Below, in pieces: positions 1-64,000 of a DNA stretch of 64,000 nucleotides. The position numbers were made by a program, and so were the translations under genes. Numbering within the stretch: position 1 is the first letter of the stretch; each line of letters starts with the position of its first letter. The notes beneath the pieces are model-generated. The model was not told the DNA's origin. It saw only the letters and a program-made list of their open reading frames with translations, and did no database searches. Source of the DNA: Chitinophagaceae bacterium (GTDB taxonomy: Bacteria; Bacteroidota; Bacteroidia; Chitinophagales; Chitinophagaceae); the NCBI GenBank assembly GCA_019752045.1, contig JAIEMP010000008.1, positions 136,676-200,675 on the forward strand. The letters are read 5' to 3'.

Positions 1-1
1 A

Positions 2-739
2 ACATCTAACAGCAACTGGTTAACACATATGAGTACCGTAAAAGAAATTAAGAATGTGTACTATAACCAGATAGATGATGATGTGTTTCGCATCACGATT
101 GAGTTGCAACATCAGCAACATTGGGGACATACCATTTATTACAGCGGCAATAATCTGGTGATTCGTGTAAAACGTCAACCACAGAAATTAGCATTGAGCA
201 ATTTGGTGATTGGAGTTGATGCAGGACATGGAGGCAGTAACAAAGGCGCATTTGGTATTACCGGTATCATGGAAAAAGATATGACCTTGTTCATTGCAAA
301 TGAATTGCAACAGGCACTGGAAGCAGAGGGTGCAACCGTAATCATAACACGTACAAAAGATACCACTTACGATAATCATGACCGGTTTACTTTTTTTAAA
401 GAAAAAAATCCTGATCTGTTGCTGAGTATTCATTTAAACAGTGCTGCTGATCCCATTCGTGTGAAAGGCGTGAGCACTTATTATAAACACATCGGTTATC
501 GTCCGCTGACTCAAGCCATTTTAACGCACATGTTAGACATGGGTTTAAAAGAATTCGGCAACGTTGGCAATTTCAATTTTATATTAAATGGACTAACAGA
601 ATTTCCCAATGTGTTGGTAGAAACCTTGTTCATCAGTCATCCCGAAGATGAGATGAATGTACTCACGCCGGCTTATCGCAAACAAATGGCCGATAAAATA
701 GTGCTGGGCATTAAAGACTGGCTGGAAAGCTGTAAGTGA
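2..739 (+). CDS. N-acetylmuramoyl-L-alanine amidase, C-terminal part (5' cut by window edge)
   Basis: This zinc amidase removes stem peptides from MurNAc in the periplasm during cell separation or wall turnover. The frame is open from base 2 with no stop, so the true start lies outside the window; the ATG at 29 is probably internal. Counting from that Met, residues 10-48 look like the end of an AMIN-like domain. The Amidase_3 domain follows, with VGVDAGHGG (His67), Glu82, SIHLNS (His135) and the catalytic Glu198 in LVETLF. These match the zinc ligands and catalytic Glu of the AmiC family. The family assignment is firm; the N-terminus cannot be seen. Confidence 0.9.
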   Translation, partial: TSNSNWLTHMSTVKEIKNVYYNQIDDDVFRITIELQHQQHWGHTIYYSGNNLVIRVKRQPQKLALSNLVIGVDAGHGGSNKGAFGITGIMEKDMTLFIANELQQALEAEGATVIITRTKDTTYDNHDRFTFFKEKNPDLLLSIHLNSAADPIRVKGVSTYYKHIGYRPLTQAILTHMLDMGLKEFGNVGNFNFILNGLTEFPNVLVETLFISHPEDEMNVLTPAYRKQMADKIVLGIKDWLESCK

Positions 740-857
740 TCCTGCTTACTGCATGGTAACAACCTGTTATATTATATTTCCGTTCATTTTTGTGGCTGGT
801 GGGTATTCTTTGTCAAAAAGTGTACACATGCATTTACGAAAATGAATTGCCAGGATC

Positions 858-1628
858 ATGAAAATGTTAACTACAGCACTGTTTTGCCTTTTGCTTACTA
901 TAAATCTGCATGCACAGCAGTTTATTACAGCTCCATTGAGTGCTTCATATAACGAATTGCTCGAAAAAGTGTTTGAAGGTAAATGGGATACTGAAACAAA
1001 AAGTATAAAATGGAAAGCAACAACTGCAGACAAGTATGAAATGGGAGGGATACTTGGTGATGGGTTTCTTTATACAAAACTCGATACAGCTTTTGTTTAT
1101 GAAAACAGTTTATACCTGATTGCACACACTACTTCTTACATGAAGAATGATTCCGGAGTAATTGAAAATACAAACAGTTGCCATGTTTGTGGTATACCGG
1201 TCAGCCTTATCACATTTAATATCATTGATAACTCTTATCATCTTTCAACAGTTAAACGTAACATGGGTCAACATGGTACGTTTGGAGAACCTGATTACAG
1301 TTTTAAACTGATTGATTTGGGTAACAGCAATCTCTTGTTGCAGATCAATGATGGCTATTCAGGAATGGGTATAAATTCTATCACTACTACATTTTATTAT
1401 TACGGTTCACCGGTGCTTAACATGATAAGCAGTGAAGACAACGGCGGCAGCTATGATCAGGATAAGAAAGGATATTATTCGTTTAATACCAGGTTTGTGA
1501 TCAACAATAAAAATCAAACCATTCAAGCAATTCAAACAGGCTATCGAATAGATGAAAAAACCGGTAAACGCATGGCAACAGCTAAAACAAAGTTGTGGAA
1601 GTTTGAAGGGAATAGTTTGCAGTTTTAA
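858..1628 (+). CDS. Secreted protein of unknown function
   Basis: 256 residues starting with a clear signal peptide (MKMLTTALFCLLLTINLHAQ, cleavage after AQ), so the product is exported to the periplasm or outer membrane. The mature part is rich in Tyr, Asn and Thr and looks like a beta-rich fold. A CHVC pair near residue 110 could form a disulfide. I recognise no family. It is a single gene between the amidase and the deoxyhypusine-synthase-like gene, with its own intergenic regions on both sides. Coding status is supported by the signal peptide and length; function is unknown. Confidence 0.75.
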   Translation: MKMLTTALFCLLLTINLHAQQFITAPLSASYNELLEKVFEGKWDTETKSIKWKATTADKYEMGGILGDGFLYTKLDTAFVYENSLYLIAHTTSYMKNDSGVIENTNSCHVCGIPVSLITFNIIDNSYHLSTVKRNMGQHGTFGEPDYSFKLIDLGNSNLLLQINDGYSGMGINSITTTFYYYGSPVLNMISSEDNGGSYDQDKKGYYSFNTRFVINNKNQTIQAIQTGYRIDEKTGKRMATAKTKLWKFEGNSLQF

Positions 1629-1700
1629 CTGGGGTATCTTAATTGAAACGAACCCGGAATAATTAATCTATTCCCAAGTAGTACTCTTCTAACAAATCTT

Positions 1701-1708
1701 TATTTTTG
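1701..1708 (+). promoter_or_regulatory. Bacteroidota -7 promoter element (TATTTTTG)
   Basis: A perfect match to the TAnnTTTG -7 element lies 87 bp before the start of the deoxyhypusine-synthase-like gene. No clear TTTG -33 element is seen. Transcription from here would give an untranslated leader of roughly 80 nt. Confidence 0.6.
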
Positions 1709-1712
1709 CGGC

Positions 1713-1761
1713 TTCCGAAAGTAATCGGAATTCGCAAAGTCTCCCGGCTCTTCGCAAGGGA
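1713..1761 (+). promoter_or_regulatory. Structured 5' leader of the deoxyhypusine-synthase-like gene
   Basis: Two helices are visible in the presumed mRNA leader. A perfect 6-bp hairpin pairs TTCCGA (1713-1718) with TCGGAA (1725-1730). A second stem pairs TCCC (1742-1745) with GGGA (1758-1761) around a 12-nt loop. The 7-mer TTCGCAA occurs twice (1731-1737 and 1751-1757), the second copy inside that loop. The arrangement suggests a cis-regulatory RNA, but it does not match any riboswitch class I can recall with confidence. Confidence 0.4.
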
Positions 1762-1794
1762 TCTGAAGGCGGTCACTTTTAAACGTTTAAAAAA

Positions 1795-2769
1795 ATGAAC
1801 AAAGGACCCGTTTCTCAATTTATTCAACATCACTATCGTCATTTCAACGCAGCTGCTTTAATGGATGCAGCAAAAGGTTATGAAACACACCTCAACGAAG
1901 GAGGAAAAATGATGATCACATTAGCAGGTGCCATGAGTACGGCTGAGCTGGGTTTAAGTCTGGCCGAAATGATCCGTCAGGATAAAGTGCAGATCATCAG
2001 TTGCACCGGTGCCAACCTGGAAGAAGATGTGATGAATCTTGTTGCACACAGTCATTACAAGCGTGTACCCAATTACCGTGATCTTACACCACAAGACGAA
2101 TGGGATCTGTTAGAAAATCATTACAACCGTGTAACTGATACCTGTATCCCCGAAGAAGAAGCCTTCCGTCGTTTGCAAAAACATTTGCATCGTCAGTGGG
2201 TGGAAGCTGAAGCAAAAGGCGAACGTTATTTTCCACACGAATTTTTATACAAAACTGTGTTGAGTGGTGATCTGAAACAGTATTATGAAATTGATCCCAA
2301 GAACAGTTGGATTGTTGCAGCAGCAGAAAAAAATATTCCGATTGTGGTGCCGGGTTGGGAAGACAGTACTACCGGAAACATTTTTGCCAGTTATGTAATT
2401 AAGAATGAATTAAAAGCAAGTACGGTAAAAAGCGGTATTGAATACATGGTTTGGTTAGCAGATTGGTACAGAGAGAACAGTGGCGGAAAAGGTGTGGGCT
2501 TTTTCCAGATCGGTGGAGGTATTGCAGGTGATTTCCCTATTTGTGTGGTGCCGATGATGTATCAGGATCTGGAATGGCACGATGTTCCTTTCTGGAGTTA
2601 TTTCTGCCAGATATCAGATTCAACTACATCATTTGGTTCGTACAGTGGTGCTGTACCAAACGAAAAAATTACATGGGGTAAGTTAGATATCAACACTCCC
2701 AAGTTTATTGTAGAAAGCGATGCAACAATTGTTGCTCCTTTGATCTTTGCATGGATATTGGGTTGGTAA
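1795..2769 (+). CDS. Deoxyhypusine synthase-like protein lacking the catalytic lysine
   Basis: 324 residues with the deoxyhypusine synthase fold. The NAD-site motifs are present: TLAGAMSTAELG (42-53), CTGANLEED (70-78), and FGSYSGAVPNEKITWGKL (280-297), corresponding to the SGARPDEAVSWGK region of eukaryotic enzymes. In eukaryotic and archaeal enzymes the imine-forming Lys sits in a GGGVVKHH-type motif. Here the aligned segment is GGGIAGDF (240-247) with no Lys, so the aminobutyl-transfer chemistry is unlikely to be identical. Bacteria lack eIF5A, so the role is probably in polyamine metabolism or another NAD-dependent reaction; this is inference. Confidence 0.82.
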   Translation: MNKGPVSQFIQHHYRHFNAAALMDAAKGYETHLNEGGKMMITLAGAMSTAELGLSLAEMIRQDKVQIISCTGANLEEDVMNLVAHSHYKRVPNYRDLTPQDEWDLLENHYNRVTDTCIPEEEAFRRLQKHLHRQWVEAEAKGERYFPHEFLYKTVLSGDLKQYYEIDPKNSWIVAAAEKNIPIVVPGWEDSTTGNIFASYVIKNELKASTVKSGIEYMVWLADWYRENSGGKGVGFFQIGGGIAGDFPICVVPMMYQDLEWHDVPFWSYFCQISDSTTSFGSYSGAVPNEKITWGKLDINTPKFIVESDATIVAPLIFAWILGW

Positions 2770-2917
2770 ATGAGAATATTTTTTTATAATCTTTAAGAAT
2801 GTTTAGGGTATTGCAGACTGTCTTTGCTTCTTCCAGAAGTAGAAAGGCTCATTATTATGAAATAACTCATAGCGGAAGATGTATTACTTTTAAAACGGGT
2901 TTGAATATTCAATAAAA

Positions 2918-2945
2918 AACTCCCAGTATCAAATAACTGGGAGTT
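2918..2945 (-). terminator. Intrinsic terminator, mainly for the minus-strand lipase gene
   Basis: A perfect 10-bp stem (AACTCCCAGT, 2918-2927, with ACTGGGAGTT, 2936-2945) and an 8-nt loop. Read on the minus strand it is followed by a T-rich run, so it fits termination downstream of the lipase gene ending at 3006. It may also stop the plus-strand gene ending at 2769. Confidence 0.75.
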
Positions 2946-3005
2946 ATGTAGAATAAAAACTGTTATTTAACCTCTATCAATTAATCAACAAAACCATTCT
3001 GGTAA

Positions 3006-6000
3006 TTATTGTTTGATAAATGAAATCGTCCGCCAACTGGTACCGTCAAAAGCTTTCAGGAAATAAACACCTTGAGGAAGATTGTTTAAATTGATTAAAG
3101 CTCTTTTTGAATTTGTAGGATAACTCCATTCTTTTTTCAGGTTTCCGAACCGATCTAATATTCTTAACCTAATAAAGCAGGTATTTTCTAATGCTTCTAC
3201 GTTGGCAGACGACCCGGCAGGGTTCGGCGAAATCCGCAACAGAATTGGGCCTCCACCGCCTCCATCACAATTTGGTACAGGACCTACCGTCATACTTACT
3301 ATTGGGCTTGGATCACTTAAGCCACATGCATTTTTTGCTTGTACAGTAAGATAATTATATTAAGTTTGGCCTTGTTGGGGAGTATTTACAAAGGGGGCAA
3401 TATAAAAATAGTTGCTGCCATTACCATTCATATCCTGGATGGTTTGCCCGTAATTCAAATTCCACACATGGCCAATTGCTCCGGCTGGCGTTGTTGAATA
3501 AGCTTCTGCAAACGTGCCGCATTGAACATCATAATTAGAAGGCCCAATTGATGGGGCATCGGGCAATCCAACAAAAATTTGTTTGCTTTTTGGAATCGTT
3601 TGTCCGCAAAAAATAGCTGTAGCTGTTAACGTAATATAACCAGCCTGACCTCCAACTCTTGTTAAAGTTACAGGGTTGCTGTTTGCAGATGATAATGTAA
3701 CAAGTGAAGAATTAGAACTGGACCATGTAATTGTTCCGTTTAAAGGAAGCTGATCAAATTTATAAGAATTGGATGTACAAAGATTTTCATCACCAACAAT
3801 TGTGAAGACAGGTTGGCAATTATTAGAACAGTTAAGATCATTTGGTGTGATGCCTTCCATTTCATTAAATATCCAATTTGCATTGCGGGGAGTGTAAAAG
3901 CGATGGCCGTTATTATTGACACTAAATCCATTTGAATTAGTGAACGGACCTTCTTGTGCAATAAAATTCGCCGCTCTTGATGGGTTGCCCGGGCTAACGC
4001 CAGCTACATATTTTCCGGTTAATGCCTGTAGATTAAGCGTTGTAATATCAAGAGAACTTGTTATGGGTACAAAGCAAAAATCTTCAACTGCTGTATAACT
4101 CACATTTGCAAGGCCTATTCCAAATGGTATTAACAAATTAAATGGAAAAATATCTTTATCCTCACCATCCAATTCATTCCGTACTTCTCTTGTACCACCT
4201 GGCATACCATCCCAGGGTAATTCACCTGCAGGTGAATTACTGTTTACATTTTGCAGAACAATTGTAAGATTGATAATAGAATAAAAAAACTTGAGTCTTG
4301 CATACAAGTAAATATTAAATATACTTTGAGGCCCTGCATTTTGGTTTGGCAAAGCCTTTACATATAATGAGAAAAAAATGCCCGCCGGCCTTCTTACAAA
4401 TGGCCTCGGGAAAAAATGAGATGCAGTAGTGCCTACCAATGTTGTTCCGGGAGAAAATATTTGTGTGCCGCATTCAGAACCAGAGCTTGTTGCAATAAAT
4501 TTATAGCTTGGCTGTGGGTCATTTGGTTGAAACGTTATCATGTTTCTGTAAGTAGTGCTTAAAAAAGTATTTCTTGTAAAAGTATTAACACTGGTAGCTT
4601 TTAATATTGACAATTGCCCGGTAGCAGGTTCATCTAATAAAGCATTACCCTGTATAATTTTTTGAACCATTTTAATGTCTAAACCGGCAATTGGATTTAG
4701 CCCATTTGCCAAAAACCTTGTGAGATATATTGCGAGCCTAAGGGTGTATTTGCTCCCTGGTGCGGGCTGTCGTGTGTAATAACTAAACGGGTATCCGTAC
4801 CATTTGGCCACATAGCTGGGCTGCCATACTTTGTAATTTCTGCAAGACCATAACGGATAATAAGGCCTCCCATACTCATGCCTAATATTACATTCTGCTT
4901 CGGGTTGGCAGCAGTTGCTTTCTGTTGGTTAATCCATTTTAATGCTTCCTGAAAAACAAGTACGTTGCGTAATATATCATCTGTGCCATCATTAAAATCT
5001 AAAAACACCAAATCGTAACCGGCAAGATCATCTAAGTTGGTCATGAAATCATAAGAACCTGGTTGTTCATTTAGCAGACCCCATAATTCCTTATAATCAA
5101 GGGGCTTTTTGAATAAAGGTGCCACCCTGCTTGCATCGTAACCCTCAACAATAAAAAAAGGTTTGTCTAACACACCGGGTGCTCCTGTTTTACTATACCA
5201 TACACTTAGCTTTCCGCCTTTATGCCAACCGGGTGATGGGCCAGGTACGGCAGGAATTGACATTTCAACTATATTGGGTTGAAGGCTATATCTGCCAGCA
5301 ATAGTATTATTCGCTGCAACTTCGGCTACATAAAATTCTGCATAACATTCATACGATGAATTATCAGTACAGTTCAGTTTTATTTTCCATCTCTTGTAAC
5401 CTGTATCAGTATAAGTTTTGGTATAGGGCCTGTTTAACTGGATAGTTATATATCCATTGTGGTCATTAAAATCAATCTGCACATTGCTGATTGTTTTATT
5501 GGTATTGGTATAAAAAAGGTCGCTTTTAAATAATACCGTAACGGTTCCATTGCCTGTATAATTTAATGAAGGAGTAGCTGCAAACAATGTTCGTTGCAGG
5601 TAGGGGCTCTGTGGCCGCCCTTGTACATCAAAAATTTGATTGTTTGTAACAGTAAACAGGTTTTGCTGTACTGCATTTTCGTTAAGCGCTGCATAATCTA
5701 TCAACAACATGGGAACGGCAAAAGTATAAGCAGGGTAATTACTATTTGTTTTGATGGCACTAGTAACTGTTGGCAGTTCAGGCAAGCTGGTACTGCCGTA
5801 AATCTTGCTTGCACGTATGCTTCCATACAGTACCTCCCATAAATCATTATCTACCCGGTTACTGTCGGTTAATATGCCATTAAAAATATCAAATGGCACT
5901 ATGCGTGGTCCGTATTCTTCTAAGTAAGCGGTGGGTACCTGCGATTTATCAACATATTGAAAAATAGAATTTAACTGGGTCCTTAATACATCTGTAGTTT

Positions 6001-6064
6001 GAGCGTTTCCGCTAAGGCAAAAGAAAGCCTGTACAAGCAAGATGCCTGCAAAAATCTTTTTCAT
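3006..6064 (-). pseudogene. T9SS-secreted lipase-like alpha/beta hydrolase, broken by a frameshift and an in-frame stop
   Basis: One ancestral gene of about 1,019 codons. It has a signal peptide (MKKIFAGILLVQAFFCLSGNAQ), an alpha/beta hydrolase domain with nucleophile elbow GMSMGG near residue 395 and a following THDSPHQGA, Ig-like repeats, and a C-terminal T9SS sorting domain (3006-3230) starting RISPNP. The frame shifts near 4711-4715, where a run of five T (coding strand) would need six to continue QGFLANG. A TAA at 3358-3360 interrupts the joined frame just before the sorting domain. The gene lies 28 bp downstream of a lipoprotein gene on the same strand. Two lesions suggest a pseudogene; consensus error is possible. 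Confidence 0.75.
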
Positions 6065-6092
6065 AATTAGTAAAATTTTAAATTGTTTTGTT

Positions 6093-6632
6093 TTAGAATT
6101 TCATATCAAATCGGCCTTGAGTAATTCTAACTGTCTCGCAGTTTTGTAAGGTTAAAGCAAATTCAAATGTGCCAGAAACTATCCTTTTTTGTTTATCTAA
6201 TTTTGTTATGTTTAAAAAAGCATTGTGGTTAGGAATTGTATCCGTCCACTGATAACAACAAAGAGTTACTTTGTTACAGTACTCGCCAAATCTTGTTCTT
6301 AGCTTTCTTATATTTAGTTTATAAATCCCGGCAGATTGTATACTATCGCTTGCTACAACAAAGCTGATCGAATTATTTGCTCCCTCATCATATCTGTATC
6401 CATTAAGAGTAAATGCTCCGCCCATAAATGTTTCATCGTAATAGCAGGAGAGATTAGAAAATCCATTGTCACCTCTTGGCAACCATACTTTTCCATTTAC
6501 CAAAAAGCCAGCGGTGTTTTTACCTTCTTGTGTAGCAGGTGGCAATCCGCTTTCCGGGTTATTTTTTTTGCAGTTGGTACCGCTTGATATAATGAGCAGG
6601 AAAAGTGAAGAAAGAATTGATATGTGTTTCAT
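6093..6632 (-). CDS. DUF6252-like lipoprotein (paralogue A)
   Basis: 179 residues with a signal sequence and a probable lipid-anchored Cys (SSGTNCKK, Cys21). The mature protein carries the LPPATQEGKNTAGFLVNGKVW segment of DUF6252-like Bacteroidota lipoproteins and ends ETVRITQGRFDMKF. It is clearly paralogous to the protein at 13312-13863, sharing the same LPPATQEGKNT start and VRITQGRFD end. It is the first gene of a probable two-gene operon with the broken T9SS lipase gene. Function is unknown; a surface or periplasmic partner of the secreted enzyme is one possibility. Confidence 0.8.
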   Translation of the reverse strand: MKHISILSSLFLLIISSGTNCKKNNPESGLPPATQEGKNTAGFLVNGKVWLPRGDNGFSNLSCYYDETFMGGAFTLNGYRYDEGANNSISFVVASDSIQSAGIYKLNIRKLRTRFGEYCNKVTLCCYQWTDTIPNHNAFLNITKLDKQKRIVSGTFEFALTLQNCETVRITQGRFDMKF

Positions 6633-6838
6633 CTTTTGTACTAATTAGTTTTTAAAGATAAGAACATCAAACAGGTTGATGTTTGCAGAATACAAAAATG
6701 GGGGCTGTTTATTCTGTGCAGGATGATTGGGGGGATATTTTATTAAAAACATCTTTCATATTCTTAAGCATTAATTAATTCTTTTAACAAGTTACAGTTT
6801 TTATAAAAAGATTACAATACTCTAAAGCGGGAAGTAAT
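6633..6838 (-). repeat. Duplicated upstream block with G tracts, copy A
   Basis: About 200 bp upstream of the lipoprotein gene that corresponds to the block at 13864-14069. Shared landmarks at matching distances from the start codon are a G5 run (6700-6704), a G6 run (6729-6734) followed by ATATTTT, CATCTTTCAT, and a 46-nt segment (about 6791-6838) ending CTAAAGCGGGAAGTAA. The second copy carries G6 and G12 at the matching places. A minus-strand -7-like CATTTTTG lies next to the first G run. Confidence 0.7.
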
Positions 6839-6976
6839 TATACTACATAACCTTTGCTATTGCTCAAAAAGCAAGCTATTAAAACAAATACAATGCTTTA
6901 ATATGATCAGGGTAATCAAAGCACTAAGATCATTTAATGAAACTGTAAAACTTAAGTAAGTATTGTATTGTTTAAA

Positions 6977-7155
6977 TCAACGTTCACCAACATCACCCAG
7001 CGGTTTATCTCTCTTCATCATTTCGTTTCTGTTCGCTGCTTCCCATGCAAGAAAGAACACCAATCGTGTACGTTATATGCAACCCTGTTGGACATACCCT
7101 ACAAAAAATACCAGTTTGTGGTATTGTGGCGGTTACACAAATTAAATATATTACA
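6977..7155 (-). pseudogene. Relic of the 3' end of a second M28 peptidase gene
   Basis: On the minus strand, 6977-7071 reads RTRLVFFLAWEAANRN, then EMMKRDKPLGDVGER and a stop. The intact M28 peptidase at 9471 ends RTRLVFFLAWEAANRN, then NMFVRDIPLNVPPR. Further upstream the match fades but a YHK, the likely zinc-ligand region, is still visible near 7125 before frameshifts and stops intervene. This is a decayed tail of a paralogue, in the same orientation as the intact gene 2.4 kb away. The rest of 6839-7256 holds no other gene I can support. Confidence 0.7.
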
Positions 7156-7256
7156 GCGGAAAATGACAAGGCTAAACAAATATTACAGTCCAAGTTGTAA
7201 AGGCCCACCGAAGCAACGTTTGTTAAAAGTTATTTGTCAATTAATAAACTCCTTTT

Positions 7257-7625
7257 ATGAAAAAGATCATGCTTTTACTTATCATCGCTACGATAACATC
7301 TTCAAACAGTTGTAAAAAAGTGCCATTAAATACATGTACACTAGACATGTGTGACACAAGACGTAAAACTATTATGAATGCTAAGGACTGGACAGGCACC
7401 CTAGGTTATTACAATGATATTAGGAAATGGGCTGTAAATGTTTCTATCCCTAATACTATTGATGGAATAAGAACATGTATTTTATGCATAGACATTCCAG
7501 ATAGCTTGAAAACAATTGGAAGATTTGTAACATTTAGTGGCGAGCTAAAAGAAAGTTGTGACAATCCAAAGCCAGAACTAAGAGGGCAAGAAATTTATTT
7601 CGTTAAACCTACAAATCTAAAATAA
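7257..7625 (+). CDS. Small lipoprotein upstream of the matrixin-like protease
   Basis: 122 residues with a signal peptide and lipoprotein-type Cys (TSSNSCKK, Cys19). The mature part is about 100 residues with several further Cys and no recognised domain. Its stop codon overlaps the next gene's start (TAATG), so the two are almost certainly co-transcribed and translationally coupled. The arrangement parallels the lipoprotein/T9SS lipase pair on the other strand. A chaperone, inhibitor or immunity role for the protease is conceivable but not shown. Confidence 0.72.
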   Translation: MKKIMLLLIIATITSSNSCKKVPLNTCTLDMCDTRRKTIMNAKDWTGTLGYYNDIRKWAVNVSIPNTIDGIRTCILCIDIPDSLKTIGRFVTFSGELKESCDNPKPELRGQEIYFVKPTNLK

Positions 7626-9321
7626 TGAAGAAAATTTTATTAGCACTAATATGTATATTATTATTACAATCAAGCTATTCACAAATTCGTTATGACAATG
7701 GCGGTATAAGAGATGGAAATACACAAATTGGTGAATTTGTTATTCAAGGAAATTCTTGGAATCAGCGTTTCGTAACTTATTTTTTTCAAAATACTACAAA
7801 TGATATCGTACCGCAAGCTATTGCGAGAGAGGCTATAAGGCAAGCCTTCGCAACATGGCAGGGGCAGTCACGACTTATTTCATCGAAGTTTGCAATGCAG
7901 CAGTTGCTGATATTGTGATTCTTTGGGGTGAACGAAATCATGGAGATAATTTTCCGTTCGATGATGGTGGTACAGCACAAGGAAATGTACTAGCGCATGC
8001 TTTCTTTCCTCCACCAAATAGTGGAGCACTAGCTGGGGATATGCATTTTGACGATTTTGAGCAATGGACTGAACTTACACGAGCTAACGCTTTACAACCA
8101 ATAGATTTGCAAACTGTTGCTTTACATGAAATTGGTCATTCGCTAGGGCTTAATCATTCTAATGTTGCAGGTGCTATTATGGCTGCTAATTACACTGGAA
8201 GTAATAGAATTTTAGCTGCAGATGATATTGCGGGAATGAGAAGTATTTATGGACAGAACGTAGATTTTATTACAGGGCCAAATAGTATTACAACCTCTGG
8301 CACATTTAGCATTGCGGAAACTTTACCTGTAGGATATAATTTAACATGGAGTGTAAATAACCAATGTGTAACATTAGCAACAAACGGTAATAATGTTACA
8401 GTTAATAGTATAAATTTTACTGGCACAATAATACTTACAGCTACAGTTACAAATGGATGTGGTACATTAATTTTCAACAGACAGATTTCAACTACTGGCA
8501 GTAGCCTATCAATAAATGGAGCAACAAGTTTTTGTAGTGGTACAAGCACGTATTCGTTGCCAAATTTACCTGCAGGCACGAATGTTACATGGGATTTGAC
8601 ACACACACCTATAGCTCCAAATGTTGCATCCATTCCGGCAGGAAGTACTGGTAACAGTGTTGTTGTAACTGGCTTTGGCAATGGGAGAGTTGGCCTTTAT
8701 GCTACATATTCAGGGTCATGTAATTCACAACCAATAACAGTTACCCGAACAATAGGCATTGGCATTTCAGATTTAAACTTACGATTTCCAAGACAAAACC
8801 CAAGAGTAACTGGACAACCAATACAATACACTAATGTAAATGTTGCAACTCAATACTCAATTGGCACAAATCCATTTCCTGGCGCCTCCGAATCTTGGAC
8901 AGTAGGCACCGACGACCCAAGTTTTAATTGGTCATATAATATTTCAACAGGAGTACTAAGCTATTTCTTTAGTAACGTTGATAGAACAGCTACATTCTAT
9001 GGTTCATCCACTAATTCATGTGGTTCAAGTAGTGGGTTTATATATTTGAAATCAGTAAGCGGTGGTGGTCAAGGTGGAGGTGTTCCATTAAGGGCTTATC
9101 CGAATCCTACTTCTGGTGTTTTGACGTTAGAAGCTATTGAAGGTAACTCATTTACAGAAATTAAAATAATTGACAAAATGGGAAATATTAGAAAATATTT
9201 TAAATTTTTAGGTAAAACAAAAATGACATCGATAAATGTTTCGGAACTTCCCTCTGACATTTACAATATTCAATTTTTTGACGGTAAACGTTGGACAACT
9301 CAAACCTTCATTAAAAACTAA
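7625..9321 (+). pseudogene. T9SS-secreted matrixin-like metalloprotease with a frameshift
   Basis: The N-terminal part (7625-7918) has a signal peptide (MKKILLALICILLLQSSYSQ). The catalytic domain continues in a different frame from about 7876. It has HEIGHSLGLNH at 8125-8157, the HExxHxxGxxH zinc site, with the Met-turn AIMAANY after it. Ig-like repeats and a T9SS sorting domain (RAYPNPTSG to TFIKN) follow. Restoring one T near 7875 joins the frames as QSRLYFIEV, typical of matrixins. The C-terminal modules resemble those of the broken lipase. The protein would be an extracellular zinc protease; the single lesion could be real or a consensus error. Confidence 0.75.
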
Positions 9322-9335
9322 TAGTGGAAAAAAGT

Positions 9336-9376
9336 ATTAAGCCAGGTTCCCAATTAAAGTGAGAACCTGGCTTAAT
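9336..9376 (-). terminator. Convergent terminator between the matrixin-like and M28 genes
   Basis: A 14-bp perfect stem: ATTAAGCCAGGTTC (9336-9349) with GAACCTGGCTTAAT (9363-9376). The minus-strand reading is followed by ACTTTTTT, so it fits best as the M28 gene's terminator; it can also stop the plus-strand protease transcript. Confidence 0.8.
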
Positions 9377-9470
9377 CTTTACCGGGTATGCTTACAACAT
9401 GGGGTTTTATGCAAATGTTGCTGGACGGTGCTAAGTTCAACATTTTGTTCATCAGTGGAATACAATTCCT

Positions 9471-10922
9471 TTATCTCGGAGGAACATTCAATGGAATATC
9501 TCTCACAAACATATTGTTGCGGTTGGCTGCTTCCCATGCAAGGAAGAACACCAGTCGTGTACGTTTTTCGTGCAGATCGTAGTTAATCTTATCGGGCGTA
9601 TCACTTGGCTTGTGATAATCTTTGTGAATACCATCAAAGAAAAATACAATGGGAACTCCTTTTGCTGCAAAGTTGTAATGATCGCTGCGGTAGTATAAAC
9701 GGTTGGGATCTTTTGGATCGTTATACTTACGGTCGGTAATAATTTTGATGTACATGTTGTTGATACTATCAACAAAACGAGGCAACTCGCTGCTCAATTT
9801 ATCATCACCAATCAAATACACATGGTTGTTACTGTCGAGCGATTTTAAATTATCATCTTTCCGTCCAATCATATCAATATTGATGTCGATAGATGTTTTA
9901 TCCATCGGATAAACCGGATGATTACCATAATACTCACTTCCCCATAAACCTTTTTCTTCTCCGCTTACTGCCAGAAACAAAATAGTTCTGCGTGGCCCTT
10001 TGCCTGCTGCTTTTGCTTTTGCAAATGCTTCTGCCAGTTCCAGTACACCAACGGTACCGCTTCCGTCATCATCTGCGCCGGGGTGTAATTTGCCGCCAAT
10101 AATTCCCACATGATCGTAGTGAGCAGAAATAACGACATACTCATCTTTTTTATCCGTTCCTTCAATCATCCCTAATACATTCGATGCCTGAATTGTTTGA
10201 ATGGTTTTTTCAAAACGGATCATCAGTTCAGTAGAAAATAGTTTGGTTTCAAGTGTCTGATCTTTTGCTTTTGCCAGATCTGTTTTTAATATTGCTTCAG
10301 CCATTGCTTCAGAAATACGGATAGATGTTGCTGACTGTCTTGAACGATAAAGTGAGAAGTACATACGCCCGGCTCTTGATGAAGGTTGTTTGTCAATTCC
10401 CGGTTGGGTAAACAACAGCACAGCCGGCTGGCGCTGATACAAACGGAAAATTTCTGTTTGTGTAGGTTGTTTACCTGCAAGGATCACGGCTTTTCCTCTG
10501 ATGTCTGTGGTAGTATCGCCTTTACCCAGGTAAACCACTTCACTAATGTAAAGCGTTGAGCTGTTGATGCTGTTGAGTGTTGCTGTAAAATCTTTTCCAA
10601 ACTGATACGCTGTTCCGTTCACAGTTACCTGCGCATCGGTGAGGGTATCTTTGTACAACGGATAAAATTGTTCCCAGTTACCGTTGTTGCCCGGTGCAAT
10701 ACCAATGCGTTGAAACTGTTGTTTCAGATAATCGGCTGCTTTGCGTTGTCCTTCGGTTCCCGTTTCTCTACCTTCCATTTCGGGCGCAGCAAGAATAAAG
10801 AGATGGGTTTTTAAATCGGCAGCAGTAATGGTTTGTGCAAATTTTTCAGCTGTTTTGTTTTTTTTCTGTGCAGTAACAGAGAGTGTAAGCAAACTGCAAA
10901 CGATCAATAAAAAGTTCCTCAT
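9471..10922 (-). CDS. Secreted M28 family zinc aminopeptidase with PA-type insert
   Basis: 483 residues: signal peptide (1-19, ending VTAQ), a PA-like insert at about 90-240, and an M28 catalytic core. The zinc and catalytic residues are visible: AHYDH (His268), GADDDGSG (Asp284/285), SGEEKG (Glu322, Glu323), NIDMIGR (Asp350) and DYHKPSD (His437). It would release N-terminal residues from peptides in the periplasm or outside the cell. It is preceded by the rpiB terminator, so is probably transcribed alone. A degenerate copy of its 3' end lies at 6977-7155. Confidence 0.92.
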   Translation of the reverse strand: MRNFLLIVCSLLTLSVTAQKKNKTAEKFAQTITAADLKTHLFILAAPEMEGRETGTEGQRKAADYLKQQFQRIGIAPGNNGNWEQFYPLYKDTLTDAQVTVNGTAYQFGKDFTATLNSINSSTLYISEVVYLGKGDTTTDIRGKAVILAGKQPTQTEIFRLYQRQPAVLLFTQPGIDKQPSSRAGRMYFSLYRSRQSATSIRISEAMAEAILKTDLAKAKDQTLETKLFSTELMIRFEKTIQTIQASNVLGMIEGTDKKDEYVVISAHYDHVGIIGGKLHPGADDDGSGTVGVLELAEAFAKAKAAGKGPRRTILFLAVSGEEKGLWGSEYYGNHPVYPMDKTSIDINIDMIGRKDDNLKSLDSNNHVYLIGDDKLSSELPRFVDSINNMYIKIITDRKYNDPKDPNRLYYRSDHYNFAAKGVPIVFFFDGIHKDYHKPSDTPDKINYDLHEKRTRLVFFLAWEAANRNNMFVRDIPLNVPPR

Positions 10923-10956
10923 GATTTATTTTTAAGGAGCCGAATATAAAATAAAA

Positions 10957-10973
10957 TCCCGCCGTTGGCGGGA
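10957..10973 (-). terminator. rpiB terminator
   Basis: A 7-bp GC-rich stem (TCCCGCC/GGCGGGA) with a 3-nt loop. On the minus strand it is followed by TTTTATTTT, a typical intrinsic terminator for rpiB. Confidence 0.8.
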
Positions 10974-10994
10974 GAGATTTATAAATGGTATGAT

Positions 10995-11033
10995 TTAATT
11001 GGTCGGCCCGACCATGTCGGTCTGACCAATTAA
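10995..11033. repeat. Nested inverted repeat after rpiB
   Basis: An outer 10-bp arm pair TTAATTGGTC (10995-11004) and GACCAATTAA (11024-11033) encloses an inner CCGAC/GTCGG hairpin (11008-11020). It begins 13 bp after the rpiB stop and precedes the T-tailed terminator, so the rpiB mRNA would end with two stacked hairpins. Confidence 0.7.
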
Positions 11034-11045
11034 TGATCAGCAATT

Positions 11046-11501
11046 TTACATGCAGGCGATCTTTTGCACCCTTCTTTCGTGGCGGCCACCTTCAAATTCA
11101 GTGGTCATAAACGTGTTCACCATTTTTTCTGCATCACCTTCACGCACAAAACGTGCAGGGATACAAATCACATTGGCATTGTTATGGCTTCTTGCCAGTT
11201 GCGACAGTTCTTCGCCCCAGCAAATAGCAGCACGGATACCCTGGTGTTTATTGGCTGTAATAGCTACGCCATTTGCACTGCCGCAAAGCAATATTCCAAA
11301 AGACGCTTCACCGCCTTCTACTGCCTTTGCAACAGGGTGAGCAAAATCAGCATAATCAACCGACTCGGTTGAATAGGCTCCAAAATCTTTAAACGGAATC
11401 CCTTTTCCTTCTAAAAAAGAAATGAGGTCTTCTTTATAATCAAATCCCGCATGATCGCATCCAATGGCTACGGGTTTTGTTAAATCAAATGGAGAATGCA
11501 T
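11046..11501 (-). CDS. rpiB: Ribose-5-phosphate isomerase B
   Basis: Interconverts ribose 5-phosphate and ribulose 5-phosphate in the pentose phosphate pathway. The protein (151 residues from Met at 11501) has the family N-terminus VAIGCDHAGFDYK and the active-site segment GILLCGSANGVAITANK with Cys and Thr/Ser in the expected places. It also has the conserved RAAICW and SHNNANV. The frame extends to a TTG at 11522, but that codon lies inside the promoter -7 element, so the ATG at 11501 is preferred. tatC lies upstream on the same strand but is separated by the four-helix-bundle cassette. Confidence 0.95.
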   Translation of the reverse strand: MHSPFDLTKPVAIGCDHAGFDYKEDLISFLEGKGIPFKDFGAYSTESVDYADFAHPVAKAVEGGEASFGILLCGSANGVAITANKHQGIRAAICWGEELSQLARSHNNANVICIPARFVREGDAEKMVNTFMTTEFEGGRHERRVQKIACM

Positions 11502-11519
11502 GGCTGAAAATTTAGAATT

Positions 11520-11527
11520 CAAAGTTA
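11520..11527 (-). promoter_or_regulatory. rpiB -7 promoter element (TAACTTTG)
   Basis: A minus-strand TAACTTTG, matching TAnnTTTG, lies 19 bp before the ATG at 11501. The -33 region falls next to the AGCCGATAG repeats, so the cassette edge sits directly against this promoter. Confidence 0.6.
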
Positions 11528-11539
11528 GTATAAATTATG

Positions 11540-11569
11540 AGCCGATAGACATTAGCCGATAGCCGATAG
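11540..11569 (+). repeat. Three AGCCGATAG 9-mers, left side of the four-helix-bundle cassette
   Basis: Copies start at 11540, 11554 and 11561; the last two overlap by 2 bp. They are the inverted counterparts of CTATCGGCT copies at 12057 and 12085 on the far side of the four-helix-bundle gene. Confidence 0.8.
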
Positions 11570-11679
11570 TCCAAAGTCATTAGTAGGTAATGATTAGTCT
11601 TGATCGTTTCGAAACTGAATTTTCTATGATCCTTTGAATAATTGTGTCTTTTGTATATTTTAATACCATAAATAAAGTT

Positions 11680-12042
11680 ATGCCCGGTTATAAAACATTA
11701 CTTGCTTATCAAAAAGCAAAACAAGTGGCGGATGCTATTTTTCTAGCTTCAAAAAAATTTCCTATTGAAGAAAGATATAGCTTAACCGATCAGATAAGAA
11801 GAAGTTCACGAGCTGTTTGTGCCTGTATGGGAGAAGCATATCGAAAAAGAAAATACCCGGCACATTTTGTAAGCAAGCTCACAGATTCTGATATGGAAAA
11901 CGGAGAGACAGAAGTGTGGCTTGATTTTGCAAAAGATTGTAGTTACCTAAAAGCTGAGGAGTACCAAACAATCTATTCACAAAACGAAGAAGTTGCCAAG
12001 CTTCTTGCGTACATGATTAATCATCCTGAAAAATTTTTGTAA
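11680..12042 (+). CDS. Four-helix-bundle protein (S23 / 23S rRNA intervening-sequence protein family)
   Basis: 120 residues from the ATG at 11680; an upstream ATG at 11644 would add 12 unlikely residues. It shows the family pattern of an N-terminal YKTLLAYQKAKQVADAIF helix, DQIRRSSRAVCACMGEAYRK in helix 2, then FVSKLTDSDMENGETEVWLDFA and a final helix ending MINHPEKFL. Relatives sit in intervening sequences of 23S rRNA genes or between genes in Bacteroidota, and the fold is shared with the Avd protein of diversity-generating retroelements. It is antisense to tatC and rpiB and bracketed by inverted 9-mers. Molecular function is unknown. Confidence 0.85.
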   Translation: MPGYKTLLAYQKAKQVADAIFLASKKFPIEERYSLTDQIRRSSRAVCACMGEAYRKRKYPAHFVSKLTDSDMENGETEVWLDFAKDCSYLKAEEYQTIYSQNEEVAKLLAYMINHPEKFL

Positions 12043-12056
12043 CGCTCCTGACTTCA

Positions 12057-12093
12057 CTATCGGCTAAAAACTATCTACTCACCACTATCGGCT
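12057..12093 (-). repeat. Two CTATCGGCT 9-mers, right side of the four-helix-bundle cassette
   Basis: Copies at 12057-12065 and 12085-12093 are exact reverse complements of the AGCCGATAG copies at 11540-11569. The last copy ends 8 bp before the tatC stop codon. Confidence 0.8.
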
Positions 12094-12101
12094 GTTTTAT
12101 G

Positions 12102-12980
12102 TCAGCTCCACTCTTCCTCTTCTTTCTTTATTTGCCGGCGATGAATACGGAGGCTTAGAAAAATACTGAACTCGTATAATCCATATAACGGAATAGTAAC
12201 CAACGCTAAACTGAACGGATCGGTTGAAGGAGTAATAATGGCAGCTAATATGAGAATAACAACAAATGCATATTTGCGGATGCGGCGTAACGTAACCGGT
12301 GTAAGAATGCCTACTCTTGTTAACAGCATTACTACAACAGGCAGTTGAAATAACAAACCAACACCAACGGTTAAGTAAATCAGGTTTTCAAAATAGTCAC
12401 TGATGGTTGGTTTAAATTCAATTAACGGACTCAACGAATAGGTTGAATAAAAATTTACCATGAAAGGTGTAAGTACAAAATAACCAAAGGAAACACCCAT
12501 GAAAAATAAAACAGAGATCCATAAAATGGCACCCGTTGTTCCTTTACGTTCTTTATCACTTAATGCCGGACGAACAAATTTCCAGATCTCCCAAAACACA
12601 TACGGGAAAGCCAAAATAAAACCGCCGGTAAAACCAACAGTGAAGGTGGTGAGGAACTGTTCCGTCATGGCATTGCTCTGGAACTTGATAGAAAAATCGC
12701 CCAAACAAAGTTGATCTACATGTAGCCATTGGCCAATACTGCACAACCATTTATAGGTAATGAAATTATTATGTGCCGGGCCCATGAAAATATTATTCAC
12801 CACATAGGTAATATTAAACAGCACAATACCCGAACCAATCACAACAGCAATCAATGCACGGATCACATGCCAGCGCAGTTCTTCCAGATGATCAATAAAG
12901 GTCATCTCGGCCTGCTCCCCCCCCGACTTGCCACGGATGCGTTTAAAAATATTCCTGCGTTCAGATTTTGTTTCGGCCAC
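12102..12980 (-). CDS. tatC: Sec-independent translocase subunit TatC
   Basis: Multi-pass inner-membrane receptor for twin-arginine signal peptides. The hallmark MTFIDHLEELRWHVIRA lies near the N-terminus, followed by about six hydrophobic segments. GFTGGFILAFPYVFWEIWKF and the late PSTDPFSLALVTIPLYGLYE are typical TatC sequences. The frame extends to 13106, but a GTG at 12980 (VAETKSERRN) lies 18 bp after a -7 promoter element and gives a normal length of 292 residues. The C-terminus is highly charged (RRQIKKEEEEWS). No tatA is visible in the window. Confidence 0.93.
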   Translation of the reverse strand: MAETKSERRNIFKRIRGKSGGEQAEMTFIDHLEELRWHVIRALIAVVIGSGIVLFNITYVVNNIFMGPAHNNFITYKWLCSIGQWLHVDQLCLGDFSIKFQSNAMTEQFLTTFTVGFTGGFILAFPYVFWEIWKFVRPALSDKERKGTTGAILWISVLFFMGVSFGYFVLTPFMVNFYSTYSLSPLIEFKPTISDYFENLIYLTVGVGLLFQLPVVVMLLTRVGILTPVTLRRIRKYAFVVILILAAIITPSTDPFSLALVTIPLYGLYEFSIFLSLRIHRRQIKKEEEEWS

Positions 12981-12998
12981 GGTAAATGATTTCAATTG

Positions 12999-13006
12999 CA
13001 AATGTA
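12999..13006 (-). promoter_or_regulatory. tatC -7 promoter element (TACATTTG)
   Basis: Minus-strand TACATTTG fits TAnnTTTG. Its position inside the longer open frame argues for the GTG start at 12980. Confidence 0.55.
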
Positions 13007-13091
13007 ACCCGAAAAAGATGAGGAGAAGTGAACGAGGAAAAATTAGGTTTTCGTATAATTTAGCCATAACCTCAAAGAGCCATGGGCAATA

Positions 13092-13121
13092 AAAAAGCTG
13101 TCTCATTTGAGACAGCTTTTT
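13092..13121 (-). terminator. Terminator, older copy of the zinc-protease terminator
   Basis: A 13-bp stem (AAAAAGCTGTCTC, 13092-13104, with GAGACAGCTTTTT, 13109-13121) with a 4-nt loop. It resembles the terminator at 14142-14170 (GGCTGTCTC...GAGACAGCC). It lies at the corresponding distance from a decayed copy of that gene's 3' end, so the pair was duplicated together. Confidence 0.8.
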
Positions 13122-13139
13122 AAGATTGAGAACAAAAAA

Positions 13140-13198
13140 TTATTTTGTTGCCAATTCTTTATCAATCATAAAGATCAGCATTCCACGGTGTGCCCTCC
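13140..13198 (-). pseudogene. Relic of the 3' end of a DUF5117-type zinc protease gene
   Basis: The minus strand reads RAHRGMLIFMIDKELATK then stop. The intact protease at 14191 ends RAHRSMLMFMIDKALATK, so 15 of 18 residues match. Similarity stops where the palindromes at 13206 begin. The relic, with its own terminator copy, lies about 1.05 kb from the intact tail in the same orientation; the segment between holds the second DUF6252-like lipoprotein gene. Confidence 0.75.
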
Positions 13199-13205
13199 CT
13201 TCGTA

Positions 13206-13290
13206 GCAATGTCTCTCGAAGAGGACATTGCGTAATACAGCATATGTCATAAATTATTTATAACGCAACGTCCCTTTCAGGAGACGTTGC
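13206..13290. repeat. Two tandem REP-like palindromes
   Basis: GCAATGTC (13206-13213) pairs with GACATTGC (13224-13231), and GCAACGTC (13265-13272) pairs with GACGTTGC (13283-13290), each with a 10-nt loop. The two 26-nt units are variants of each other (GCAAYGTC...GACRTTGC) and sit between the lipoprotein stop codon and the relic. The second could act as that gene's terminator hairpin, though no strong T tract follows. Confidence 0.65.
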
Positions 13291-13311
13291 TGAGAAAAAA
13301 TTAAAAAGTGA

Positions 13312-13863
13312 TTAATATTTTACATCAAAGCGGCCCTGCGTAATACGAACAGTGTCGCAACCGGGCTTATAATGAGTTACTTCAAAATTTCCTGCGATGA
13401 TCCGGTTTTGTGTATCAAATTTTATAATGTTCACAAATGAATTATGATTTGAAATAGTATCATCCCAAAAATACATACAGCCAACATCAGTGTTTGTAAA
13501 TATTGATATCCTTGATTCAATATTATTCAACTTATAAAGACCCGTAGTATTAAATTGATTCATTGCAATCGTAAAAGTGGTAACGTTTTCATTTGCAACA
13601 TATCTAGCACATCTTAAATTAAATGTTCCTCCATTTAAGGTAGCATCATAGTACCAACTCATCTTAGAGTTTGAACCAGAACTTCCCTTTGGTATCCAAA
13701 CCTTTCCGTTTAATAAAAAACCACAGGTGTTTTTTCCTTCCTGTGTGGCGGGTGGTAATTTTTCAGTATTATCAATTATTAGGGGTGGCGGGATTTTTTT
13801 ACATTTTAAAGAAGATGTAAAAATAAGTATGCATAAAAGGAGTATAGTACTGCTGTATTTCAT
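13312..13863 (-). CDS. DUF6252-like lipoprotein (paralogue B)
   Basis: 183 residues, signal sequence with a probable lipobox Cys (SSLKCKK), then LPPATQEGKNTCGFLLNGKVW and the end DTVRITQGRFDVKY. It shares these landmarks, spacing and length with the protein at 6093-6632. Unlike that copy, no T9SS enzyme gene follows it; downstream are palindromes and a protease-gene relic. The upstream 200 bp is also duplicated and contains a G12 tract, which could make expression variable. Function unknown. Confidence 0.8.
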   Translation of the reverse strand: MKYSSTILLLCILIFTSSLKCKKIPPPLIIDNTEKLPPATQEGKNTCGFLLNGKVWIPKGSSGSNSKMSWYYDATLNGGTFNLRCARYVANENVTTFTIAMNQFNTTGLYKLNNIESRISIFTNTDVGCMYFWDDTISNHNSFVNIIKFDTQNRIIAGNFEVTHYKPGCDTVRITQGRFDVKY

Positions 13864-14069
13864 AACTCGTTTATTTTTTTGATACCTGCTTTAATCAATA
13901 AAGCATTTTTGCAGGAGTGTAAAATTAAACGGGGGGCTTAAGCCAGTATGCAGATTTTGCGGGGGGGGGGGGATAATATAAATGGCATCTTTCATTTTAT
14001 AAGCGTTCATGTACCAAATTACAGCTTAATAATAAAAATTACAATACCCTAAAGCGGGAAGTAAACAGC
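13864..14069 (-). repeat. Duplicated upstream block with G tracts, copy B (G12)
   Basis: The 327-bp gap before the zinc protease holds this block and a terminator. Landmarks match copy A at almost the same distances: G6 (13931-13936), G12 (13961-13972), then GCATCTTTCAT and ATTACAATACCCTAAAGCGG (ending about 14069). A minus-strand TAATTTTA next to the first G run is a possible -7 element. The G12 run against G6 in copy A marks a length-variable homopolymer. Confidence 0.7.
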
Positions 14070-14141
14070 CTTAATTAAAGATTTGTTTAGAAAGTAAGAG
14101 TTTTTACTTAGCAGCACCGTTACCACAATGAATAAACTTAA

Positions 14142-14170
14142 AAAGGCTGTCTCATCAAGAGACAGCCTTT
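14142..14170 (-). terminator. Zinc protease terminator
   Basis: A 12-bp perfect stem AAAGGCTGTCTC/GAGACAGCCTTT with a 5-nt loop, 21 bp after the stop codon of the DUF5117-type protease. A run of T follows on the minus strand. Confidence 0.82.
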
Positions 14171-14190
14171 ACCAAATCAGTTAATAAAAA

Positions 14191-16767
14191 TTATTTTGTT
14201 GCTAATGCTTTATCAATCATAAACATCAGCATACTCCGGTGTGCCCTTGTGCTTTCGTTTGGCGATACCGCTGTTGCCAGCATAATGCGGATTTTTTTCA
14301 GTGTATTAAAAGCACCGCTCTTTGAAGCATTGTCGTATCCTGCTCTGGCTTCAACTATGGAAATTGCCCCTTTTACAAATTCACTTTGTAAATTCTGGCG
14401 GTAAATATTTACTGCGCCGGCCATATCTGCTTTAAAGATGGCAGAAGTTAAATCGTTCATGACATCAGCTACAGAATATGTGTTACCATACAAGCCGCTG
14501 TTGTTGATACGACGGAGTGTGGTCGGGTGCAATAACTCTGCAAGAATACTTGTTTGAAATCCTTGTACAACAGATGTATGCTTGGGATCTTCAGGTGCAC
14601 CAAAGAAATTATAACCACGACGCTGAACCTGGAGATAAGGCAATACCTGTAAGTCTGCATCAAATGCATTTGGAGCAAATACATTCTTTGCTAAAAAGGC
14701 CATTGCTTTTTTCTGGTATTCAACAGGTGTAATGGTAAATGGTTTGCTGCCCGGATTTTGTCCGGGGAAACTTCTGTCAACCTGCACACCACCAATATAA
14801 CGGCTGATGGCATTGGCCATTTGAAAACGTTGGCCATTTAATACACTGTAACGGATCTGAATTTCCTGATACGATTTATCGCCTTTCGCATATTTGGTTA
14901 TCAGTTTGCTCATGGCACTGTTTACAAATTTGAAACGGTCCTCGCCATAAGTAACCATGTCGTTACTCATGTCGTTCACCATTACACGTGGATCAATACC
15001 ATTACCGGGGCTGCGCATATCATCTGCATCATTACCAAATGTAAGATGTGGTTCATGACTGCGGCGTAACAATGCATTGAGGCTGCTTTGTTCCTGACCT
15101 GCAGGAAATTCACGGTAACCGAATTCGATGGCCCATAAATCATACGGTCCCGGTTTCATGGTATAATAATCGCCTTGTTTACTTCTGTCGCTGTTAATGT
15201 TTACCGATGGGTAATCCATAACCGAACCTTGCAAACCTAATTTTTGTGTGATGGATTTGTTGTGTACTTCTGTCGGGCTAAGCATCTGGCTTGCTTTCAT
15301 GTTATGGTTCAAACCAAGTGTATGACCCATTTCATGTAAGATGAGGTAATAAATGAATTGCTCATGAGCAACCCGTACTTCATCTGCTGCAGCATCTGCT
15401 GCACTGGTAGTAATTAATGTAGCACCTGCCATGTATTGTTTTGCCAATTCGTTTCCAATTGAGCAGTTGGCCCAATGTTTACGCATGTGTGCAGGAACCA
15501 TCTGCATGGGTTGATCTTTTCCTGCATAACCTGCATTATCTGCTTCGGTTACATCTAAGAAAGGTGTTTGTGCACCCGATGCCCACTCAATAGAAATATC
15601 ACTGCCAAGAATTTGTCCTGTTTTAGGATTTACAAAACTTGGTCCGATGGCTCCGTATTGCGGATAAGGAGAAGAGATCCAGCGGATCACATTGTAACGG
15701 ATATCTGCAGGATCCCATGTTGCATCATCGGGCATAATCTTCATCACCACAGCATTTTTAAAACCTGCTTTTTCAAATGCTTCGTTCCAGCGTTCGCCTG
15801 CAGCTTTCACCATATTGCGGTATTCAACAGGTGTTGTATTTTCTACCCAGAACGTAATGGGTTCAACAGGTTCGCTTAGAGCAGCAGAAGGATCTTTCTT
15901 TTTTAAATGCCAGCGGTTGATCACATCACGGTAGTTGGTAATCTCGTTCGATGTAAGATCGTCAACTTCCTGTGTAAAAAAACCAATACGTGGATCGTCG
16001 AACCGTGGTTTGTAATCATTCACAGGTACTTCAATAAACGAGTGCTGCAATTTTACACGAACATAACGGGCATCAGTAATGTCTTTTCCGCCACCATTAA
16101 AAGGCATGGGATTATCATATGCCAGATCAACAATCACATCACTGTTGTTGGGGTATGAACGGATGTTTGAATATTTACTTTTGGTTGGATTGTAACCACC
16201 CAGGTTAAATACTGCACCGGGAGGTAACATGGGCGACATGATGGGTTTTACCGGATCGAGTTTGTCGCTCAGGAATAATCCATCCACACTAATAAGATAA
16301 CCGGTTGAATCTTCTACACTGAATTTATCTACAAAGAAAACCGCTTCAGGTAAATCGGATGCTTTACTTACCGGGTTTTTCGGATCAGCATAAAAAGAAG
16401 TATTCTCCATAGAGAATTCAATTTTATCATACTGCTTCTTCATTTTAAACACCAGGTTTGCACGGTGCATACTCTGGTGCAGAAATAAGCTTGATGGTCC
16501 GGCCAATGAAAAACTCTGGTAAATAAAATCTTTGTTGAGCTGATCTTTGCGCACATACATCAACACACTTCCTGTTACTGTATCCTGATAAAGTGTAAAG
16601 AGACCAGCATGTTTTTTACTGCTCTTCACTTTGTCTGCTACGCCGGGTTTAGCGGGTGCTTTTTTGGTTGTGTCTGCAGGCATAGGTCCTGCGGGTTTGG
16701 TTTGTGCAAAAGCCTGCGCTCCCAACAAGAGACAGGCGGCTGATAAGGCGGCTGCAATTTTCTTCAT
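14191..16767 (-). CDS. Secreted zinc metalloprotease of the DUF5117/DUF5118 type
   Basis: 858 residues with a signal peptide (1-22, ending AFAQ) and a Pro/Ala/Lys-rich linker. A long N-terminal region corresponds to DUF5118/DUF5117 of Bacteroidota proteases, followed by the metzincin-type catalytic site HEMGHTLGLNH at 478-488. The large C-terminal region (DUF4953-like) follows. It is expected to be a periplasmic or surface protease; substrates are unknown. No T9SS tail is present. It has its own terminator. A relic of a second copy's 3' end lies at 13140-13198, showing that this locus was once duplicated. Confidence 0.9.
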   Translation of the reverse strand: MKKIAAALSAACLLLGAQAFAQTKPAGPMPADTTKKAPAKPGVADKVKSSKKHAGLFTLYQDTVTGSVLMYVRKDQLNKDFIYQSFSLAGPSSLFLHQSMHRANLVFKMKKQYDKIEFSMENTSFYADPKNPVSKASDLPEAVFFVDKFSVEDSTGYLISVDGLFLSDKLDPVKPIMSPMLPPGAVFNLGGYNPTKSKYSNIRSYPNNSDVIVDLAYDNPMPFNGGGKDITDARYVRVKLQHSFIEVPVNDYKPRFDDPRIGFFTQEVDDLTSNEITNYRDVINRWHLKKKDPSAALSEPVEPITFWVENTTPVEYRNMVKAAGERWNEAFEKAGFKNAVVMKIMPDDATWDPADIRYNVIRWISSPYPQYGAIGPSFVNPKTGQILGSDISIEWASGAQTPFLDVTEADNAGYAGKDQPMQMVPAHMRKHWANCSIGNELAKQYMAGATLITTSAADAAADEVRVAHEQFIYYLILHEMGHTLGLNHNMKASQMLSPTEVHNKSITQKLGLQGSVMDYPSVNINSDRSKQGDYYTMKPGPYDLWAIEFGYREFPAGQEQSSLNALLRRSHEPHLTFGNDADDMRSPGNGIDPRVMVNDMSNDMVTYGEDRFKFVNSAMSKLITKYAKGDKSYQEIQIRYSVLNGQRFQMANAISRYIGGVQVDRSFPGQNPGSKPFTITPVEYQKKAMAFLAKNVFAPNAFDADLQVLPYLQVQRRGYNFFGAPEDPKHTSVVQGFQTSILAELLHPTTLRRINNSGLYGNTYSVADVMNDLTSAIFKADMAGAVNIYRQNLQSEFVKGAISIVEARAGYDNASKSGAFNTLKKIRIMLATAVSPNESTRAHRSMLMFMIDKALATK

Positions 16768-16878
16768 AAATGATGATTTGTTTTTTTGCGAATATGAAAA
16801 GATATAATAAAGTTTTCGTACGGCAACGCAGTTTGTATGAGCGGAGGAGATGAACTGTAACTGGTGATTAAAAAGAGA

Positions 16879-18171
16879 TCAGCGCAGCAGTTTCATTTTA
16901 ACCGTTTCAATCCGGGTTTCATTCACGGTTAACACATCAAATTCATAATCATCAATGATAATGCGCTCTTTTGCTTTGGGGATGGTTTCGTGGTGCTCTA
17001 CAATATATCCGGAAAGGGTTTCAGCATCCGTTTCTTCTTTAAACTCCAGGTTGTATTTTTCAGTTAAGTAATCCAGCTCCAGCCTTCCGCTGAAGATAAA
17101 TTCACCTTCGGCAATTTGTTTTTCTACAAACTCTTCGGTATCGTATTCATCCTGTATTTCGCCAAAAATTTCTTCCAGCAAATCTTCCATGGTTACAACG
17201 CCGCTGGTACCGCCAAACTCATCTACCACCCAAGCAATACTTTTGCGCTCTCTTGTAAACTGGTTAATAAGGTCGGTAATGCCCATACTTTCCGGCACAG
17301 CAGGTATGGGTAATAAGATTGATTTTACATCGGCCGGTTTTTTAAACAAATCCAACTGATGTACATAGCCGAGTATATTGTCAATGTTGCCTTCATATAC
17401 AATCAGCTTGCTGAGTTTGGTTTCAATAAATTTTTGTTTCAGTTCTTCAATGGAAGTGCCGGCTTCTACACCAATAATTTCTTTACGTGGAATTAAACAT
17501 TCACGCACTTTAACCCCTGGCAGTGATAATGCATTTTCAAACAAATCGGTATTTAAATCCTGCGACTCTTCACTGTTATCTTTACTCTGCTGTATAAAGT
17601 GCTCCATATCTATGCGGCTGAAGGCTTCTTTTTTTTCATTCACCCGTACATCAAACAAATATTTTAAAATCCATTCGGCCACATTTACAAACAAGGTTGC
17701 AACGGGCGAAAAAAGGCTGTAAAAAAACTGAATGGTTCTTGCAAAAAAAGAGAGCACGGCGGTGCTCTTTGCACGAAAGCTGGCTTTAAAAATAAACTGT
17801 ACTAAAAGAATTATACTGGCTGTTAATAATATTTCAATAATAATTCGCAGCCAGGAACTTTGAATTACAGTTGGCATTTGTTTCCAGAGCGGATCGAGAA
17901 AATGCGTCATCAGTAAAACGTATAGTACCATTGTTAGATTTACCCCTACAAGTACTGCACCAATAAAACGGCTTTGCTGTTCAATAAAACCACTGAGAAT
18001 GCGGCCACTGGTAAGCCCTTGTTTTTTCTTCAGCTCAACTGAAAAACGATTGAGTGAACCAAAGCCGGCATCGAGTCCTGCAAAAAATCCCGACAGGAGA
18101 ATACAGCCACCAATGCTTATGAGTAAATACCAGTTCATATTTAAAAATAGTGTTTTTGTAAGGAATGGCAA
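16879..18171 (-). CDS. CNNM/CBS/CorC-type membrane protein (GldE-like)
   Basis: 430 residues. The N-terminal CNNM (DUF21) domain has about four membrane segments (residues 1-160). A CBS pair follows (about 210-330, including CLIPRKEIIGV and AWVVDEFGGTSGVVTMEDLLEEIFGEI), then a CorC_HlyC domain. This family includes magnesium/cobalt efflux proteins and GldE of gliding Bacteroidota; GldE is plausible given gldC elsewhere in the window, but the family cannot be resolved by eye. It starts 8 bp after gmk and is probably co-transcribed with it. Confidence 0.85.
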   Translation of the reverse strand: MPFLTKTLFLNMNWYLLISIGGCILLSGFFAGLDAGFGSLNRFSVELKKKQGLTSGRILSGFIEQQSRFIGAVLVGVNLTMVLYVLLMTHFLDPLWKQMPTVIQSSWLRIIIEILLTASIILLVQFIFKASFRAKSTAVLSFFARTIQFFYSLFSPVATLFVNVAEWILKYLFDVRVNEKKEAFSRIDMEHFIQQSKDNSEESQDLNTDLFENALSLPGVKVRECLIPRKEIIGVEAGTSIEELKQKFIETKLSKLIVYEGNIDNILGYVHQLDLFKKPADVKSILLPIPAVPESMGITDLINQFTRERKSIAWVVDEFGGTSGVVTMEDLLEEIFGEIQDEYDTEEFVEKQIAEGEFIFSGRLELDYLTEKYNLEFKEETDAETLSGYIVEHHETIPKAKERIIIDDYEFDVLTVNETRIETVKMKLLR

Positions 18172-18179
18172 TTGAAGTT

Positions 18180-18758
18180 TCAGGGCGCTTCAATAAAAGC
18201 GGCCACTATTTCTTCGGCACGGGCACAGGCCTTTTGCAGATCATCGTTTATAATCACTTCATGAAACGAATGCTTAAATGAAATTTCGTAAGAGGCTTTA
18301 TTAATTCTTGCCTGTAGCGAGTCTTCCGTTTCTGTTCCTCTGCTCTCGAGCCGGCGTTTTAATTCTTCAATGGAAGGAGGTTCAATAAAAACAGAAAGTG
18401 TTTGTTTTGGATACAGGCCCTGAACATGAATGGCACCTTTTACATCAATATCCAGCACCGGTATCTGTGTGTTTTGCCAAATGCGCTGCAGTTCGCTTTT
18501 TAATGTGCCGTAATATTTTCCTTCGTACACCATTTCCCATTCAACAAATGCATCGTCCTGTATTCTTTTTTGAAACTCTTCTGTACTTATAAAATAATAA
18601 TCCCTTCCGTTTTGTTCATGAAGTCTCGGCTCTCTTGTAGCAGCTGAAATAGAAAAAGCCAGTTGCGGAAATTTTTTCATCAGATGCCGGGTGATGGAAG
18701 TTTTACCTGCACCTGAAGGAGCTGTAATAATCAAGAGCTTTGATGTGGTTTCTTGCAT
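18180..18758 (-). CDS. gmk: Guanylate kinase
   Basis: Phosphorylates GMP to GDP with ATP. 192 residues, the normal length. The P-loop APSGAGKTS (13-21), GMP-binding AATREPR...GRDYYF, WEMVYEGKYYGT and the LDIDVKGA segment are all present. The lid region SRGTETEDSLQARI is intact. It sits in a minus-strand run with the GldE-like gene 8 bp downstream. Confidence 0.97.
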   Translation of the reverse strand: MQETTSKLLIITAPSGAGKTSITRHLMKKFPQLAFSISAATREPRLHEQNGRDYYFISTEEFQKRIQDDAFVEWEMVYEGKYYGTLKSELQRIWQNTQIPVLDIDVKGAIHVQGLYPKQTLSVFIEPPSIEELKRRLESRGTETEDSLQARINKASYEISFKHSFHEVIINDDLQKACARAEEIVAAFIEAP

Positions 18759-18801
18759 AAGCTGTTAAAAGTAAAAATTTATCACCGCAATACAGTTGCA
18801 G

Positions 18802-19434
18802 TTATACGGAACGGTTCAGATACCTTTTGATGTTTGAATGAAATTCGCTGATGGCTTTGGTATGCAGAATGGGATAGAGATATTTGTCTCTGAAATGAGA
18901 TTTGCTTTTATAAATGGTATGATGAGTAATGTTTGTAAATCCCTGTTTGCAGGTACTGAGCCTTATGCGTTGTGAGCCGAGTGATTTTCCTTTGAGCAGA
19001 TAACTGGTCTCTAAATATTTCTCCTCTTCATTAACGGCAGTTATCTCGTGGCCTACAGCAATGCGTGCCAAACCACCTAATACTTTTACACGAATCAATA
19101 CAATTTGACCAACTGAAGCTCCTTTGTATTCATCATCAATATACGCCAGCTGATTTTGTTTGCGGCAATATTGTAAACCAAACTGCAGCATTTTACCGCA
19201 CCATGCTTTTTTAGGATGAATATTTTTATACGCCTCCCATACTTCATCAACTGGCTTTTGAATATGAAATGTTTTGGAATGATGATGAAACGCATCAATG
19301 TCGGGATGGCTGCGTGAAAACGATTGCAGTTCTGCAAAATCCTGCAACTGATACAACCCGTTATCATGAATAAACGTAACAACCTGTTTGTTTTTTACAC
19401 GGTTGAGATCAATATCATGCACTGGTTTATTCAA
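18802..19434 (-). CDS. Conserved hypothetical cytosolic protein, possibly SRPBCC-like
   Basis: 210 residues without a signal peptide or membrane segments. The central FHIQKPVDEVWEAYKNI followed by alternating strands resembles the start of SRPBCC/START-like ligand-binding folds, but no catalytic motif is visible. It lies 43 bp upstream of gmk on the same strand, with an inverted repeat (about 19477-19515) in front of it. No function is assigned. Confidence 0.7.
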   Translation of the reverse strand: MNKPVHDIDLNRVKNKQVVTFIHDNGLYQLQDFAELQSFSRSHPDIDAFHHHSKTFHIQKPVDEVWEAYKNIHPKKAWCGKMLQFGLQYCRKQNQLAYIDDEYKGASVGQIVLIRVKVLGGLARIAVGHEITAVNEEEKYLETSYLLKGKSLGSQRIRLSTCKQGFTNITHHTIYKSKSHFRDKYLYPILHTKAISEFHSNIKRYLNRSV

Positions 19435-19576
19435 TGTGAATAGGTTTCTTGAATGATGGACAAAATTAAGCTGTTTGGCTTACATGGCAAGTGTTGTAAG
19501 CATACCATGCTTTTTTTTACAGAAAACGATCATCAATAAAACGGGTGGTTTTCTTTTTTAGTACCGGGTTTGCAGA

Positions 19577-20167
19577 TCATTTGCCGGTGGAATTGATTGC
19601 AAGTGCCTTTTGCACCTGGTTTTTAAGCTCGGATAAAACGGTTTGAGCAAACCAAGCATTTTTTGCCTGCCAGATATTGTTTCTCGGCGAAGGGTGTGGT
19701 AAAACGAAATATCGTGGCAGGTATGTTTTGAACTGCTGTACAGAATCTGTGAGGGTTGCTTTAACTGTATTGCCCAGATAATATTGCTGCGCATATTGTC
19801 CAATAAGAATTACGAGAGTTGCATGCGGCATTTTTTTCAACAGTTGTTGATGCCAGAGAGGTGCACATTCGGGGCGTGGTGGTAAATCACCCGACTTTCC
19901 TTTTCCGGGATAACAGAAACCCATTGGCATTAAAGCAAACTGACCCGGATTATAAAAGACTTCTTTGGTAACGCCCAGCCAGTTGCGTAAGTTATCACCG
20001 CTTTTATCATTCCAGGGAATGCCTGTTGTATGAACAATTTTACCCGGCGCCTGCCCGATGATAATGATTTTACTTTTTGGATCTGCTGCAACAATTGGCC
20101 GTACACCTGCTGCCAAATATTTTTGGCACACAGTACATTCATGAATTTGCTGCAACAGCTTTTTCAT
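19577..20167 (-). CDS. Uracil-DNA glycosylase superfamily protein
   Basis: 196 residues. The start CTVCQKYLAAGVRPIV and IIIIGQAPGKIVHTTGIPWNDKSG correspond to motif 1 of UDG-fold enzymes (GQAPG replacing GEAPG). HPSPRNNIW near residue 166 corresponds to the motif-2 HPSP loop. It would excise uracil or related bases, or bind nucleic acid. Only a few of the Cys positions of iron-sulfur family-4 enzymes are recognisable, so the exact subfamily is open. It is in the murA-GNAT-UDG-gmk run. Confidence 0.85.
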   Translation of the reverse strand: MKKLLQQIHECTVCQKYLAAGVRPIVAADPKSKIIIIGQAPGKIVHTTGIPWNDKSGDNLRNWLGVTKEVFYNPGQFALMPMGFCYPGKGKSGDLPPRPECAPLWHQQLLKKMPHATLVILIGQYAQQYYLGNTVKATLTDSVQQFKTYLPRYFVLPHPSPRNNIWQAKNAWFAQTVLSELKNQVQKALAINSTGK

Positions 20168-20258
20168 ACATAAATAGTTTAGTAAAGAAGTGTACGCATT
20201 GTTTATAGAAATGCTGCTGCGTTCTTTTGTTGCATATTTTTTAGTTGAAATAGCTTTT

Positions 20259-20861
20259 TTACAAAAGCGTTTTTTTAAGCAGCTGTTCTTTTACTCCGCC
20301 AAACCATTCATCTTTCAATATACTCAGCACAATACTGTTTCTTCTGCCGCCGGTTTCAATGGTCATATGGCTGCGCAGTATTCCTTCAACAACACAGCCA
20401 ATTGCTTTCATGGCATTGACAGATGGTTGATTGTTTGCATCGGCTCTGAACTCGACCCGTTCTAATCCCCACTGTTCAAAGGCAAATGAAAGCAACAGCA
20501 GTTTACAATGTCTGTTAAGACCGGTACGCTGAAACACTTTGCCATACCAGGTATAGCCCAGTTGTGTGCAGAGATTGTTTTGCTGAATATCATAAAACCG
20601 GGTACTGCCTGCATACCGGTTAGTTTCTTTATCAAACACAATAAAAGGGTATTCAATACCTGCTGTTTTGTTTTGCAGGGTGCTGCTGATATAGTTTTTC
20701 ATACCCTCTTCACCGGCAGGGCTAACAAGGGAATACTTCCAGAGATCAGCTTCGTTTAATGCAAAAGGAAGCAGATGTTCAAAATCTAAATCAATTAACG
20801 GACGAAGTAAGGCACGTTCGTTTTCTAAAATGATTTCTTCTTTTGTAATGTTGCTGATCAT
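20259..20861 (-). CDS. GNAT family N-acetyltransferase (RimJ/RimL type)
   Basis: 200 residues of the Acetyltransf_3 class, with LLRPLIDLDFEHLLPF near the start. QLGYTWYGKVFQRTGLNRHCKLLLL forms the acetyl-CoA binding region, and VEFRADANNQPSVNAMKAIGCVVEG is the conserved C-terminal half. It probably acetylates a protein N-terminus or small molecule. Its ATG overlaps the murA stop by 4 bp (ATGA), so the two are translationally coupled. Confidence 0.88.
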   Translation of the reverse strand: MISNITKEEIILENERALLRPLIDLDFEHLLPFALNEADLWKYSLVSPAGEEGMKNYISSTLQNKTAGIEYPFIVFDKETNRYAGSTRFYDIQQNNLCTQLGYTWYGKVFQRTGLNRHCKLLLLSFAFEQWGLERVEFRADANNQPSVNAMKAIGCVVEGILRSHMTIETGGRRNSIVLSILKDEWFGGVKEQLLKKTLL

Positions 20862-22168
20862 CCGTTAACCCGTTTAATATCTGCACCTAAATTTCTCAAC
20901 CGTTCATCTATGTATTGATAGCCACGATCAATCTGTTCAATATTTTGTATGGTGCTTTTACCTTCTGCACTTAAAGCAGCAATGAGCAATGCCTGTCCTG
21001 CACGTATATCGGGACTGCTCATAGTAATACCTCTTAACTTTTGTTCACGTTCCAATCCAATTACTACAGCACGGTGTGGATCGCACAAAATAATCTGTGC
21101 ACCCATGTCAATGAGTTTATCTACAAAAAACAAACGGCTTTCAAACATTTTTTGATGAATCAAAACACTTCCTTTTGCCTGGATGGCTGTTACCAAAACA
21201 ATACTTAATAAATCAGGAGTAAAGCCCGGCCATGGATGATCCGAGATGGTTAATACACCGCCATCAAAATAACGTTGTACTTCATACAGATCCTGTTCGG
21301 GTATATGAATATCATCTCCGGTTATGTTTAATTGTATTCCCAGCTGACGGAATTTTTCAGGGATAATTCCCAAATGTTCAACACCTGCTCCCTTTATGGT
21401 GATTTCACTTTGTGTCATAGCAGCAAGTCCAATAAAAGAACCTACTTCAATCATATCGGGCAGTATACGATGCGTTGTTCCCATTAAAGAACTTACACCC
21501 TCAATGATTAACAGGTTACTGCCAATCCCTTTAATGCGTGCACCCATACTGTTAAGCATGTTGCACAACTGCTGCAGATAAGGTTCGCAGGCCGCATTGT
21601 AAATAGTTGTAGTGCCGCTTGCCATACTTGCTGCCATTACAATATTTGCTGTGCCTGTAACAGAAGGTTCATCCAGCAACATGTTCACTCCTTTTAACTC
21701 ATCAGTAGTTAAGTGAAAGAAGCCGTCTTCTGCATGATAATTAAATGCAGCACCCAGTTTTTCGAAACCAACAACATGTGTATCTAATCTGCGCCGGCCA
21801 ATTTTATCGCCCCCCGGTTTTGGAATAAATGCTTTACGAAACCTCGCAAGCATAGGCCCCGCAAGCATTACAGAGCCACGCAGTTTGCTGCTTTTCTTTT
21901 TAAACGCTTCACTGTGCAGGTAATCAATATCTACATCATCTGCCTGAAAAATACAGGTATCTCTTTGCGGACGTTCAATTTTTACATTCATGTCGCCCAG
22001 CAATTCAATCAGCAAATTTACATCTACTATATCAGGGATATTAGTAACGGTTACTTTATCTGCCGTTAGTAATACAGCGCTGATGATTTGTAACGCTTCG
22101 TTCTTTGCCCCTTGCGGAATAATTTCGCCTTTTAATTTTTTTCCGCCTCTTACTTCAAATGAATGCAT
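20858..22168 (-). CDS. murA: UDP-N-acetylglucosamine 1-carboxyvinyltransferase with Asp at the active-site position
   Basis: Transfers enolpyruvate from PEP to UDP-GlcNAc, the first committed step of peptidoglycan synthesis. 436 residues. Conserved parts include GAKNEALQ (20-27), the LRGSVMLAGPMLAR segment, and the catalytic loop at 118-129. That loop reads PGGDKIGRRRLD, so Asp121 replaces the usual Cys (Cys115 in E. coli). The Cys-to-Asp variant is known to be active and insensitive to fosfomycin. It lies between DUF4290 (upstream, separated by a terminator) and the GNAT gene. Confidence 0.96.
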   Translation of the reverse strand: MHSFEVRGGKKLKGEIIPQGAKNEALQIISAVLLTADKVTVTNIPDIVDVNLLIELLGDMNVKIERPQRDTCIFQADDVDIDYLHSEAFKKKSSKLRGSVMLAGPMLARFRKAFIPKPGGDKIGRRRLDTHVVGFEKLGAAFNYHAEDGFFHLTTDELKGVNMLLDEPSVTGTANIVMAASMASGTTTIYNAACEPYLQQLCNMLNSMGARIKGIGSNLLIIEGVSSLMGTTHRILPDMIEVGSFIGLAAMTQSEITIKGAGVEHLGIIPEKFRQLGIQLNITGDDIHIPEQDLYEVQRYFDGGVLTISDHPWPGFTPDLLSIVLVTAIQAKGSVLIHQKMFESRLFFVDKLIDMGAQIILCDPHRAVVIGLEREQKLRGITMSSPDIRAGQALLIAALSAEGKSTIQNIEQIDRGYQYIDERLRNLGADIKRVNG

Positions 22169-22208
22169 GATTAATTGGTTTACTTATACGAAAGTAGTGA
22201 TAAGAAAA

Positions 22209-22236
22209 ATCCCTCTTGTTGTTGTACAAGAGGGAT
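22209..22236 (-). terminator. Terminator of the DUF4290 gene
   Basis: A 10-bp perfect stem ATCCCTCTTG/CAAGAGGGAT with an 8-nt loop; on the minus strand TTTTTCTTA follows. It separates the DUF4290 gene from murA. Confidence 0.82.
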
Positions 22237-22255
22237 GTAAAAATATTTTTTCAGA

Positions 22256-22966
22256 TCAATAACGCTTTTTGAATTTTCCGCCGCCACCACCACCGCCACG
22301 GTTATCTCTACCTCCTCCGCCACCACGGTTATCTCTTCCACCGCCGCCGCCACTGCGCTGCTGAAAATGTTTTTTAAATTTTCCACCACCGCCTCCGCCA
22401 CGGTTTTCTCTGAAATCATCACTTGGTCGGTACTGTCGTACAAAAGGTCGGTTATTAAATTCCAGCTCACCTTTGGTAATTGCACTTAACTCAGCCTGTA
22501 TTGCATCATCATGTATATTTTCTTTGTGCCAGTTATTGTATGAAAGCTTCATGTAGTAAGCAATGGCATTGGCAAACCCTTGTTTCTTTTCGGGGTTTTC
22601 TTCTTTTAATGCTTTATCAATCACTACTTCAATATTCTTACCTAAATGATTGTAACGGGGGTACCGTTTCGGATAAGGTAACTGGCGGGGTTTTGCTTTT
22701 AATGTTTCGCTGGTAGGGATGGGGTATGGACTGTCAACATCCAGTTTAAAATCAGAAATTAAAAACAGATGATCCCAGAGTTTATGTCTGAAGTCTTCTA
22801 CATTTTTTAAATGCGGATTTAAAAAACCCATTAACTCAATTACTACATGCGCCTGTTCCTGACGCTTTGCACGGTCTTCAATGGTGAGGATATGATCCAC
22901 CATTTTCTGAATATGTCTGCCGTATTCACGGATAGTTAAATGATTTCTTGTAGTATTATATTCCAT
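22256..22966 (-). CDS. DUF4290 protein with Gly/Arg-rich RGG-like tail
   Basis: 236 residues from Met at 22966. The frame extends to 22993 but the first codon there lies within a -7 promoter element. The globular part (about 1-185) starts MEYNTTRNHLTIREYGRHIQ and matches the DUF4290 family that accompanies murA in Bacteroidota. The last 45 residues are GGGGGGKFKK, then repeats of GGGGGRDNR, ending KFKKRY. Such tails usually bind RNA or other nucleic acids. Function unknown. Confidence 0.85.
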   Translation of the reverse strand: MEYNTTRNHLTIREYGRHIQKMVDHILTIEDRAKRQEQAHVVIELMGFLNPHLKNVEDFRHKLWDHLFLISDFKLDVDSPYPIPTSETLKAKPRQLPYPKRYPRYNHLGKNIEVVIDKALKEENPEKKQGFANAIAYYMKLSYNNWHKENIHDDAIQAELSAITKGELEFNNRPFVRQYRPSDDFRENRGGGGGGKFKKHFQQRSGGGGGRDNRGGGGGRDNRGGGGGGGKFKKRY

Positions 22967-22990
22967 ACTCGTTTCCAGAATTGACATGTA

Positions 22991-22998
22991 CAAAGGTA
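22991..22998 (-). promoter_or_regulatory. DUF4290 -7 promoter element (TACCTTTG)
   Basis: Minus-strand TACCTTTG, 24 bp before the preferred ATG at 22966. It rules out the longer upstream Met as the translation start if this promoter is used. Confidence 0.55.
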
Positions 22999-23020
22999 GG
23001 TAAAGCCGGTATATAAAGAA

Positions 23021-23042
23021 GCTGCCCTTAAAAAAGGGCAGC
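23021..23042 (-). terminator. Terminator of the T9SS metalloprotease gene
   Basis: A 9-bp stem GCTGCCCTT/AAGGGCAGC with a 4-nt loop, 42 bp after the stop at 23085; a T-rich stretch follows on the minus strand. Confidence 0.78.
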
Positions 23043-23084
23043 GGGGTTATCAGTGGTAAACAAAAAGAGTGTTTAAGGCAACGG

Positions 23085-24698
23085 TTACTGAATCACAATT
23101 TTTTCGGTTGATATTTCAGCACCGTCAATAATCTGAAGCAGATACATGCCATTTGTAAGGTGATTGGTGTTAATGCGGTTAACACCGGTGTTCACTTTGC
23201 CGTTTGCAATGCTGCGGCCATTCATATCTACCAGGCGCCAGTTGTAATTACCGTTGCTGTTTACAACAACAGAACTGCTTTGAATAAAGTTGGTTAATAA
23301 ACTGTATTTTAATTCGGTAGCTGTTTCACGTAGAGAAATGATGTTAGAGTAGTACTTGAGACCCGATGCAGTTACAACATGCAGTCTGTAATACAGGGTT
23401 CCTTTTTCATAAGGCTGGTAAACAAATTTGCGTGATGTGCCGTTTACTTCCTGCAGATCAGTAAATGTTTTGCCATCTGCTGAGGTTTCGAGTGTAATAG
23501 ACTCAATAGGCTCATCGGCAACAATTGACCAGTTAAGATCATGTTTGTTTTGGTCAACAGTTCCGTTTAAAACAAGGCTGTAAACAGGTAAAGTGGAGTT
23601 TGGTACAAACGCACCGCTCATGGCATAGTTGCCCAACATTCCGTAATTGGCAACATTCATATTAGAGATATTGGTCACTCTTAAAAAATATGTACCCGGA
23701 TCTAAAATACTATCAATTACTGATTGTACAGATGTTGTTGGGTTATACGTATTAATGACATTGCCATTGCTTGCAAGTAAGGATACCTGAATATCAATAT
23801 TAGAAGTAGAAAAACCGGCTGCACCGGGTACACTTGAAGGAACAGCGCTCATCGTAAAGCGGCCCCTTTCAGGAACTGATACCCGAAACACATCTACGTC
23901 ATTAGTGCTGTTTACAAAACCATTAACTGCATAGGTTTGTCCGTTAAAAATTACATTAGAAGACTGGTTGGTGGTATTGCCAACATCATCTGTTCTGTAA
24001 CCAAAGCCATTGGCAGAACTTGCAATAACTGTTAAATCGTTTTGCATGGTATTGCATCCGTTAACAGAAGTACCGTTATGCCAGAGCGAAAGGTTTTTTG
24101 AATAACTGTTACCCATAATCGGTGCCCAGCCAATTTCGCTGTTGCTGACACCTGTTCCGGGGTGATAGTCATTTAAATAATTACAGTTAGCATCGTATCT
24201 GGTCTGGTGGTTTAACCCAAGTGTGTGACCCGATTCGTGTGAGGAGGCCTCAGCCACATTCTTTGGGTTGTGCCCAAGTAAATTACTGAAAACAAAACCG
24301 GGCACCTCAAGTCCCCAACGGAACGACTCTAAATATGCAACACCGCCTGCACTTCCGTACCAGCTGCTGTAAGAGGTAATGATAATACGCTGACGTTTTG
24401 TGGCAATTGTAGCAAAATAAACAGCAGAATCAGTTGTAATATTTAAATTAAATGGTCTGAAATCTTCGGCAACCTGATTAAATATTGTTGTGATCTGGGC
24501 GTTTGTTAACACAGGTGGAGTAGCATAAAATGAATTGCCAGCATTCCAGTAAGGAGAACTGACCGTTTGCCCATCAAAATCTAAAAAGATGGTTGCTGTT
24601 GCAGTAGGGTAACTGTTTAATTTGGGTACCTGGGCGTAAGTATTCAATGCGGAAGTTGCCATAAAAGCAACCAGGCATAAGGTAATTAAACGGATCAT
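23085..24698 (-). CDS. T9SS-secreted zinc metalloprotease (reprolysin-like) with PPC-type domain
   Basis: 537 residues. It has a signal peptide (1-22), a metzincin catalytic domain with HESGHTLGLNH at 154-164, and a region at about 255-365 (AVNGFVNSTNDVDVFRVSV) resembling bacterial pre-peptidase C-terminal domains. It ends in a T9SS sorting domain (LVDMNGRSIANGKV to TEKIVIQ). It should be secreted through the outer membrane and attached or released as an extracellular protease. It follows a small secreted-protein gene by 54 bp, probably one operon, the third such pairing in the window. The frame is intact. Confidence 0.9.
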   Translation of the reverse strand: MIRLITLCLVAFMATSALNTYAQVPKLNSYPTATATIFLDFDGQTVSSPYWNAGNSFYATPPVLTNAQITTIFNQVAEDFRPFNLNITTDSAVYFATIATKRQRIIITSYSSWYGSAGGVAYLESFRWGLEVPGFVFSNLLGHNPKNVAEASSHESGHTLGLNHQTRYDANCNYLNDYHPGTGVSNSEIGWAPIMGNSYSKNLSLWHNGTSVNGCNTMQNDLTVIASSANGFGYRTDDVGNTTNQSSNVIFNGQTYAVNGFVNSTNDVDVFRVSVPERGRFTMSAVPSSVPGAAGFSTSNIDIQVSLLASNGNVINTYNPTTSVQSVIDSILDPGTYFLRVTNISNMNVANYGMLGNYAMSGAFVPNSTLPVYSLVLNGTVDQNKHDLNWSIVADEPIESITLETSADGKTFTDLQEVNGTSRKFVYQPYEKGTLYYRLHVVTASGLKYYSNIISLRETATELKYSLLTNFIQSSSVVVNSNGNYNWRLVDMNGRSIANGKVNTGVNRINTNHLTNGMYLLQIIDGAEISTEKIVIQ

Positions 24699-24752
24699 AG
24701 AATTGGATTTAAATAGGGATATAGAAAATGAATATAAAAACGAAAAAAAAAT

Positions 24753-25217
24753 TTAATCAGCAATCAGTTGAGATACCTGCTTTTTTATCCAGACATAATT
24801 GCCGGTTGCAGCATCTCTGTCAAGCATCAGCAAATCACTGTTGCTGTTGCTGAGAATGATACCTCTGTAAACAACTGTTTGATCAGGCAATACAAGTTTT
24901 GATAAAGATAAAATCAGTCCTTGTTTTTCTGACGATTGAATGGATATAGTTGTTAAACCCGGCGCATCATTGTTAATGGCCGTAACTCTGCCCTTGAAAA
25001 TTAGTTTGGGGTTTACTGTAACTTCTACCGGTTGCTTTAACTGGTAACTCATTACTTCATCAATAAATGTAGAGGTTAAGGCAAATTTTTCTGTGAGCTC
25101 TGCAAACAATTTTGGTTTTGAATCATTTTTTGAACGGCCGGATTCAAACTGCAGATCTTGAGAAAAGGAAATGAAAGCAGATGAACAAAACAGAACTGCT
25201 AGAATTAGCGTTTTCAT
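24753..25217 (-). CDS. Small secreted protein paired with the T9SS metalloprotease
   Basis: 154 residues from the ATG at 25217; the open frame to 25352 has no credible start and would bury the signal peptide. The N-terminus MKTLILAVLFCSSAFISFSQ is a typical signal peptide. The rest is predicted beta-rich with no recognised motif. It immediately precedes the metalloprotease gene and is likely co-transcribed. An inhibitor or folding partner is possible, but nothing in the sequence proves it. Confidence 0.75.
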   Translation of the reverse strand: MKTLILAVLFCSSAFISFSQDLQFESGRSKNDSKPKLFAELTEKFALTSTFIDEVMSYQLKQPVEVTVNPKLIFKGRVTAINNDAPGLTTISIQSSEKQGLILSLSKLVLPDQTVVYRGIILSNSNSDLLMLDRDAATGNYVWIKKQVSQLIAD

Positions 25218-25806
25218 AATTTTCGGTTTTAGGATATAGATATTAGATTTCACAACGAATATAGACGGAACTTTCAAACTGCACAATAAGTGAAAATGCT
25301 TAAAACAAATAGACCCCGCTAGAAAGCGGGGTCGTTTACCCAAAATCCACATTGTAAAACCATCAATGTATCCTGACTCTTTCCTGTTGCGAAAGAAATA
25401 TTATTAATTTGTAAATAATTAAAAATCAATTTATAATCAAACAATTTCTTAAAAACAACTTCCTATAATTAGCAATTACTGTTCCAAAATGTATATTGGC
25501 TTTAAGTATTTTTTTCAGTCCTTTCTTTTTTTTAAAATTTAAGTGAAACTGCTTAGGCTGTTTAACCGTAAAAACCGCATATTTTCTATTCTTTAAATTT
25601 TCTCGTTTAATAGACGCAACACTTGATGTAAAAATAAATAGATAAATATTTTAATACAATCGTATTTCCTTTGAATTAATGCTACGTGTTTCAACGGAAT
25701 TATTTGCGCAATTTCCTGTTTTAGGATAATGACATTTATATTTTGTTGAACTTCTTTAACCGTTTTTTACTCATCATTTCACACCTACCTTTGCACCCGT
25801 TTTATT
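25218..25806. other. 589-bp AT-rich divergent intergenic region with an orphan hairpin
   Basis: The region lies between divergent genes. It holds a perfect 9-bp hairpin GACCCCGCT/AGCGGGGTC (25312-25333, 4-nt loop). On the minus strand this is followed by TATTTGTTTT, which looks like an intrinsic terminator with no gene in front of it. A small RNA ending here (from about 25420 downward) would explain it. Apart from the promoter at 25786 nothing else is recognisable. Confidence 0.5.
25786..25793 (+). promoter_or_regulatory. -7 promoter element (TACCTTTG) of the glycosyltransferase operon
   Basis: TACCTTTG lies 21 bp before the ATG at 25807, giving a very short leader. No TTTG is seen at -33; the region is T-rich. 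Confidence 0.6.
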
Positions 25807-26931
25807 ATGATCATTGCAATCAATACAAGAACAATGTTGCCGGGAAAAAAAGAAGGCTATGCTTATTTTACCGAAGAAGTATTTGTTCGTATTGCGGCAG
25901 CACATCCCGAACATGAGTTTTATTTTTTGTTTGACAGGCCTGTTGATTTTAAAGCGCCATCGAATGTGCAGATACTGATAGTAAAACCTCAGGCAAGGTT
26001 GCCGTTTTTATGGAATATCTGGTATAACTGGCAGGTGCCTGCCGTACTGAAAAAAATCAAAGCAGATGTTTTTGTAAGCCCTGATGGTTTTTGTTCTCTT
26101 AGAACTAAAGTGCCTCAATGCTTAGTAGTTCATGATCTTGCTTTTTTGCACGGACCGCAATACTTATTAAAATCTCACCTGAGGTATTACCGACGTAACA
26201 CAAGCAAATTTTTGTCTAAAGCAAAAGTGATTGCAACCGTTTCGGAATATTCTAAAAAAGATATCTGCTCCAACTATTCTGTGAAAGAAGAAAAGATACA
26301 TGTTACATACAATGCAATCAACGATGCATTTAAGCCTTTATCATTTGAGCAGAAAGAACTGGTAAAACAACAGTATACAGACGGGTGCGAATATTTTATT
26401 TATACAGGATCCATTCATCCACGAAAGAATCTTATTAACCTGCTGAAGGCATTTTCTTTATTTAAGAAAAAACAGCAGAGCAATATGAAGCTCCTAATTT
26501 GCGGAAGAATGGCCTGGAAAACGGATGAGTTTTCAAAACTGCTTCAAACATTCAAATTCAGAAAAGAAGTTGTACTTACCGGATATGTTTCTAAAGAAGA
26601 GCTTGCTAAACTCACTGCTTCAGCATATGCAATGATTTACCCTTCTTACTTTGAAGGTTTTGGAGTGCCTCCATTAGAAGCACTGCAATGCTATGTGCCG
26701 GCAGTTGTATCAAACAGCAGCGCCATGCCTGAAATTGGCGGGGAGGCTTATCTATACTGCAATCCGGATAGTTTTGATGATATAGCCGCTAAAATGATGC
26801 TGTTATATAAAGATGAAAACCTGCGGGCCCGTTTAATTGAAAAAGGGAAGGAACGTGTACAGCTTTTTTCCTGGGATGAAACAGCAAAAAAAATGTGGCA
26901 TTGTATAGAACTGGCTGCCACTGCCGAATAA
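25807..26931 (+). CDS. Glycosyltransferase family 4 (group 1)
   Basis: 374 residues of the GT-B fold. The C-terminal domain shows YTGSIHPRKNLINLLKAF (about 197-214), VVLTGYVSKEELAKL, and the donor-site segment YPSYFEGFGVPPLEALQC with the conserved E(x7)E arrangement. It would transfer a sugar from a nucleotide-sugar donor to an envelope glycan or lipid. The acceptor cannot be inferred. First gene of a long plus-strand run ending with gldC, yqeY and cvpA. Confidence 0.92.
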   Translation: MIIAINTRTMLPGKKEGYAYFTEEVFVRIAAAHPEHEFYFLFDRPVDFKAPSNVQILIVKPQARLPFLWNIWYNWQVPAVLKKIKADVFVSPDGFCSLRTKVPQCLVVHDLAFLHGPQYLLKSHLRYYRRNTSKFLSKAKVIATVSEYSKKDICSNYSVKEEKIHVTYNAINDAFKPLSFEQKELVKQQYTDGCEYFIYTGSIHPRKNLINLLKAFSLFKKKQQSNMKLLICGRMAWKTDEFSKLLQTFKFRKEVVLTGYVSKEELAKLTASAYAMIYPSYFEGFGVPPLEALQCYVPAVVSNSSAMPEIGGEAYLYCNPDSFDDIAAKMMLLYKDENLRARLIEKGKERVQLFSWDETAKKMWHCIELAATAE

Positions 26932-26955
26932 CCTAACTTCGCAAATATTTTAACT

Positions 26956-27300
26956 ATGCATAAAAGTAATATTTCAATAGATGTTTATCTCGATGATAAC
27001 AAAGTACCCGAAGTAATTAAATGGAAAGCCAGCGACAGCAATGCAGATATGGAGCAGCAGGCAAAAGCCATGATGGTTTCGTTTTGGGATGGTGCAGATA
27101 AATCGGCTTTACGCATTGATTTGTGGACCAAAGAAATGATGGTAGATGAAATGGCTGATTTCTATTATCAGTTGCTGATGACCATGGCCGATACATTTAA
27201 CCGTGCCACCAATCAACCCGATTTGTCTGCAGACATGAAACAATTTGCACAAGGGTTTATGAAAAAATTTAAAGACAATCAGCTTAAAGAAAATCAGTAA
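26956..27300 (+). CDS. gldC: Gliding motility protein GldC
   Basis: 114 residues matching GldC of Bacteroidota: an N-terminal SNISIDVYLDDNKVPEVIKW, the central ALRIDLWTKEMMVDEMADF, and MADTFNRATNQPDL. GldC is a small cytoplasmic accessory of the gliding/T9SS machinery that is not strictly essential for movement in Flavobacterium. It lies 24 bp after the glycosyltransferase gene and 7 bp before yqeY. Confidence 0.9.
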   Translation: MHKSNISIDVYLDDNKVPEVIKWKASDSNADMEQQAKAMMVSFWDGADKSALRIDLWTKEMMVDEMADFYYQLLMTMADTFNRATNQPDLSADMKQFAQGFMKKFKDNQLKENQ

Positions 27301-27307
27301 TACCGAT

Positions 27308-27760
27308 ATGAATCTTGAACAACAGATTATGGCACAAATGAAAGATGCCATGAAAGCAAAAGACGAAGGCGCCCTGCGTGGATTAAGAGCCATTAAAGCA
27401 GGTATCTTACTGGCTAAAACATCGGCCGGTGCAAACAGGGAGCTGTCTGCAGAAGATGAAGTAAAGTTGTTACAGAAGCTGGTAAAGCAACGCAAAGATT
27501 CATTAGAAATCTTTCAACAGCAAAACAGAACAGACTTAGCAAAAAAAGAAGAAGAAGAAATTGCAGTGATCGAAAAATTTTTGCCTCAACAACTGAATGA
27601 GGAAGAATTAAAAACAATCATCTCATCTATTATTACAGAAGTTGGTGCAACATCTGCTGCAGATTTGGGTAAGGTAATGGGTGCTGCAAATAAAAAACTG
27701 GCGGGACAGGCAGATGGAAAAACCATCAGCGCTGTGGTAAAAGAATTATTAACCACCTAG
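27308..27760 (+). CDS. yqeY: GatB/YqeY domain protein
   Basis: 150 residues, the usual length. The YqeY features are present: an N-terminal helix LEQQIMAQMKDAMKAKD with LRGLRAIKAGIL, VIEKFLPQQLNEEEL in the middle, and DLGKVMGAANKKLAGQADGK near the end. The domain resembles the tRNA-binding tail of GatB amidotransferase. The stand-alone role is unclear but probably involves tRNA or aminoacyl-tRNA metabolism. Confidence 0.92.
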   Translation: MNLEQQIMAQMKDAMKAKDEGALRGLRAIKAGILLAKTSAGANRELSAEDEVKLLQKLVKQRKDSLEIFQQQNRTDLAKKEEEEIAVIEKFLPQQLNEEELKTIISSIITEVGATSAADLGKVMGAANKKLAGQADGKTISAVVKELLTT

Positions 27761-27761
27761 T

Positions 27762-28301
27762 TTGATCATTGATATCATTTTTGCAGTGTGGATGGTGATG
27801 GCCATTTTTAAAGGGTTTCAAAAAGGCCTGATTGTGGCAGTGCTTTCCATTGTTGCGTTTATTATTGGTATTGCTGCAGCATTAAAGTTAAGTGCAGTTG
27901 CTGCCGGCTGGCTAGGTGAAACAACCAATATCAATGCTAAATGGTTACCACTTGCATCGTTCATACTTGTTTTTCTAATTGTGGTACTTGCAATTAACAG
28001 GGGTGCAAAGCTGATTGAAAAAGCAGTTGAACTGGCAATGTTGGGTTGGGTAAATAAAGCGGCCGGTATTTTGTTATACATGGCACTGTATACACTCATT
28101 TTTAGTGTTCTTTTATTTTTTGCAGAACAATTAAACATTTTTACCGACCAAACTATAGCAGAATCGGTAACGTATGTTTATATAAGCCCATTAGGTCCAA
28201 AAGTTATAGAAATGATAGCCGTTGTAATACCTGTATTTAAAAATGTGTTTGCAGAACTGCAGGCTTTCTTTGAAAACCTGAGCAGTAGGCTACCCTCATA
28301 A
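27762..28301 (+). CDS. CvpA family membrane protein
   Basis: 179 residues with about four hydrophobic segments. The start (IIDIIFAVWMVMAIFKGFQKGLI) and LPLASFILVFLIVVLAI are typical of CvpA/colicin-V-production family membrane proteins. The likely start is a TTG one base after the yqeY stop, indicating tight coupling. Family members affect envelope homeostasis and bile or antibiotic tolerance in other bacteria; here the role is unknown. Confidence 0.88.
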   Translation: MIIDIIFAVWMVMAIFKGFQKGLIVAVLSIVAFIIGIAAALKLSAVAAGWLGETTNINAKWLPLASFILVFLIVVLAINRGAKLIEKAVELAMLGWVNKAAGILLYMALYTLIFSVLLFFAEQLNIFTDQTIAESVTYVYISPLGPKVIEMIAVVIPVFKNVFAELQAFFENLSSRLPS

Positions 28302-28381
28302 TACATTCAATCTGCAACTGAATTACAATTTTTCACTCAAATAAACTATTTTAGCAAAGAACAATTGTTTGCTGACGGCAC

Positions 28382-29155
28382 ATGAACTACGAAATTAAAC
28401 AAGAAGGGAAATTTAAATACATTGAAGAGGGCGAAGGCGAGCCGCTCATGCTGCTGCATGGTCTTTTCGGGGCATTAAGTAATTTTAAAGATCTCATTGA
28501 TTATTTCAGCAAACGCAACAAGGTTGTGGTGCCCATGCTCCCGCTGTTTGAGCTTGATTTATTGCATACAACAGTTGGCGGACTTCAAAAACATGTACAT
28601 AAGTTTATTGAATTAAAAGATTATAGAAATATTCATCTTCTTGGCAACTCATTAGGTGGTCATGTAGGGTTGGTGCATGTACTGAAACATCCCGAACGTA
28701 TAAAATCGCTCATTTTAACCGGCAGTTCCGGTTTATTTGAAAACGGAATGGGCGATACCTATCCTAAACGGGGCGACTATGAATATATCCGAAAAAAAAC
28801 AGAAGTAACATTTTATGATCCTTCTGTTGCAACCAAAGAACTGGTTGATGAAGTATATGATATCGTTAATCAGCGCATCAAAGCCATTAAAGTAATTGCG
28901 CTTGCAAAGAGTGCCATCCGGAATAATCTGGGTGATGAATTGCAGGAAATAAAAATCCCCACATTGCTGATCTGGGGAAATAACGATTCCATTACTCCGC
29001 CGTTTGTTGGTAAAGAGTTTAACCGCTTAATACCAAATTCCGAATTACATTTAATTGATAAATGCGGCCACGCACCAATGATGGAACGGCCCGATGAGTT
29101 TAATGAAATACTAAACGGATTTATTACAAAACTCAGCAGACCGGTTGCTGTATAA
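28382..29155 (+). CDS. Alpha/beta hydrolase
   Basis: 257 residues with the classical fold: the oxyanion HGLFGA (26-31), nucleophile elbow GNSLGG (Ser near 95), an acidic residue in IWGNNDSITP, and the His in DKCGHAPMMERP. There is no signal peptide, so it is cytosolic. The substrate (ester, thioester or C-C bond) cannot be told. It is followed 5-20 bp later by the CBS-domain gene. Confidence 0.9.
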   Translation: MNYEIKQEGKFKYIEEGEGEPLMLLHGLFGALSNFKDLIDYFSKRNKVVVPMLPLFELDLLHTTVGGLQKHVHKFIELKDYRNIHLLGNSLGGHVGLVHVLKHPERIKSLILTGSSGLFENGMGDTYPKRGDYEYIRKKTEVTFYDPSVATKELVDEVYDIVNQRIKAIKVIALAKSAIRNNLGDELQEIKIPTLLIWGNNDSITPPFVGKEFNRLIPNSELHLIDKCGHAPMMERPDEFNEILNGFITKLSRPVAV

Positions 29156-29175
29156 GTCAATTGAAATTACAGGCA

Positions 29176-29835
29176 ATGACATCAGCAGAACTTATAACAA
29201 ATCACATCCCTTCACTTCAGCTTACAGATCAGGTTCAGCTGGCATTGAGTTTTATGCAGGATCATCATGTAACAGAATTGCCAGTGCTGGAGAATCAAAC
29301 GTACAAAGGCATGGTGCATGAAGAAGAACTGCAGGATGCAGGTGATGATGAAGTGGTAGAGCCCTATCTGCATCCGGGAAGACCGGCACAGGTAAACCCT
29401 GCCGATTTTTTTCTGGTGCCGTTAAAACTCATGCATCAACTCCAGCTCAGTTTATTACCTGTTGTAAAAGAAGATGGGGAGTTGATGGGCGTTATTACCC
29501 AGGAGGAATTGCTGCAGGCAGCATCGCATTACAATGCTGCGTCTGTTCCCGGAGGTATTGTTATTTTGCAAATGTCGCCCAACAGTTTTTATATTTCTGA
29601 AATCGGTCGTATTGTAGAATCGAATAATGCTAAAATTATTCATCTTAACACCTGGACAGATGCATCAACAGGCGAATTAATGGTGGCCATCAAGGTAAAT
29701 AAAAACGATATTCAGGATATTCTTTCATCGTTTGAACGTTATCAGTATAATGTGATCCAGTATTTTGGCGAAAATCTTTCGGAAGAGGAATTGAAGGTTA
29801 ATTACGATCATCTCATGAATTATCTCAACATTTAA
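29176..29835 (+). CDS. CBS-pair protein with ACT-like C-terminus
   Basis: 219 residues from the ATG at 29176; a TTG at 29161 is an alternative start. Two CBS motifs occupy about 1-125 (VTELPVLENQTYKGMVHEEEL and LSLLPVVKEDGELMGVITQEEL). The remainder (VILQMSPNSFYISEIGRIVE...) resembles an ACT-type regulatory domain. It probably senses adenosyl nucleotides. It precedes the BamA-like and nadK genes, an order commonly seen in Bacteroidota. Confidence 0.88.
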   Translation: MTSAELITNHIPSLQLTDQVQLALSFMQDHHVTELPVLENQTYKGMVHEEELQDAGDDEVVEPYLHPGRPAQVNPADFFLVPLKLMHQLQLSLLPVVKEDGELMGVITQEELLQAASHYNAASVPGGIVILQMSPNSFYISEIGRIVESNNAKIIHLNTWTDASTGELMVAIKVNKNDIQDILSSFERYQYNVIQYFGENLSEEELKVNYDHLMNYLNI

Positions 29836-29899
29836 TAGCAGATCAATCCGGCCATTTAAGCTATATTTAATGCTCACTTTTTGCTGCTGTAAAAAAAAC

Positions 29900-31393
29900 A
29901 TGCTATCCAAACGCTACTATATATTCAGTTTTCTTTTAGTCATGAGCTTGCATGTTTCTATTGCAGTTGCGCAACCTTCTGTTGCCATTGATACAGCAAA
30001 AGAAAAACTTCGCCGCATAGTTGCACAGTTTCCGGATTCATCCGAAATTATTATTCGCTCCATTACGGTAACCGGAAATAAAAAAACAAAAGAATACATC
30101 GCATTAAGAGAAGTGCCTTTTAAAAAAGGAGCACGAATTATGAGTCATGAACTGGTTGATGCAATTGAACAGGCCCGTATCAATGTGTTTAATACACAGC
30201 TTTTTCTTGAAGTTGTACCAAGAATAATTGCAACAGAAGCGAACGCTGTTGATCTGGTGTTTGATGTAAAAGAGCGCTGGTATTTTTTTCCTGCTCCTTA
30301 TTTTAAACTGGTAGATCGTAATCTCAACCAGTGGTGGGTAGAGCAGAACCGCAGTCTGGAAAGAGTGAACTATGGTCTTAAGTTTAACTGGGATAATGTT
30401 TCTGGCCGAAGAGATAAACTCAACTTTAATTTTATTAACGGCTATACAAGAGAGTATTCTGTTTTTTATGAGCAACCTTATGCAGATAAAAAGCTCGAAA
30501 AGGGTTTTTTAGCAGGAGTGTTCTATAAACAATCAAGGCAGTTAACCTTTGCTACAGACAGTAACCGTCAGGTTTTTTTCCCATCAACCAACACACAGAT
30601 TTATGAATTTGTGCGTACAACATTTAAAGCCGAAGCAGGCTTTACACTTCGTAAAGGAGTTAATCACCGGCATGCATTCAGACTTAATTATGTAAGCGAA
30701 CAGATACCGGATACTGTAAACCAAATTATTGAATCGAACGCTGTAAAAGGCTACCTGCCTTATTTTACCGACAATAAAACCAGACAAAAGTTTGGAGAAA
30801 TTGTTTACGGGTATCAGTACTATAATGTAAATAACATTGTTTATCCATGGAAAGGATTTGCTTTTACCGGCACATTTTTTCAGCGGGGTTTGGGTGCAAA
30901 AGGAATGAACATGTGGCAGTTTTCAGGTAAGGGCGGCAGGTTTTTTCAGATCACTAAAAAAACATCTGCATCTGCTGTGGGATATTATATGATTAAGGTG
31001 CCTTTTAAACAACCCGGTTATAACATGGCTGCATTGGGTTATGGTGATTGGTTTTTACGGGGCTTAGAATACTATGTAATAGATGGCGTGCAAGCAGGCA
31101 TATTAAAAGCAACTATCAGGCAAGAGGTGTTTAACATCAACATTCCTACGTTTATTCTCAAAAATGAGAAGTATAAAAAAATTCCGTTTAAGTTTATTGT
31201 AAAAGCTTACGGCGATATTGGCGCAAGTCATTTACCCGTTTATACCAACAGCATCCTGAATAATAAATTTCTGTACACGTATGGCGCAGGGATAGATGTT
31301 TTAAGCTATTACGACTTTGTTGCACGCTTTGAATATTCCTTTAACCAGTTGGGCGAAAAGGGTTTATTTTTACATGTACGCAGAGACTTTTAA
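29900..31393 (+). CDS. BamA/TamA-like outer membrane protein with one POTRA domain
   Basis: About 497 residues from Met at 29900. The frame opens at 29870, but the signal peptide LLVMSLHVSIAVAQ fits the internal start. One POTRA-like domain (IIIRSITVTGNKKTKEYIALREVPF) precedes a 16-strand-type surface-antigen barrel ending in the aromatic C-terminus FLHVRRDF, as for BamA-assembled barrels. Paralogues assist outer-membrane protein insertion; with a single POTRA this is not canonical BamA. The sequence is intact. Confidence 0.85.
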   Translation: MLSKRYYIFSFLLVMSLHVSIAVAQPSVAIDTAKEKLRRIVAQFPDSSEIIIRSITVTGNKKTKEYIALREVPFKKGARIMSHELVDAIEQARINVFNTQLFLEVVPRIIATEANAVDLVFDVKERWYFFPAPYFKLVDRNLNQWWVEQNRSLERVNYGLKFNWDNVSGRRDKLNFNFINGYTREYSVFYEQPYADKKLEKGFLAGVFYKQSRQLTFATDSNRQVFFPSTNTQIYEFVRTTFKAEAGFTLRKGVNHRHAFRLNYVSEQIPDTVNQIIESNAVKGYLPYFTDNKTRQKFGEIVYGYQYYNVNNIVYPWKGFAFTGTFFQRGLGAKGMNMWQFSGKGGRFFQITKKTSASAVGYYMIKVPFKQPGYNMAALGYGDWFLRGLEYYVIDGVQAGILKATIRQEVFNINIPTFILKNEKYKKIPFKFIVKAYGDIGASHLPVYTNSILNNKFLYTYGAGIDVLSYYDFVARFEYSFNQLGEKGLFLHVRRDF

Positions 31394-31458
31394 TTTCCCT
31401 CAGGTTTCAACACGCATAACATTGCAAACCCATTAACACCTGTATTAAAAAAGAAAGG

Positions 31459-32337
31459 ATGAAAGTAGCGATCTACAGCAGGGTTTTTGAAGCAGAACAG
31501 AAAGAAGATATTCAACGTCTCCTCCATGAGCTGGATGTAAACAATATCCGTATTTACATTTATCATGATTTTTATCAGCAAATCAAAGAGTCCGTTTCCT
31601 TTATTCATCCGCCTGCTTTGTTTTCGTCATCTGCCGATCTGGACGATACATTTGAATGCATGATCAGCCTCGGTGGTGATGGTACACTGCTCGATACCGT
31701 TACACTGATCCGTAATAAAAAAATGCCGCTGCTGGGTATAAATTTTGGCAGGCTTGGTTTCCTTGCCAGCATTGGCAGAGAAGCTGTTGAAACAGCAGTA
31801 GCATCGCTCAAAGATCATACATATGTGGAAGATGAACGAACATTAATACATCTCGACAGCAATACACCTCTCTTTGGTGAAACACCTTATGCACTCAATG
31901 AATTTGCGATTCATAAATTAGATACTTCTTCCATGATAAAAATTCATGCCTATCTCAATGGCGAATTTTTAAACAGCTACTGGGCAGATGGATTAATTGT
32001 GGCAACGCCTACAGGTTCCACGGGCTACTCGTTAAGCTGTAATGGTCCTATTGTATTTCCCGATTCAGGCAGTTTTGTTATTACACCGGTAGCGCCGCAT
32101 AATCTGAATGTACGCCCCATCATTGTGCCCGATAACAATGTGATCTCTTTTGAAATTGAAGGCAGGGCCGATAGTTTTTTGTGTACACTTGATTCAAGAA
32201 AAGAAATTGTACAAAAAACGATTCAGCTGGCTGTAAAGAAAGAAGCATTTGCGGTAAGCCTTATACGCCTGAATGAAAACAATTTTTTACAAACTCTCCG
32301 CAATAAATTATCATGGGGACTGGACAGACGTAATTAA
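31459..32337 (+). CDS. nadK: NAD kinase
   Basis: Makes NADP from NAD and ATP. 292 residues. The diagnostic GGDGTLLDT (72-80), LGINFGRLGFLA (about 94-105), the ALNEFAIHK NE motif (about 137) and DGLIVATPTGSTGYSLSCNGP are all present. It is located between the BamA-like and PorG-like genes, the usual place in this phylum. Confidence 0.97.
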   Translation: MKVAIYSRVFEAEQKEDIQRLLHELDVNNIRIYIYHDFYQQIKESVSFIHPPALFSSSADLDDTFECMISLGGDGTLLDTVTLIRNKKMPLLGINFGRLGFLASIGREAVETAVASLKDHTYVEDERTLIHLDSNTPLFGETPYALNEFAIHKLDTSSMIKIHAYLNGEFLNSYWADGLIVATPTGSTGYSLSCNGPIVFPDSGSFVITPVAPHNLNVRPIIVPDNNVISFEIEGRADSFLCTLDSRKEIVQKTIQLAVKKEAFAVSLIRLNENNFLQTLRNKLSWGLDRRN

Positions 32338-32415
32338 AACCCAACTTAAAAATTAAAGGCACACACATGAAAACGCAGATATTTGCGTTATTACAATTCT
32401 GAAGACACTTTTTAG

Positions 32416-33258
32416 ATGAAAAAACTGTTTTATTGCTTACTGACTGTTATTGTTTTCTGTTCACCTCTCCTTACAATAGCTCAATATGAGAGCTTCCGTC
32501 ATGAAGGTGAGTTTGGATTACAAGTTGGTGCTGCGCATTATTTTGGCGATCTTAATCCCAGAGTTAAACTTAATCGTCCTAAAATTGCAGCCGGTATTTT
32601 TTTTCGAAAACAGTTAGGAGATTACGTGGCCTTTAGAATCGGGGCCAACTTTGCACAAGTTGGATACAGCGATGTATATGAAAAGAAAAATGATTTTCAA
32701 ATACGCCGTAACCTCAGCTTTAACAGCAATATCTGGGAATTGATGTTACAGGGCGATTTTAATTTTTTTAAATTCAACCCCTCCAACCCCGGCGAACGCT
32801 TTACTCCTTACTTAACTTTTGGTGCCGGCATTTTTAACTTTGATCCGTATGCATACCTGAATAATACAAAATATTTTCTTCGTCCGTTAGGCACCGAAGG
32901 ACAAGGTTCAGCTTTATATCCCGACCGTAAACCTTACTCAACAACTGCATTTGCTTTTCCGGTTGGGCTGGGTATTAAATTTGCGCTCAATCAAAAAGTC
33001 AATATCAATTTCGAAGTGACTCACCGTTTTACAACTACCGATTATTTAGATGATGTGTCATCTACCTATGCAGGCCTTGCAGCTTTTCCTGTTGGGTCGC
33101 CTGCATCTTTTCTGCAAGACAGAAGCTACGAACTGGGGCCACGCATCGGCACAGCTGGTTCGCAAAGAGGATTTAGTGGCCAGCGGGATCAATATATTCT
33201 GGCTACTGTTGGGGTTACATTTAATATTACTTCATACAAGTGCCCTACTGCCAACTAA
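32416..33258 (+). CDS. porG: PorG-like outer membrane protein (DUF6089)
   Basis: 280 residues, signal peptide (1-22), then an eight-strand-type barrel starting FGLQVGAAHYFGDLNP and ending ATVGVTFNITSYKCP. This is the DUF6089 family, whose member PorG is an outer-membrane part of the type IX secretion system in Porphyromonas. The family match and the position after nadK support the assignment. uppS and bamA, often next in other genomes, are not here. Confidence 0.75.
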   Translation: MKKLFYCLLTVIVFCSPLLTIAQYESFRHEGEFGLQVGAAHYFGDLNPRVKLNRPKIAAGIFFRKQLGDYVAFRIGANFAQVGYSDVYEKKNDFQIRRNLSFNSNIWELMLQGDFNFFKFNPSNPGERFTPYLTFGAGIFNFDPYAYLNNTKYFLRPLGTEGQGSALYPDRKPYSTTAFAFPVGLGIKFALNQKVNINFEVTHRFTTTDYLDDVSSTYAGLAAFPVGSPASFLQDRSYELGPRIGTAGSQRGFSGQRDQYILATVGVTFNITSYKCPTAN

Positions 33259-33397
33259 AAAACACATATCCGGTTAAAAAAATCCTGCCAAAGAAATATT
33301 GTTATTGAGAGAATAAATATATTTATTACTCAAAATACCTGGTACCTCTTCATGAACACCCCTTCCCTACTTTGTTTCACCTGATTAAATATCATTT

Positions 33398-35335
33398 ATG
33401 ACTGTACACCCATTTTACAGGCTCTTACTGATTTTTATTTTTCTGAGCCTTTCCACAACAGCACAATATATAAACCCTGAAGATGAAGCAACGGCTTTGC
33501 AATTGTCGAAAAAATATAAAGATGAGGCAATTGCCTGTATCAGTTCTTATCAGTTTTTTTCGTTTGATAAAGGGAAGAATGCACTCAATGATAAAGTAGT
33601 TACTATACAGGAAGAGGCAGTAACAGAATTTCTTGCCATTAAAAAATTTGGGAGCATGCTGTATCCTGAATTTTACAACCGCTTTATACAGATTAAAAAT
33701 TTTACAAGGGCGGTAAAGTATGGAGGCAGGTATATCAATACAGGTACACGACCCATTGACCGTTCTGTTACAGATGATGGAATTTTTTTCGATGACAGCC
33801 GGGTTCAATACTATCCCATCCGTTTTACAGAAAGAGGCGCAATGAATAAAATAATAGTAAAGAAAGAATATTCAGATGCGAAATATCTTACCCGTTTGTT
33901 TTTTCATGAACGTTATCCGGTTAAAGAAAAAACGTTTGAGTTTAAAGTGCCCGATTGGCTGCTGATTGATTTTAAACCTATCAACTTTGATGGGAATAAA
34001 ATTGAGAAGCGTGTTACAACAAAAGGTGGTTATACCAATTATCTGTTTGTGATGCGTGATATACCTGCCATTAAAGAAGAGCCAAAAAGCATTGGCATTG
34101 CATTTACAGAACCTCATATTATTATTCAGGTAAAATCTTTTGAAACAAAAGGCGAGGCCATTAAGGGCTTTGATAAAGTAGATGATGTGTATGGCTGGAA
34201 CTACCGTCTCTATCAGATGGCGGCAAATGAACCAGATCAGTTAAAAGCAGTTGTTGCCAAAGTAACACAAGGCAAGCAGGCCGATGCAGAAAAAGTAAAA
34301 GCCATCTATTACTGGGTACAGGATAATGTTAAATACATTGCTTATGAAGATGGTTATTCTGGTTATATTCCTTCTTCGGCGCAGGAAGTATTAAATAAGA
34401 AATACGGCGATTGTAAAGGAATGGCCAATCTGCTTACAGAGATGCTGATGCTGGCTGGCTTCGATGCCCGGTTTACATGGATCGGCACAAGAGATATTCC
34501 ATACTCGCAAACAATGCCTGCATTATGTGTAAACAACCATGCCATTACAACATTGTATTTTGGCGGGAAAGAATATTTCTTAGATGCAACAGAAAAATAT
34601 ATTCCTTTTGGTGAAAATGCATACCGTATTCAAGGCAAAGAAGCGATGATTGCCAATAAAGAAAAATTTGAATTAAAAACGGTACCGCTAACAACGGGTG
34701 AAGAACATAAAATAAAAACAACGGCTGATTTTTCTTTGGTTGATAATATTCTTACCGGTAAACTTAAAATTTTATTTACAGGTAATGAACGTACAGACTT
34801 TCATCAAACCTATCAGCAACTGCCGGTTACTTCGCAAAAAGAATTTTTGGAAAATCTGTTAGAGTTTGGCAACAGTAACATCACTTCTAAAATCAGTAAA
34901 ACAAGCGATCTCCAAAACAGAGAGCTGCCTGTAGTGGTTGAAGGTGAATCAAACCTCAGCAATAATGTAAGCATCATTGATGGCGACTATTATGTGAACA
35001 TTGATTTCTTTCCAAAAACACTGCAGGGATATTTGCCCGATGAAAAGAGAACACGTGGATACGATTTAAACTGGGTTACTGCTTTTGAAGATGAACTGTC
35101 ATTGACGATCCCGGCAAATAAAAAGTTTACAGATGTACCGGAGAAGCTGGAGCTGAATACAGAAAGCTACAGTTTTTCAGGTGAGTATATCGTAGCAGGA
35201 AATAAAATTGTGTTGAAGAAAAAACTGCTCATCAGAAAAAGCACCATCAGTAAAAAAGACTTTGCTGCATGGTCGCAGTTTCTGGAAAGCATCAAAGCAT
35301 TCAGCGAAAATTATATTACAGTTACATCTAAATAA
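33398..35335 (+). CDS. DUF3857-transglutaminase family protein with intact triad
   Basis: 645 residues: signal peptide (1-22), N-terminal DUF3857-like beta domain, then a transglutaminase-like domain. The triad is intact: YGDCKGMA (Cys339), NNHAI (His381) and YFLDATE (Asp396). The C-terminal beta region follows. The product would be periplasmic, with peptidase- or transglutaminase-type chemistry; substrates are unknown for most members. The neighbour starting 12 bp downstream is a divergent paralogue without the Cys. Confidence 0.88.
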   Translation: MTVHPFYRLLLIFIFLSLSTTAQYINPEDEATALQLSKKYKDEAIACISSYQFFSFDKGKNALNDKVVTIQEEAVTEFLAIKKFGSMLYPEFYNRFIQIKNFTRAVKYGGRYINTGTRPIDRSVTDDGIFFDDSRVQYYPIRFTERGAMNKIIVKKEYSDAKYLTRLFFHERYPVKEKTFEFKVPDWLLIDFKPINFDGNKIEKRVTTKGGYTNYLFVMRDIPAIKEEPKSIGIAFTEPHIIIQVKSFETKGEAIKGFDKVDDVYGWNYRLYQMAANEPDQLKAVVAKVTQGKQADAEKVKAIYYWVQDNVKYIAYEDGYSGYIPSSAQEVLNKKYGDCKGMANLLTEMLMLAGFDARFTWIGTRDIPYSQTMPALCVNNHAITTLYFGGKEYFLDATEKYIPFGENAYRIQGKEAMIANKEKFELKTVPLTTGEEHKIKTTADFSLVDNILTGKLKILFTGNERTDFHQTYQQLPVTSQKEFLENLLEFGNSNITSKISKTSDLQNRELPVVVEGESNLSNNVSIIDGDYYVNIDFFPKTLQGYLPDEKRTRGYDLNWVTAFEDELSLTIPANKKFTDVPEKLELNTESYSFSGEYIVAGNKIVLKKKLLIRKSTISKKDFAAWSQFLESIKAFSENYITVTSK

Positions 35336-35346
35336 TTTTTGAAACC

Positions 35347-37566
35347 ATGAAATTCAGTATACACAAAGCAATTTTTATCAGTATCTGTTTGATGCAGGGG
35401 CTTGCATTCTCCTCCTTTGCACAGGGTGTAATTGATGAAGATTTTATTGAAGTGATTGAAAAAAACGCAGCTCCTTACTGGAGTGAATCTGCATCGGCAT
35501 TTACAACCAACAACATTCATGAGAAATGGAAAAACGAATCGGCGGTAATCATTGGTTATAAACGCAGTATTACGTTCGATAAAAAGGTCAGCGGCGGGTG
35601 GATCAGCTCAACCAAATCAAATGTATTTCTGTTTGAAAAGGTGCGGTTTAAAATTAAGCTGCAGGATAAAAATGCAACCGAAGGGTTTACAGAAGTGTAT
35701 TTCCGTTACGGCGATAAGCTGGATGGGTTTTCAGCAAAAGTCATTAAACCAAACGGTGAAACACAAACAGTAGATGTTAGTGATGCAGTAGAAGTAGACA
35801 GTAAAAATGAAGTGCCGGAGTTTTTCAAAAGTTTTTTTGATCAGAACTCAGGAGCAGAAACAAGGTATTACAAAGTAGCCATTCCCAATCTGGAAGTTGG
35901 TGATATACTGGAGTATGTGGCATATACAAAAAGTAAACTGAATGTAATGAGCAGCGGTTATGTGGAGTTTGATCCGCAGTACGAGATCTGCAGCAAAAAA
36001 TATCCCATCATGTACAATGAAATCAGCATTGATACAGATGATAAAACATTTTTTAAATCGCTCTCTCAAAACGGCGCACCTGAATTTAAAAAGGAAGAAA
36101 GCGATGTAAAAGGATTTTTCCGTTATGTGTTTGTAGATAAAGACAGGGCAACAGAAAAGGATGTCAACTTCATCAGCCCCATGCTGGCTTACCCTGTTGT
36201 TAAGTTTCAGGTAATTTATGCCAACAGTGATAAAGTAAGAGGTGCACTCATTGGCGAAAAGGGGGAATTAAAAAGCGGCTTTACCAAAGAAGAGGTGGCT
36301 AAAATTGCATGGGATGATTATATAAGTATTGGGCGCTACCCGATTAATAACGCCATGTTCACTGTTCAGGATTTTGTTAATTACACATGGGCCGAAATGA
36401 AAAAAGAGAATGTAAATGATCTGCCCGAAGAAAAATTTATACAGAACGTGTATTACCGTATCCGCAACCATGTGTTGTTCCGCAGTACGTATTTGTCTGA
36501 TAAAATGTTTGCATACATTTTCAGTTCATTGCTGTTTCAACGAAAGATTAATTCCGATCTCATTATTTCAACTTCAAACAAAATCGGGAAACTGAAAGAT
36601 GTGTTGTTTGACGGAGAGATAAAGTATGTGATCAGGGTGGGCGATAAATTTTATTTCAACTGTACAGATCATTCAAATCCCGGAGAACTGGTAGAAACAC
36701 TTTTGGGCAATGAAGCTTATATTATTAAAGAACCTGCACGGAAAACCGGTATACAGGAAATTATTCCGGTTACACTACCCGATGCTGCTGCAACAGAGAA
36801 TACTGTGCATTATGATATTACAGCTCAATACGATCCGGTAGCAAATAAAATGAGCGTTAACAGATCTTCTACCTACAACGGAATCACTAAAGCAAAAGAG
36901 ATTGATAATATTGTAAAGTTTACACCTTACATGTTTGATGATTTTAAAATTTATTTTGGATCTTCTCCATTAGATAAAATGAGCAGCCGTCAGGTAGATG
37001 AGTATTACAGTTCTGTAGCAGCCATTAAAGAAGAGTTTAAAACAGCCAAGCCTGATCTGGTGCAGCAGGAGCTTAATAAAGAGTATCTGCAAAAAGTAAA
37101 GTATAAAAATTTTAAACTCATCAGCGATGGCCGGGCATTGGTTCGAAAACAACTGACCGCAGCAGAAGAATTTGAAATAAGCGATGTTACTAAAAAAGCC
37201 GGTAAAAAAATTCTGGTGAATTTACCCGGTCTCATGGGTGTACAGTTGCAAATTGCAAAAGACGAACGTAACCGCACAAAAGATATTCAGGTGGGTTATG
37301 CAAGAACGTTGAGCTGGAAAATATCCATGCCAGTTCCTCCAGGTTATACAGTAAAAGGGTTAAAAGAACTCAATACATTGGTAGATAATGAAGCAGGTAA
37401 ATTTTCCTGCGAAGCAAAAGAAGAAAATGGAAACGTGGTGCTCACCATTGTAAAAGTGTATAAGAAAAAAGACATGCCAAAAGAAAAGTGGAATGAGATG
37501 CTGGCATTTATTGATGCGGCATACAATAATACATTCAAGTATATTTTATTACAGCCAAAAAATTAA
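35347..37566 (+). CDS. DUF3857-type protein, paralogue without transglutaminase Cys
   Basis: 739 residues with a signal peptide (ending SSFAQ) and the same overall arrangement as the previous gene. Where that protein has YGDCKGMA, this one reads LLFQRKINSDLIISTSNK, so the catalytic Cys is absent and the fold is probably non-enzymatic. A DUF3857-like N-terminal part and C-terminal beta region are kept. It lies 12 bp downstream of the active paralogue and is surely co-transcribed. A regulatory or scaffold partner is a reasonable guess. Confidence 0.82.
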   Translation: MKFSIHKAIFISICLMQGLAFSSFAQGVIDEDFIEVIEKNAAPYWSESASAFTTNNIHEKWKNESAVIIGYKRSITFDKKVSGGWISSTKSNVFLFEKVRFKIKLQDKNATEGFTEVYFRYGDKLDGFSAKVIKPNGETQTVDVSDAVEVDSKNEVPEFFKSFFDQNSGAETRYYKVAIPNLEVGDILEYVAYTKSKLNVMSSGYVEFDPQYEICSKKYPIMYNEISIDTDDKTFFKSLSQNGAPEFKKEESDVKGFFRYVFVDKDRATEKDVNFISPMLAYPVVKFQVIYANSDKVRGALIGEKGELKSGFTKEEVAKIAWDDYISIGRYPINNAMFTVQDFVNYTWAEMKKENVNDLPEEKFIQNVYYRIRNHVLFRSTYLSDKMFAYIFSSLLFQRKINSDLIISTSNKIGKLKDVLFDGEIKYVIRVGDKFYFNCTDHSNPGELVETLLGNEAYIIKEPARKTGIQEIIPVTLPDAAATENTVHYDITAQYDPVANKMSVNRSSTYNGITKAKEIDNIVKFTPYMFDDFKIYFGSSPLDKMSSRQVDEYYSSVAAIKEEFKTAKPDLVQQELNKEYLQKVKYKNFKLISDGRALVRKQLTAAEEFEISDVTKKAGKKILVNLPGLMGVQLQIAKDERNRTKDIQVGYARTLSWKISMPVPPGYTVKGLKELNTLVDNEAGKFSCEAKEENGNVVLTIVKVYKKKDMPKEKWNEMLAFIDAAYNNTFKYILLQPKN

Positions 37567-37594
37567 ATCGGGAAGAATAAATATTAGAATGAAG

Positions 37595-37630
37595 AGCTGG
37601 CAGGGCATTTATTGTTCAGCCGGCTTTTTT
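37595..37630 (+). terminator. Terminator after the DUF3857 gene pair
   Basis: A 7-bp stem AGCTGGC/GCCGGCT (one G-U pair) with a 17-nt loop and a TTTTT tail. It closes the plus-strand operon before the rplM promoter. The remaining stretch to 37814 shows nothing recognisable. Confidence 0.65.
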
Positions 37631-37814
37631 GTTTCAGGAGTTTTTCAGCCATTGGGGGTCAGTTGAGAGCCTACAATAACAGCTTTATAGCAAAAATCAT
37701 TGTCCAAAAGCCTTTATTTTCAATGGTTTTTGAATGCTATTAAAAATTTTGTGCAAAATTTTAATTGAAATTCAGTGATTTGTAAAAGTGCGATAAAAAA
37801 TAATTCTCCAAATC

Positions 37815-37847
37815 TTTGGAAGTTTACTGCTACCGGGCCTACCTTTG
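37815..37847 (+). promoter_or_regulatory. rplM operon promoter (TTTG ... TACCTTTG)
   Basis: A near-perfect Bacteroidota promoter: TTTG at 37815-37818 and TACCTTTG at 37840-37847, 21 bp apart. It drives the L13-S9 ribosomal genes. Confidence 0.8.
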
Positions 37848-37939
37848 CGACCCGTTGACAAAAACGGAATTTTTCAACAAATCCACGGGATGGCGTGGCA
37901 CCACCTCAGTAAAAGCGGGGTGGTAAAAAACAAAAAACA
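37848..37939 (+). promoter_or_regulatory. Structured leader of rplM (possible L13 autoregulatory leader)
   Basis: The roughly 90-nt leader folds into successive hairpins: GTTGA/TCAAC (about 37854-37878), CCACG/CGTGG (37883-37898), and ACCACCTC/GGGGTGGT (37900-37924, 8 bp with one G-U pair). An A-rich stretch then runs to the ATG. CCCGT and ACGGG could also pair over a longer range. Ribosomal protein operons are often controlled by such leaders; identity with a described Bacteroidia L13 leader is inferred, not checked. Confidence 0.5.
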
Positions 37940-38383
37940 ATGAGTAAACTACATTTCACTACAAAACATGCGAACGAGGCTACTGTGCAACGTAACTGGT
38001 ACGTTGTGGACGGCACCAATCAAACCGTTGGCCGCATGTGTTCAAAGATTGCTGCTATTTTACGTGGCAAGAACAAAGCGTATTACACACCACACGTTGA
38101 TTGTGGAGATTATGTAATTGTAATAAACGCCGAAAAGGTTGTTTTTACAGGAACAAAAATCGAGTACAAAGAATACCACAACTTCAGTGGTTATCCGGGT
38201 GGTCAGAAAATTGAAATTGCAAAAGATCTGCAACGTCGCCGCCCAGAAGTAATTGTTGAGCGTGCTGTAAAAGGAATGTTGCCAAAGAACAGCCTGGGCC
38301 GTAAGATGTACAAGAAGTTATTTGTATATGCAGGCGCAGAGCATCAGCATAAAGCACAACAACCAAAAGAACTGAAATTCTAA
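37940..38383 (+). CDS. rplM: 50S ribosomal protein L13
   Basis: 147 residues, standard length. Recognised by [42 protein letters not shown] and [23 protein letters not shown]. It is assembled early into the large subunit. It begins the rplM-rpsI-rpsB-tsf run and has a structured leader upstream. Confidence 0.98.
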
Positions 38384-38386
38384 AAA

Positions 38387-38427
38387 CACGCTGCAAGCTG
38401 CAAGCTGCAAGCAATGAGCTTGAAGCG
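38387..38427 (+). repeat. GCTGCAA tandem repeat and hairpin between rplM and rpsI
   Basis: Three tandem GCTGCAA units (38390-38410). They lie within a larger dyad in which CACGCT (from 38387) pairs with AGCGTG and CAAGCT pairs with AGCTTG. The element sits in the only sizeable gap between the two genes. Confidence 0.6.
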
Positions 38428-38458
38428 TGGAGCCAAAAGCTAAAAAGCTTAATAAAAA

Positions 38459-38848
38459 ATGGAAAAGCAAAAAAACGCAGTTGGTCGCCGTAAAGAAGCC
38501 ATTACCCGTGTGTTTATGAGCAAGGGTACAGGTAACATTACTGTGAACGATAAAAACTACAAGCAATATTTCACCCTGATGTATTTACAAAACCAGGTGG
38601 AAGCTCCGTTGAAAGCAATTGATTCATTAGACAAATTTGATGTGAAGGTGAATGCAACCGGCGGTGGTATTAAAGGACAGGCCGAAGCGGTAAAGCTGGG
38701 TATTGCCCGTGCATTGCTTGAAGTAAATCCTGAGTATCGTCCTGTATTAAAAGCTGCAGGTTTATTAAAACGTGATCCACGTGGTGTTGAACGTAAGAAA
38801 TTTGGTCATAAAAAAGCACGTAGAAGCTTCCAGTTCTCTAAACGTTAA
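38459..38848 (+). CDS. rpsI: 30S ribosomal protein S9
   Basis: 129 residues. Typical AVGRRKEAITRVF at the start, VKVNATGGGIKGQAEAVKLG in the middle and the basic tail RKKFGHKKARRSFQFSKR that reaches the decoding site. It lies 75 bp downstream of rplM and is co-transcribed. Confidence 0.98.
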   Translation: MEKQKNAVGRRKEAITRVFMSKGTGNITVNDKNYKQYFTLMYLQNQVEAPLKAIDSLDKFDVKVNATGGGIKGQAEAVKLGIARALLEVNPEYRPVLKAAGLLKRDPRGVERKKFGHKKARRSFQFSKR

Positions 38849-38914
38849 TACACTCATTGGTCTTTGGCCAATGATCATGATCAAACAATTATTAAAAACG
38901 ATTATACAAATACA

Positions 38915-39811
38915 ATGGAAAATAACACTTCATTACAACAGCAATTACTCGAAGCAGGTGTGCATTTCGGTCACCTCAAGAAGAAGTGGAATCCCAAGAT
39001 GTTGCCTTACATCTTTGCTGAAAAAAAAGGCATTCACATCATTGATCTTAATAAAACCGTAGAAGGTTTGCAGGAAACTGCAGCTGCAATGAAACAAATT
39101 GCACGCAGCGGAAAAAAGATCATGTTTGTGGCTACAAAAAAACAAGCAAAAGAAATTGTAACGGAGTGTGCACAGAAAGTAAACATGCCTTATGTAACCG
39201 ACCGTTGGTTAGGTGGTATGTTAACCAACTTCAACACCGTTCGTAAGAGTGTAAAGAAAATGCAGAGCATTGAAAAAATGTTAAGCGATGGTTCTTTCGA
39301 CAGCATCACTAAAAAAGAGCGTTTACAATTGAGCCGTGATAGAGATAAAATGGAAAAAGTATTAGGTGGTATTGCCAACATGAGCCGTATCCCTGCCGCT
39401 TTATTCCTGGTTGATATTGGACATGAGCATATTGCTTTGGCCGAAGCAAAACGTTTAGGAGTAACTACATTCGGTATGGTAGATACCAACTGCGATCCGA
39501 ATAAAGTGGATTATTTTATTCCTGCAAATGATGATGCTACCAAATCAATTGCAATCGTAACACAATTTCTTACTGCAGCTATCGCTGAAGGATTGGCTGA
39601 GCGTCAGATCGAAAAGATTGAAGAAGAAACAGAAGAAGTGAATGATGATGCAGCGAAGTTTGAAGTAGGTGAAGATGGCGGAAGAGAAAGAGGTGGTCGT
39701 GGTGGTCGTGGCGGAAGAGGCCCCGGCGGTAACAGCGGCGGACCCGTCGGTGGTGCAGGCGGACCAAAACGTCGTGTACCAAGTACACAAAAACGTACTT
39801 CTTCAAGATAA
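38915..39811 (+). CDS. rpsB: 30S ribosomal protein S2 with Gly/Arg-rich C-terminal tail
   Basis: 298 residues from the ATG at 38915 (MENNTSLQQQLLEAGVHFGH); the frame extends to 38864 but the family start is clear. Core motifs: HLKKKWNPKMLPYIF, TDRWLGGMLTNF, ALFLVDIGHEHIA and VDTNCDPNKVDYFIPANDDA. After the core (about residue 225), an acidic stretch leads to a tail with RGGRGGRGGRGPGG and a basic end. That tail is an addition to the E. coli-type protein. A small hairpin TCATTGG/CCAATGA (38854-38874) lies upstream. Confidence 0.97.
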   Translation: MENNTSLQQQLLEAGVHFGHLKKKWNPKMLPYIFAEKKGIHIIDLNKTVEGLQETAAAMKQIARSGKKIMFVATKKQAKEIVTECAQKVNMPYVTDRWLGGMLTNFNTVRKSVKKMQSIEKMLSDGSFDSITKKERLQLSRDRDKMEKVLGGIANMSRIPAALFLVDIGHEHIALAEAKRLGVTTFGMVDTNCDPNKVDYFIPANDDATKSIAIVTQFLTAAIAEGLAERQIEKIEEETEEVNDDAAKFEVGEDGGRERGGRGGRGGRGPGGNSGGPVGGAGGPKRRVPSTQKRTSSR

Positions 39812-39867
39812 TTGAGTGGCAGGAAGTAAAGAGAAGTAAGAAGAGCGAACTACGAAATATAAAAAAT

Positions 39868-39915
39868 AAATGCTTTCTGCCTGAGTTTGTAAAACAACTT
39901 AAGCAGGAAGCATTT
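39868..39915 (+). terminator. Hairpin between rpsB and tsf (terminator or attenuator)
   Basis: A 13-bp stem AAATGCTTTCTGC/GCAGGAAGCATTT (one G-U pair) with a 22-nt loop, followed by a TTTTC-AAATT-rich stretch before the tsf start. It could reduce read-through into tsf. The tail is not a perfect T run. Confidence 0.55.
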
Positions 39916-39953
39916 TCAAATTTTCAAATTCAAAAATTTTCAAATTAGTAAAC

Positions 39954-40790
39954 ATGTCTACTGTAACAATAAGTGCACAGGATATTAATAAACTGCGCCA
40001 GGCAACAGGTGCAGGTATGATGGATTGCCGTAAAGCATTAACTGAAACCAATGGCGATTTTGAAGCTGCTATTGACTGGTTACGCAAACAGGGTCAGAAG
40101 GTTGCAGCAAAGCGCAGCGATCGTGAAGCAAAAGAAGGTGTTGTTATTGCACAAACAAGTGCCGATGGTAAAACCGGTTTTGTTCTTTGTATCAGTTGCG
40201 AAACAGACTTTGTAAGTAAGAATGCTGAGTTTGTTGCATTTGCACAATCAATTGCTGATGCTGCTGTTGCAAACAATGTAAAAAGTGCTGAAGAGTTGAG
40301 TGAAGTGGTGATCAACGGTGCAAAAGTTTCTGACCTGATCAACGATAAGTTAGCTGCTATTGGTGAAAAAATCGGCATCAGCAGATTTGAAAGACTGGAA
40401 GCTCCTTATGTTGCTTCTTATATTCATGGAGCATACCGTATGGGTGTATTGGTTGGTTTAAGTACAGAAGCTGCAGAAGCAGGAAAAGACGTAGCGATGC
40501 AGATTGCTGCAATGAATCCTGTTGCAGTGGATCCTGAAAGTGTACCTGCTGATGTGGTAGCACGTGAAAAAGATATCGTTATGGAATTAATGAAACAGGA
40601 TCCAAAGATGGCAGGTAAGCCCGATGAAATGATTGCAAAGATTGCAGAAGGCAAAATGAATGCATTCTTTAAAGAACAAACATTATTGGCGCAGGCTTTT
40701 GTAAAAGACGCTTCAAAAAGTGTTGCAGATTATCTGAAAGCTTCAGGTGATGTGAAAGTAACAGAGTTTAAACGTGTTGCTTTAGGTTAA
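39954..40790 (+). CDS. tsf: Elongation factor Ts
   Basis: 278 residues. The N-terminal UBA-like domain ISAQDINKLRQATGAGMMDCRKAL and the conserved TDFVSKNAEF are present, with the dimerisation region downstream (YIHGAYRMGVLVGL and VAMQIAAMNPVAVDPESVP). It exchanges GDP for GTP on EF-Tu. It follows rpsB, as in most bacteria, and ends at a strong terminator. Confidence 0.97.
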   Translation: MSTVTISAQDINKLRQATGAGMMDCRKALTETNGDFEAAIDWLRKQGQKVAAKRSDREAKEGVVIAQTSADGKTGFVLCISCETDFVSKNAEFVAFAQSIADAAVANNVKSAEELSEVVINGAKVSDLINDKLAAIGEKIGISRFERLEAPYVASYIHGAYRMGVLVGLSTEAAEAGKDVAMQIAAMNPVAVDPESVPADVVAREKDIVMELMKQDPKMAGKPDEMIAKIAEGKMNAFFKEQTLLAQAFVKDASKSVADYLKASGDVKVTEFKRVALG

Positions 40791-40813
40791 GATTAATCTT
40801 CTTTTAAATAACA

Positions 40814-40846
40814 AATCCCGTGTACAATGTGCACGGGATTTTTTTG
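40814..40846 (+). terminator. tsf terminator
   Basis: A 9-bp stem AATCCCGTG/CACGGGATT with a 9-nt loop and a T6 tail, 24 bp after the tsf stop. Confidence 0.9.
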
Positions 40847-40850
40847 TACT

Positions 40851-40912
40851 GGTATGCCATACTTATTCTGCATCCGTTTTAATAGTAAACTAATATCGAA
40901 GTATGGCATACC
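40851..40912 (+). promoter_or_regulatory. Twin palindromic operator-like sites
   Basis: Two palindromes: GGTATGCCATACTT (40851-40864) and its exact reverse complement AAGTATGGCATACC (40899-40912), 34 bp apart. Each contains the 11-bp dyad GTATGSCATAC. They lie before the DUF1569 gene and look like paired binding sites for a dimeric regulator; an RNA stem-loop is the alternative. Confidence 0.55.
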
Positions 40913-40953
40913 TATTTGCCAATCCTTTACATTTGTTCATACAAATTATAATT

Positions 40954-41418
40954 ATGCAGGAGCAACTTCGGTTTTTAAAAGAGCAATATATTCCTCTTAT
41001 TCGCCATGCTGATGCAAATACACAGCCACAATGGGGCAAGATGAATTTTCAGCAAATGATTGAGCATGTTTCTGCCTTCTTCAAAGTATCAACTAAAAAA
41101 ATACATTTTGATCTGGTTTCGCCACCCGAACACCTGCCCAAGCTGAAAGAATTTTTAATGAGTGATAAACAGTTTAGAGAAAACACAAAAGCACCGCTTA
41201 GTATTATTGGCGAAGAACCTTTCCCTGTTCATTATACAACCATTGAGCAGGCTATGGATAAGTTAGAGAGTGAAGTGAATCATTTCTTTGCCTATTTCAA
41301 TGAACACAACGGAGTAACATCAGTTCATCCTGTGTTTGGCGAATTAAATTTTGATGAATGGGTAAGGTTGCATTACAAACATGTAACACATCACTTAAGG
41401 CAATTTGGATTGCTTTGA
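40954..41418 (+). CDS. DUF1569 (DinB-superfamily) protein
   Basis: 154 residues from the ATG at 40954; the frame opens at 40903 within the palindromic region, so the internal start is preferred. KMNFQQMIEHVSAFF near the N-terminus and LHYKHVTHHLRQFGLL at the end give the three-His pattern of DinB/DUF1569 four-helix proteins. These are often metal-dependent thiol-transferase-like enzymes of unknown substrate. It is a single gene with its own terminator. Confidence 0.85.
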   Translation: MQEQLRFLKEQYIPLIRHADANTQPQWGKMNFQQMIEHVSAFFKVSTKKIHFDLVSPPEHLPKLKEFLMSDKQFRENTKAPLSIIGEEPFPVHYTTIEQAMDKLESEVNHFFAYFNEHNGVTSVHPVFGELNFDEWVRLHYKHVTHHLRQFGLL

Positions 41419-41439
41419 TTTTAAAAGAATAGTTTGATC

Positions 41440-41463
41440 AGCCGTGTTGCCACACGGCTTTTC
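41440..41463 (+). terminator. Terminator of the DUF1569 gene
   Basis: An 8-bp perfect stem AGCCGTGT/ACACGGCT with a 4-nt loop and a TTTT tail, 21 bp after the stop. Confidence 0.82.
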
Positions 41464-41467
41464 AATT

Positions 41468-41475
41468 TAAATTTG
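41468..41475 (+). promoter_or_regulatory. paaZ -7 promoter element (TAAATTTG)
   Basis: TAAATTTG matches TAnnTTTG, 17 bp before the paaZ start. TTGC 19 bp upstream may serve as the -33 element but overlaps the preceding terminator hairpin. Confidence 0.55.
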
Positions 41476-41492
41476 CAGTAACGATTTGCATT

Positions 41493-43568
41493 ATGAATAA
41501 ACTTGAAAATTATATTACCGGTCGCTGGATCACAGGCGATGGAGATGGACAATTATTGTACAATGCGGTAACAGGTGATGCTATTGGAGCAGCCTCATCA
41601 AAAGGAATTGATTTTGCAGCTGCTGTAAACTATGCCCGTACAGTTGGTAATCCCGCCTTGCGAAAAATGACGTTCCATGAACGTGGAAACATGTTAAAAG
41701 CGTTAGCGATTCATCTTCGAAATCATCTCGATAAATTTTATGCAATTTCTTACCAGAGTGGCGCTACCAAAGCCGATAGCTGGGTAGATATTGAAGGTGG
41801 TATTGGTAATTTATTTGCCAATGCATCGCTTCGCCGCAAATTTCCGGATGAAGTATTTTGTATTGATGGCGAAAGTCATAACCTCAGCAAAAACAATACA
41901 TTTATGGGCACTCATATTCTTGTACCAAAAGAAGGAGTAGCCATTCATATCAATGCATTTAATTTTCCGGTGTGGGGAATGCTTGAAAAAATTGCAGTGA
42001 ATTTATTGGCTGGTATGCCGGCCATTGTAAAACCTGCAACCGTAACATCCTACTTAACGGAAGCAGTAGTAAAAGAAATCATCGCATCAAACATATTACC
42101 CGAAGGTGCGTTGCAATTGATCTGCGGCAGTGCAGGTGATTTGCTGGAGCATGTAACAAGTCAGGATATAATCACCTTCACCGGCAGCGCATCAACAGGA
42201 TTGATGTTGAGAAGTCAGCCAACCATTTTAAGAGAGAATGTGCCTTTTAATATGGAAGCAGATTCTCTGAATTGTATTGTGTTGGGAAACGATGTGGAGC
42301 CAAACATGCCTGAGTGGGACATTTTTGTAAAAGAAGTCCGCAAAGAAATGACGTTAAAAGCAGGACAGCGTTGTACAGGCATCAGAAGAATATTTGTACC
42401 TGAGAATAAGATGGAAGATCTGTGGAAAGCAATTGCAACATCTTTGTCACAAACAACTATTGGCAATCCGCTCAACGAGAAAGTTAGAATGGGTTCGCTT
42501 GCAGGAGAAACACAACGCATAGAAGTAAGAGAACAGGTACAAAAATTATTAGCCTCTTCTCAAATTGTATATGGCAGTTTAGATAGTGTTAATGTGATAG
42601 ATGCCGATGCAGAGAAAGGAGCATTTCTATCGCCCATATTATTAATGAATGAAAAACCATTTGTTGCAACTGAAGTGCACGAAGTAGAAGCCTTTGGTCC
42701 GGTGAGCACCATCATGCCCTATAAAACAACCGATGAAGCCATTGCATTGAGTAAATTAGGGAAGGGTAGTTTATGCTCATCTATTGTAACAGCCGATGAT
42801 CAGATTGCTAAACAATATGTGATTGCTGCAGCAACACATCACGGAAGAATTTTGGTATTGAATAATACATGTGCAAAAGAAAGTACCGGGCACGGTTCGC
42901 CGTTACCATTGCTTGTGCATGGCGGCCCCGGTCGTGCCGGTGGTGGCGAAGAGATGGGAGGCTTACGTGGTGTAAAGCATTATCTGCAACGTACGGCTAT
43001 ACAAGGTTCACCAACTACAATAACAGCCATCACGAATGTTTATCAACCAAACGCAAAGGGAAAAGATCCCGGCAAACATCCGTTTAAAAAATATTTTGAA
43101 GAACTGCAGATCGGCGATCAGATTATTACAGAAAAAAGAATCATTACCAGTGAAGATATTGACCGCTTTGCAGATTTAAGCGGCGATCATTTCTATGCCC
43201 ACATCAAAACCACTGATTTTACAGGAACCATGTTTGAGCAACAGGTGGCACATGGTTATTTTATTATGAGTATTGCAGCCGGTTTATTTGTTAACAGTTA
43301 TGAAATAAATCCTGTGTTGCTCAACTATGGTATTGATGAACTGCGGTTTACAAAACCAGTTTATCCGGGTGCGGAAGTGTTTATCCGTTTTACCTGCAAA
43401 GAAAAATTGCCGAATGATAAACGTATCGTAGAAAATCCCGAAGATTTTAAACGGGGGGATGATATTGAAAAAGGAATTGTAAAATGGCTGGTAGAATTTT
43501 TTGATGAAACAAATGAAATTACCGGTATCGCTACAATTTTAACGATGGTAAAAAAAATACATCAATAA
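41493..43568 (+). CDS. paaZ: PaaZ: fused oxepin-CoA hydrolase/aldehyde dehydrogenase
   Basis: 691 residues joining an aldehyde dehydrogenase domain (1-515) to a MaoC-type hydratase domain (about 530-690, DRFADLSGDHFYAH). The ALDH part has TFTGSASTG, the general-base Glu in FNMEADSLNC, and catalytic Cys in KAGQRCTGIRR. PaaZ opens the oxepin-CoA ring and oxidises the semialdehyde in phenylacetate catabolism. No paaABCDE ring-oxygenase genes are visible here, so the pathway may be encoded elsewhere. An enoyl-CoA hydratase follows 48 bp downstream. Confidence 0.93.
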   Translation: MNKLENYITGRWITGDGDGQLLYNAVTGDAIGAASSKGIDFAAAVNYARTVGNPALRKMTFHERGNMLKALAIHLRNHLDKFYAISYQSGATKADSWVDIEGGIGNLFANASLRRKFPDEVFCIDGESHNLSKNNTFMGTHILVPKEGVAIHINAFNFPVWGMLEKIAVNLLAGMPAIVKPATVTSYLTEAVVKEIIASNILPEGALQLICGSAGDLLEHVTSQDIITFTGSASTGLMLRSQPTILRENVPFNMEADSLNCIVLGNDVEPNMPEWDIFVKEVRKEMTLKAGQRCTGIRRIFVPENKMEDLWKAIATSLSQTTIGNPLNEKVRMGSLAGETQRIEVREQVQKLLASSQIVYGSLDSVNVIDADAEKGAFLSPILLMNEKPFVATEVHEVEAFGPVSTIMPYKTTDEAIALSKLGKGSLCSSIVTADDQIAKQYVIAAATHHGRILVLNNTCAKESTGHGSPLPLLVHGGPGRAGGGEEMGGLRGVKHYLQRTAIQGSPTTITAITNVYQPNAKGKDPGKHPFKKYFEELQIGDQIITEKRIITSEDIDRFADLSGDHFYAHIKTTDFTGTMFEQQVAHGYFIMSIAAGLFVNSYEINPVLLNYGIDELRFTKPVYPGAEVFIRFTCKEKLPNDKRIVENPEDFKRGDDIEKGIVKWLVEFFDETNEITGIATILTMVKKIHQ

Positions 43569-43616
43569 CAGATTGTACTTTTACATGTGTATAGTAAATA
43601 CATTCTTCAACCAAAA

Positions 43617-44399
43617 ATGAGTCAAATGAATACGACTGCAGCAGAAGCTTATGTAAAAACGGAGATACACAAAGGCATTGCAACGGTTCAGTTTTTTCAT
43701 CCGCAAAGTAATTCATTACCCCGCAGGTTGCTGCATGAACTGGCGCAAACTATTTCTCATCTGGCGCATGATCCCCATGCATCGGTCATTATCTTAACAT
43801 CGGCAGGAGAAAAAGCTTTTTGTGCAGGTGCAAGTTTTGATGAACTCACTGCTATCACCAATGAGCAGGAAGGTCTTGATTTTTTCAGCGGATTTGCTCA
43901 TGTAATTAATGCTATGCGGAAGTGTCCTAAATTTATTATCGGCCGTATTCATGGTCGTTGTGTAGGAGGTGGTGTAGGTTTGGCTTCGGCGGCAGATTAT
44001 GCCATTGCGGTTGAAGGCGCTGATGTAAAACTCAGTGAACTGGCTGTTGGTATCGGGCCATTTGTTGTTGGCCCTGCAGTAGAACGGAAAATAGGAACAT
44101 CGTCTTTTACACAACTTGCACTTGATGCGGCCAGCTGGCGTAATGCAGATTGGGCAAGGCGTAAAGGACTGTTTGCAGAGTTACACCAGACAGTTGAAGC
44201 TATGGATGAGTCTATTCAAAAACTGGCCGATACACTTTCTCATTCTTCTCCCGAAGCTATGGCCGATATGAAAAAAATATTCTGGAAAGGAACAGAGCAT
44301 TGGGATGAACTGTTGATTGAACGTGCAAAGATCAGCGGCAGATTAGTGTTGAGCGAGTTTACAAGAAATGCAATTGCAAAATTTAAAGCGAAGAGTTGA
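43617..44399 (+). CDS. Enoyl-CoA hydratase/isomerase family protein
   Basis: About 260 residues from the ATG at 43617; a GTG at 43587 would extend it by ten. The crotonase fold is recognised by SAGEKAFCAGASFDEL, GRIHGRCVGGGVGLASAADYAIA (oxyanion hole) and KLSELAVGIGPFVVGP, where the Glu matches a catalytic position. Co-location with paaZ suggests a step in phenylacetate degradation, such as PaaF or PaaG. The glycine-rich end of the second motif is atypical (VVGP for PGxGG). Confidence 0.88.
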   Translation: MSQMNTTAAEAYVKTEIHKGIATVQFFHPQSNSLPRRLLHELAQTISHLAHDPHASVIILTSAGEKAFCAGASFDELTAITNEQEGLDFFSGFAHVINAMRKCPKFIIGRIHGRCVGGGVGLASAADYAIAVEGADVKLSELAVGIGPFVVGPAVERKIGTSSFTQLALDAASWRNADWARRKGLFAELHQTVEAMDESIQKLADTLSHSSPEAMADMKKIFWKGTEHWDELLIERAKISGRLVLSEFTRNAIAKFKAKS

Positions 44400-44516
44400 A
44401 AATAGTCTATTCAGGAAAAAGAGGGCTTCATAAACTTTACAACTGCTGATGTGTTGTACCGGTTATAAAATACTTCAACCTCTTTTATCTCCTTTTACTC
44501 TTTGATCTCTTAGCAC

Positions 44517-45155
44517 ATGATTCAAACATTCTCTGCCGATAATTTTCAAACTTACTGCGATCTAGTTTCAAAAAAAGACAAACATCTGAAAGGCATCATA
44601 CAGGAACATGGTTACCCACCCATGTGGACACGTAAGCAGGGTTTTGAAACACTTATTCTCACTATTCTTGAACAGCAGGTATCATTAGCTGCAGCTTTTG
44701 CAGCGTATAAAAAATTGAAAGCAAAAATCGGGGCTGTTACACCTGCAAAAATTCTGGCGATGAGTAATGAGGAATTGAGGGAGTGTTATTTTACACGTCA
44801 AAAACAAGTATATGCGAAAGAGCTGGCAATAGCTGTTACTTCAAAAAAACTGCAGTTCAAAAAATTACCTTTAATGACGGATGAAGACATTCGTACTCAA
44901 CTTACAAGCATTAAAGGAATTGGTAACTGGACAACAGATGTATACCTGATGCATGCACTGCAACGAACAGATTTATTTCCGCTGGGCGATATTGCGTTGG
45001 TGAACAGTTTAAAAGAAACCAAGAAGTTAGATCCGCACATTACAAAAGACGAAATGCTTGCCATTGCCGAACCCTGGAGGCCTTACCGCACCATTGCTGC
45101 CATGATATTGTGGCATGCATACATCAAAAAAAGAAACCTGAAAGTAGAAGCATAG
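44517..45155 (+). CDS. AlkA-like DNA-3-methyladenine glycosylase (HhH-GPD)
   Basis: 212 residues. LILTILEQQVSLAAAFAAYKKL is the N-terminal part of the HhH-GPD fold. The helix-hairpin-helix LTSIKGIGNWTTDVYLM is followed by the catalytic Asp in FPLGDIALV. There is no iron-sulfur Cys cluster at the C-terminus, as expected for AlkA-type enzymes. It would excise alkylated purines in base-excision repair. It is a single gene with unrelated neighbours. Confidence 0.9.
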   Translation: MIQTFSADNFQTYCDLVSKKDKHLKGIIQEHGYPPMWTRKQGFETLILTILEQQVSLAAAFAAYKKLKAKIGAVTPAKILAMSNEELRECYFTRQKQVYAKELAIAVTSKKLQFKKLPLMTDEDIRTQLTSIKGIGNWTTDVYLMHALQRTDLFPLGDIALVNSLKETKKLDPHITKDEMLAIAEPWRPYRTIAAMILWHAYIKKRNLKVEA

Positions 45156-45224
45156 CAGTTCTCTATGTAATTGGTAAAAGTATTTCACATACTTTTGATG
45201 GCAATTAACTCTCTTTACATGAAC

Positions 45225-46180
45225 ATGGAAATTCTGGTAAGTAACCTTACCAATCCTACACTTTTGTTTTTTATACTTGGTATAATTGCTGCAGTTGTAA
45301 AAAGTGATTTAGAGATTCCTTCCGGTTCTGTAAAATTTATTTCTCTGTATCTTTTGTTTTCGATTGGTTTTAAGGGAGGCCAGGAGCTTGCACACAGCGG
45401 AGTTACAACAGAAATTTTAATTACTTTAATTATAGCTCTATGTTTGGCCGCTATTGTTCCGTTGTATTCATTTTTTATATTAAAACGTAAATTGAATGTT
45501 TATGATGCAGGAGCTGTTGCTGCTGCTTACGGAAGTGTAAGTGCTGTAACATTTGTAGCCGCTTCAGCATTTTTAGAAGCTCAGCAAATTCATTATGGAG
45601 GCCATATGGTTGCTGCAATGGCTTTAATGGAAGCACCTGCAATAATAATAGGTGTAATGCTTATTCGAAAATTTGATGAGCAAAAAAATCAGTCACAAAA
45701 CCTGCGTTATATTGTTCATGATGCATTATCCAATGGCAGTGTATTAATGATTATGGGTAGTTTAATTATAGGTATAGTAGCAGATACAAAACAGGCGGAA
45801 GGAATTAAGCCGTTTACATCAGATATTTTTAAAGGGTTTCTTGCTGTTTTTTTACTTGAAATGGGGATGGTGGCAGCAAAACGGTTCAAAGCATTTCGCA
45901 GTTATGGCTGGTTTGTTACAATTTTTGGTTTATTGATGCCTCCGATAAACGGAATACTGAGTATTTTCATTTCTTCGTTATTTGAAATGGAAACAGGAAA
46001 TCGTTTTTTGCTTGCAATACTGCAGCCAGTGCTTCTTATATTGCGGTACCGGCTGCAATGCGTTTAGCAGCACCCAAGGCAGACCCCGGCCTGTATATTC
46101 CAATGGCCTTAGGGGTTACATTCCCATTTAATCTTACAATAGGTATACCTTTTTATTGGTGGATGGTTAATCATGTGTAA
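45225..46180 (+). pseudogene. SbtA-like sodium/bicarbonate carrier with a late frameshift
   Basis: The SbtA (DUF897) family is recognised by LEIPSGSVKFISLYLLFSIGFKGGQELA, YGSVSAVTFVAA, GGHMVAAMALMEAPAIIIG and VFLLEMGMVAAKR, each shown here in part. The frame breaks near 46022: it continues to a stop at 46067 as ILQPVLLILRY, but one extra base restores AASASYIAVPAAMRLA and a normal end at 46180 (WWMVNHV). One base is probably missing from CTG(G)CAGCC. Start at 45225 or 45219. Next to a carbonic anhydrase and a SulP carrier, it suggests inorganic-carbon uptake. Confidence 0.82.
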
Positions 46181-46191
46181 ATGAATGAAAA

Positions 46192-46215
46192 AAAGGCCGG
46201 TTTCTGCCGGCCTTT
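46192..46215. terminator. Convergent terminator between the SbtA-like and carbonic anhydrase genes
   Basis: A 9-bp stem AAAGGCCGG/CCGGCCTTT with a 6-nt loop; flanking A and T runs make it work in both directions. Confidence 0.85.
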
Positions 46216-46226
46216 GTCTTCGTATC

Positions 46227-46862
46227 TCACACCAGATTGTCAAATTCATACAGCGGATCAAGATGAGTGCCGGCTTCCATTTCAAAAACAGGATTAATAA
46301 TCCCGTCATGTAAATCGTATACCCATCCGTGTAAATGAGGTGCCTGTCTGTCTTTCCAGGCCTGTTGTACAATGGAGGTTTTTGCCAGGTTCATTACCTG
46401 CTCTTTTACATTTAATTCAATCAGCTTATTGGTTCTGGAATCTTCATCAGCAATACTGTCAATCTCATCCCGATGAAAACGATACACATCTTTAATATTC
46501 CGCAGCCACTTGTTGATAATACCAACGCTGTGTCTTGTCATAGCTGCTTTTACACCGCCACATCCGTAGTGGCCGCAAACAACTACATGTTTAACTTTCA
46601 ACACATTTACTGCATATTCCAGCACGCTCAGCATATTTAAATCTGTATGCACCACCATATTGGCAATATTGCGGTGAATAAAAATTTCGCCGGGGTGCGT
46701 TTGTGTAATTTCATTCGGTGGTACACGGCTGTCGCTGCAGCCAATCCATAAAAACTCGGGTGTTTGTACATTGAGTAACCGGTTAAAAAACTCAGGATCT
46801 TTTTTAACAACATTCTCTGCCCATTCTTTATTAGAGGCCAGTAGTTTTTCGTATGATTTCAT
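46227..46862 (-). CDS. Beta-class carbonic anhydrase
   Basis: 211 residues. Zinc and catalytic residues are visible: GCSDSRV (Cys42, Asp44, Arg46) and CGHYGCGG (His98, Cys101). It interconverts CO2 and bicarbonate in the cytosol. It lies 23 bp downstream of the SulP gene and convergent with the SbtA-like carrier, so the three genes form an inorganic-carbon cluster. It resembles the common Can/CynT-type enzymes. Confidence 0.96.
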   Translation of the reverse strand: MKSYEKLLASNKEWAENVVKKDPEFFNRLLNVQTPEFLWIGCSDSRVPPNEITQTHPGEIFIHRNIANMVVHTDLNMLSVLEYAVNVLKVKHVVVCGHYGCGGVKAAMTRHSVGIINKWLRNIKDVYRFHRDEIDSIADEDSRTNKLIELNVKEQVMNLAKTSIVQQAWKDRQAPHLHGWVYDLHDGIINPVFEMEAGTHLDPLYEFDNLV

Positions 46863-46885
46863 ATGTGTTTGTTTAATGGTGAAAT

Positions 46886-48487
46886 TTAATTGTATTCTGT
46901 TACGATTTCTTTTTTTACATCAGCCACATGGCTAATGGTGTTTTCAATTTTATACGCTTCTTTAAAGCCAACAATATCTACTTTAATATTTTTATCAGCC
47001 GATGAAAAGTCAACAAAGTCTTTGATAAGCTCAAGCACATCATGATCAATGTAAACGGTTTCACTTGCATCAATAATTACATTGCTTCCCTCCGGCAAAT
47101 GTACCAGTGTTTGTTTGATGGCTGCTTTATTGAGAAATGAAACTTCCTGTGCCAGTTTAATCTTAATGATTTCGCCTTCTTTATGCTTGTCTTTTCTGAA
47201 AAAATAAGCCAGCTTCATATTTCCACGGAGAATAAAAATGATACTGATAATAAGACCAATACCTACACCCTTAAGCAAATCTGTAAACACAACTGCCAAT
47301 ACAGTTGCAGCAAAAGGAATGAACTGGAATTTTCCATTTTGCCACATGTGCTTAAATACCTTCGGGCTTGCAAGTTTTAAACCAATCATGATTAAGATGG
47401 CAGCCAATGCTGCAAGCGGTATTTTATTTAACAGCACAGGAATTGAAACAACTGCTACGAGCAGAAAAATTCCATGAGCAATTGTAGACAACTTTGTTCG
47501 TCCGCCGGAATTAATATTAGCTGAGGTACGTACAATAACAGATGTCATTGGCAGGCCGCCAATTAAACCTGCAATGATGTTGCCGATACCTTGTGCTCTT
47601 AATTCTGTGTTACCGCTGGAATAACGTTTCAACGGGTCCATCTTGTCAGAAGCCTCCAGACACAGCAGTGTTTCAATACTGGCAACTACGGCAATGGTAG
47701 CACCAAGTATCCAAACCGAACTGTTAGTGAGTCCCGAAAAATCCGGAAATGAAAACTGAGCAAAAAAATCTGAGAAAGATGTAGCCATTGGCAAATTCAC
47801 CAAATGTTCTTTACTGATTGCAAGAATGGAGCCGCTTGCAATAAATAATTCATTGATCAGTATTCCTGCTATAACAGCTACCAATGGCCCGGGAACAAGT
47901 TTCAGCTTTTTGAGAAATGCGATTTTGTTAAACGCAACAAGTATCAAAATACAGATACCTGTAATAATTATTGCACCGTAGTGGATAGAATTAATTGCAT
48001 CAGTAATTGCAGTAAGTGTATTATGCCCGGTGTTATTCTCAATAAAAGCAAAATCACCTTCACTGTCTTTATCGTATCCAACAGCATGTGGTATTTGTTT
48101 CAGGATGATGATGATACCGATACCCGTCAACATCCCTTCAATTACGTTTGAAGGAAAGTAATTTGAAATTGTACCTGCTTTTAAGAAGCCCAGCACTAAC
48201 TGAAACACACCTGCAATCATAACCGCCAGCAGAAAAAGTTCAAATGAACCAAGAGCAGTGATCCCTGCAAGTACAATAGCTGTTAAGCCGGCTGCAGGCC
48301 CTGAAACACTGAGGTTGGAGCCACTTAAAAAACCAACAACAATACCTCCAACCACACCGGTAATAATGCCCGAGAATAAAGGTGCTCCACTGGCAAGTGC
48401 AATACCAAGACAGAGCGGTAAAGCTATCAGAAATACTACAAGACCTGACAGTAAATCTGTTTTAAAATATTTCGTTTCTAATTTCAT
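46886..48487 (-). CDS. SulP family anion transporter with STAS domain
   Basis: 533 residues with ten or more membrane segments. It has the SulP N-terminal signature (LVVFLIALPLCLGIALASGAP), SGSNLSVSGPAAG, and a GLIGGLPMTSVIVRTSANINSGG region. A C-terminal STAS domain (about 440-533, LPEGSNVIIDASETVYIDHD) follows. SulP carriers move sulfate, bicarbonate or other anions. The adjacent carbonic anhydrase favours bicarbonate (BicA-like) transport, but the substrate is not proven by sequence. Confidence 0.92.
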   Translation of the reverse strand: MKLETKYFKTDLLSGLVVFLIALPLCLGIALASGAPLFSGIITGVVGGIVVGFLSGSNLSVSGPAAGLTAIVLAGITALGSFELFLLAVMIAGVFQLVLGFLKAGTISNYFPSNVIEGMLTGIGIIIILKQIPHAVGYDKDSEGDFAFIENNTGHNTLTAITDAINSIHYGAIIITGICILILVAFNKIAFLKKLKLVPGPLVAVIAGILINELFIASGSILAISKEHLVNLPMATSFSDFFAQFSFPDFSGLTNSSVWILGATIAVVASIETLLCLEASDKMDPLKRYSSGNTELRAQGIGNIIAGLIGGLPMTSVIVRTSANINSGGRTKLSTIAHGIFLLVAVVSIPVLLNKIPLAALAAILIMIGLKLASPKVFKHMWQNGKFQFIPFAATVLAVVFTDLLKGVGIGLIISIIFILRGNMKLAYFFRKDKHKEGEIIKIKLAQEVSFLNKAAIKQTLVHLPEGSNVIIDASETVYIDHDVLELIKDFVDFSSADKNIKVDIVGFKEAYKIENTISHVADVKKEIVTEYN

Positions 48488-48678
48488 TTTTTTTGTTTTA
48501 ACTGTATTGACAGCTTTAGCCTTACAGATTAACAGATAGAACCGTTAATCGTTTTACGTTTGAAAAAAATAATAGTGCTGAACCTGATTTTGGTATCCCG
48601 TTAGTTTATGCTGTACATCTACCGGCGATAGATCTATTCAGTGTATAAGAATACAGGGAGGCCCTCATGATAACTGAA

Positions 48679-48975
48679 TCAGGCATTGGGGGGTTGTGTG
48701 ATTACATCGTCAGAAAAACGTGAATATTTTTTTTCTGCATGATGTATCAGCTCTGTGATCCGCAGCTCGGTGAAGTGTATAAACTCATCAAAACTCACGT
48801 TTACAAAGTGTTTGTGCAGTTCTTCTGTAAATGAGGGCACAGTAGAATTATCATTGTGCGGCATTTCTTCAGTCATTTGCTGGCTTTGATACATCGCAGC
48901 ACTTATTTGCGCCAAAGGCAAAAGTTGAATGCTTAATACAAGCGTAAGAAATATGCTGATAAATTGCTTTTTCAT
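48679..48975 (-). CDS. Small secreted protein of unknown function
   Basis: 98 residues with a signal peptide (MKKQFISIFLTLVLSIQLLP, cleavage probably after AQISAA). The mature part is short, charged and His-rich (HKHFVNVSFDEFIHF). It lies 190 bp upstream of the SulP gene on the same strand. Nothing identifies its function; the His residues could bind a metal. Confidence 0.6.
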   Translation of the reverse strand: MKKQFISIFLTLVLSIQLLPLAQISAAMYQSQQMTEEMPHNDNSTVPSFTEELHKHFVNVSFDEFIHFTELRITELIHHAEKKYSRFSDDVITQPPNA

Positions 48976-49086
48976 TTCGGGATGTAAAAATAAAACTCTC
49001 CCAGCAGGTTTGTCACAAAAAAATGATAAGGAGCGTTGACTTTTTAATTTAAATATAAAAAGTATTTATTGATTGTCAGTAATTTA

Positions 49087-49842
49087 TCAAATATTGAGCC
49101 CTCCGCAGGCGCTGATGGTTTGCCCCGTAACATAACTGCTCAGGTCGCTGGCTAAAAAAAGCGTAACGTTTGCAATATCTTCTGCACTTGCAAACCGGCC
49201 CAACGGAATACCAGCTTTGTATTTATCGGCTGCTTCACCTTCTTTTAAATAACTGGTCATATCTGTTTCAACAAAACCGGGGGCAATGGCATTGCAACGG
49301 ATGTTACGGCTGCCGAGTTCTTTCGCTACACTTTTTGTAAAACCAATTACGCCGGCTTTGCTGGCAGCATAACTGCTTTGCCCCGCATTACCCATTTCAC
49401 CAATTACACTGCTCATGTTAATGATAGAGCCGCTTCTTGCTTTCATCATGGGTTTAATGATCTGCTTGGTCATGTAAAAAACTGAGTTGAGATTAACTTT
49501 AATCACATCCTCCCATTGCTCCACACTCATACGCAGCAGCAGATTATCTTTTGAAATGCCTGCATTGTTTACACAAATATCAACTGTGCCAAATTCTTTC
49601 AAGACATCTGTTACAAACATTTCGCAGGCAGCAAAGTCGCCTGCATTGCTTTGATATGCTTTTGCTTTTACACCCATGCCTGTAAGTTTAGCTTCCAGTG
49701 CAGCTGCTTTTTCTTTACTGCTGTCGCTCACATAAGTAAATGCAATGTTTGCACCATGCTCAGCAAACTTAACAGCAACTGCTTCACCAATACCTCTTGC
49801 GGCACCTGTAACAATGGCAACTTTTCCTTCCAGTAATTTCAT
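49087..49842 (-). CDS. fabG: 3-oxoacyl-[acyl-carrier-protein] reductase
   Basis: 251 residues from the ATG at 49842; the frame extends 24 bp further with no family support. Short-chain dehydrogenase motifs are VTGAARGIG (11-19), NNAGISKDNLL, SSVIGEMGNAGQSSYAASK (Ser, Tyr, Lys triad) and the end VTGQTISACGG. It reduces 3-oxoacyl-ACP with NADPH in fatty-acid elongation. It closes an operon running lptB, GH3, PhyH-like, fabG. Confidence 0.95.
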   Translation of the reverse strand: MKLLEGKVAIVTGAARGIGEAVAVKFAEHGANIAFTYVSDSSKEKAAALEAKLTGMGVKAKAYQSNAGDFAACEMFVTDVLKEFGTVDICVNNAGISKDNLLLRMSVEQWEDVIKVNLNSVFYMTKQIIKPMMKARSGSIINMSSVIGEMGNAGQSSYAASKAGVIGFTKSVAKELGSRNIRCNAIAPGFVETDMTSYLKEGEAADKYKAGIPLGRFASAEDIANVTLFLASDLSSYVTGQTISACGGLNI

Positions 49843-49877
49843 AACATTGATTTTATAATGATGCAAAGTAAAGCGTT

Positions 49878-50828
49878 TTATTCTTCTTCCAATAACGAAG
49901 GCCGTTCTGTAATTTCATGATATTTGATCACATCTTTGGCGTAATAATGCACCACCATACTCTTGCGTGTTAAAGCAGGATTCGCTAAGGGCATGCCGCC
50001 ATGGATGAGATTTGCATGCCAAATGAGTACATCGCCTTTCTTTGGAAGAAAGATCTCTTTCGAAAAACGATTCTGTTTCAGAATTTCCTCCGTCATATCC
50101 TCATAGTCGCTGTATTGTTTGTTGCCAAGTTTTAACCGTGTGCTGTAGTTTTCAAAATCATCATTTAATAAATAAGGTAATTGATGGCTTCCGGGGTAAT
50201 AAAACAACGGTCCACTATCCGGATGAATATCTTCCAGCGCAATCCATGCTGCAATTAAATAACCCAGCGGATAGGTGGTCATGTGAATACTGTCGCTGTG
50301 TGCACGCTGACCACTTCCCTTTACAAAGTTGAGTGTTTGAAAGGGTACTACTTCTTTATCCAGAATGAACGATAACAATTGCTTCAACCCTTCGTCCTGC
50401 ATCATCTGTTTAATAACAGCAGAATGTTTGTAACCATACATTACTTTGTTATCATGCGTAACGGGTAAATGTTTTTGGTTGATGAGTTCATCAACTGCTT
50501 TATTAACTTCATCAGCCTGTTGGTTACTGAAATGTTGTTTGATGTGCAGAAAACCGTTTGCACTCCATTGCTTCAGTTGTTCCTGCACATCTGTAGTAAA
50601 TCGGTTGAAATTATTTTTTGTTGCTGCAACAGTGGCTGAATCATTCACATCTAACCACGCACTTGATTTTTTATCCGGAAAATCTTTACTGCTGATGGAA
50701 TGGAACAACGGTTTATGTACATGGTATCTGCTGTATGCTTCTTTGTTATGATGCAGTTGTTTTACATGAAGCAGGTTGTACAGCCAGTGAAGCGGCTTGT
50801 ACTCTTTGAGTTTATCTTTCAGCTTCAT
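49878..50828 (-). CDS. Phytanoyl-CoA dioxygenase (PhyH) family protein
   Basis: 316 residues. The 2-oxoglutarate/Fe(II) site is visible as RAHSDSIHM (HxD facial triad, first two ligands), the central GPLFYYPGSHQLP, and the distal His in WHANLIHGGMPL. It would hydroxylate an unknown small molecule or lipid. Its start overlaps the GH3 stop by 17 bp, showing co-translation within the lptB-GH3-PhyH-fabG run. Confidence 0.88.
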   Translation of the reverse strand: MKLKDKLKEYKPLHWLYNLLHVKQLHHNKEAYSRYHVHKPLFHSISSKDFPDKKSSAWLDVNDSATVAATKNNFNRFTTDVQEQLKQWSANGFLHIKQHFSNQQADEVNKAVDELINQKHLPVTHDNKVMYGYKHSAVIKQMMQDEGLKQLLSFILDKEVVPFQTLNFVKGSGQRAHSDSIHMTTYPLGYLIAAWIALEDIHPDSGPLFYYPGSHQLPYLLNDDFENYSTRLKLGNKQYSDYEDMTEEILKQNRFSKEIFLPKKGDVLIWHANLIHGGMPLANPALTRKSMVVHYYAKDVIKYHEITERPSLLEEE

Positions 50829-52338
50829 AACTGTTTTTGAATAGGATGATTTCTTCCATTAAATCACGGTTGTTGCTGAGCCTTGGTACTTTGTGTTGCC
50901 CGCCCAGCTTGCCTTTGCTGCGGAGCCACTCGTGAAAGAGCCCTTTTTTTACAGGATGAACAAACGGTAAACGCAGCGCAATATTCTTATGTCGCTTTGC
51001 CTCGTAATCGCTGTTGAGATTTTTCAATGCTGTATCCAGCTCATACACAAAATCATTCAAACTGGTTGGGTCCTTTTCAAATTCAATCAGCCATTCGTGC
51101 GCACCGTTACCGCTGTGGTTAAAATAAATGGGAGCTGCAGTGTATTCGTTTACAACAGCACCAGTTTGCTCACTGGCAAGCGCAATGGCTTTATCGGTAT
51201 TATCAACAATCAGTTCTTCGCCAAAGGCATTGATAAAATGCTTCAGCCGCCCGGTTACTTTTACCCGGAAAGGACTTACAGATGTAAACTGAATGGTATC
51301 ACCTACAATGTAACGCCATAAGCCACCATTGGTGCTTATGATGAGCGCATAATTTTTACCCGTTTCTACTTTACTTAAGCCAATGGTATGGGGAAATTTT
51401 TTTCCGTATTCTTCAATGGGCATAAACTCATAAAAAATGCCGTGATCTGCAAAGAGCAGCATCCCATCCTGATTGGGCTGGTCCTGCGCAGCAAAAAAAC
51501 CTTCGCTGGCATTGTACATTTCCAGGTAGTTGATCTGCTTTCCTATAATCTGCTCAAACTGTTCACGGTAAGGCACAAACGAAACACCACCATGCAGATA
51601 CAATTCAAGTTCGGGCCATACTTCGGCCATGGTTTGTTTACCTGTTAATTCTAAAATACGACGAAACAGTACCAGGCTCCAGGTGGGTACGCCGGATATA
51701 GATGTTACCTTTTCTTTTGTAGTGGTAGCAGCCAGTTTTTCAATTTTACTTTCCCATTCATCCATCAGTAACACACTCAGCTCCGGTGTACGGATCCAGT
51801 TGGTCCAGAAAGGAGCATTCTGCATCAGCACTGCACTTAAATCGCCAAACTGTATGTCTTCATTTAAGGGCGATACGGTGTGGCTACCGCCAATAACCAA
51901 CCCTTTGCCGGTTAACAGATTGCTCGACGGAAAATTGTTGTAATAGAGTGTAAGCACATCTTTGCTGGCTTTGTAATGCCCGTCTTTCATACTCTCATCG
52001 CTAACAGGAATAAACTTGCTTTTATCGCTGGTGGTACCACTGCTCTTCGCAAACCATTTAACAGGAGTTGGCCACAATACATTTTCTTCTCCATTCATCA
52101 TCCGTTCAATGTATGGTTTGATGTCGTCGTACTCATGCACGGGAATGCTGTTCTTAAAATCACGCAGGTTAAATAGTTTTTCAAACTGATACTGATGACC
52201 AAACTGTGTGTATTGAGCAGTGGTAACCAGATCCTGCAATACTTCACGCTGTGCTGCAACGGGATGATTGATCCAGCTTTCAATACGCCACATACGCAGG
52301 CGGGCAAGTCTTGATATTGCAGGGCTTAGCAGCTTCAT
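50812..52338 (-). CDS. GH3 family acyl-adenylating protein
   Basis: 508 residues of the GH3 family. ATP-binding AKSSGTTSDKSKFIPVS (about 93-110), YNASEGFFA (about 280) and the motif around YRLVGD-type VGDTIQFTSVSPFRVKVTGR are present. Plant members conjugate amino acids to hormones; bacterial substrates are unknown. It lies between lptB and the PhyH-type gene and is co-transcribed with them. Confidence 0.92.
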   Translation of the reverse strand: MKLLSPAISRLARLRMWRIESWINHPVAAQREVLQDLVTTAQYTQFGHQYQFEKLFNLRDFKNSIPVHEYDDIKPYIERMMNGEENVLWPTPVKWFAKSSGTTSDKSKFIPVSDESMKDGHYKASKDVLTLYYNNFPSSNLLTGKGLVIGGSHTVSPLNEDIQFGDLSAVLMQNAPFWTNWIRTPELSVLLMDEWESKIEKLAATTTKEKVTSISGVPTWSLVLFRRILELTGKQTMAEVWPELELYLHGGVSFVPYREQFEQIIGKQINYLEMYNASEGFFAAQDQPNQDGMLLFADHGIFYEFMPIEEYGKKFPHTIGLSKVETGKNYALIISTNGGLWRYIVGDTIQFTSVSPFRVKVTGRLKHFINAFGEELIVDNTDKAIALASEQTGAVVNEYTAAPIYFNHSGNGAHEWLIEFEKDPTSLNDFVYELDTALKNLNSDYEAKRHKNIALRLPFVHPVKKGLFHEWLRSKGKLGGQHKVPRLSNNRDLMEEIILFKNSYEAER

Positions 52339-52393
52339 GTTGATAGCGGCAAGATAAAAAATTTAATGGAGATGATAACGAAGTAAGTTAATC

Positions 52394-53479
52394 TTATTTA
52401 GGTTGTTCTGCCTTAAGGAATAGCAGTATAGAATTCAAATCCGTAAGAATACTTTGATTATTATCTAAAAGAGTATTAGCACGAGATAAAACTTCAAAAT
52501 TATTGTTTTGCTTACTATAAATTGTAAGTGATTCTTTCAACTCATGCATAAACCTGGCATAGTCATCAAGGCCTAAATCAGACTCCATTATTTCATCTGA
52601 ATTTCCATGTCGGTAACCAATGCTTTTTTCTCTTTCTTTTTGTGACTGCTCGATTTTTTCAAACCATGCTAGTGCGCTCTCAACTGATCGAATCAGGTTT
52701 TCTGTAGTTATTTTATTTGAAGTTCTTGCGTCATCGTGCAAATAATCTTTACGCTTTAATTCAAAGTTGCGACCAAGATATAAACGGCGTACCTGTTCAT
52801 CATCGGCCAGTTCTTCGGCAGTGCCATGTTTAAAAATTTTTCCTTCAATCAACAGGTAGGCCCTGTCACAAATGGAGAGTGTTTCAGTTACATTATGATC
52901 AGTGATAAGTATGCCGATATTTCTGTATTTCAGTTTAGCAACAATGGCCTGGATGTCTTCTACCGCAATGGGATCAACACCTGCAAACGGTTCATCTAAC
53001 AAAATAAACTTGGGATCAACAGCAAGTGCCCGTGCAATTTCTGTACGGCGTCGTTCACCACCACTCAATGAATCACCATTGTTTTTACGCACATGATGCA
53101 GTCTGAATTCTGTGAGCAATTCTTCCAGCTTTGCCTGTTGTTCCTGTTTGCTCAGTTTGGTCATTTCCAGTACCGCAGCAATATTTTCTTCAACGGTTAA
53201 TTTGCGAAACACACTTGCTTCCTGCGGCAGATAACCAATACCCATCTGTGCCCGTTTGTACATGGGGTAATTGGTAATATTGAGGTCGTTTAAATACACT
53301 TCGCCTTCATCGGGTTTCACAAACCCAACCACCATATAGAATGTGGTGGTTTTGCCGGCGCCATTGGGCCCCAGTAAACCAACAATCTGGCCTTGCTTCA
53401 CTTCAATGCTCACTTTGTTAGCTACAGTGCGGTTGCGGTAGCGCTTTACCAGTTCTGTTGTGTGGATGGTTAAACTCAA
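52394..53479 (-). CDS. lptB: Lipopolysaccharide export ATP-binding protein LptB with a C-terminal extension
   Basis: The first 250 residues are typical LptB: Walker [10 protein letters not shown] (37-45), Q-loop, [18 protein letters not shown], signature LSGGERRR, Walker [14 protein letters not shown], and the H-loop in ITDHNV. LptB powers LPS extraction from the inner membrane with LptFG. Typical proteins end near residue 250. This one continues for about 110 residues (from about 252, [11 protein letters not shown]), predicted helical and encoded by more AT-rich DNA. The extension has no recognised family. It starts the GH3-PhyH-fabG run. Confidence 0.93.
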
Positions 53480-53708
53480 AATAATGAATTGTGAGGGCGA
53501 AAATACCGTATTCTGATTAATGCTTCTGCTTTTAAAATGTGAAAGTGGCTGTAAACATTGTTTGATTAAGAAGCAGTCCTGTTATATGTTTGCATGAAAT
53601 TTTTTATACCGGCTTTTGTACTCCGGTCTAACCCCGTTGCATCGCAATCTCTTCAGGGCCTTTGCAGGCATTGAACAGATCATACAACGGTACCAAAACA
53701 AACAGTGA

Positions 53709-54662
53709 ATGAAAGTAACCGAACATATAGCCCAGGCAAAAGATACACTGGTATCATTTGAAATTCTTCCGCCCTTAAAAGGAAAGACCATCAATTCTAT
53801 TTTTGATCATCTGGATCCGTTAATGGAATTTAATCCTTCGTTTATTAATGTAACCTATCACCGTGCCGAGCAGGTATTTAAGAAAAAAGCCGATGGTACC
53901 TTTGAAAAAGTTGAAGTGCGTAAACGCCCCGGTACGGTTGGTATCTGTGCTGCTTTGCAAAATCATTACAATGTAGATGCCGTGCCACATCTCATTTGCG
54001 GAGGCTTTTCTAAACGGGAAACAGAAGATGCATTGATTGATCTAAACTTTATTGGTGTGCAGAGTGTACTGGTGCTGCGTGGCGATGCTGCAAAAAACGA
54101 AACATCATTTGAGCCAAACCCCGACGGCAACAAGCTGGCCATTGATTTATTGAAACAAACCATCAACCTCAATCATGGTATTTATCTTGAAGAGGATATC
54201 CGGGATGGTTTCCGTACAGATTTCTGTGCAGGTGTAGCGGGGTATCCCGAAAAGCATTTTGAATGCCCCAATATGGAAATTGAAATGCAACGCCTCAAAG
54301 AAAAAGTAGATGCAGGAGCAGAGTATATTATGACGCAGATGTTTTTCGACAACAGCAAGTTTTTTGCATTTGTAAAAAGCTGCAGAGAGATGGGTATTGA
54401 TGTGCCCATTATTCCGGGACTGAAACCGTTAACTACTAAGAAGCAATTATCCGTTATACCAAGAATGTTTCATGTTGATTTGCCTAGTGAGCTGAGCAAT
54501 GAAATGATGAAGGCCAAAACAGATGATGATTGCAAAAAAGTTGGAACTGAATGGCTCATACAGCAATCAAAAGAGTTGAAAGAATTTGGTGTGCCTGTTT
54601 TACATTATTACACACTCGGCAGTCCCAAAGTAATTTATAATGTGGTGAAGGAGGTGTTGTAA
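53709..54662 (+). CDS. metF: 5,10-methylenetetrahydrofolate reductase
   Basis: 317 residues. FAD-dependent reduction of methylene-THF to methyl-THF for methionine synthesis. The TIM-barrel markers are SFEILPPLKGK (16-26), FINVTYHRAEQ, HLICGGFSKRETEDAL, VLRGDAAK, AGYPEKHFECPNM and EYIMTQMFFDN. The gene is divergent from lptB, single, and followed by a terminator. Confidence 0.96.
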   Translation: MKVTEHIAQAKDTLVSFEILPPLKGKTINSIFDHLDPLMEFNPSFINVTYHRAEQVFKKKADGTFEKVEVRKRPGTVGICAALQNHYNVDAVPHLICGGFSKRETEDALIDLNFIGVQSVLVLRGDAAKNETSFEPNPDGNKLAIDLLKQTINLNHGIYLEEDIRDGFRTDFCAGVAGYPEKHFECPNMEIEMQRLKEKVDAGAEYIMTQMFFDNSKFFAFVKSCREMGIDVPIIPGLKPLTTKKQLSVIPRMFHVDLPSELSNEMMKAKTDDDCKKVGTEWLIQQSKELKEFGVPVLHYYTLGSPKVIYNVVKEVL

Positions 54663-54688
54663 AGTATAATCACATTATTCCCTGTTTA

Positions 54689-54711
54689 AAAGCCTTGCGA
54701 TGCAGGGCTTT
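54689..54711. terminator. Convergent terminator after metF
   Basis: Stem AAAGCC/GGCTTT with a GC-containing loop (about 11 nt), and T-rich sequence in the plus direction. It separates metF from the converging DUF6029 gene. Confidence 0.65.
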
Positions 54712-54712
54712 A

Positions 54713-56281
54713 TTATTTACTGTTAAAGGTGATGGTTAAGGTGGCAGTAACAGCCGTTGCTGCCGGTACAAACCTGCAAATACCCCCTACACAAAATAAT
54801 CCGGCACGTTGACGGCCATAGGCCAGCGAAAAACGACTGCCGCTTTTCGTATAACTGCCGCCAATATTCGGATAATGCGTATTGGTAACATCATAATTAT
54901 AAAGATCACTCACATAAAAACTAAATGATGGTGCAAAGTTAAACTCTGTTACTGCTGCTGCCCAGTTTCCGTTATCGTCTTTCGTAAACAAATGTTGCAA
55001 CTCAAACCTGAACGATTTTTTAGCTGCATACCTGTAAGTGGTATTCAATAAAATAATATTAGCGTTGATATTATTGTAAATACCCCCTTCCACAACAGAT
55101 TTATTGTAAAACAAATTGTGGTAAGCAATAATACTGTTTATTTTATTGCTCCATTTCTTTTTCCATTCAATGCTCAGGTCTCGGAAGTAGGCATTCTTGC
55201 CTGCACTGAAAATATTATTCTTTGTTTGTAAAGAGCGGTAATGTGAAAAATTAATTCCAATGCGTGATGGTTTCTTTGCGTTTTTGTTTACAGTGTAATA
55301 GAGATCTGCCTGTCCGCCAATTTCACCTTGTGCCTGTGCATTGTACACATAAATATTGGTAGTTAAATAGTCGTGCGGTCGTGTAAGTGCTGGAATAAAA
55401 TTTACCGGTACAGATGTGGCAATTGCATCACGCTCTCCACGAAAATCCATATTACTGATGCTTCGCAGAGTAAGGTTCATTCCAAATTTACCGGCTGCAA
55501 CGGAGGCATTCACTAAAAGTGCTTTTCCATCACCCATGTCCTGGTTATTATTAACCGAAGGATCTTTTCCTTTATGTACATACTCTAACCCCAGCGATAC
55601 AACAGCACTGCTGACAGATAATCTGGCTGCAGCTGCTCTTACTGTTGCAGGAAAATCAGGTTCTGGCCCGGTGTATTGCTGGTATCGGGTTATATAACTG
55701 AAGCCGGCTTCTACTCTTGCTTTTGGGTTTTCTGTTTTGCTGAATTTTGAAAAGTCAATTGTTGCATCTGCACCACGCACAACTGAGTTTGCACGGTCAA
55801 ATATTTTTCATTGTTTGCCGTTGATGACTTTGATGTGCAAAAACGAAACAGGAGTTACCTGTACATTTATTCCTTCTAATGCATTGTTGATCCCAATCTG
55901 TCTGTTCTCCCATGAACGATACACAAGACCACTCCCAAACTGCTCATAAAAATCTCCCACCTGAACAGAAAATTTTTTAGCGTTGTATTTAAAATAGCGG
56001 TTTATGAGTTTACTTTCATTAATGGTAAATGGAAAACCGGCAATAGAAGGTAAGTAGCTTTCAAACTGCACACCGGCAGAAAAGCCTTTATAATTGTAAT
56101 CCAGTTTCAAAAAATTATTAGAGCTCACTCTGTCTTGCGGCAAGATGGCATTGATCTTTTCATCTTTCTGGTAAAACTGTGTATAAGAATCCAGGCTGCC
56201 GCTGAGATGACCTTTATCTATTGTTTGTGTAAAAGCGGGCAGATGAATAAAGCAGTATAAAATCAATAAACAGTTTTTCAT
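54713..56281 (-). pseudogene. DUF6029 outer-membrane barrel protein interrupted by an in-frame TGA
   Basis: One frame from 56281 to 54713 except for a TGA at 55808-55810: HIKVINGKQ-stop-KIFDRANSVVRGADAT. The N-terminus has a signal peptide ending PAFTQ, then SGSLDSYTQFYQ and GDFYEQFGSGLVYRSWENR, typical of DUF6029 porin-like proteins. The second part ends with beta strands (ATLTITFNSK). A CGA-to-TGA change would explain it. Downstream of a TlpA-family gene and near Omp28, as in other Bacteroidota. Nonsense mutation or consensus error. Confidence 0.8.
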
Positions 56282-56289
56282 ATTCGGTT

Positions 56290-56787
56290 TTAGTTAGGTT
56301 GTTGCTTTTGTTTACTGATTACTTCAAACAATTCTTCTTCATTGCCCGGTACGTAACCGGTATGTTGATAAATAATCCTGCCGTTTTTGATGATCAGTAC
56401 GTGCGGTATGTCGTTGATGTTGAGAGCACGTTTGAGATCACTGTTGGCGTCTAAGTAAATTGGAAAATTCCAACCCCTCCCTTTAACAAAAGAAGGTACT
56501 CGGGCCGAACTGCGGGTATCATCAACGGAAACGGCAATCAGTTTAAAAGGGGTTTGTTGCTGCCTTACTTCCAACTGATCATTTATCGTTTCAAGTTCGG
56601 TAATACAAGGAATACACCAGGTTGCCCAGAAGCTTATAATTACTGCAGTGTCATTGTTTGCAGACAGACTGGAGAAGAGGAAGTCTGCACCGTTTAATGT
56701 TTTAATTTTTATCTGCGGCAAATCGGTTTGAGTAAAACCAGAAATGCAGGAGAACAGAAAAAGCAAAAAAATGCAAAGACGTTTCAT
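56290..56787 (-). CDS. TlpA-family thiol-disulfide oxidoreductase
   Basis: 165 residues, signal peptide (ending SGFTQ), then a thioredoxin fold with SFWATWCIPCITELETI (WCxxC redox site) and the cis-Pro segment NDIPHVLII. It would act in the periplasm on disulfides of secreted proteins. It starts the operon with the DUF6029 barrel gene 8 bp downstream and is divergent from the Omp28 gene. Confidence 0.92.
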   Translation of the reverse strand: MKRLCIFLLFLFSCISGFTQTDLPQIKIKTLNGADFLFSSLSANNDTAVIISFWATWCIPCITELETINDQLEVRQQQTPFKLIAVSVDDTRSSARVPSFVKGRGWNFPIYLDANSDLKRALNINDIPHVLIIKNGRIIYQHTGYVPGNEEELFEVISKQKQQPN

Positions 56788-56905
56788 AGTATTTGTTAAA
56801 TAGTGATGGATGTCAGTTGGGCGACGAAAAGATGCAGATTGATTTGCAAATTTTGAACTCCGATTTATTCTGTAAATAAATAACCTTTTACAAAACTAAT
56901 TTGTC

Positions 56906-57955
56906 ATGTACCATACAAATTCATTTTTAGCACTTCTGTTATTATTGGTTTTTGCATCCTGTTCAAAACCGGGCAATGAACCTGACCCTGTACCTCAACC
57001 TCAACCCGCACCTCTCAGCATTCAGTTAAGCCGTAACGAAGTCGCTGCAGATGGTTTTGATGAAGTAAGAATTGCCGTAAAAGATCAGAACAATGTGGAC
57101 GTTACGTCTTCATCTACTATATACCTGAACAATGCTGTATACAGCAGTACAACTTTTTTCACCAGCACAAGTGGTAGTTATAAGATAAGAGCAACGAGAG
57201 GAAATACAAATTCTGAAGAGGTTACTCTTATTGCAAATGCACCCGGAACATCACCGTTTACACAAAAAGTATTGATCGAAGATTTTACAGGAACATGGTG
57301 TGGCATTTGTCCGGGTACTGTTATACCACTGGATGCATATACCGATAGCAGACCGAATCTTATTTCTATTGGGGTTCATGGGCCAGCCGGCAGTAACGAT
57401 CCATTCAAATATATTTATGACCCTCAGTTGCGTACTACATTGGGTGTTACCGGTGTGCCCACTGTTATATTAAACAGAGATTCAAAATGGAATAATAATA
57501 CTGCAGTGCTTGATCAGCTATTACAAAAAAGAGCAGCACTTGGATTGGCATTAGAAACTTCAGTGGTGGGAACAACTGTAACTGTTAAAGCAAAAGTGAA
57601 GTTTGATGTCAGCACTTCGTTGCCTTTAAAAATTGTTGTTGTACTGGCCGAAGACAGTTTGTTGTATAATCAGGCCAACTACGGCCATTATGGGTTGCCA
57701 AACCCCATTGTTAATTTCAGGCATAAAAATGTTTTACGTACAGCAGCTACTGATATTTTTGGAGACATGATACCTGCCGTGAGCACTGCAAAAGGAACTA
57801 CGTGGGAGAAAGAGTATACCCTCAATGCTGCAGGGTATAATATGAATCATGCAAGAGTAATCGCATTTGTCTTGTTTGATACAAATGCTCAAAACAGGAA
57901 AGGGGTATTAAATGTGCAGATTGCAAGAGCCGGTGAAACGAAAAATTTCGATTAG
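56906..57955 (+). CDS. Omp28-related outer membrane lipoprotein
   Basis: 349 residues. A lipoprotein signal (LLVFASCSK, Cys19) leads into a Pro-rich spacer (DPVPQPQPAP), an Ig-like domain and a thioredoxin-like Omp28 domain beginning VLIEDFTGTWCGICPG (about 122). The CGIC pair suggests redox activity. The family was described in Porphyromonas outer membranes. It is divergent from the TlpA/DUF6029 operon, suggesting a shared surface-redox module. Confidence 0.88.
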   Translation: MYHTNSFLALLLLLVFASCSKPGNEPDPVPQPQPAPLSIQLSRNEVAADGFDEVRIAVKDQNNVDVTSSSTIYLNNAVYSSTTFFTSTSGSYKIRATRGNTNSEEVTLIANAPGTSPFTQKVLIEDFTGTWCGICPGTVIPLDAYTDSRPNLISIGVHGPAGSNDPFKYIYDPQLRTTLGVTGVPTVILNRDSKWNNNTAVLDQLLQKRAALGLALETSVVGTTVTVKAKVKFDVSTSLPLKIVVVLAEDSLLYNQANYGHYGLPNPIVNFRHKNVLRTAATDIFGDMIPAVSTAKGTTWEKEYTLNAAGYNMNHARVIAFVLFDTNAQNRKGVLNVQIARAGETKNFD

Positions 57956-57996
57956 CAGGTATAGAGTAAGGTTTGTGTATGTAGAGTTGGTAAGTA

Positions 57997-58020
57997 AAGC
58001 CCGGCACGCAGGCCGGGCTT
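57997..58020. terminator. Omp28 terminator, convergent
   Basis: An 8-bp stem AAGCCCGG/CCGGGCTT with an 8-nt loop and ATTTTTTATT on the plus side; serves the Omp28 gene and possibly the converging lipoprotein gene at 58026. Confidence 0.85.
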
Positions 58021-58025
58021 ATTTT

Positions 58026-58427
58026 TTATTGCTTTTGATACACTTTACTGCCAATTAAAAATTCTCTTTTGTTCGAACGCATAGCCAATCCTATTATGCT
58101 GCCCTGCACCCATGTTCCGCTGGTAGTATAACTTTGATTGTATGCATCCCAATAGCCTCCGCTCTGGTACTCTACCTCCTTCATAATGGTGCCACCTACA
58201 GCTCCCGAAGGAAATACGGTTCCTCTGTTTGTTAAGGTTGCAGATCCTGAACCGGAAGAAGTAACACCCGATATACGTATTGTAACACCCGTAGTGGTTT
58301 CTTTCCATGTGCCGTTAATGTCGGTAGCTGAGTATCCATCATCATCAGATACATCTGTTGCAAATTCTGAGCAACTGCTGAAAAGAACAGCCAGGCAAAG
58401 TGTAAGGATAAAAAAACGCTGTTTCAT
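58026..58427 (-). CDS. Small lipoprotein of unknown function
   Basis: 133 residues with a lipoprotein signal (CLAVLFSSCSEF, Cys19). The mature part contains GTWKETTTGVTIRISGV, a lipocalin- or beta-barrel-like start, with Ser/Gly-rich strands. No family was recognised. It is convergent with the Omp28 gene and lies 220 bp from the divergent toxin-antitoxin pair. That gap holds two small hairpins (58475-58496 and 58505-58526) of no clear role. Confidence 0.65.
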   Translation of the reverse strand: MKQRFFILTLCLAVLFSSCSEFATDVSDDDGYSATDINGTWKETTTGVTIRISGVTSSGSGSATLTNRGTVFPSGAVGGTIMKEVEYQSGGYWDAYNQSYTTSGTWVQGSIIGLAMRSNKREFLIGSKVYQKQ

Positions 58428-58607
58428 AATATAAATTTTTGGTAAGTAAAATTGCTTTGATATCAGTCGCCATCAAATACCTATTTGTTGGTATTTTTTC
58501 TGCAGCTGTTAAAAGCAAATAACAGCCAACGGTGAAATGACCCTGAATACGAGAGTTAAAAAAGGGGTTTGCTTCAGGAGGGCGGGTCTGTTATTGTGAA
58601 ATTGTCA

Positions 58608-58633
58608 TTCTTTAAAGTTGTAATTTTAAAGAA
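58608..58633 (+). promoter_or_regulatory. Operator-like inverted repeat before the Doc toxin-antitoxin genes
   Basis: TTCTTTAAA (58608-58616) and TTTAAAGAA (58625-58633) are exact inverted copies 8 bp apart, ending 14 bp before the antitoxin ATG. The position fits antitoxin-mediated autoregulation; the regulator is inferred. Confidence 0.5.
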
Positions 58634-58647
58634 CAAAATTGTAAGGT

Positions 58648-58836
58648 ATGAGTATTGCTGAAATGAAAAAGAAAATTCACGAAAAGGTGGATTCATTGGA
58701 AGAAAACAAATTGAAATTGCTGAATGATTTTATTGAGCAAATCAACAGTGATTCAAATGCAAGAGTTTCTGTTCTTGCATCCGCCATGGAAATTATTAAG
58801 GAAAGAGAGAAAGTACTGGAAAAATTGGCTCAATAA
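58648..58836 (+). CDS. Antitoxin-like small protein of a Doc module
   Basis: 62 residues, strongly charged and helical (MSIAEMKKKIHEKVDSLEEN), without a recognised DNA-binding motif. It ends one base before the Doc toxin start, so the genes are coupled. Such short helical partners commonly neutralise Fic/Doc toxins. The identification rests on context and size rather than sequence family. Confidence 0.72.
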   Translation: MSIAEMKKKIHEKVDSLEENKLKLLNDFIEQINSDSNARVSVLASAMEIIKEREKVLEKLAQ

Positions 58837-58837
58837 A

Positions 58838-59218
58838 ATGATTACAAAAGCTGAGGTTTTATTGATACATGACCAGGTAGTTTTGCTGCATGGCGGAGCC
58901 AATGGAGTAAGAGATATGGGTGGATTGGAATCTGCCATAGCCCGACCATATCAGGGTTTTGATAATGAAGAATTGTATCCTTCTTGTTTTGAGAAAGCAG
59001 CAGCGATTGGCGAAAGTATAATCATGAATCACCCGTTTGTAGATGGAAACAAAAGAACAGGGTATGTACTTATGGAAACTGTTTTACGTTTGGAAGGCTT
59101 CAAAATTATTTCTGTTGACAATGAACTCTATCAATTTGTGATTGATATTTCAACTGGTGAAAAAAGATTTGATGAAATGGTTGAATGGTTGAAGAAAAAT
59201 ACAAAAGCAGTTAAATAA
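58838..59218 (+). CDS. Death-on-curing (Doc) family toxin
   Basis: 126 residues from the ATG at 58838; upstream codons in this frame overlap the antitoxin gene and are not used. The Fic/Doc core reads HPFVDGNKRTG at 65-75. RDMGGLESAIARPYQGF is the typical Doc N-terminal region. In the phage P1 system Doc phosphorylates EF-Tu and halts translation. Likely the same chemistry here; the antitoxin differs from Phd. Confidence 0.9.
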   Translation: MITKAEVLLIHDQVVLLHGGANGVRDMGGLESAIARPYQGFDNEELYPSCFEKAAAIGESIIMNHPFVDGNKRTGYVLMETVLRLEGFKIISVDNELYQFVIDISTGEKRFDEMVEWLKKNTKAVK

Positions 59219-59238
59219 ATTTCCTTAGTTAGCAAAAG

Positions 59239-59276
59239 AAAAAGGGGATAAAGAAAAGTTTCTTTATCCCCTTTTT
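59239..59276. terminator. Bidirectional terminator after the Doc toxin
   Basis: Arms of 18 bp (AAAAAGGGGATAAAGAAA with its exact complement) and a minimal loop, with poly-T on both sides. It separates the toxin gene from the converging PPIase gene. Confidence 0.88.
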
Positions 59277-59292
59277 TAATTGAATGCATTAT

Positions 59293-61209
59293 TTATTTCA
59301 CCATCCCCTTCACCAACGCTTCATTCACTTTCACCGGATATTTCTTTTTCAGTTGATTGATCCATTTATCTTCCAGCAGCAGTTGATAATCGTTAATCAC
59401 CAAACCCTTTGCTTCATCAAAACTGCGTTGATCATTACCATTAAATACATTGATGATATAGCAGAACGATGCTGAACCGTCATTGGTATTTGTTACAACA
59501 GGAGTATAAGTGCCGGGAGTTAAATTGGCTGATCCGGTTACAGGGAGTTGACTGTATTCAAAACGGCTGCTGTCGGCCAATGCTGTTCCGCCAAACTCAT
59601 TCATATACCCTTTCCATTTGGAAGGATCTTTCTTCATCAGATTCATCGCTCTGTTGGCCACTGCTGTATCAGAACAGTTAAAGACAATGGCAGTGGCGCC
59701 CGGCATCCATTTGTAGTTCGTTTTATTCTGGTTGTAATAGTTGATCAAACCAAGACTGTCGGTTGGAGCCACACTCCAGATCGTTCGTTCCATCACTTCA
59801 AATAACAAACTTCCTTCGCTGAATTCTTTTACCTGGTAACGGAACTCTTCGTTCATCATCTCCAGTCGGTCTTTATAATATTGCTCTGCTGTTGTTTCTG
59901 TAAACTCTTTCATCAGGCTTTTATAGTCGGGAGGTACATTACTGTTAGCAACGCTCACCCTGCTTTTAGCAAACTTGAGCCAATCGGTTACTGTAACTGT
60001 TTTATCTTTTAATTTAAAAAGTGGCTTTGATTGATTTGATTTAAAATAGGCTGCATAATTTTTTGCTTTCAGCATTGTATCGGTGAGCACCCACAACTGT
60101 TTTTCATTGTATGGCAAAGGAGTATAACCGCTTGCTTTCAGAATTTGTTTTTGCATTTGAGCAATAGCAATATTCATCCGTGCATCGGCATTTACTTTTT
60201 CTGTATACTCCTGTTGTACAACGGGATCGTTTACATCAACTGCCGATTGCTTTAAACCTAACCGTTTGATGATATGAAAACCACTGGCAGTTTGTACCGG
60301 TTTGCTGAAATCGCCATCGTTCTGCAAACTGAAAGCAGCTTTACTGAAAGCCACATCATATGTAGTAAAATTAAACTCACGCATTACCCCACCACCTGCA
60401 TAGGACGTTTTATCATCACTGTATTTCACTGCAAGTTCTTCAAACTTTTCTCCGTTTTTCAGGAGTTGATAAATCATCTCAGCTTTTCCTTTTGCATCAG
60501 CAATTTCCTGAGCTGTAGCTGCACCGGATGTGGCAATAAGAATTTGTGCTGCTTTTAAATTTCCCGGTGATGATCTCTTACTGATGACTTTTAAAATATG
60601 ATAACCGTTTGCAGCTGCAACGGGTTTTGAATAACTCCCGTTTGGCAAACCATACAATATATTTTCCAGTTCATAAGGCAACTGAAACACCGTGAGGTAA
60701 CCAATATATCCGTTGTTTGATTTTACAAATGCATCTGTTGAGAATGCTGCAGCTGTTTTAGAAAAATCGGCACCCGTTTGTAATTGCCTGTAAGCTTTTT
60801 CAATTTCTTTTTTTGCAGCGGCACTGTCGTTTCCATAAGCTATAAATACATGTGCGGCTTCTACTTCGGTTTTGCTGCGTTCAATGGCTTCTGTAACCAT
60901 TGTTTTTCCTGCACCCTGGTTGCGGATATACTGATCGGTCATTTGTGCACGAAAGCCGGCAATATCGTTGATGATGTTGGGTAATGTATCCAGCTTTAAA
61001 TCACGGGCTGCCTGCACTTTCAGTTTAAAACGGATAAACAGATCCAGGTATTCACGAATTGATTTTTCATCTGTTGCTCCATTATTGTTTTTTGAAAAGG
61101 CTCGCCAGAATTCTTTTTTATCAACTTTATTAGTTCCGAATGTAAATAGTGTCTGCGCCTGGCTGCTGATGCCTGCAACCATGATGAGCAAAAAAAGAGT
61201 GTAACGCAT
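59293..61209 (-). CDS. Periplasmic peptidyl-prolyl isomerase with two parvulin domains
   Basis: 638 residues with a signal peptide (ending SSQAQ). Two PpiC-type domains lie at about 115-215 (EVEAAHVFIAYG...GYHILKVISKR) and 220-320 (KAAQILIATSG...GFHIIKRLGL). A long C-terminal region follows. This SurA/PpiD-like layout suggests folding of outer-membrane or secreted proteins. It is followed on the same strand, upstream, by a TlpA-like gene with a 9-bp gap, so both are probably co-transcribed. Confidence 0.9.
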   Translation of the reverse strand: MRYTLFLLIMVAGISSQAQTLFTFGTNKVDKKEFWRAFSKNNNGATDEKSIREYLDLFIRFKLKVQAARDLKLDTLPNIINDIAGFRAQMTDQYIRNQGAGKTMVTEAIERSKTEVEAAHVFIAYGNDSAAAKKEIEKAYRQLQTGADFSKTAAAFSTDAFVKSNNGYIGYLTVFQLPYELENILYGLPNGSYSKPVAAANGYHILKVISKRSSPGNLKAAQILIATSGAATAQEIADAKGKAEMIYQLLKNGEKFEELAVKYSDDKTSYAGGGVMREFNFTTYDVAFSKAAFSLQNDGDFSKPVQTASGFHIIKRLGLKQSAVDVNDPVVQQEYTEKVNADARMNIAIAQMQKQILKASGYTPLPYNEKQLWVLTDTMLKAKNYAAYFKSNQSKPLFKLKDKTVTVTDWLKFAKSRVSVANSNVPPDYKSLMKEFTETTAEQYYKDRLEMMNEEFRYQVKEFSEGSLLFEVMERTIWSVAPTDSLGLINYYNQNKTNYKWMPGATAIVFNCSDTAVANRAMNLMKKDPSKWKGYMNEFGGTALADSSRFEYSQLPVTGSANLTPGTYTPVVTNTNDGSASFCYIINVFNGNDQRSFDEAKGLVINDYQLLLEDKWINQLKKKYPVKVNEALVKGMVK

Positions 61210-61218
61210 AAGCTTTGG

Positions 61219-62682
61219 TTATGGAAGTTTGGATGTTTTGTTGGTTTGTTTAAACTGCAGAAATTCATTCACCTGTTCTGGATTTATTTTTTTAGCGATG
61301 ATCCGTTTCTGTTCGTCAAGCAAATATATTGTGGGGGTTTGATACACATCATAAGTTTGCCTGAAACCGGGAAGATTATTCTTTGCTTCGGCCTCTTTCA
61401 TTTGTGGTGTTTGATACAAATGCACCCATCCTTCTAATGCATGCTCACGGATGTATTTGGTCCAGTTGCTTTTTACCGACGGCATTTTACTTTTATCTGT
61501 TTTAATGGTATCGGTTAATACGCCCACCATTTTTATGCCTTGTTTTTTCCACGCAGAACGGTACATACTGTCGAGCTTTGGCACCTGTTCTCTGCAGTGG
61601 CTGCAATCGGGGTCCCAGAAAATAATAATGGTATAGGGCGATTTTATAGAGTAGAGGTTTATTTTTTTATCCAGCGTGTCCAGCAGATTCAGTTCCGCAG
61701 CAGGTTCGCCCACAATATTTCCCATAATGCTGTAAGCCCTGTTGTACACAAGGTCTTTATCTTTTTTCTCCAGCCAGTCAACCTGTTCGGTGATATAATA
61801 TTTTTCAAACAAATGCAGAAACACCACATCCAGCCCCATGTATTTTGGATTCATATAGTCGTTGGTAAAACGGTTAATGAAATACCTGAACATGGTTTTA
61901 TTGGTTCGGCTGTAAAGAATAAATTTATCCAGTTCTGTTTTTATACTGTCGGGGTGGCGATACACTACATTTTCCATATACCTGCTCAGCCGTTGCTCAA
62001 ACATGGGTGTGCGGAGCAGGCGCTCATCTGCAAAAGAAATGTTTTGCCAGAATTGTTTTTTGTAATTGTAAAAAGCGTTGATGCTGTCCTGTTGTGTTTT
62101 AGCAGATGTTACATTATAAACAGGTTCCTTCATTAATGTAAAGAGCAGCGATAAATAACTCTCCGGTTGCGCAAGTGAAAAGCTGTCTCTCCATTGTTGG
62201 GCACCATTGATAACGGTATTCATTTTTTGCTGAATAGCAGCACTGTCTTTTTTTGATTTGGCAGCAGTCAGTTCTGTTTGCCAGTTCCGGTAATTAGAAA
62301 AGAAACGGGCAGTAGCCTGTTTGTATTCTTCTAAAAAGCTGTTCTCTGTTGAGCCCTGAATGGAGCTGATGACAAAAGAAGCGGTATCAATCTGTACAGT
62401 AAACTGTTGTTCTTTATCAATGAGGATATCAAAAAAACGTTTCTTTTCAGGATCAACAATAATATACAACCCTCCTGTTAGAGACGTTGTGCCCGTAAAG
62501 ACAGCCTGCCCGTTTGGTTGCAAGAGAGCCGAATCCTGTACATATTTCTTATCGCCAAAATAATAACCGAGGTAGAGGTAGGCCTTATCAACCGGTTTAT
62601 ATTGAACGGTGATGCGGTAGCTCTGTGAAAACAGAAAGCAGCTGCTGATCAGCAAGGGTAAAAGAAAGAAAATCTTCTTCAT
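61219..62682 (-). CDS. TlpA-like thioredoxin-fold protein with DUF4369/DUF5106-type N-terminus
   Basis: About 487 residues from Met at 62682 (MKKIFFLLPLLISSCFLFSQ); nine codons further upstream are open but lack support. The N-terminal part (YRITVQYKPVDKAYLYLGYY) resembles DUF4369; the central region is DUF5106-like. The C-terminal thioredoxin domain has IIFWDPDCSHCREQVP with a CSHC redox pair. It is expected in the periplasm. It precedes the double-parvulin gene, linking disulfide and proline folding functions. Confidence 0.88.
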   Translation of the reverse strand: MKKIFFLLPLLISSCFLFSQSYRITVQYKPVDKAYLYLGYYFGDKKYVQDSALLQPNGQAVFTGTTSLTGGLYIIVDPEKKRFFDILIDKEQQFTVQIDTASFVISSIQGSTENSFLEEYKQATARFFSNYRNWQTELTAAKSKKDSAAIQQKMNTVINGAQQWRDSFSLAQPESYLSLLFTLMKEPVYNVTSAKTQQDSINAFYNYKKQFWQNISFADERLLRTPMFEQRLSRYMENVVYRHPDSIKTELDKFILYSRTNKTMFRYFINRFTNDYMNPKYMGLDVVFLHLFEKYYITEQVDWLEKKDKDLVYNRAYSIMGNIVGEPAAELNLLDTLDKKINLYSIKSPYTIIIFWDPDCSHCREQVPKLDSMYRSAWKKQGIKMVGVLTDTIKTDKSKMPSVKSNWTKYIREHALEGWVHLYQTPQMKEAEAKNNLPGFRQTYDVYQTPTIYLLDEQKRIIAKKINPEQVNEFLQFKQTNKTSKLP

Positions 62683-62743
62683 TTGTATATTGAAGGTAAA
62701 GTTATTCAAAAACCACTCTATTGCTGTTAATGGTTTGTAAAGG

Positions 62744-63160
62744 CTATTGTTTGAGAACTTTCAAGAAATCCTCTGCACGGATAGCAGGGATGTCTGAAAA
62801 ATAAAAATCATTTGTGTCTTGTGTGATGATAAAATTGCATTTGCTCCTTACAGCTGAAAGATATTGAAGTCCATCTTCGAAATCATGCATGGTTTTATTT
62901 TTGCAAACTTCAACAACGTCTTCTGCTCTGTTATCTGTGAATTTTATTTTTTGAGCTAACAAGATCATTTTCTGCCTTGCTTTCGATCCATCGCTTTTCT
63001 TTTCAACAAAATAATATGTAATTGCCATGCAGAGAGGTGAGGTAAAGAGTTGCATATTCTTTTGATCGGCAAGACTTAGTATTCTTGCAGCAAAAGGAAA
63101 CAACGGGTACTCCTTATTGCAAACAGCTATTAAAATATTGGCATCAAGAAAAAGATTCAT
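62744..63160 (-). CDS. PIN-domain toxin (VapC-like)
   Basis: 138 residues. Acidic residues of the PIN nuclease site are visible: Asp6 in FLDANIL, Glu53, Asp93/Asp96 in MHDFEDGLQY, and Asp115/Asp118 in TQDTNDF. It would be an RNase whose target is tRNA or mRNA in related systems. The start overlaps the antitoxin stop by 4 bp (ATGA). Confidence 0.88.
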   Translation of the reverse strand: MNLFLDANILIAVCNKEYPLFPFAARILSLADQKNMQLFTSPLCMAITYYFVEKKSDGSKARQKMILLAQKIKFTDNRAEDVVEVCKNKTMHDFEDGLQYLSAVRSKCNFIITQDTNDFYFSDIPAIRAEDFLKVLKQ

Positions 63161-63414
63161 TTCCTTGAATTGAAATATTCAGTCTTAAGTGCCTTACGCC
63201 CCCGTTGCTTGGTAACATATTCAGCGTCCCCTTCTGCTAATTGATTGACCCAATCGGAAACGGGTAGATCTTCCAGTAATTTATATTGATTAGTTGTGAT
63301 CTGCCGATACAGGTATTCTGTTAGGCGGGACAGGCTGAGATTGTTTTTTTCAGCAAATTTTTTTGCTTTATCAATTACTGCTGCATCAAAGCTTAAGGTG
63401 ATTTTTGTGTCCAT
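63157..63414 (-). CDS. DUF6364-like antitoxin of the PIN module
   Basis: 85 residues. The N-terminus MDTKITLSFDAAVIDKAKKFAEKNNLSLS (quoted here in parts: KITLSFD, AVIDKAKKFA) has the ribbon-helix-helix pattern found in antitoxins of PIN toxins. It overlaps the toxin gene by 4 bp. It probably represses the shared promoter and blocks the nuclease. Confidence 0.82.
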   Translation of the reverse strand: MDTKITLSFDAAVIDKAKKFAEKNNLSLSRLTEYLYRQITTNQYKLLEDLPVSDWVNQLAEGDAEYVTKQRGRKALKTEYFNSRK

Positions 63415-63487
63415 GGGAATAATTATACGACAAAATTAATTATTTCATACGTATAATTCGAGTTTTTTCTGCGGGGGCTGTTTCTAT

Positions 63488-63495
63488 TACCTTTG
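63488..63495 (+). promoter_or_regulatory. rlmD -7 promoter element (TACCTTTG)
   Basis: TACCTTTG ends 4 bp before the GTG at 63500, so transcription would start at or very near the first codon. Confidence 0.6.
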
Positions 63496-63499
63496 CGCC

Positions 63500-64000
63500 G
63501 TGAGAAAGAAAAATAAAATCAGGATACTGGAGCAGGTAACGGTTGAAGATTATGCAGCCGAAGGCAAATCCCTGGCCCGTGTAGATGGCAAAGTGATCTT
63601 TATTGAAGGTGCTGTGCCGGGTGATGTGGTAAATGTGCAACTCGGCAAAAGCAAAAAAGACTGGGCCGAAGGCAGAGCCGTTCATTTTCACAGCTATTCT
63701 CCGGAGCGTACCAATCCTTTTTGTGACCATTTTGGTTTGTGCGGCGGTTGTAAATGGCAAATGCTTCCTTACGAAAAACAGCTGGAGTATAAACAGCGTG
63801 AAGTGGAGCAAAACCTGAAACGAATCGGTCGTATTGAACTGCCTTCATTATTGCCAATTGTTGGGGCAAAGCAAACAAAGTACTATCGGAATAAACTGGA
63901 ATATACATTCAGCAACAAACGCTATTTAACAAGAGAGGAATTACTAATAAGAGATCAAGAAAGAATCAGGTTAGCCGAACAATCGGAGGCTGGCTCCTCC
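63500..64000 (+). CDS. rlmD: 23S rRNA (uracil-5-)-methyltransferase RlmD, N-terminal part (cut by window edge)
   Basis: 167 codons from a GTG start run off the right edge. An N-terminal TRAM domain (QVTVEDYAAEGKSLARVDGKVIFI) is followed by the iron-sulfur Cys cluster CDHFGLCGGCKWQM and YYRNKLEYTFSNKR, all typical of RlmD/RumA, which methylates U1939-type positions of 23S rRNA. The SAM-binding domain lies outside. The start is very close to a -7 element, suggesting a leaderless or near-leaderless mRNA. Confidence 0.92.
   Translation, partial: MRKKNKIRILEQVTVEDYAAEGKSLARVDGKVIFIEGAVPGDVVNVQLGKSKKDWAEGRAVHFHSYSPERTNPFCDHFGLCGGCKWQMLPYEKQLEYKQREVEQNLKRIGRIELPSLLPIVGAKQTKYYRNKLEYTFSNKRYLTREELLIRDQERIRLAEQSEAGSS

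Follow-up and report, generated by a model that had tools for sequence, protein, structure and literature searches.

The unit at positions 11540 to 12093 of the window (the whole stretch of 64,000 nucleotides analyzed here) is probably a one-gene hairpin element of the rRNA intervening sequence (IVS) kind, with a gene for an intervening-sequence protein (IVP) in the loop, two inverted arrays of heptanucleotides (heptads) as the stem, and a putative reading of these heptads by the IVP; we put the probability of this reading at about 0.6. On our best reading, such hairpin elements are the general, mostly intergenic form of the rRNA IVS. The architecture recurs around IVP genes in several phyla, and each clade has its own heptads, which are retained over long times. 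We infer both that the IVP binds the heptads and how the unit moves.

An IVP gene between inverted heptad arrays

The gene in the loop (11680 to 12042, forward strand) encodes a four-helix-bundle protein of 120 amino acids. The first-pass annotation had placed it in the 23S-rRNA intervening-sequence protein family, and profile searches agree with this placement, giving scores above the curated cutoffs of both PF05635 (E value of 9e-27; 93.8 bits versus a cutoff of 33.8) and TIGR02436 (E value of 4e-24; 85 bits versus 24). The fold is also that of the family: in Foldseek, the AlphaFold model (pLDDT of 97) matched XCC0516 (2gsc; TM score of 0.88) and BT_0352 (2rld), with a weaker match to Avd (4dwl and 8ub8). 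Both 2gsc and 2rld have five chains, and the Xanthomonas protein is called a toroidal homopentamer in the available text of PMC4990558. With a median dN/dS of 0.05 (44 of 57 pairs with finite dS), the protein of IVP cassettes is under strong purifying selection. The IVP ORF is the sole listed ORF of at least 60 amino acids between 11540 and 12093, where we found no transposase.

The gene is flanked by two arms. The 5′ arm (11540 to 11599, forward strand) is an imperfect heptad array of 8.5 units, identified by autocorrelation and by reading; from 11540 onward, its units are AGCCGAT, AGACATT, AGCCGAT, AGCCGAT, AGTCCAA, AGTCATT, AGTAGGT, AATGATT, and AGTC. The 3′ arm (12052 to 12093, reverse strand) is an inverted array of six units, read in register from 12093 downward as AGCCGAT, AGTGGTG, AGTAGAT, AGTTTTT, AGCCGAT, and AGTGAAG. 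By reading, AG starts eight of the nine heptads of the 5′ arm and all six of the 3′ arm. In the autocorrelation, 7 was the best lag for the 5′ arm but not for the 3′ arm alone (lag 3, 17; lag 14, 17; lag 7, 16 of 30), so that the tandem 7-nucleotide units in this intergenic DNA are recognized by lag in the 5′ arm and by reading in the 3′ arm.

Three copies of AGCCGATAG on the left (11540, 11554, and 11561) and two inverted copies on the right (12057 to 12065 and 12085 to 12093) had been reported, and all are present. The observation is real and larger than first stated, since these copies are units of the two inverted, imperfect period-7 arrays; they are spaced 14, 7, and 28 bp apart, always a multiple of 7. 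The proposal of a small inserted cassette with paired ends, similar to an rRNA IVS, is supported, while the 9-mer as its boundary gives way to the period-7 array. Random occurrence, named at the outset as part of what would undo the proposal, would give 0.19 copies of AGCCGATAG in the window, which has six; no shuffle out of 100 reached six. Genome-wide, there are 52 occurrences versus 18 for a reversed control. We rejected the sixth window copy, at 41771, as a solo element: it lies inside an ORF and is probably due to chance.

The suggestion that the flanking repeats could form a stem is borne out by the predicted folds, in which the arms pair on both strands. On the forward strand, the outermost AGCCGATAG pair closes the structure, and on the reverse strand, the inner parts of the arms pair; each fold has a z score of −3.3, with none of 100 shuffles as good. 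As in an IVS, the inverted ends are therefore predicted to be able to form a stem around the IVP ORF. The location is not that of an rRNA gene: the window unit lies between tatC and rpiB, and there was no Rfam match in L019 or L025.

The antisense placement between these two genes was described correctly. An 8-bp gap (12094 to 12101) separates the edge of the 3′ arm from the stop codon of tatC (12102 to 13106, reverse strand), whose Pfam match begins at residue 72 and whose listed ORF start is probably too early. On the other side lies rpiB (11046 to 11502, reverse strand), with an ATG start and a TTG further upstream. After the rpiB stop comes a short palindrome rich in GC, GGTCGGCCCGACCATGTCGGTCTGACC (10997 to 11033), which may be a terminator or the remains of an array.

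Recurrence of the arms, their motifs, and gene-less arrays

The genome of origin contains 16 PF05635 matches. In 14 of these, the upstream flank paired best with its own downstream flank when compared with the 15 others, and the best lag was 7 or 14 in 12 upstream and 11 downstream flanks (8 in two upstream flanks and one downstream flank). The heptads vary by gene, with examples such as GATGAGT, GGGCAAT, GTTTGTA, and GATGTAG. The expectation that AGCCGATAG would stand beside other four-helix-bundle genes of the genome and its relatives failed, the heptads differing by clade; since each IVP clade bears its own heptads, AGCCGATAG is not a signature of the family, and we rejected it as a family-wide boundary signal.

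At the level of genus and order, 126 ORF hits yielded 118 cassettes after removal of duplicates, ORFs shorter than 90 amino acids, and hits with short flanks. The inverted-arm score exceeded the 95th percentile of mismatched pairs in 101 cassettes, compared with 11 in direct orientation. The best lag was 7 or 14 in 93 upstream and 87 downstream flanks, and 8 in 11 and 16, respectively. A score above 14 was reached by 101 of the 118 cassettes versus 13 of 363 controls taken from the own genome (ORFs called mechanically, 110 amino acids or longer, some of which are not genes), and both flanks were at lag 7 or 14 in 84 cassettes versus 11 controls. The arrays of two cassettes, L018 and L107, are long and almost perfect.

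For a set spanning several phyla, we took the best 80 of at least 572 matches to a single peptide pattern, a choice that makes the set lean to canonical IVPs; 77 loci were usable after those with short flanks were dropped. Within these best 80 of at least 572 matches, the inverted-arm score exceeded the 95th percentile at 47 of the 77 loci (direct orientation, 12) and a value of 14 at 54 (control ORFs, 13 of 363), both flanks were at lag 7 or 14 at 50 (controls, 11 of 363), and the best lag was 7 or 14 in 57 upstream and 57 downstream flanks. According to their record titles, these best 80 of at least 572 matches come from Deltaproteobacteria, Planctomycetota, Acidobacteria, Anaerolineales, Nitrospirae, Betaproteobacteria, Clostridia, Fibrobacter, and candidate phyla, clear arms not being present in every member of each group. 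Five of the named genomes were searched whole, yielding 20 loci, of which 19 were usable (one had a short flank), 7 repeating loci of the named set with identical arms and 12 being new; the inverted score exceeded the 95th percentile in all 19, although the direct match was stronger in L392 and equal in L399.

IVP cassettes also occur on plasmids, where 58 records match, 22 of them from Nostoc. Among the 12 cassettes that were fetched, the best lag of the 3′ flank was 7 in 11 and 8 in one, and the inverted score exceeded the 95th percentile in eight, against a background in which many mismatched pairs share motifs; L319 and L329 match better in direct than in inverted orientation. One cassette, L330 from an Azospirillum plasmid, has its IVP ORF inside the 23S rRNA, in a stretch with no annotated gene, with heptads in both arms by reading; our script missed these arms owing to an overlap between the ORF start and the 5′ array. 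Of the plasmid cassettes fetched, 3 of 12 have cas-gene settings: L319 and L324, from cyanobacterial plasmids, lie between cas6 and cas4, and L323, also from a cyanobacterial plasmid, lies between cas10/cmr2 and a cmr3-family gene.

The more alike two proteins are, the more alike are their arrays (Mantel r of 0.63; 0 of 2,000 permutations). This was calculated for 84 of the 118 cassettes, those in which both arms were clear, a requirement by which the sample favors clear arrays. The correlation is weak at 40 to 60% identity and not significant below 40% (109 of 2,000 permutations). It holds mostly between positional orthologs; at nonorthologous sites, a common motif was found in three of three pairs at 70 to 80% identity and in 4 of 19 at 60 to 70%. 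The heptads were similar in 37 of 39 pairs with a dS of at least 1 or saturated (pairs that share members and are not independent), compared with 2.4% of random pairs, which makes recent descent alone an unlikely cause of their likeness. In the same comparison, the spacer from array to start codon was similar in 5 of 20.

The arrays further share polarity and length. A lag-7 segment scored above the limit in 112 of 195 upstream flanks and in 114 of 195 downstream flanks; in these, G exceeded C in 96 of the 112 5′ arrays and C exceeded G in 101 of the 114 3′ arrays, and 71 and 85 of them, respectively, had four to five units (medians of 31 and 32 nucleotides). The IVP gene is sense to both neighbors in 97 of the 118 genus and order cassettes and in 59 of the 77 named loci (from the best 80 of at least 572 matches), and antisense to both in 6 and 2; the window copy is one of these rare antisense cassettes.

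Heptad arrays also occur without a gene. Four genomes lacking IVP genes had no such period-7 array in the 394 kb sampled; four with one or two IVP genes had 2 in 220 kb, and eight with five or more had 63 in 1340 kb, after exclusion of a run of N in G018. The number of IVP genes correlated with that of solo arrays with a Spearman coefficient of 0.76 over 16 genomes, a nonrandom sample uncorrected for kinship. Of the 20 stretches sampled from the own genome, 4 had been chosen for their AGCCGATAG sites, and the other 16 contributed 15 arrays in 320 kb. Two genomes with seven and five IVP genes (G023 and G025) had none in the 40 kb sampled from each, and Geobacter sp. AOG1, with five IVP genes, had four lag-7 arrays in 400 kb, which is no excess over lags that are multiples of 3 (eight at lag 9).

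Gene-less arrays have motifs that match those of cassettes. In the own genome (G000) and the window, 13 of 21 solo arrays match own cassettes above 0.35, the best result among 14 genomes; the next best, G004, matches 11 of the same 21 with nine cassettes, the own genome has the most cassettes, and 8 of the 21 match no own cassette at this level. In G011, 6 of 10 solo arrays match own cassettes, again the best of 14 genomes, at a solo-array threshold of 19 compared with 20 for G000. The window itself contains a gene-less heptad array that fills the gap between rplM and rpsI (38385 to 38455), beginning directly after the rplM stop, with L009 as its nearest own motif (cosine of 0.32). A gene-less period-8 array between rpsB and tsf (39911 to 39946) carries the motif of the own cassette L020 (cosine of 0.91).

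Probable gain and loss of cassettes and competing explanations

Cassettes are present in some and absent from other relatives at orthologous sites. Both tatC and rpiB were found in the fetched stretch of 12 of 14 same-genus genomes, and when we compared their spacing, the IVP gene was present in 3 of the 12 (truncated looking in one, G009) and thus not universal at this site. The closest relative, G012, has similar arms but no gene; five genomes hold gene-less heptad arrays of other motifs (by reading), two have just 26 to 57 bp, and G005 has a different spacer of 536 bp (L038) with internal near-repeats and no match to the window IVP. At the L017 site, between pfkA and pyk (by reading of sequence), only G000 of 14 genomes carries the gene, the 13 others having 48 to 139 bp. 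At the L018 site, the gene is present in G000 and G007, absent from seven genomes, several of them with a different heptad array, and five have one alignable flank. At the two loci where filled and gene-less sites were compared, we saw no clean target duplication or exact end. On sequence evidence, presence and absence at these three sites supports insertion, loss, and reuse of sites by different families. The first-pass proposal of a mobile unit is accordingly favored as far as insertion goes, with movement itself being a deduction.

This patchiness bears on a rather unlikely alternative, namely, that the IVP and its arrays are a resident, nonmobile regulator with its binding sites, in the manner of TRAP-type operon control. 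Strong purifying selection on the IVP, the sense orientation inside operons, and the solo arrays between ribosomal-protein genes would fit such a regulator, and paired heptad sites with an unidentified regulator have been proposed for Geobacter metallireducens (available text of PMC2700814). Against it, the gene is found in only 1 of 14 close relatives at the L017 site and 3 of 12 at tatC-rpiB, the same site holds different motifs in relatives, and the neighboring genes are, by reading, functionally unrelated.

It is quite unlikely that polymerase slippage creates heptamers anywhere and that IVP genes merely lie in repeat-rich spacers. Slippage through a 7-nucleotide polymerase contact has been proposed for bacterial heptamers (Mrazek 2007, as cited in the available parts of PMC4679880 and PMC4692102), and long, near-perfect arrays such as those of L018 and L107 would fit it. 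It does not explain why inverted arrays stand on both sides of the IVP in 101 of 118 cassettes but 13 of 363 control ORFs, why their polarity is constant, why the motif is kept along with the protein in 37 of 39 pairs at or near synonymous saturation, or why 394 kb from four genomes without IVP genes contained no arrays. Least of all do we expect that the arrays came first, as gene-less hairpins into which IVP genes that recognize them insert: rRNA IVSs are located in rRNA hairpins, relatives hold gene-less arrays of other motifs at the L018 and tatC-rpiB sites, and the gene-less L017 site of G012 has array-like sequence resembling the 3′ arm (by reading), but the arms seem to arrive with the gene, since among orthologs the motif goes with the protein clade and the arrays that relatives hold at the site are unlike both arms.

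In the hairpin element that we prefer, the IVP, a five-chain toroid in solved relatives, would bind the RNA transcribed from its own array (or the array as single-stranded DNA), each subunit taking about one 7-nucleotide unit; 5 × 7 = 35 nucleotides fits arrays of four to five units. Such binding would protect, process, or regulate the hairpin and would decide where copies persist or insert, while the DNA step would be done by host enzymes. We rejected a reverse transcriptase of the own genome as the mover, PF00078 having no match there at an E value of 1e-3. In the window, the element would have entered between tatC and rpiB, antisense to both, and in the closest relative similar arms would have been left without the gene.

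Relation to known repeats and elements

The function of the S23/IVP family and the origin of bacterial period-7 repeats may be one system, which predicts that the motif can be taken from the flanks of a genome's own IVP gene. Inverted heptads around this family in many kinds of bacteria suggest that it is the partner of the scattered 7-letter repeats. In its widest form, the idea is that bacterial heptanucleotide repeats have IVP/S23 as their missing partner, which as a toroidal pentamer takes one heptad per subunit, with each clade having its own heptad; that hairpins of IVP gene and arrays form a new class of mobile RNA/DNA elements with a single gene, of which rRNA IVSs are the best-known members; and that these elements gave rise to the gene-less arrays of cyanobacteria, Xanthomonas, Geobacter, Beggiatoaceae, and Bacteroidota. 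We regard this as tentative, a little short of an even chance, having lowered our confidence because the Geobacter sample lacked a period-7 excess.

The combination of one gene with many gene-less palindromic copies of matched motif is also known from REP/RAYT systems. The window cassette differs from these in having no transposase and in arms that are heptad arrays. With the diversity-generating retroelements, it shares the homologous four-helix fold of Avd (4dwl and 8ub8), and the authors of one study, in its available text, note that PF05635 resembles Avd (PMC10053308); it differs from them in the absence of a reverse transcriptase match from the own genome. The 23S rRNA IVP is named in a figure legend of a CRISPR survey (PMC10910872, in part), and the cas-flanked plasmid cassettes may explain IVP listings near CRISPR operons and other unrelated loci.

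The heptanucleotide repeats described earlier are likewise short 7-nucleotide arrays, mainly intergenic and in some cases inverted pairs (PMC4679880, PMC4692102, and PMC2700814, available parts). They include TAACTGA in Beggiatoaceae and cyanobacteria, for whose transmission “no mechanism is evident” (PMC4679880), GGGAATC in Xanthomonas and GGGGA(T/C)T in Nostoc (PMC4692102), the seven-nucleotide motifs of the Nostoc trnL intron (PMC4476775, excerpt), and the looped sites of five tandem heptanucleotides in G. metallireducens, for which a global regulator, itself unidentified, was put forward (PMC2700814). The available parts of PMC4679880, PMC4692102, and PMC2700814 name no four-helix-bundle partner, and those of two genome papers that mention four-helix-bundle genes (PMC5524665 and PMC8700078) say nothing further on them. 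In the literature covered, which largely leaves aside subscription papers and preprints, no paper ties IVP genes to heptad repeats outside rRNA.

Closely related to the window unit is the 23S rRNA IVS, as in Coxiella burnetii, where an IVP ORF also lies in a stem-loop of inverted ends; heptameric repeats of variable number precede the S23p ORF, and RNase III cuts a stem of 28 bp (PMC4990558, available text). The IVP also occurs in rRNA insertions of CPR bacteria (PMC11270868, available text). The elements described here differ from the 23S rRNA IVS in that the window copy and the others examined, save L330, are intergenic, with no Rfam family matched at the 20 loci tested from the best 80 of at least 572 matches. 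They differ also in that each clade has its own heptad and gene-less copies are spread over the genome.
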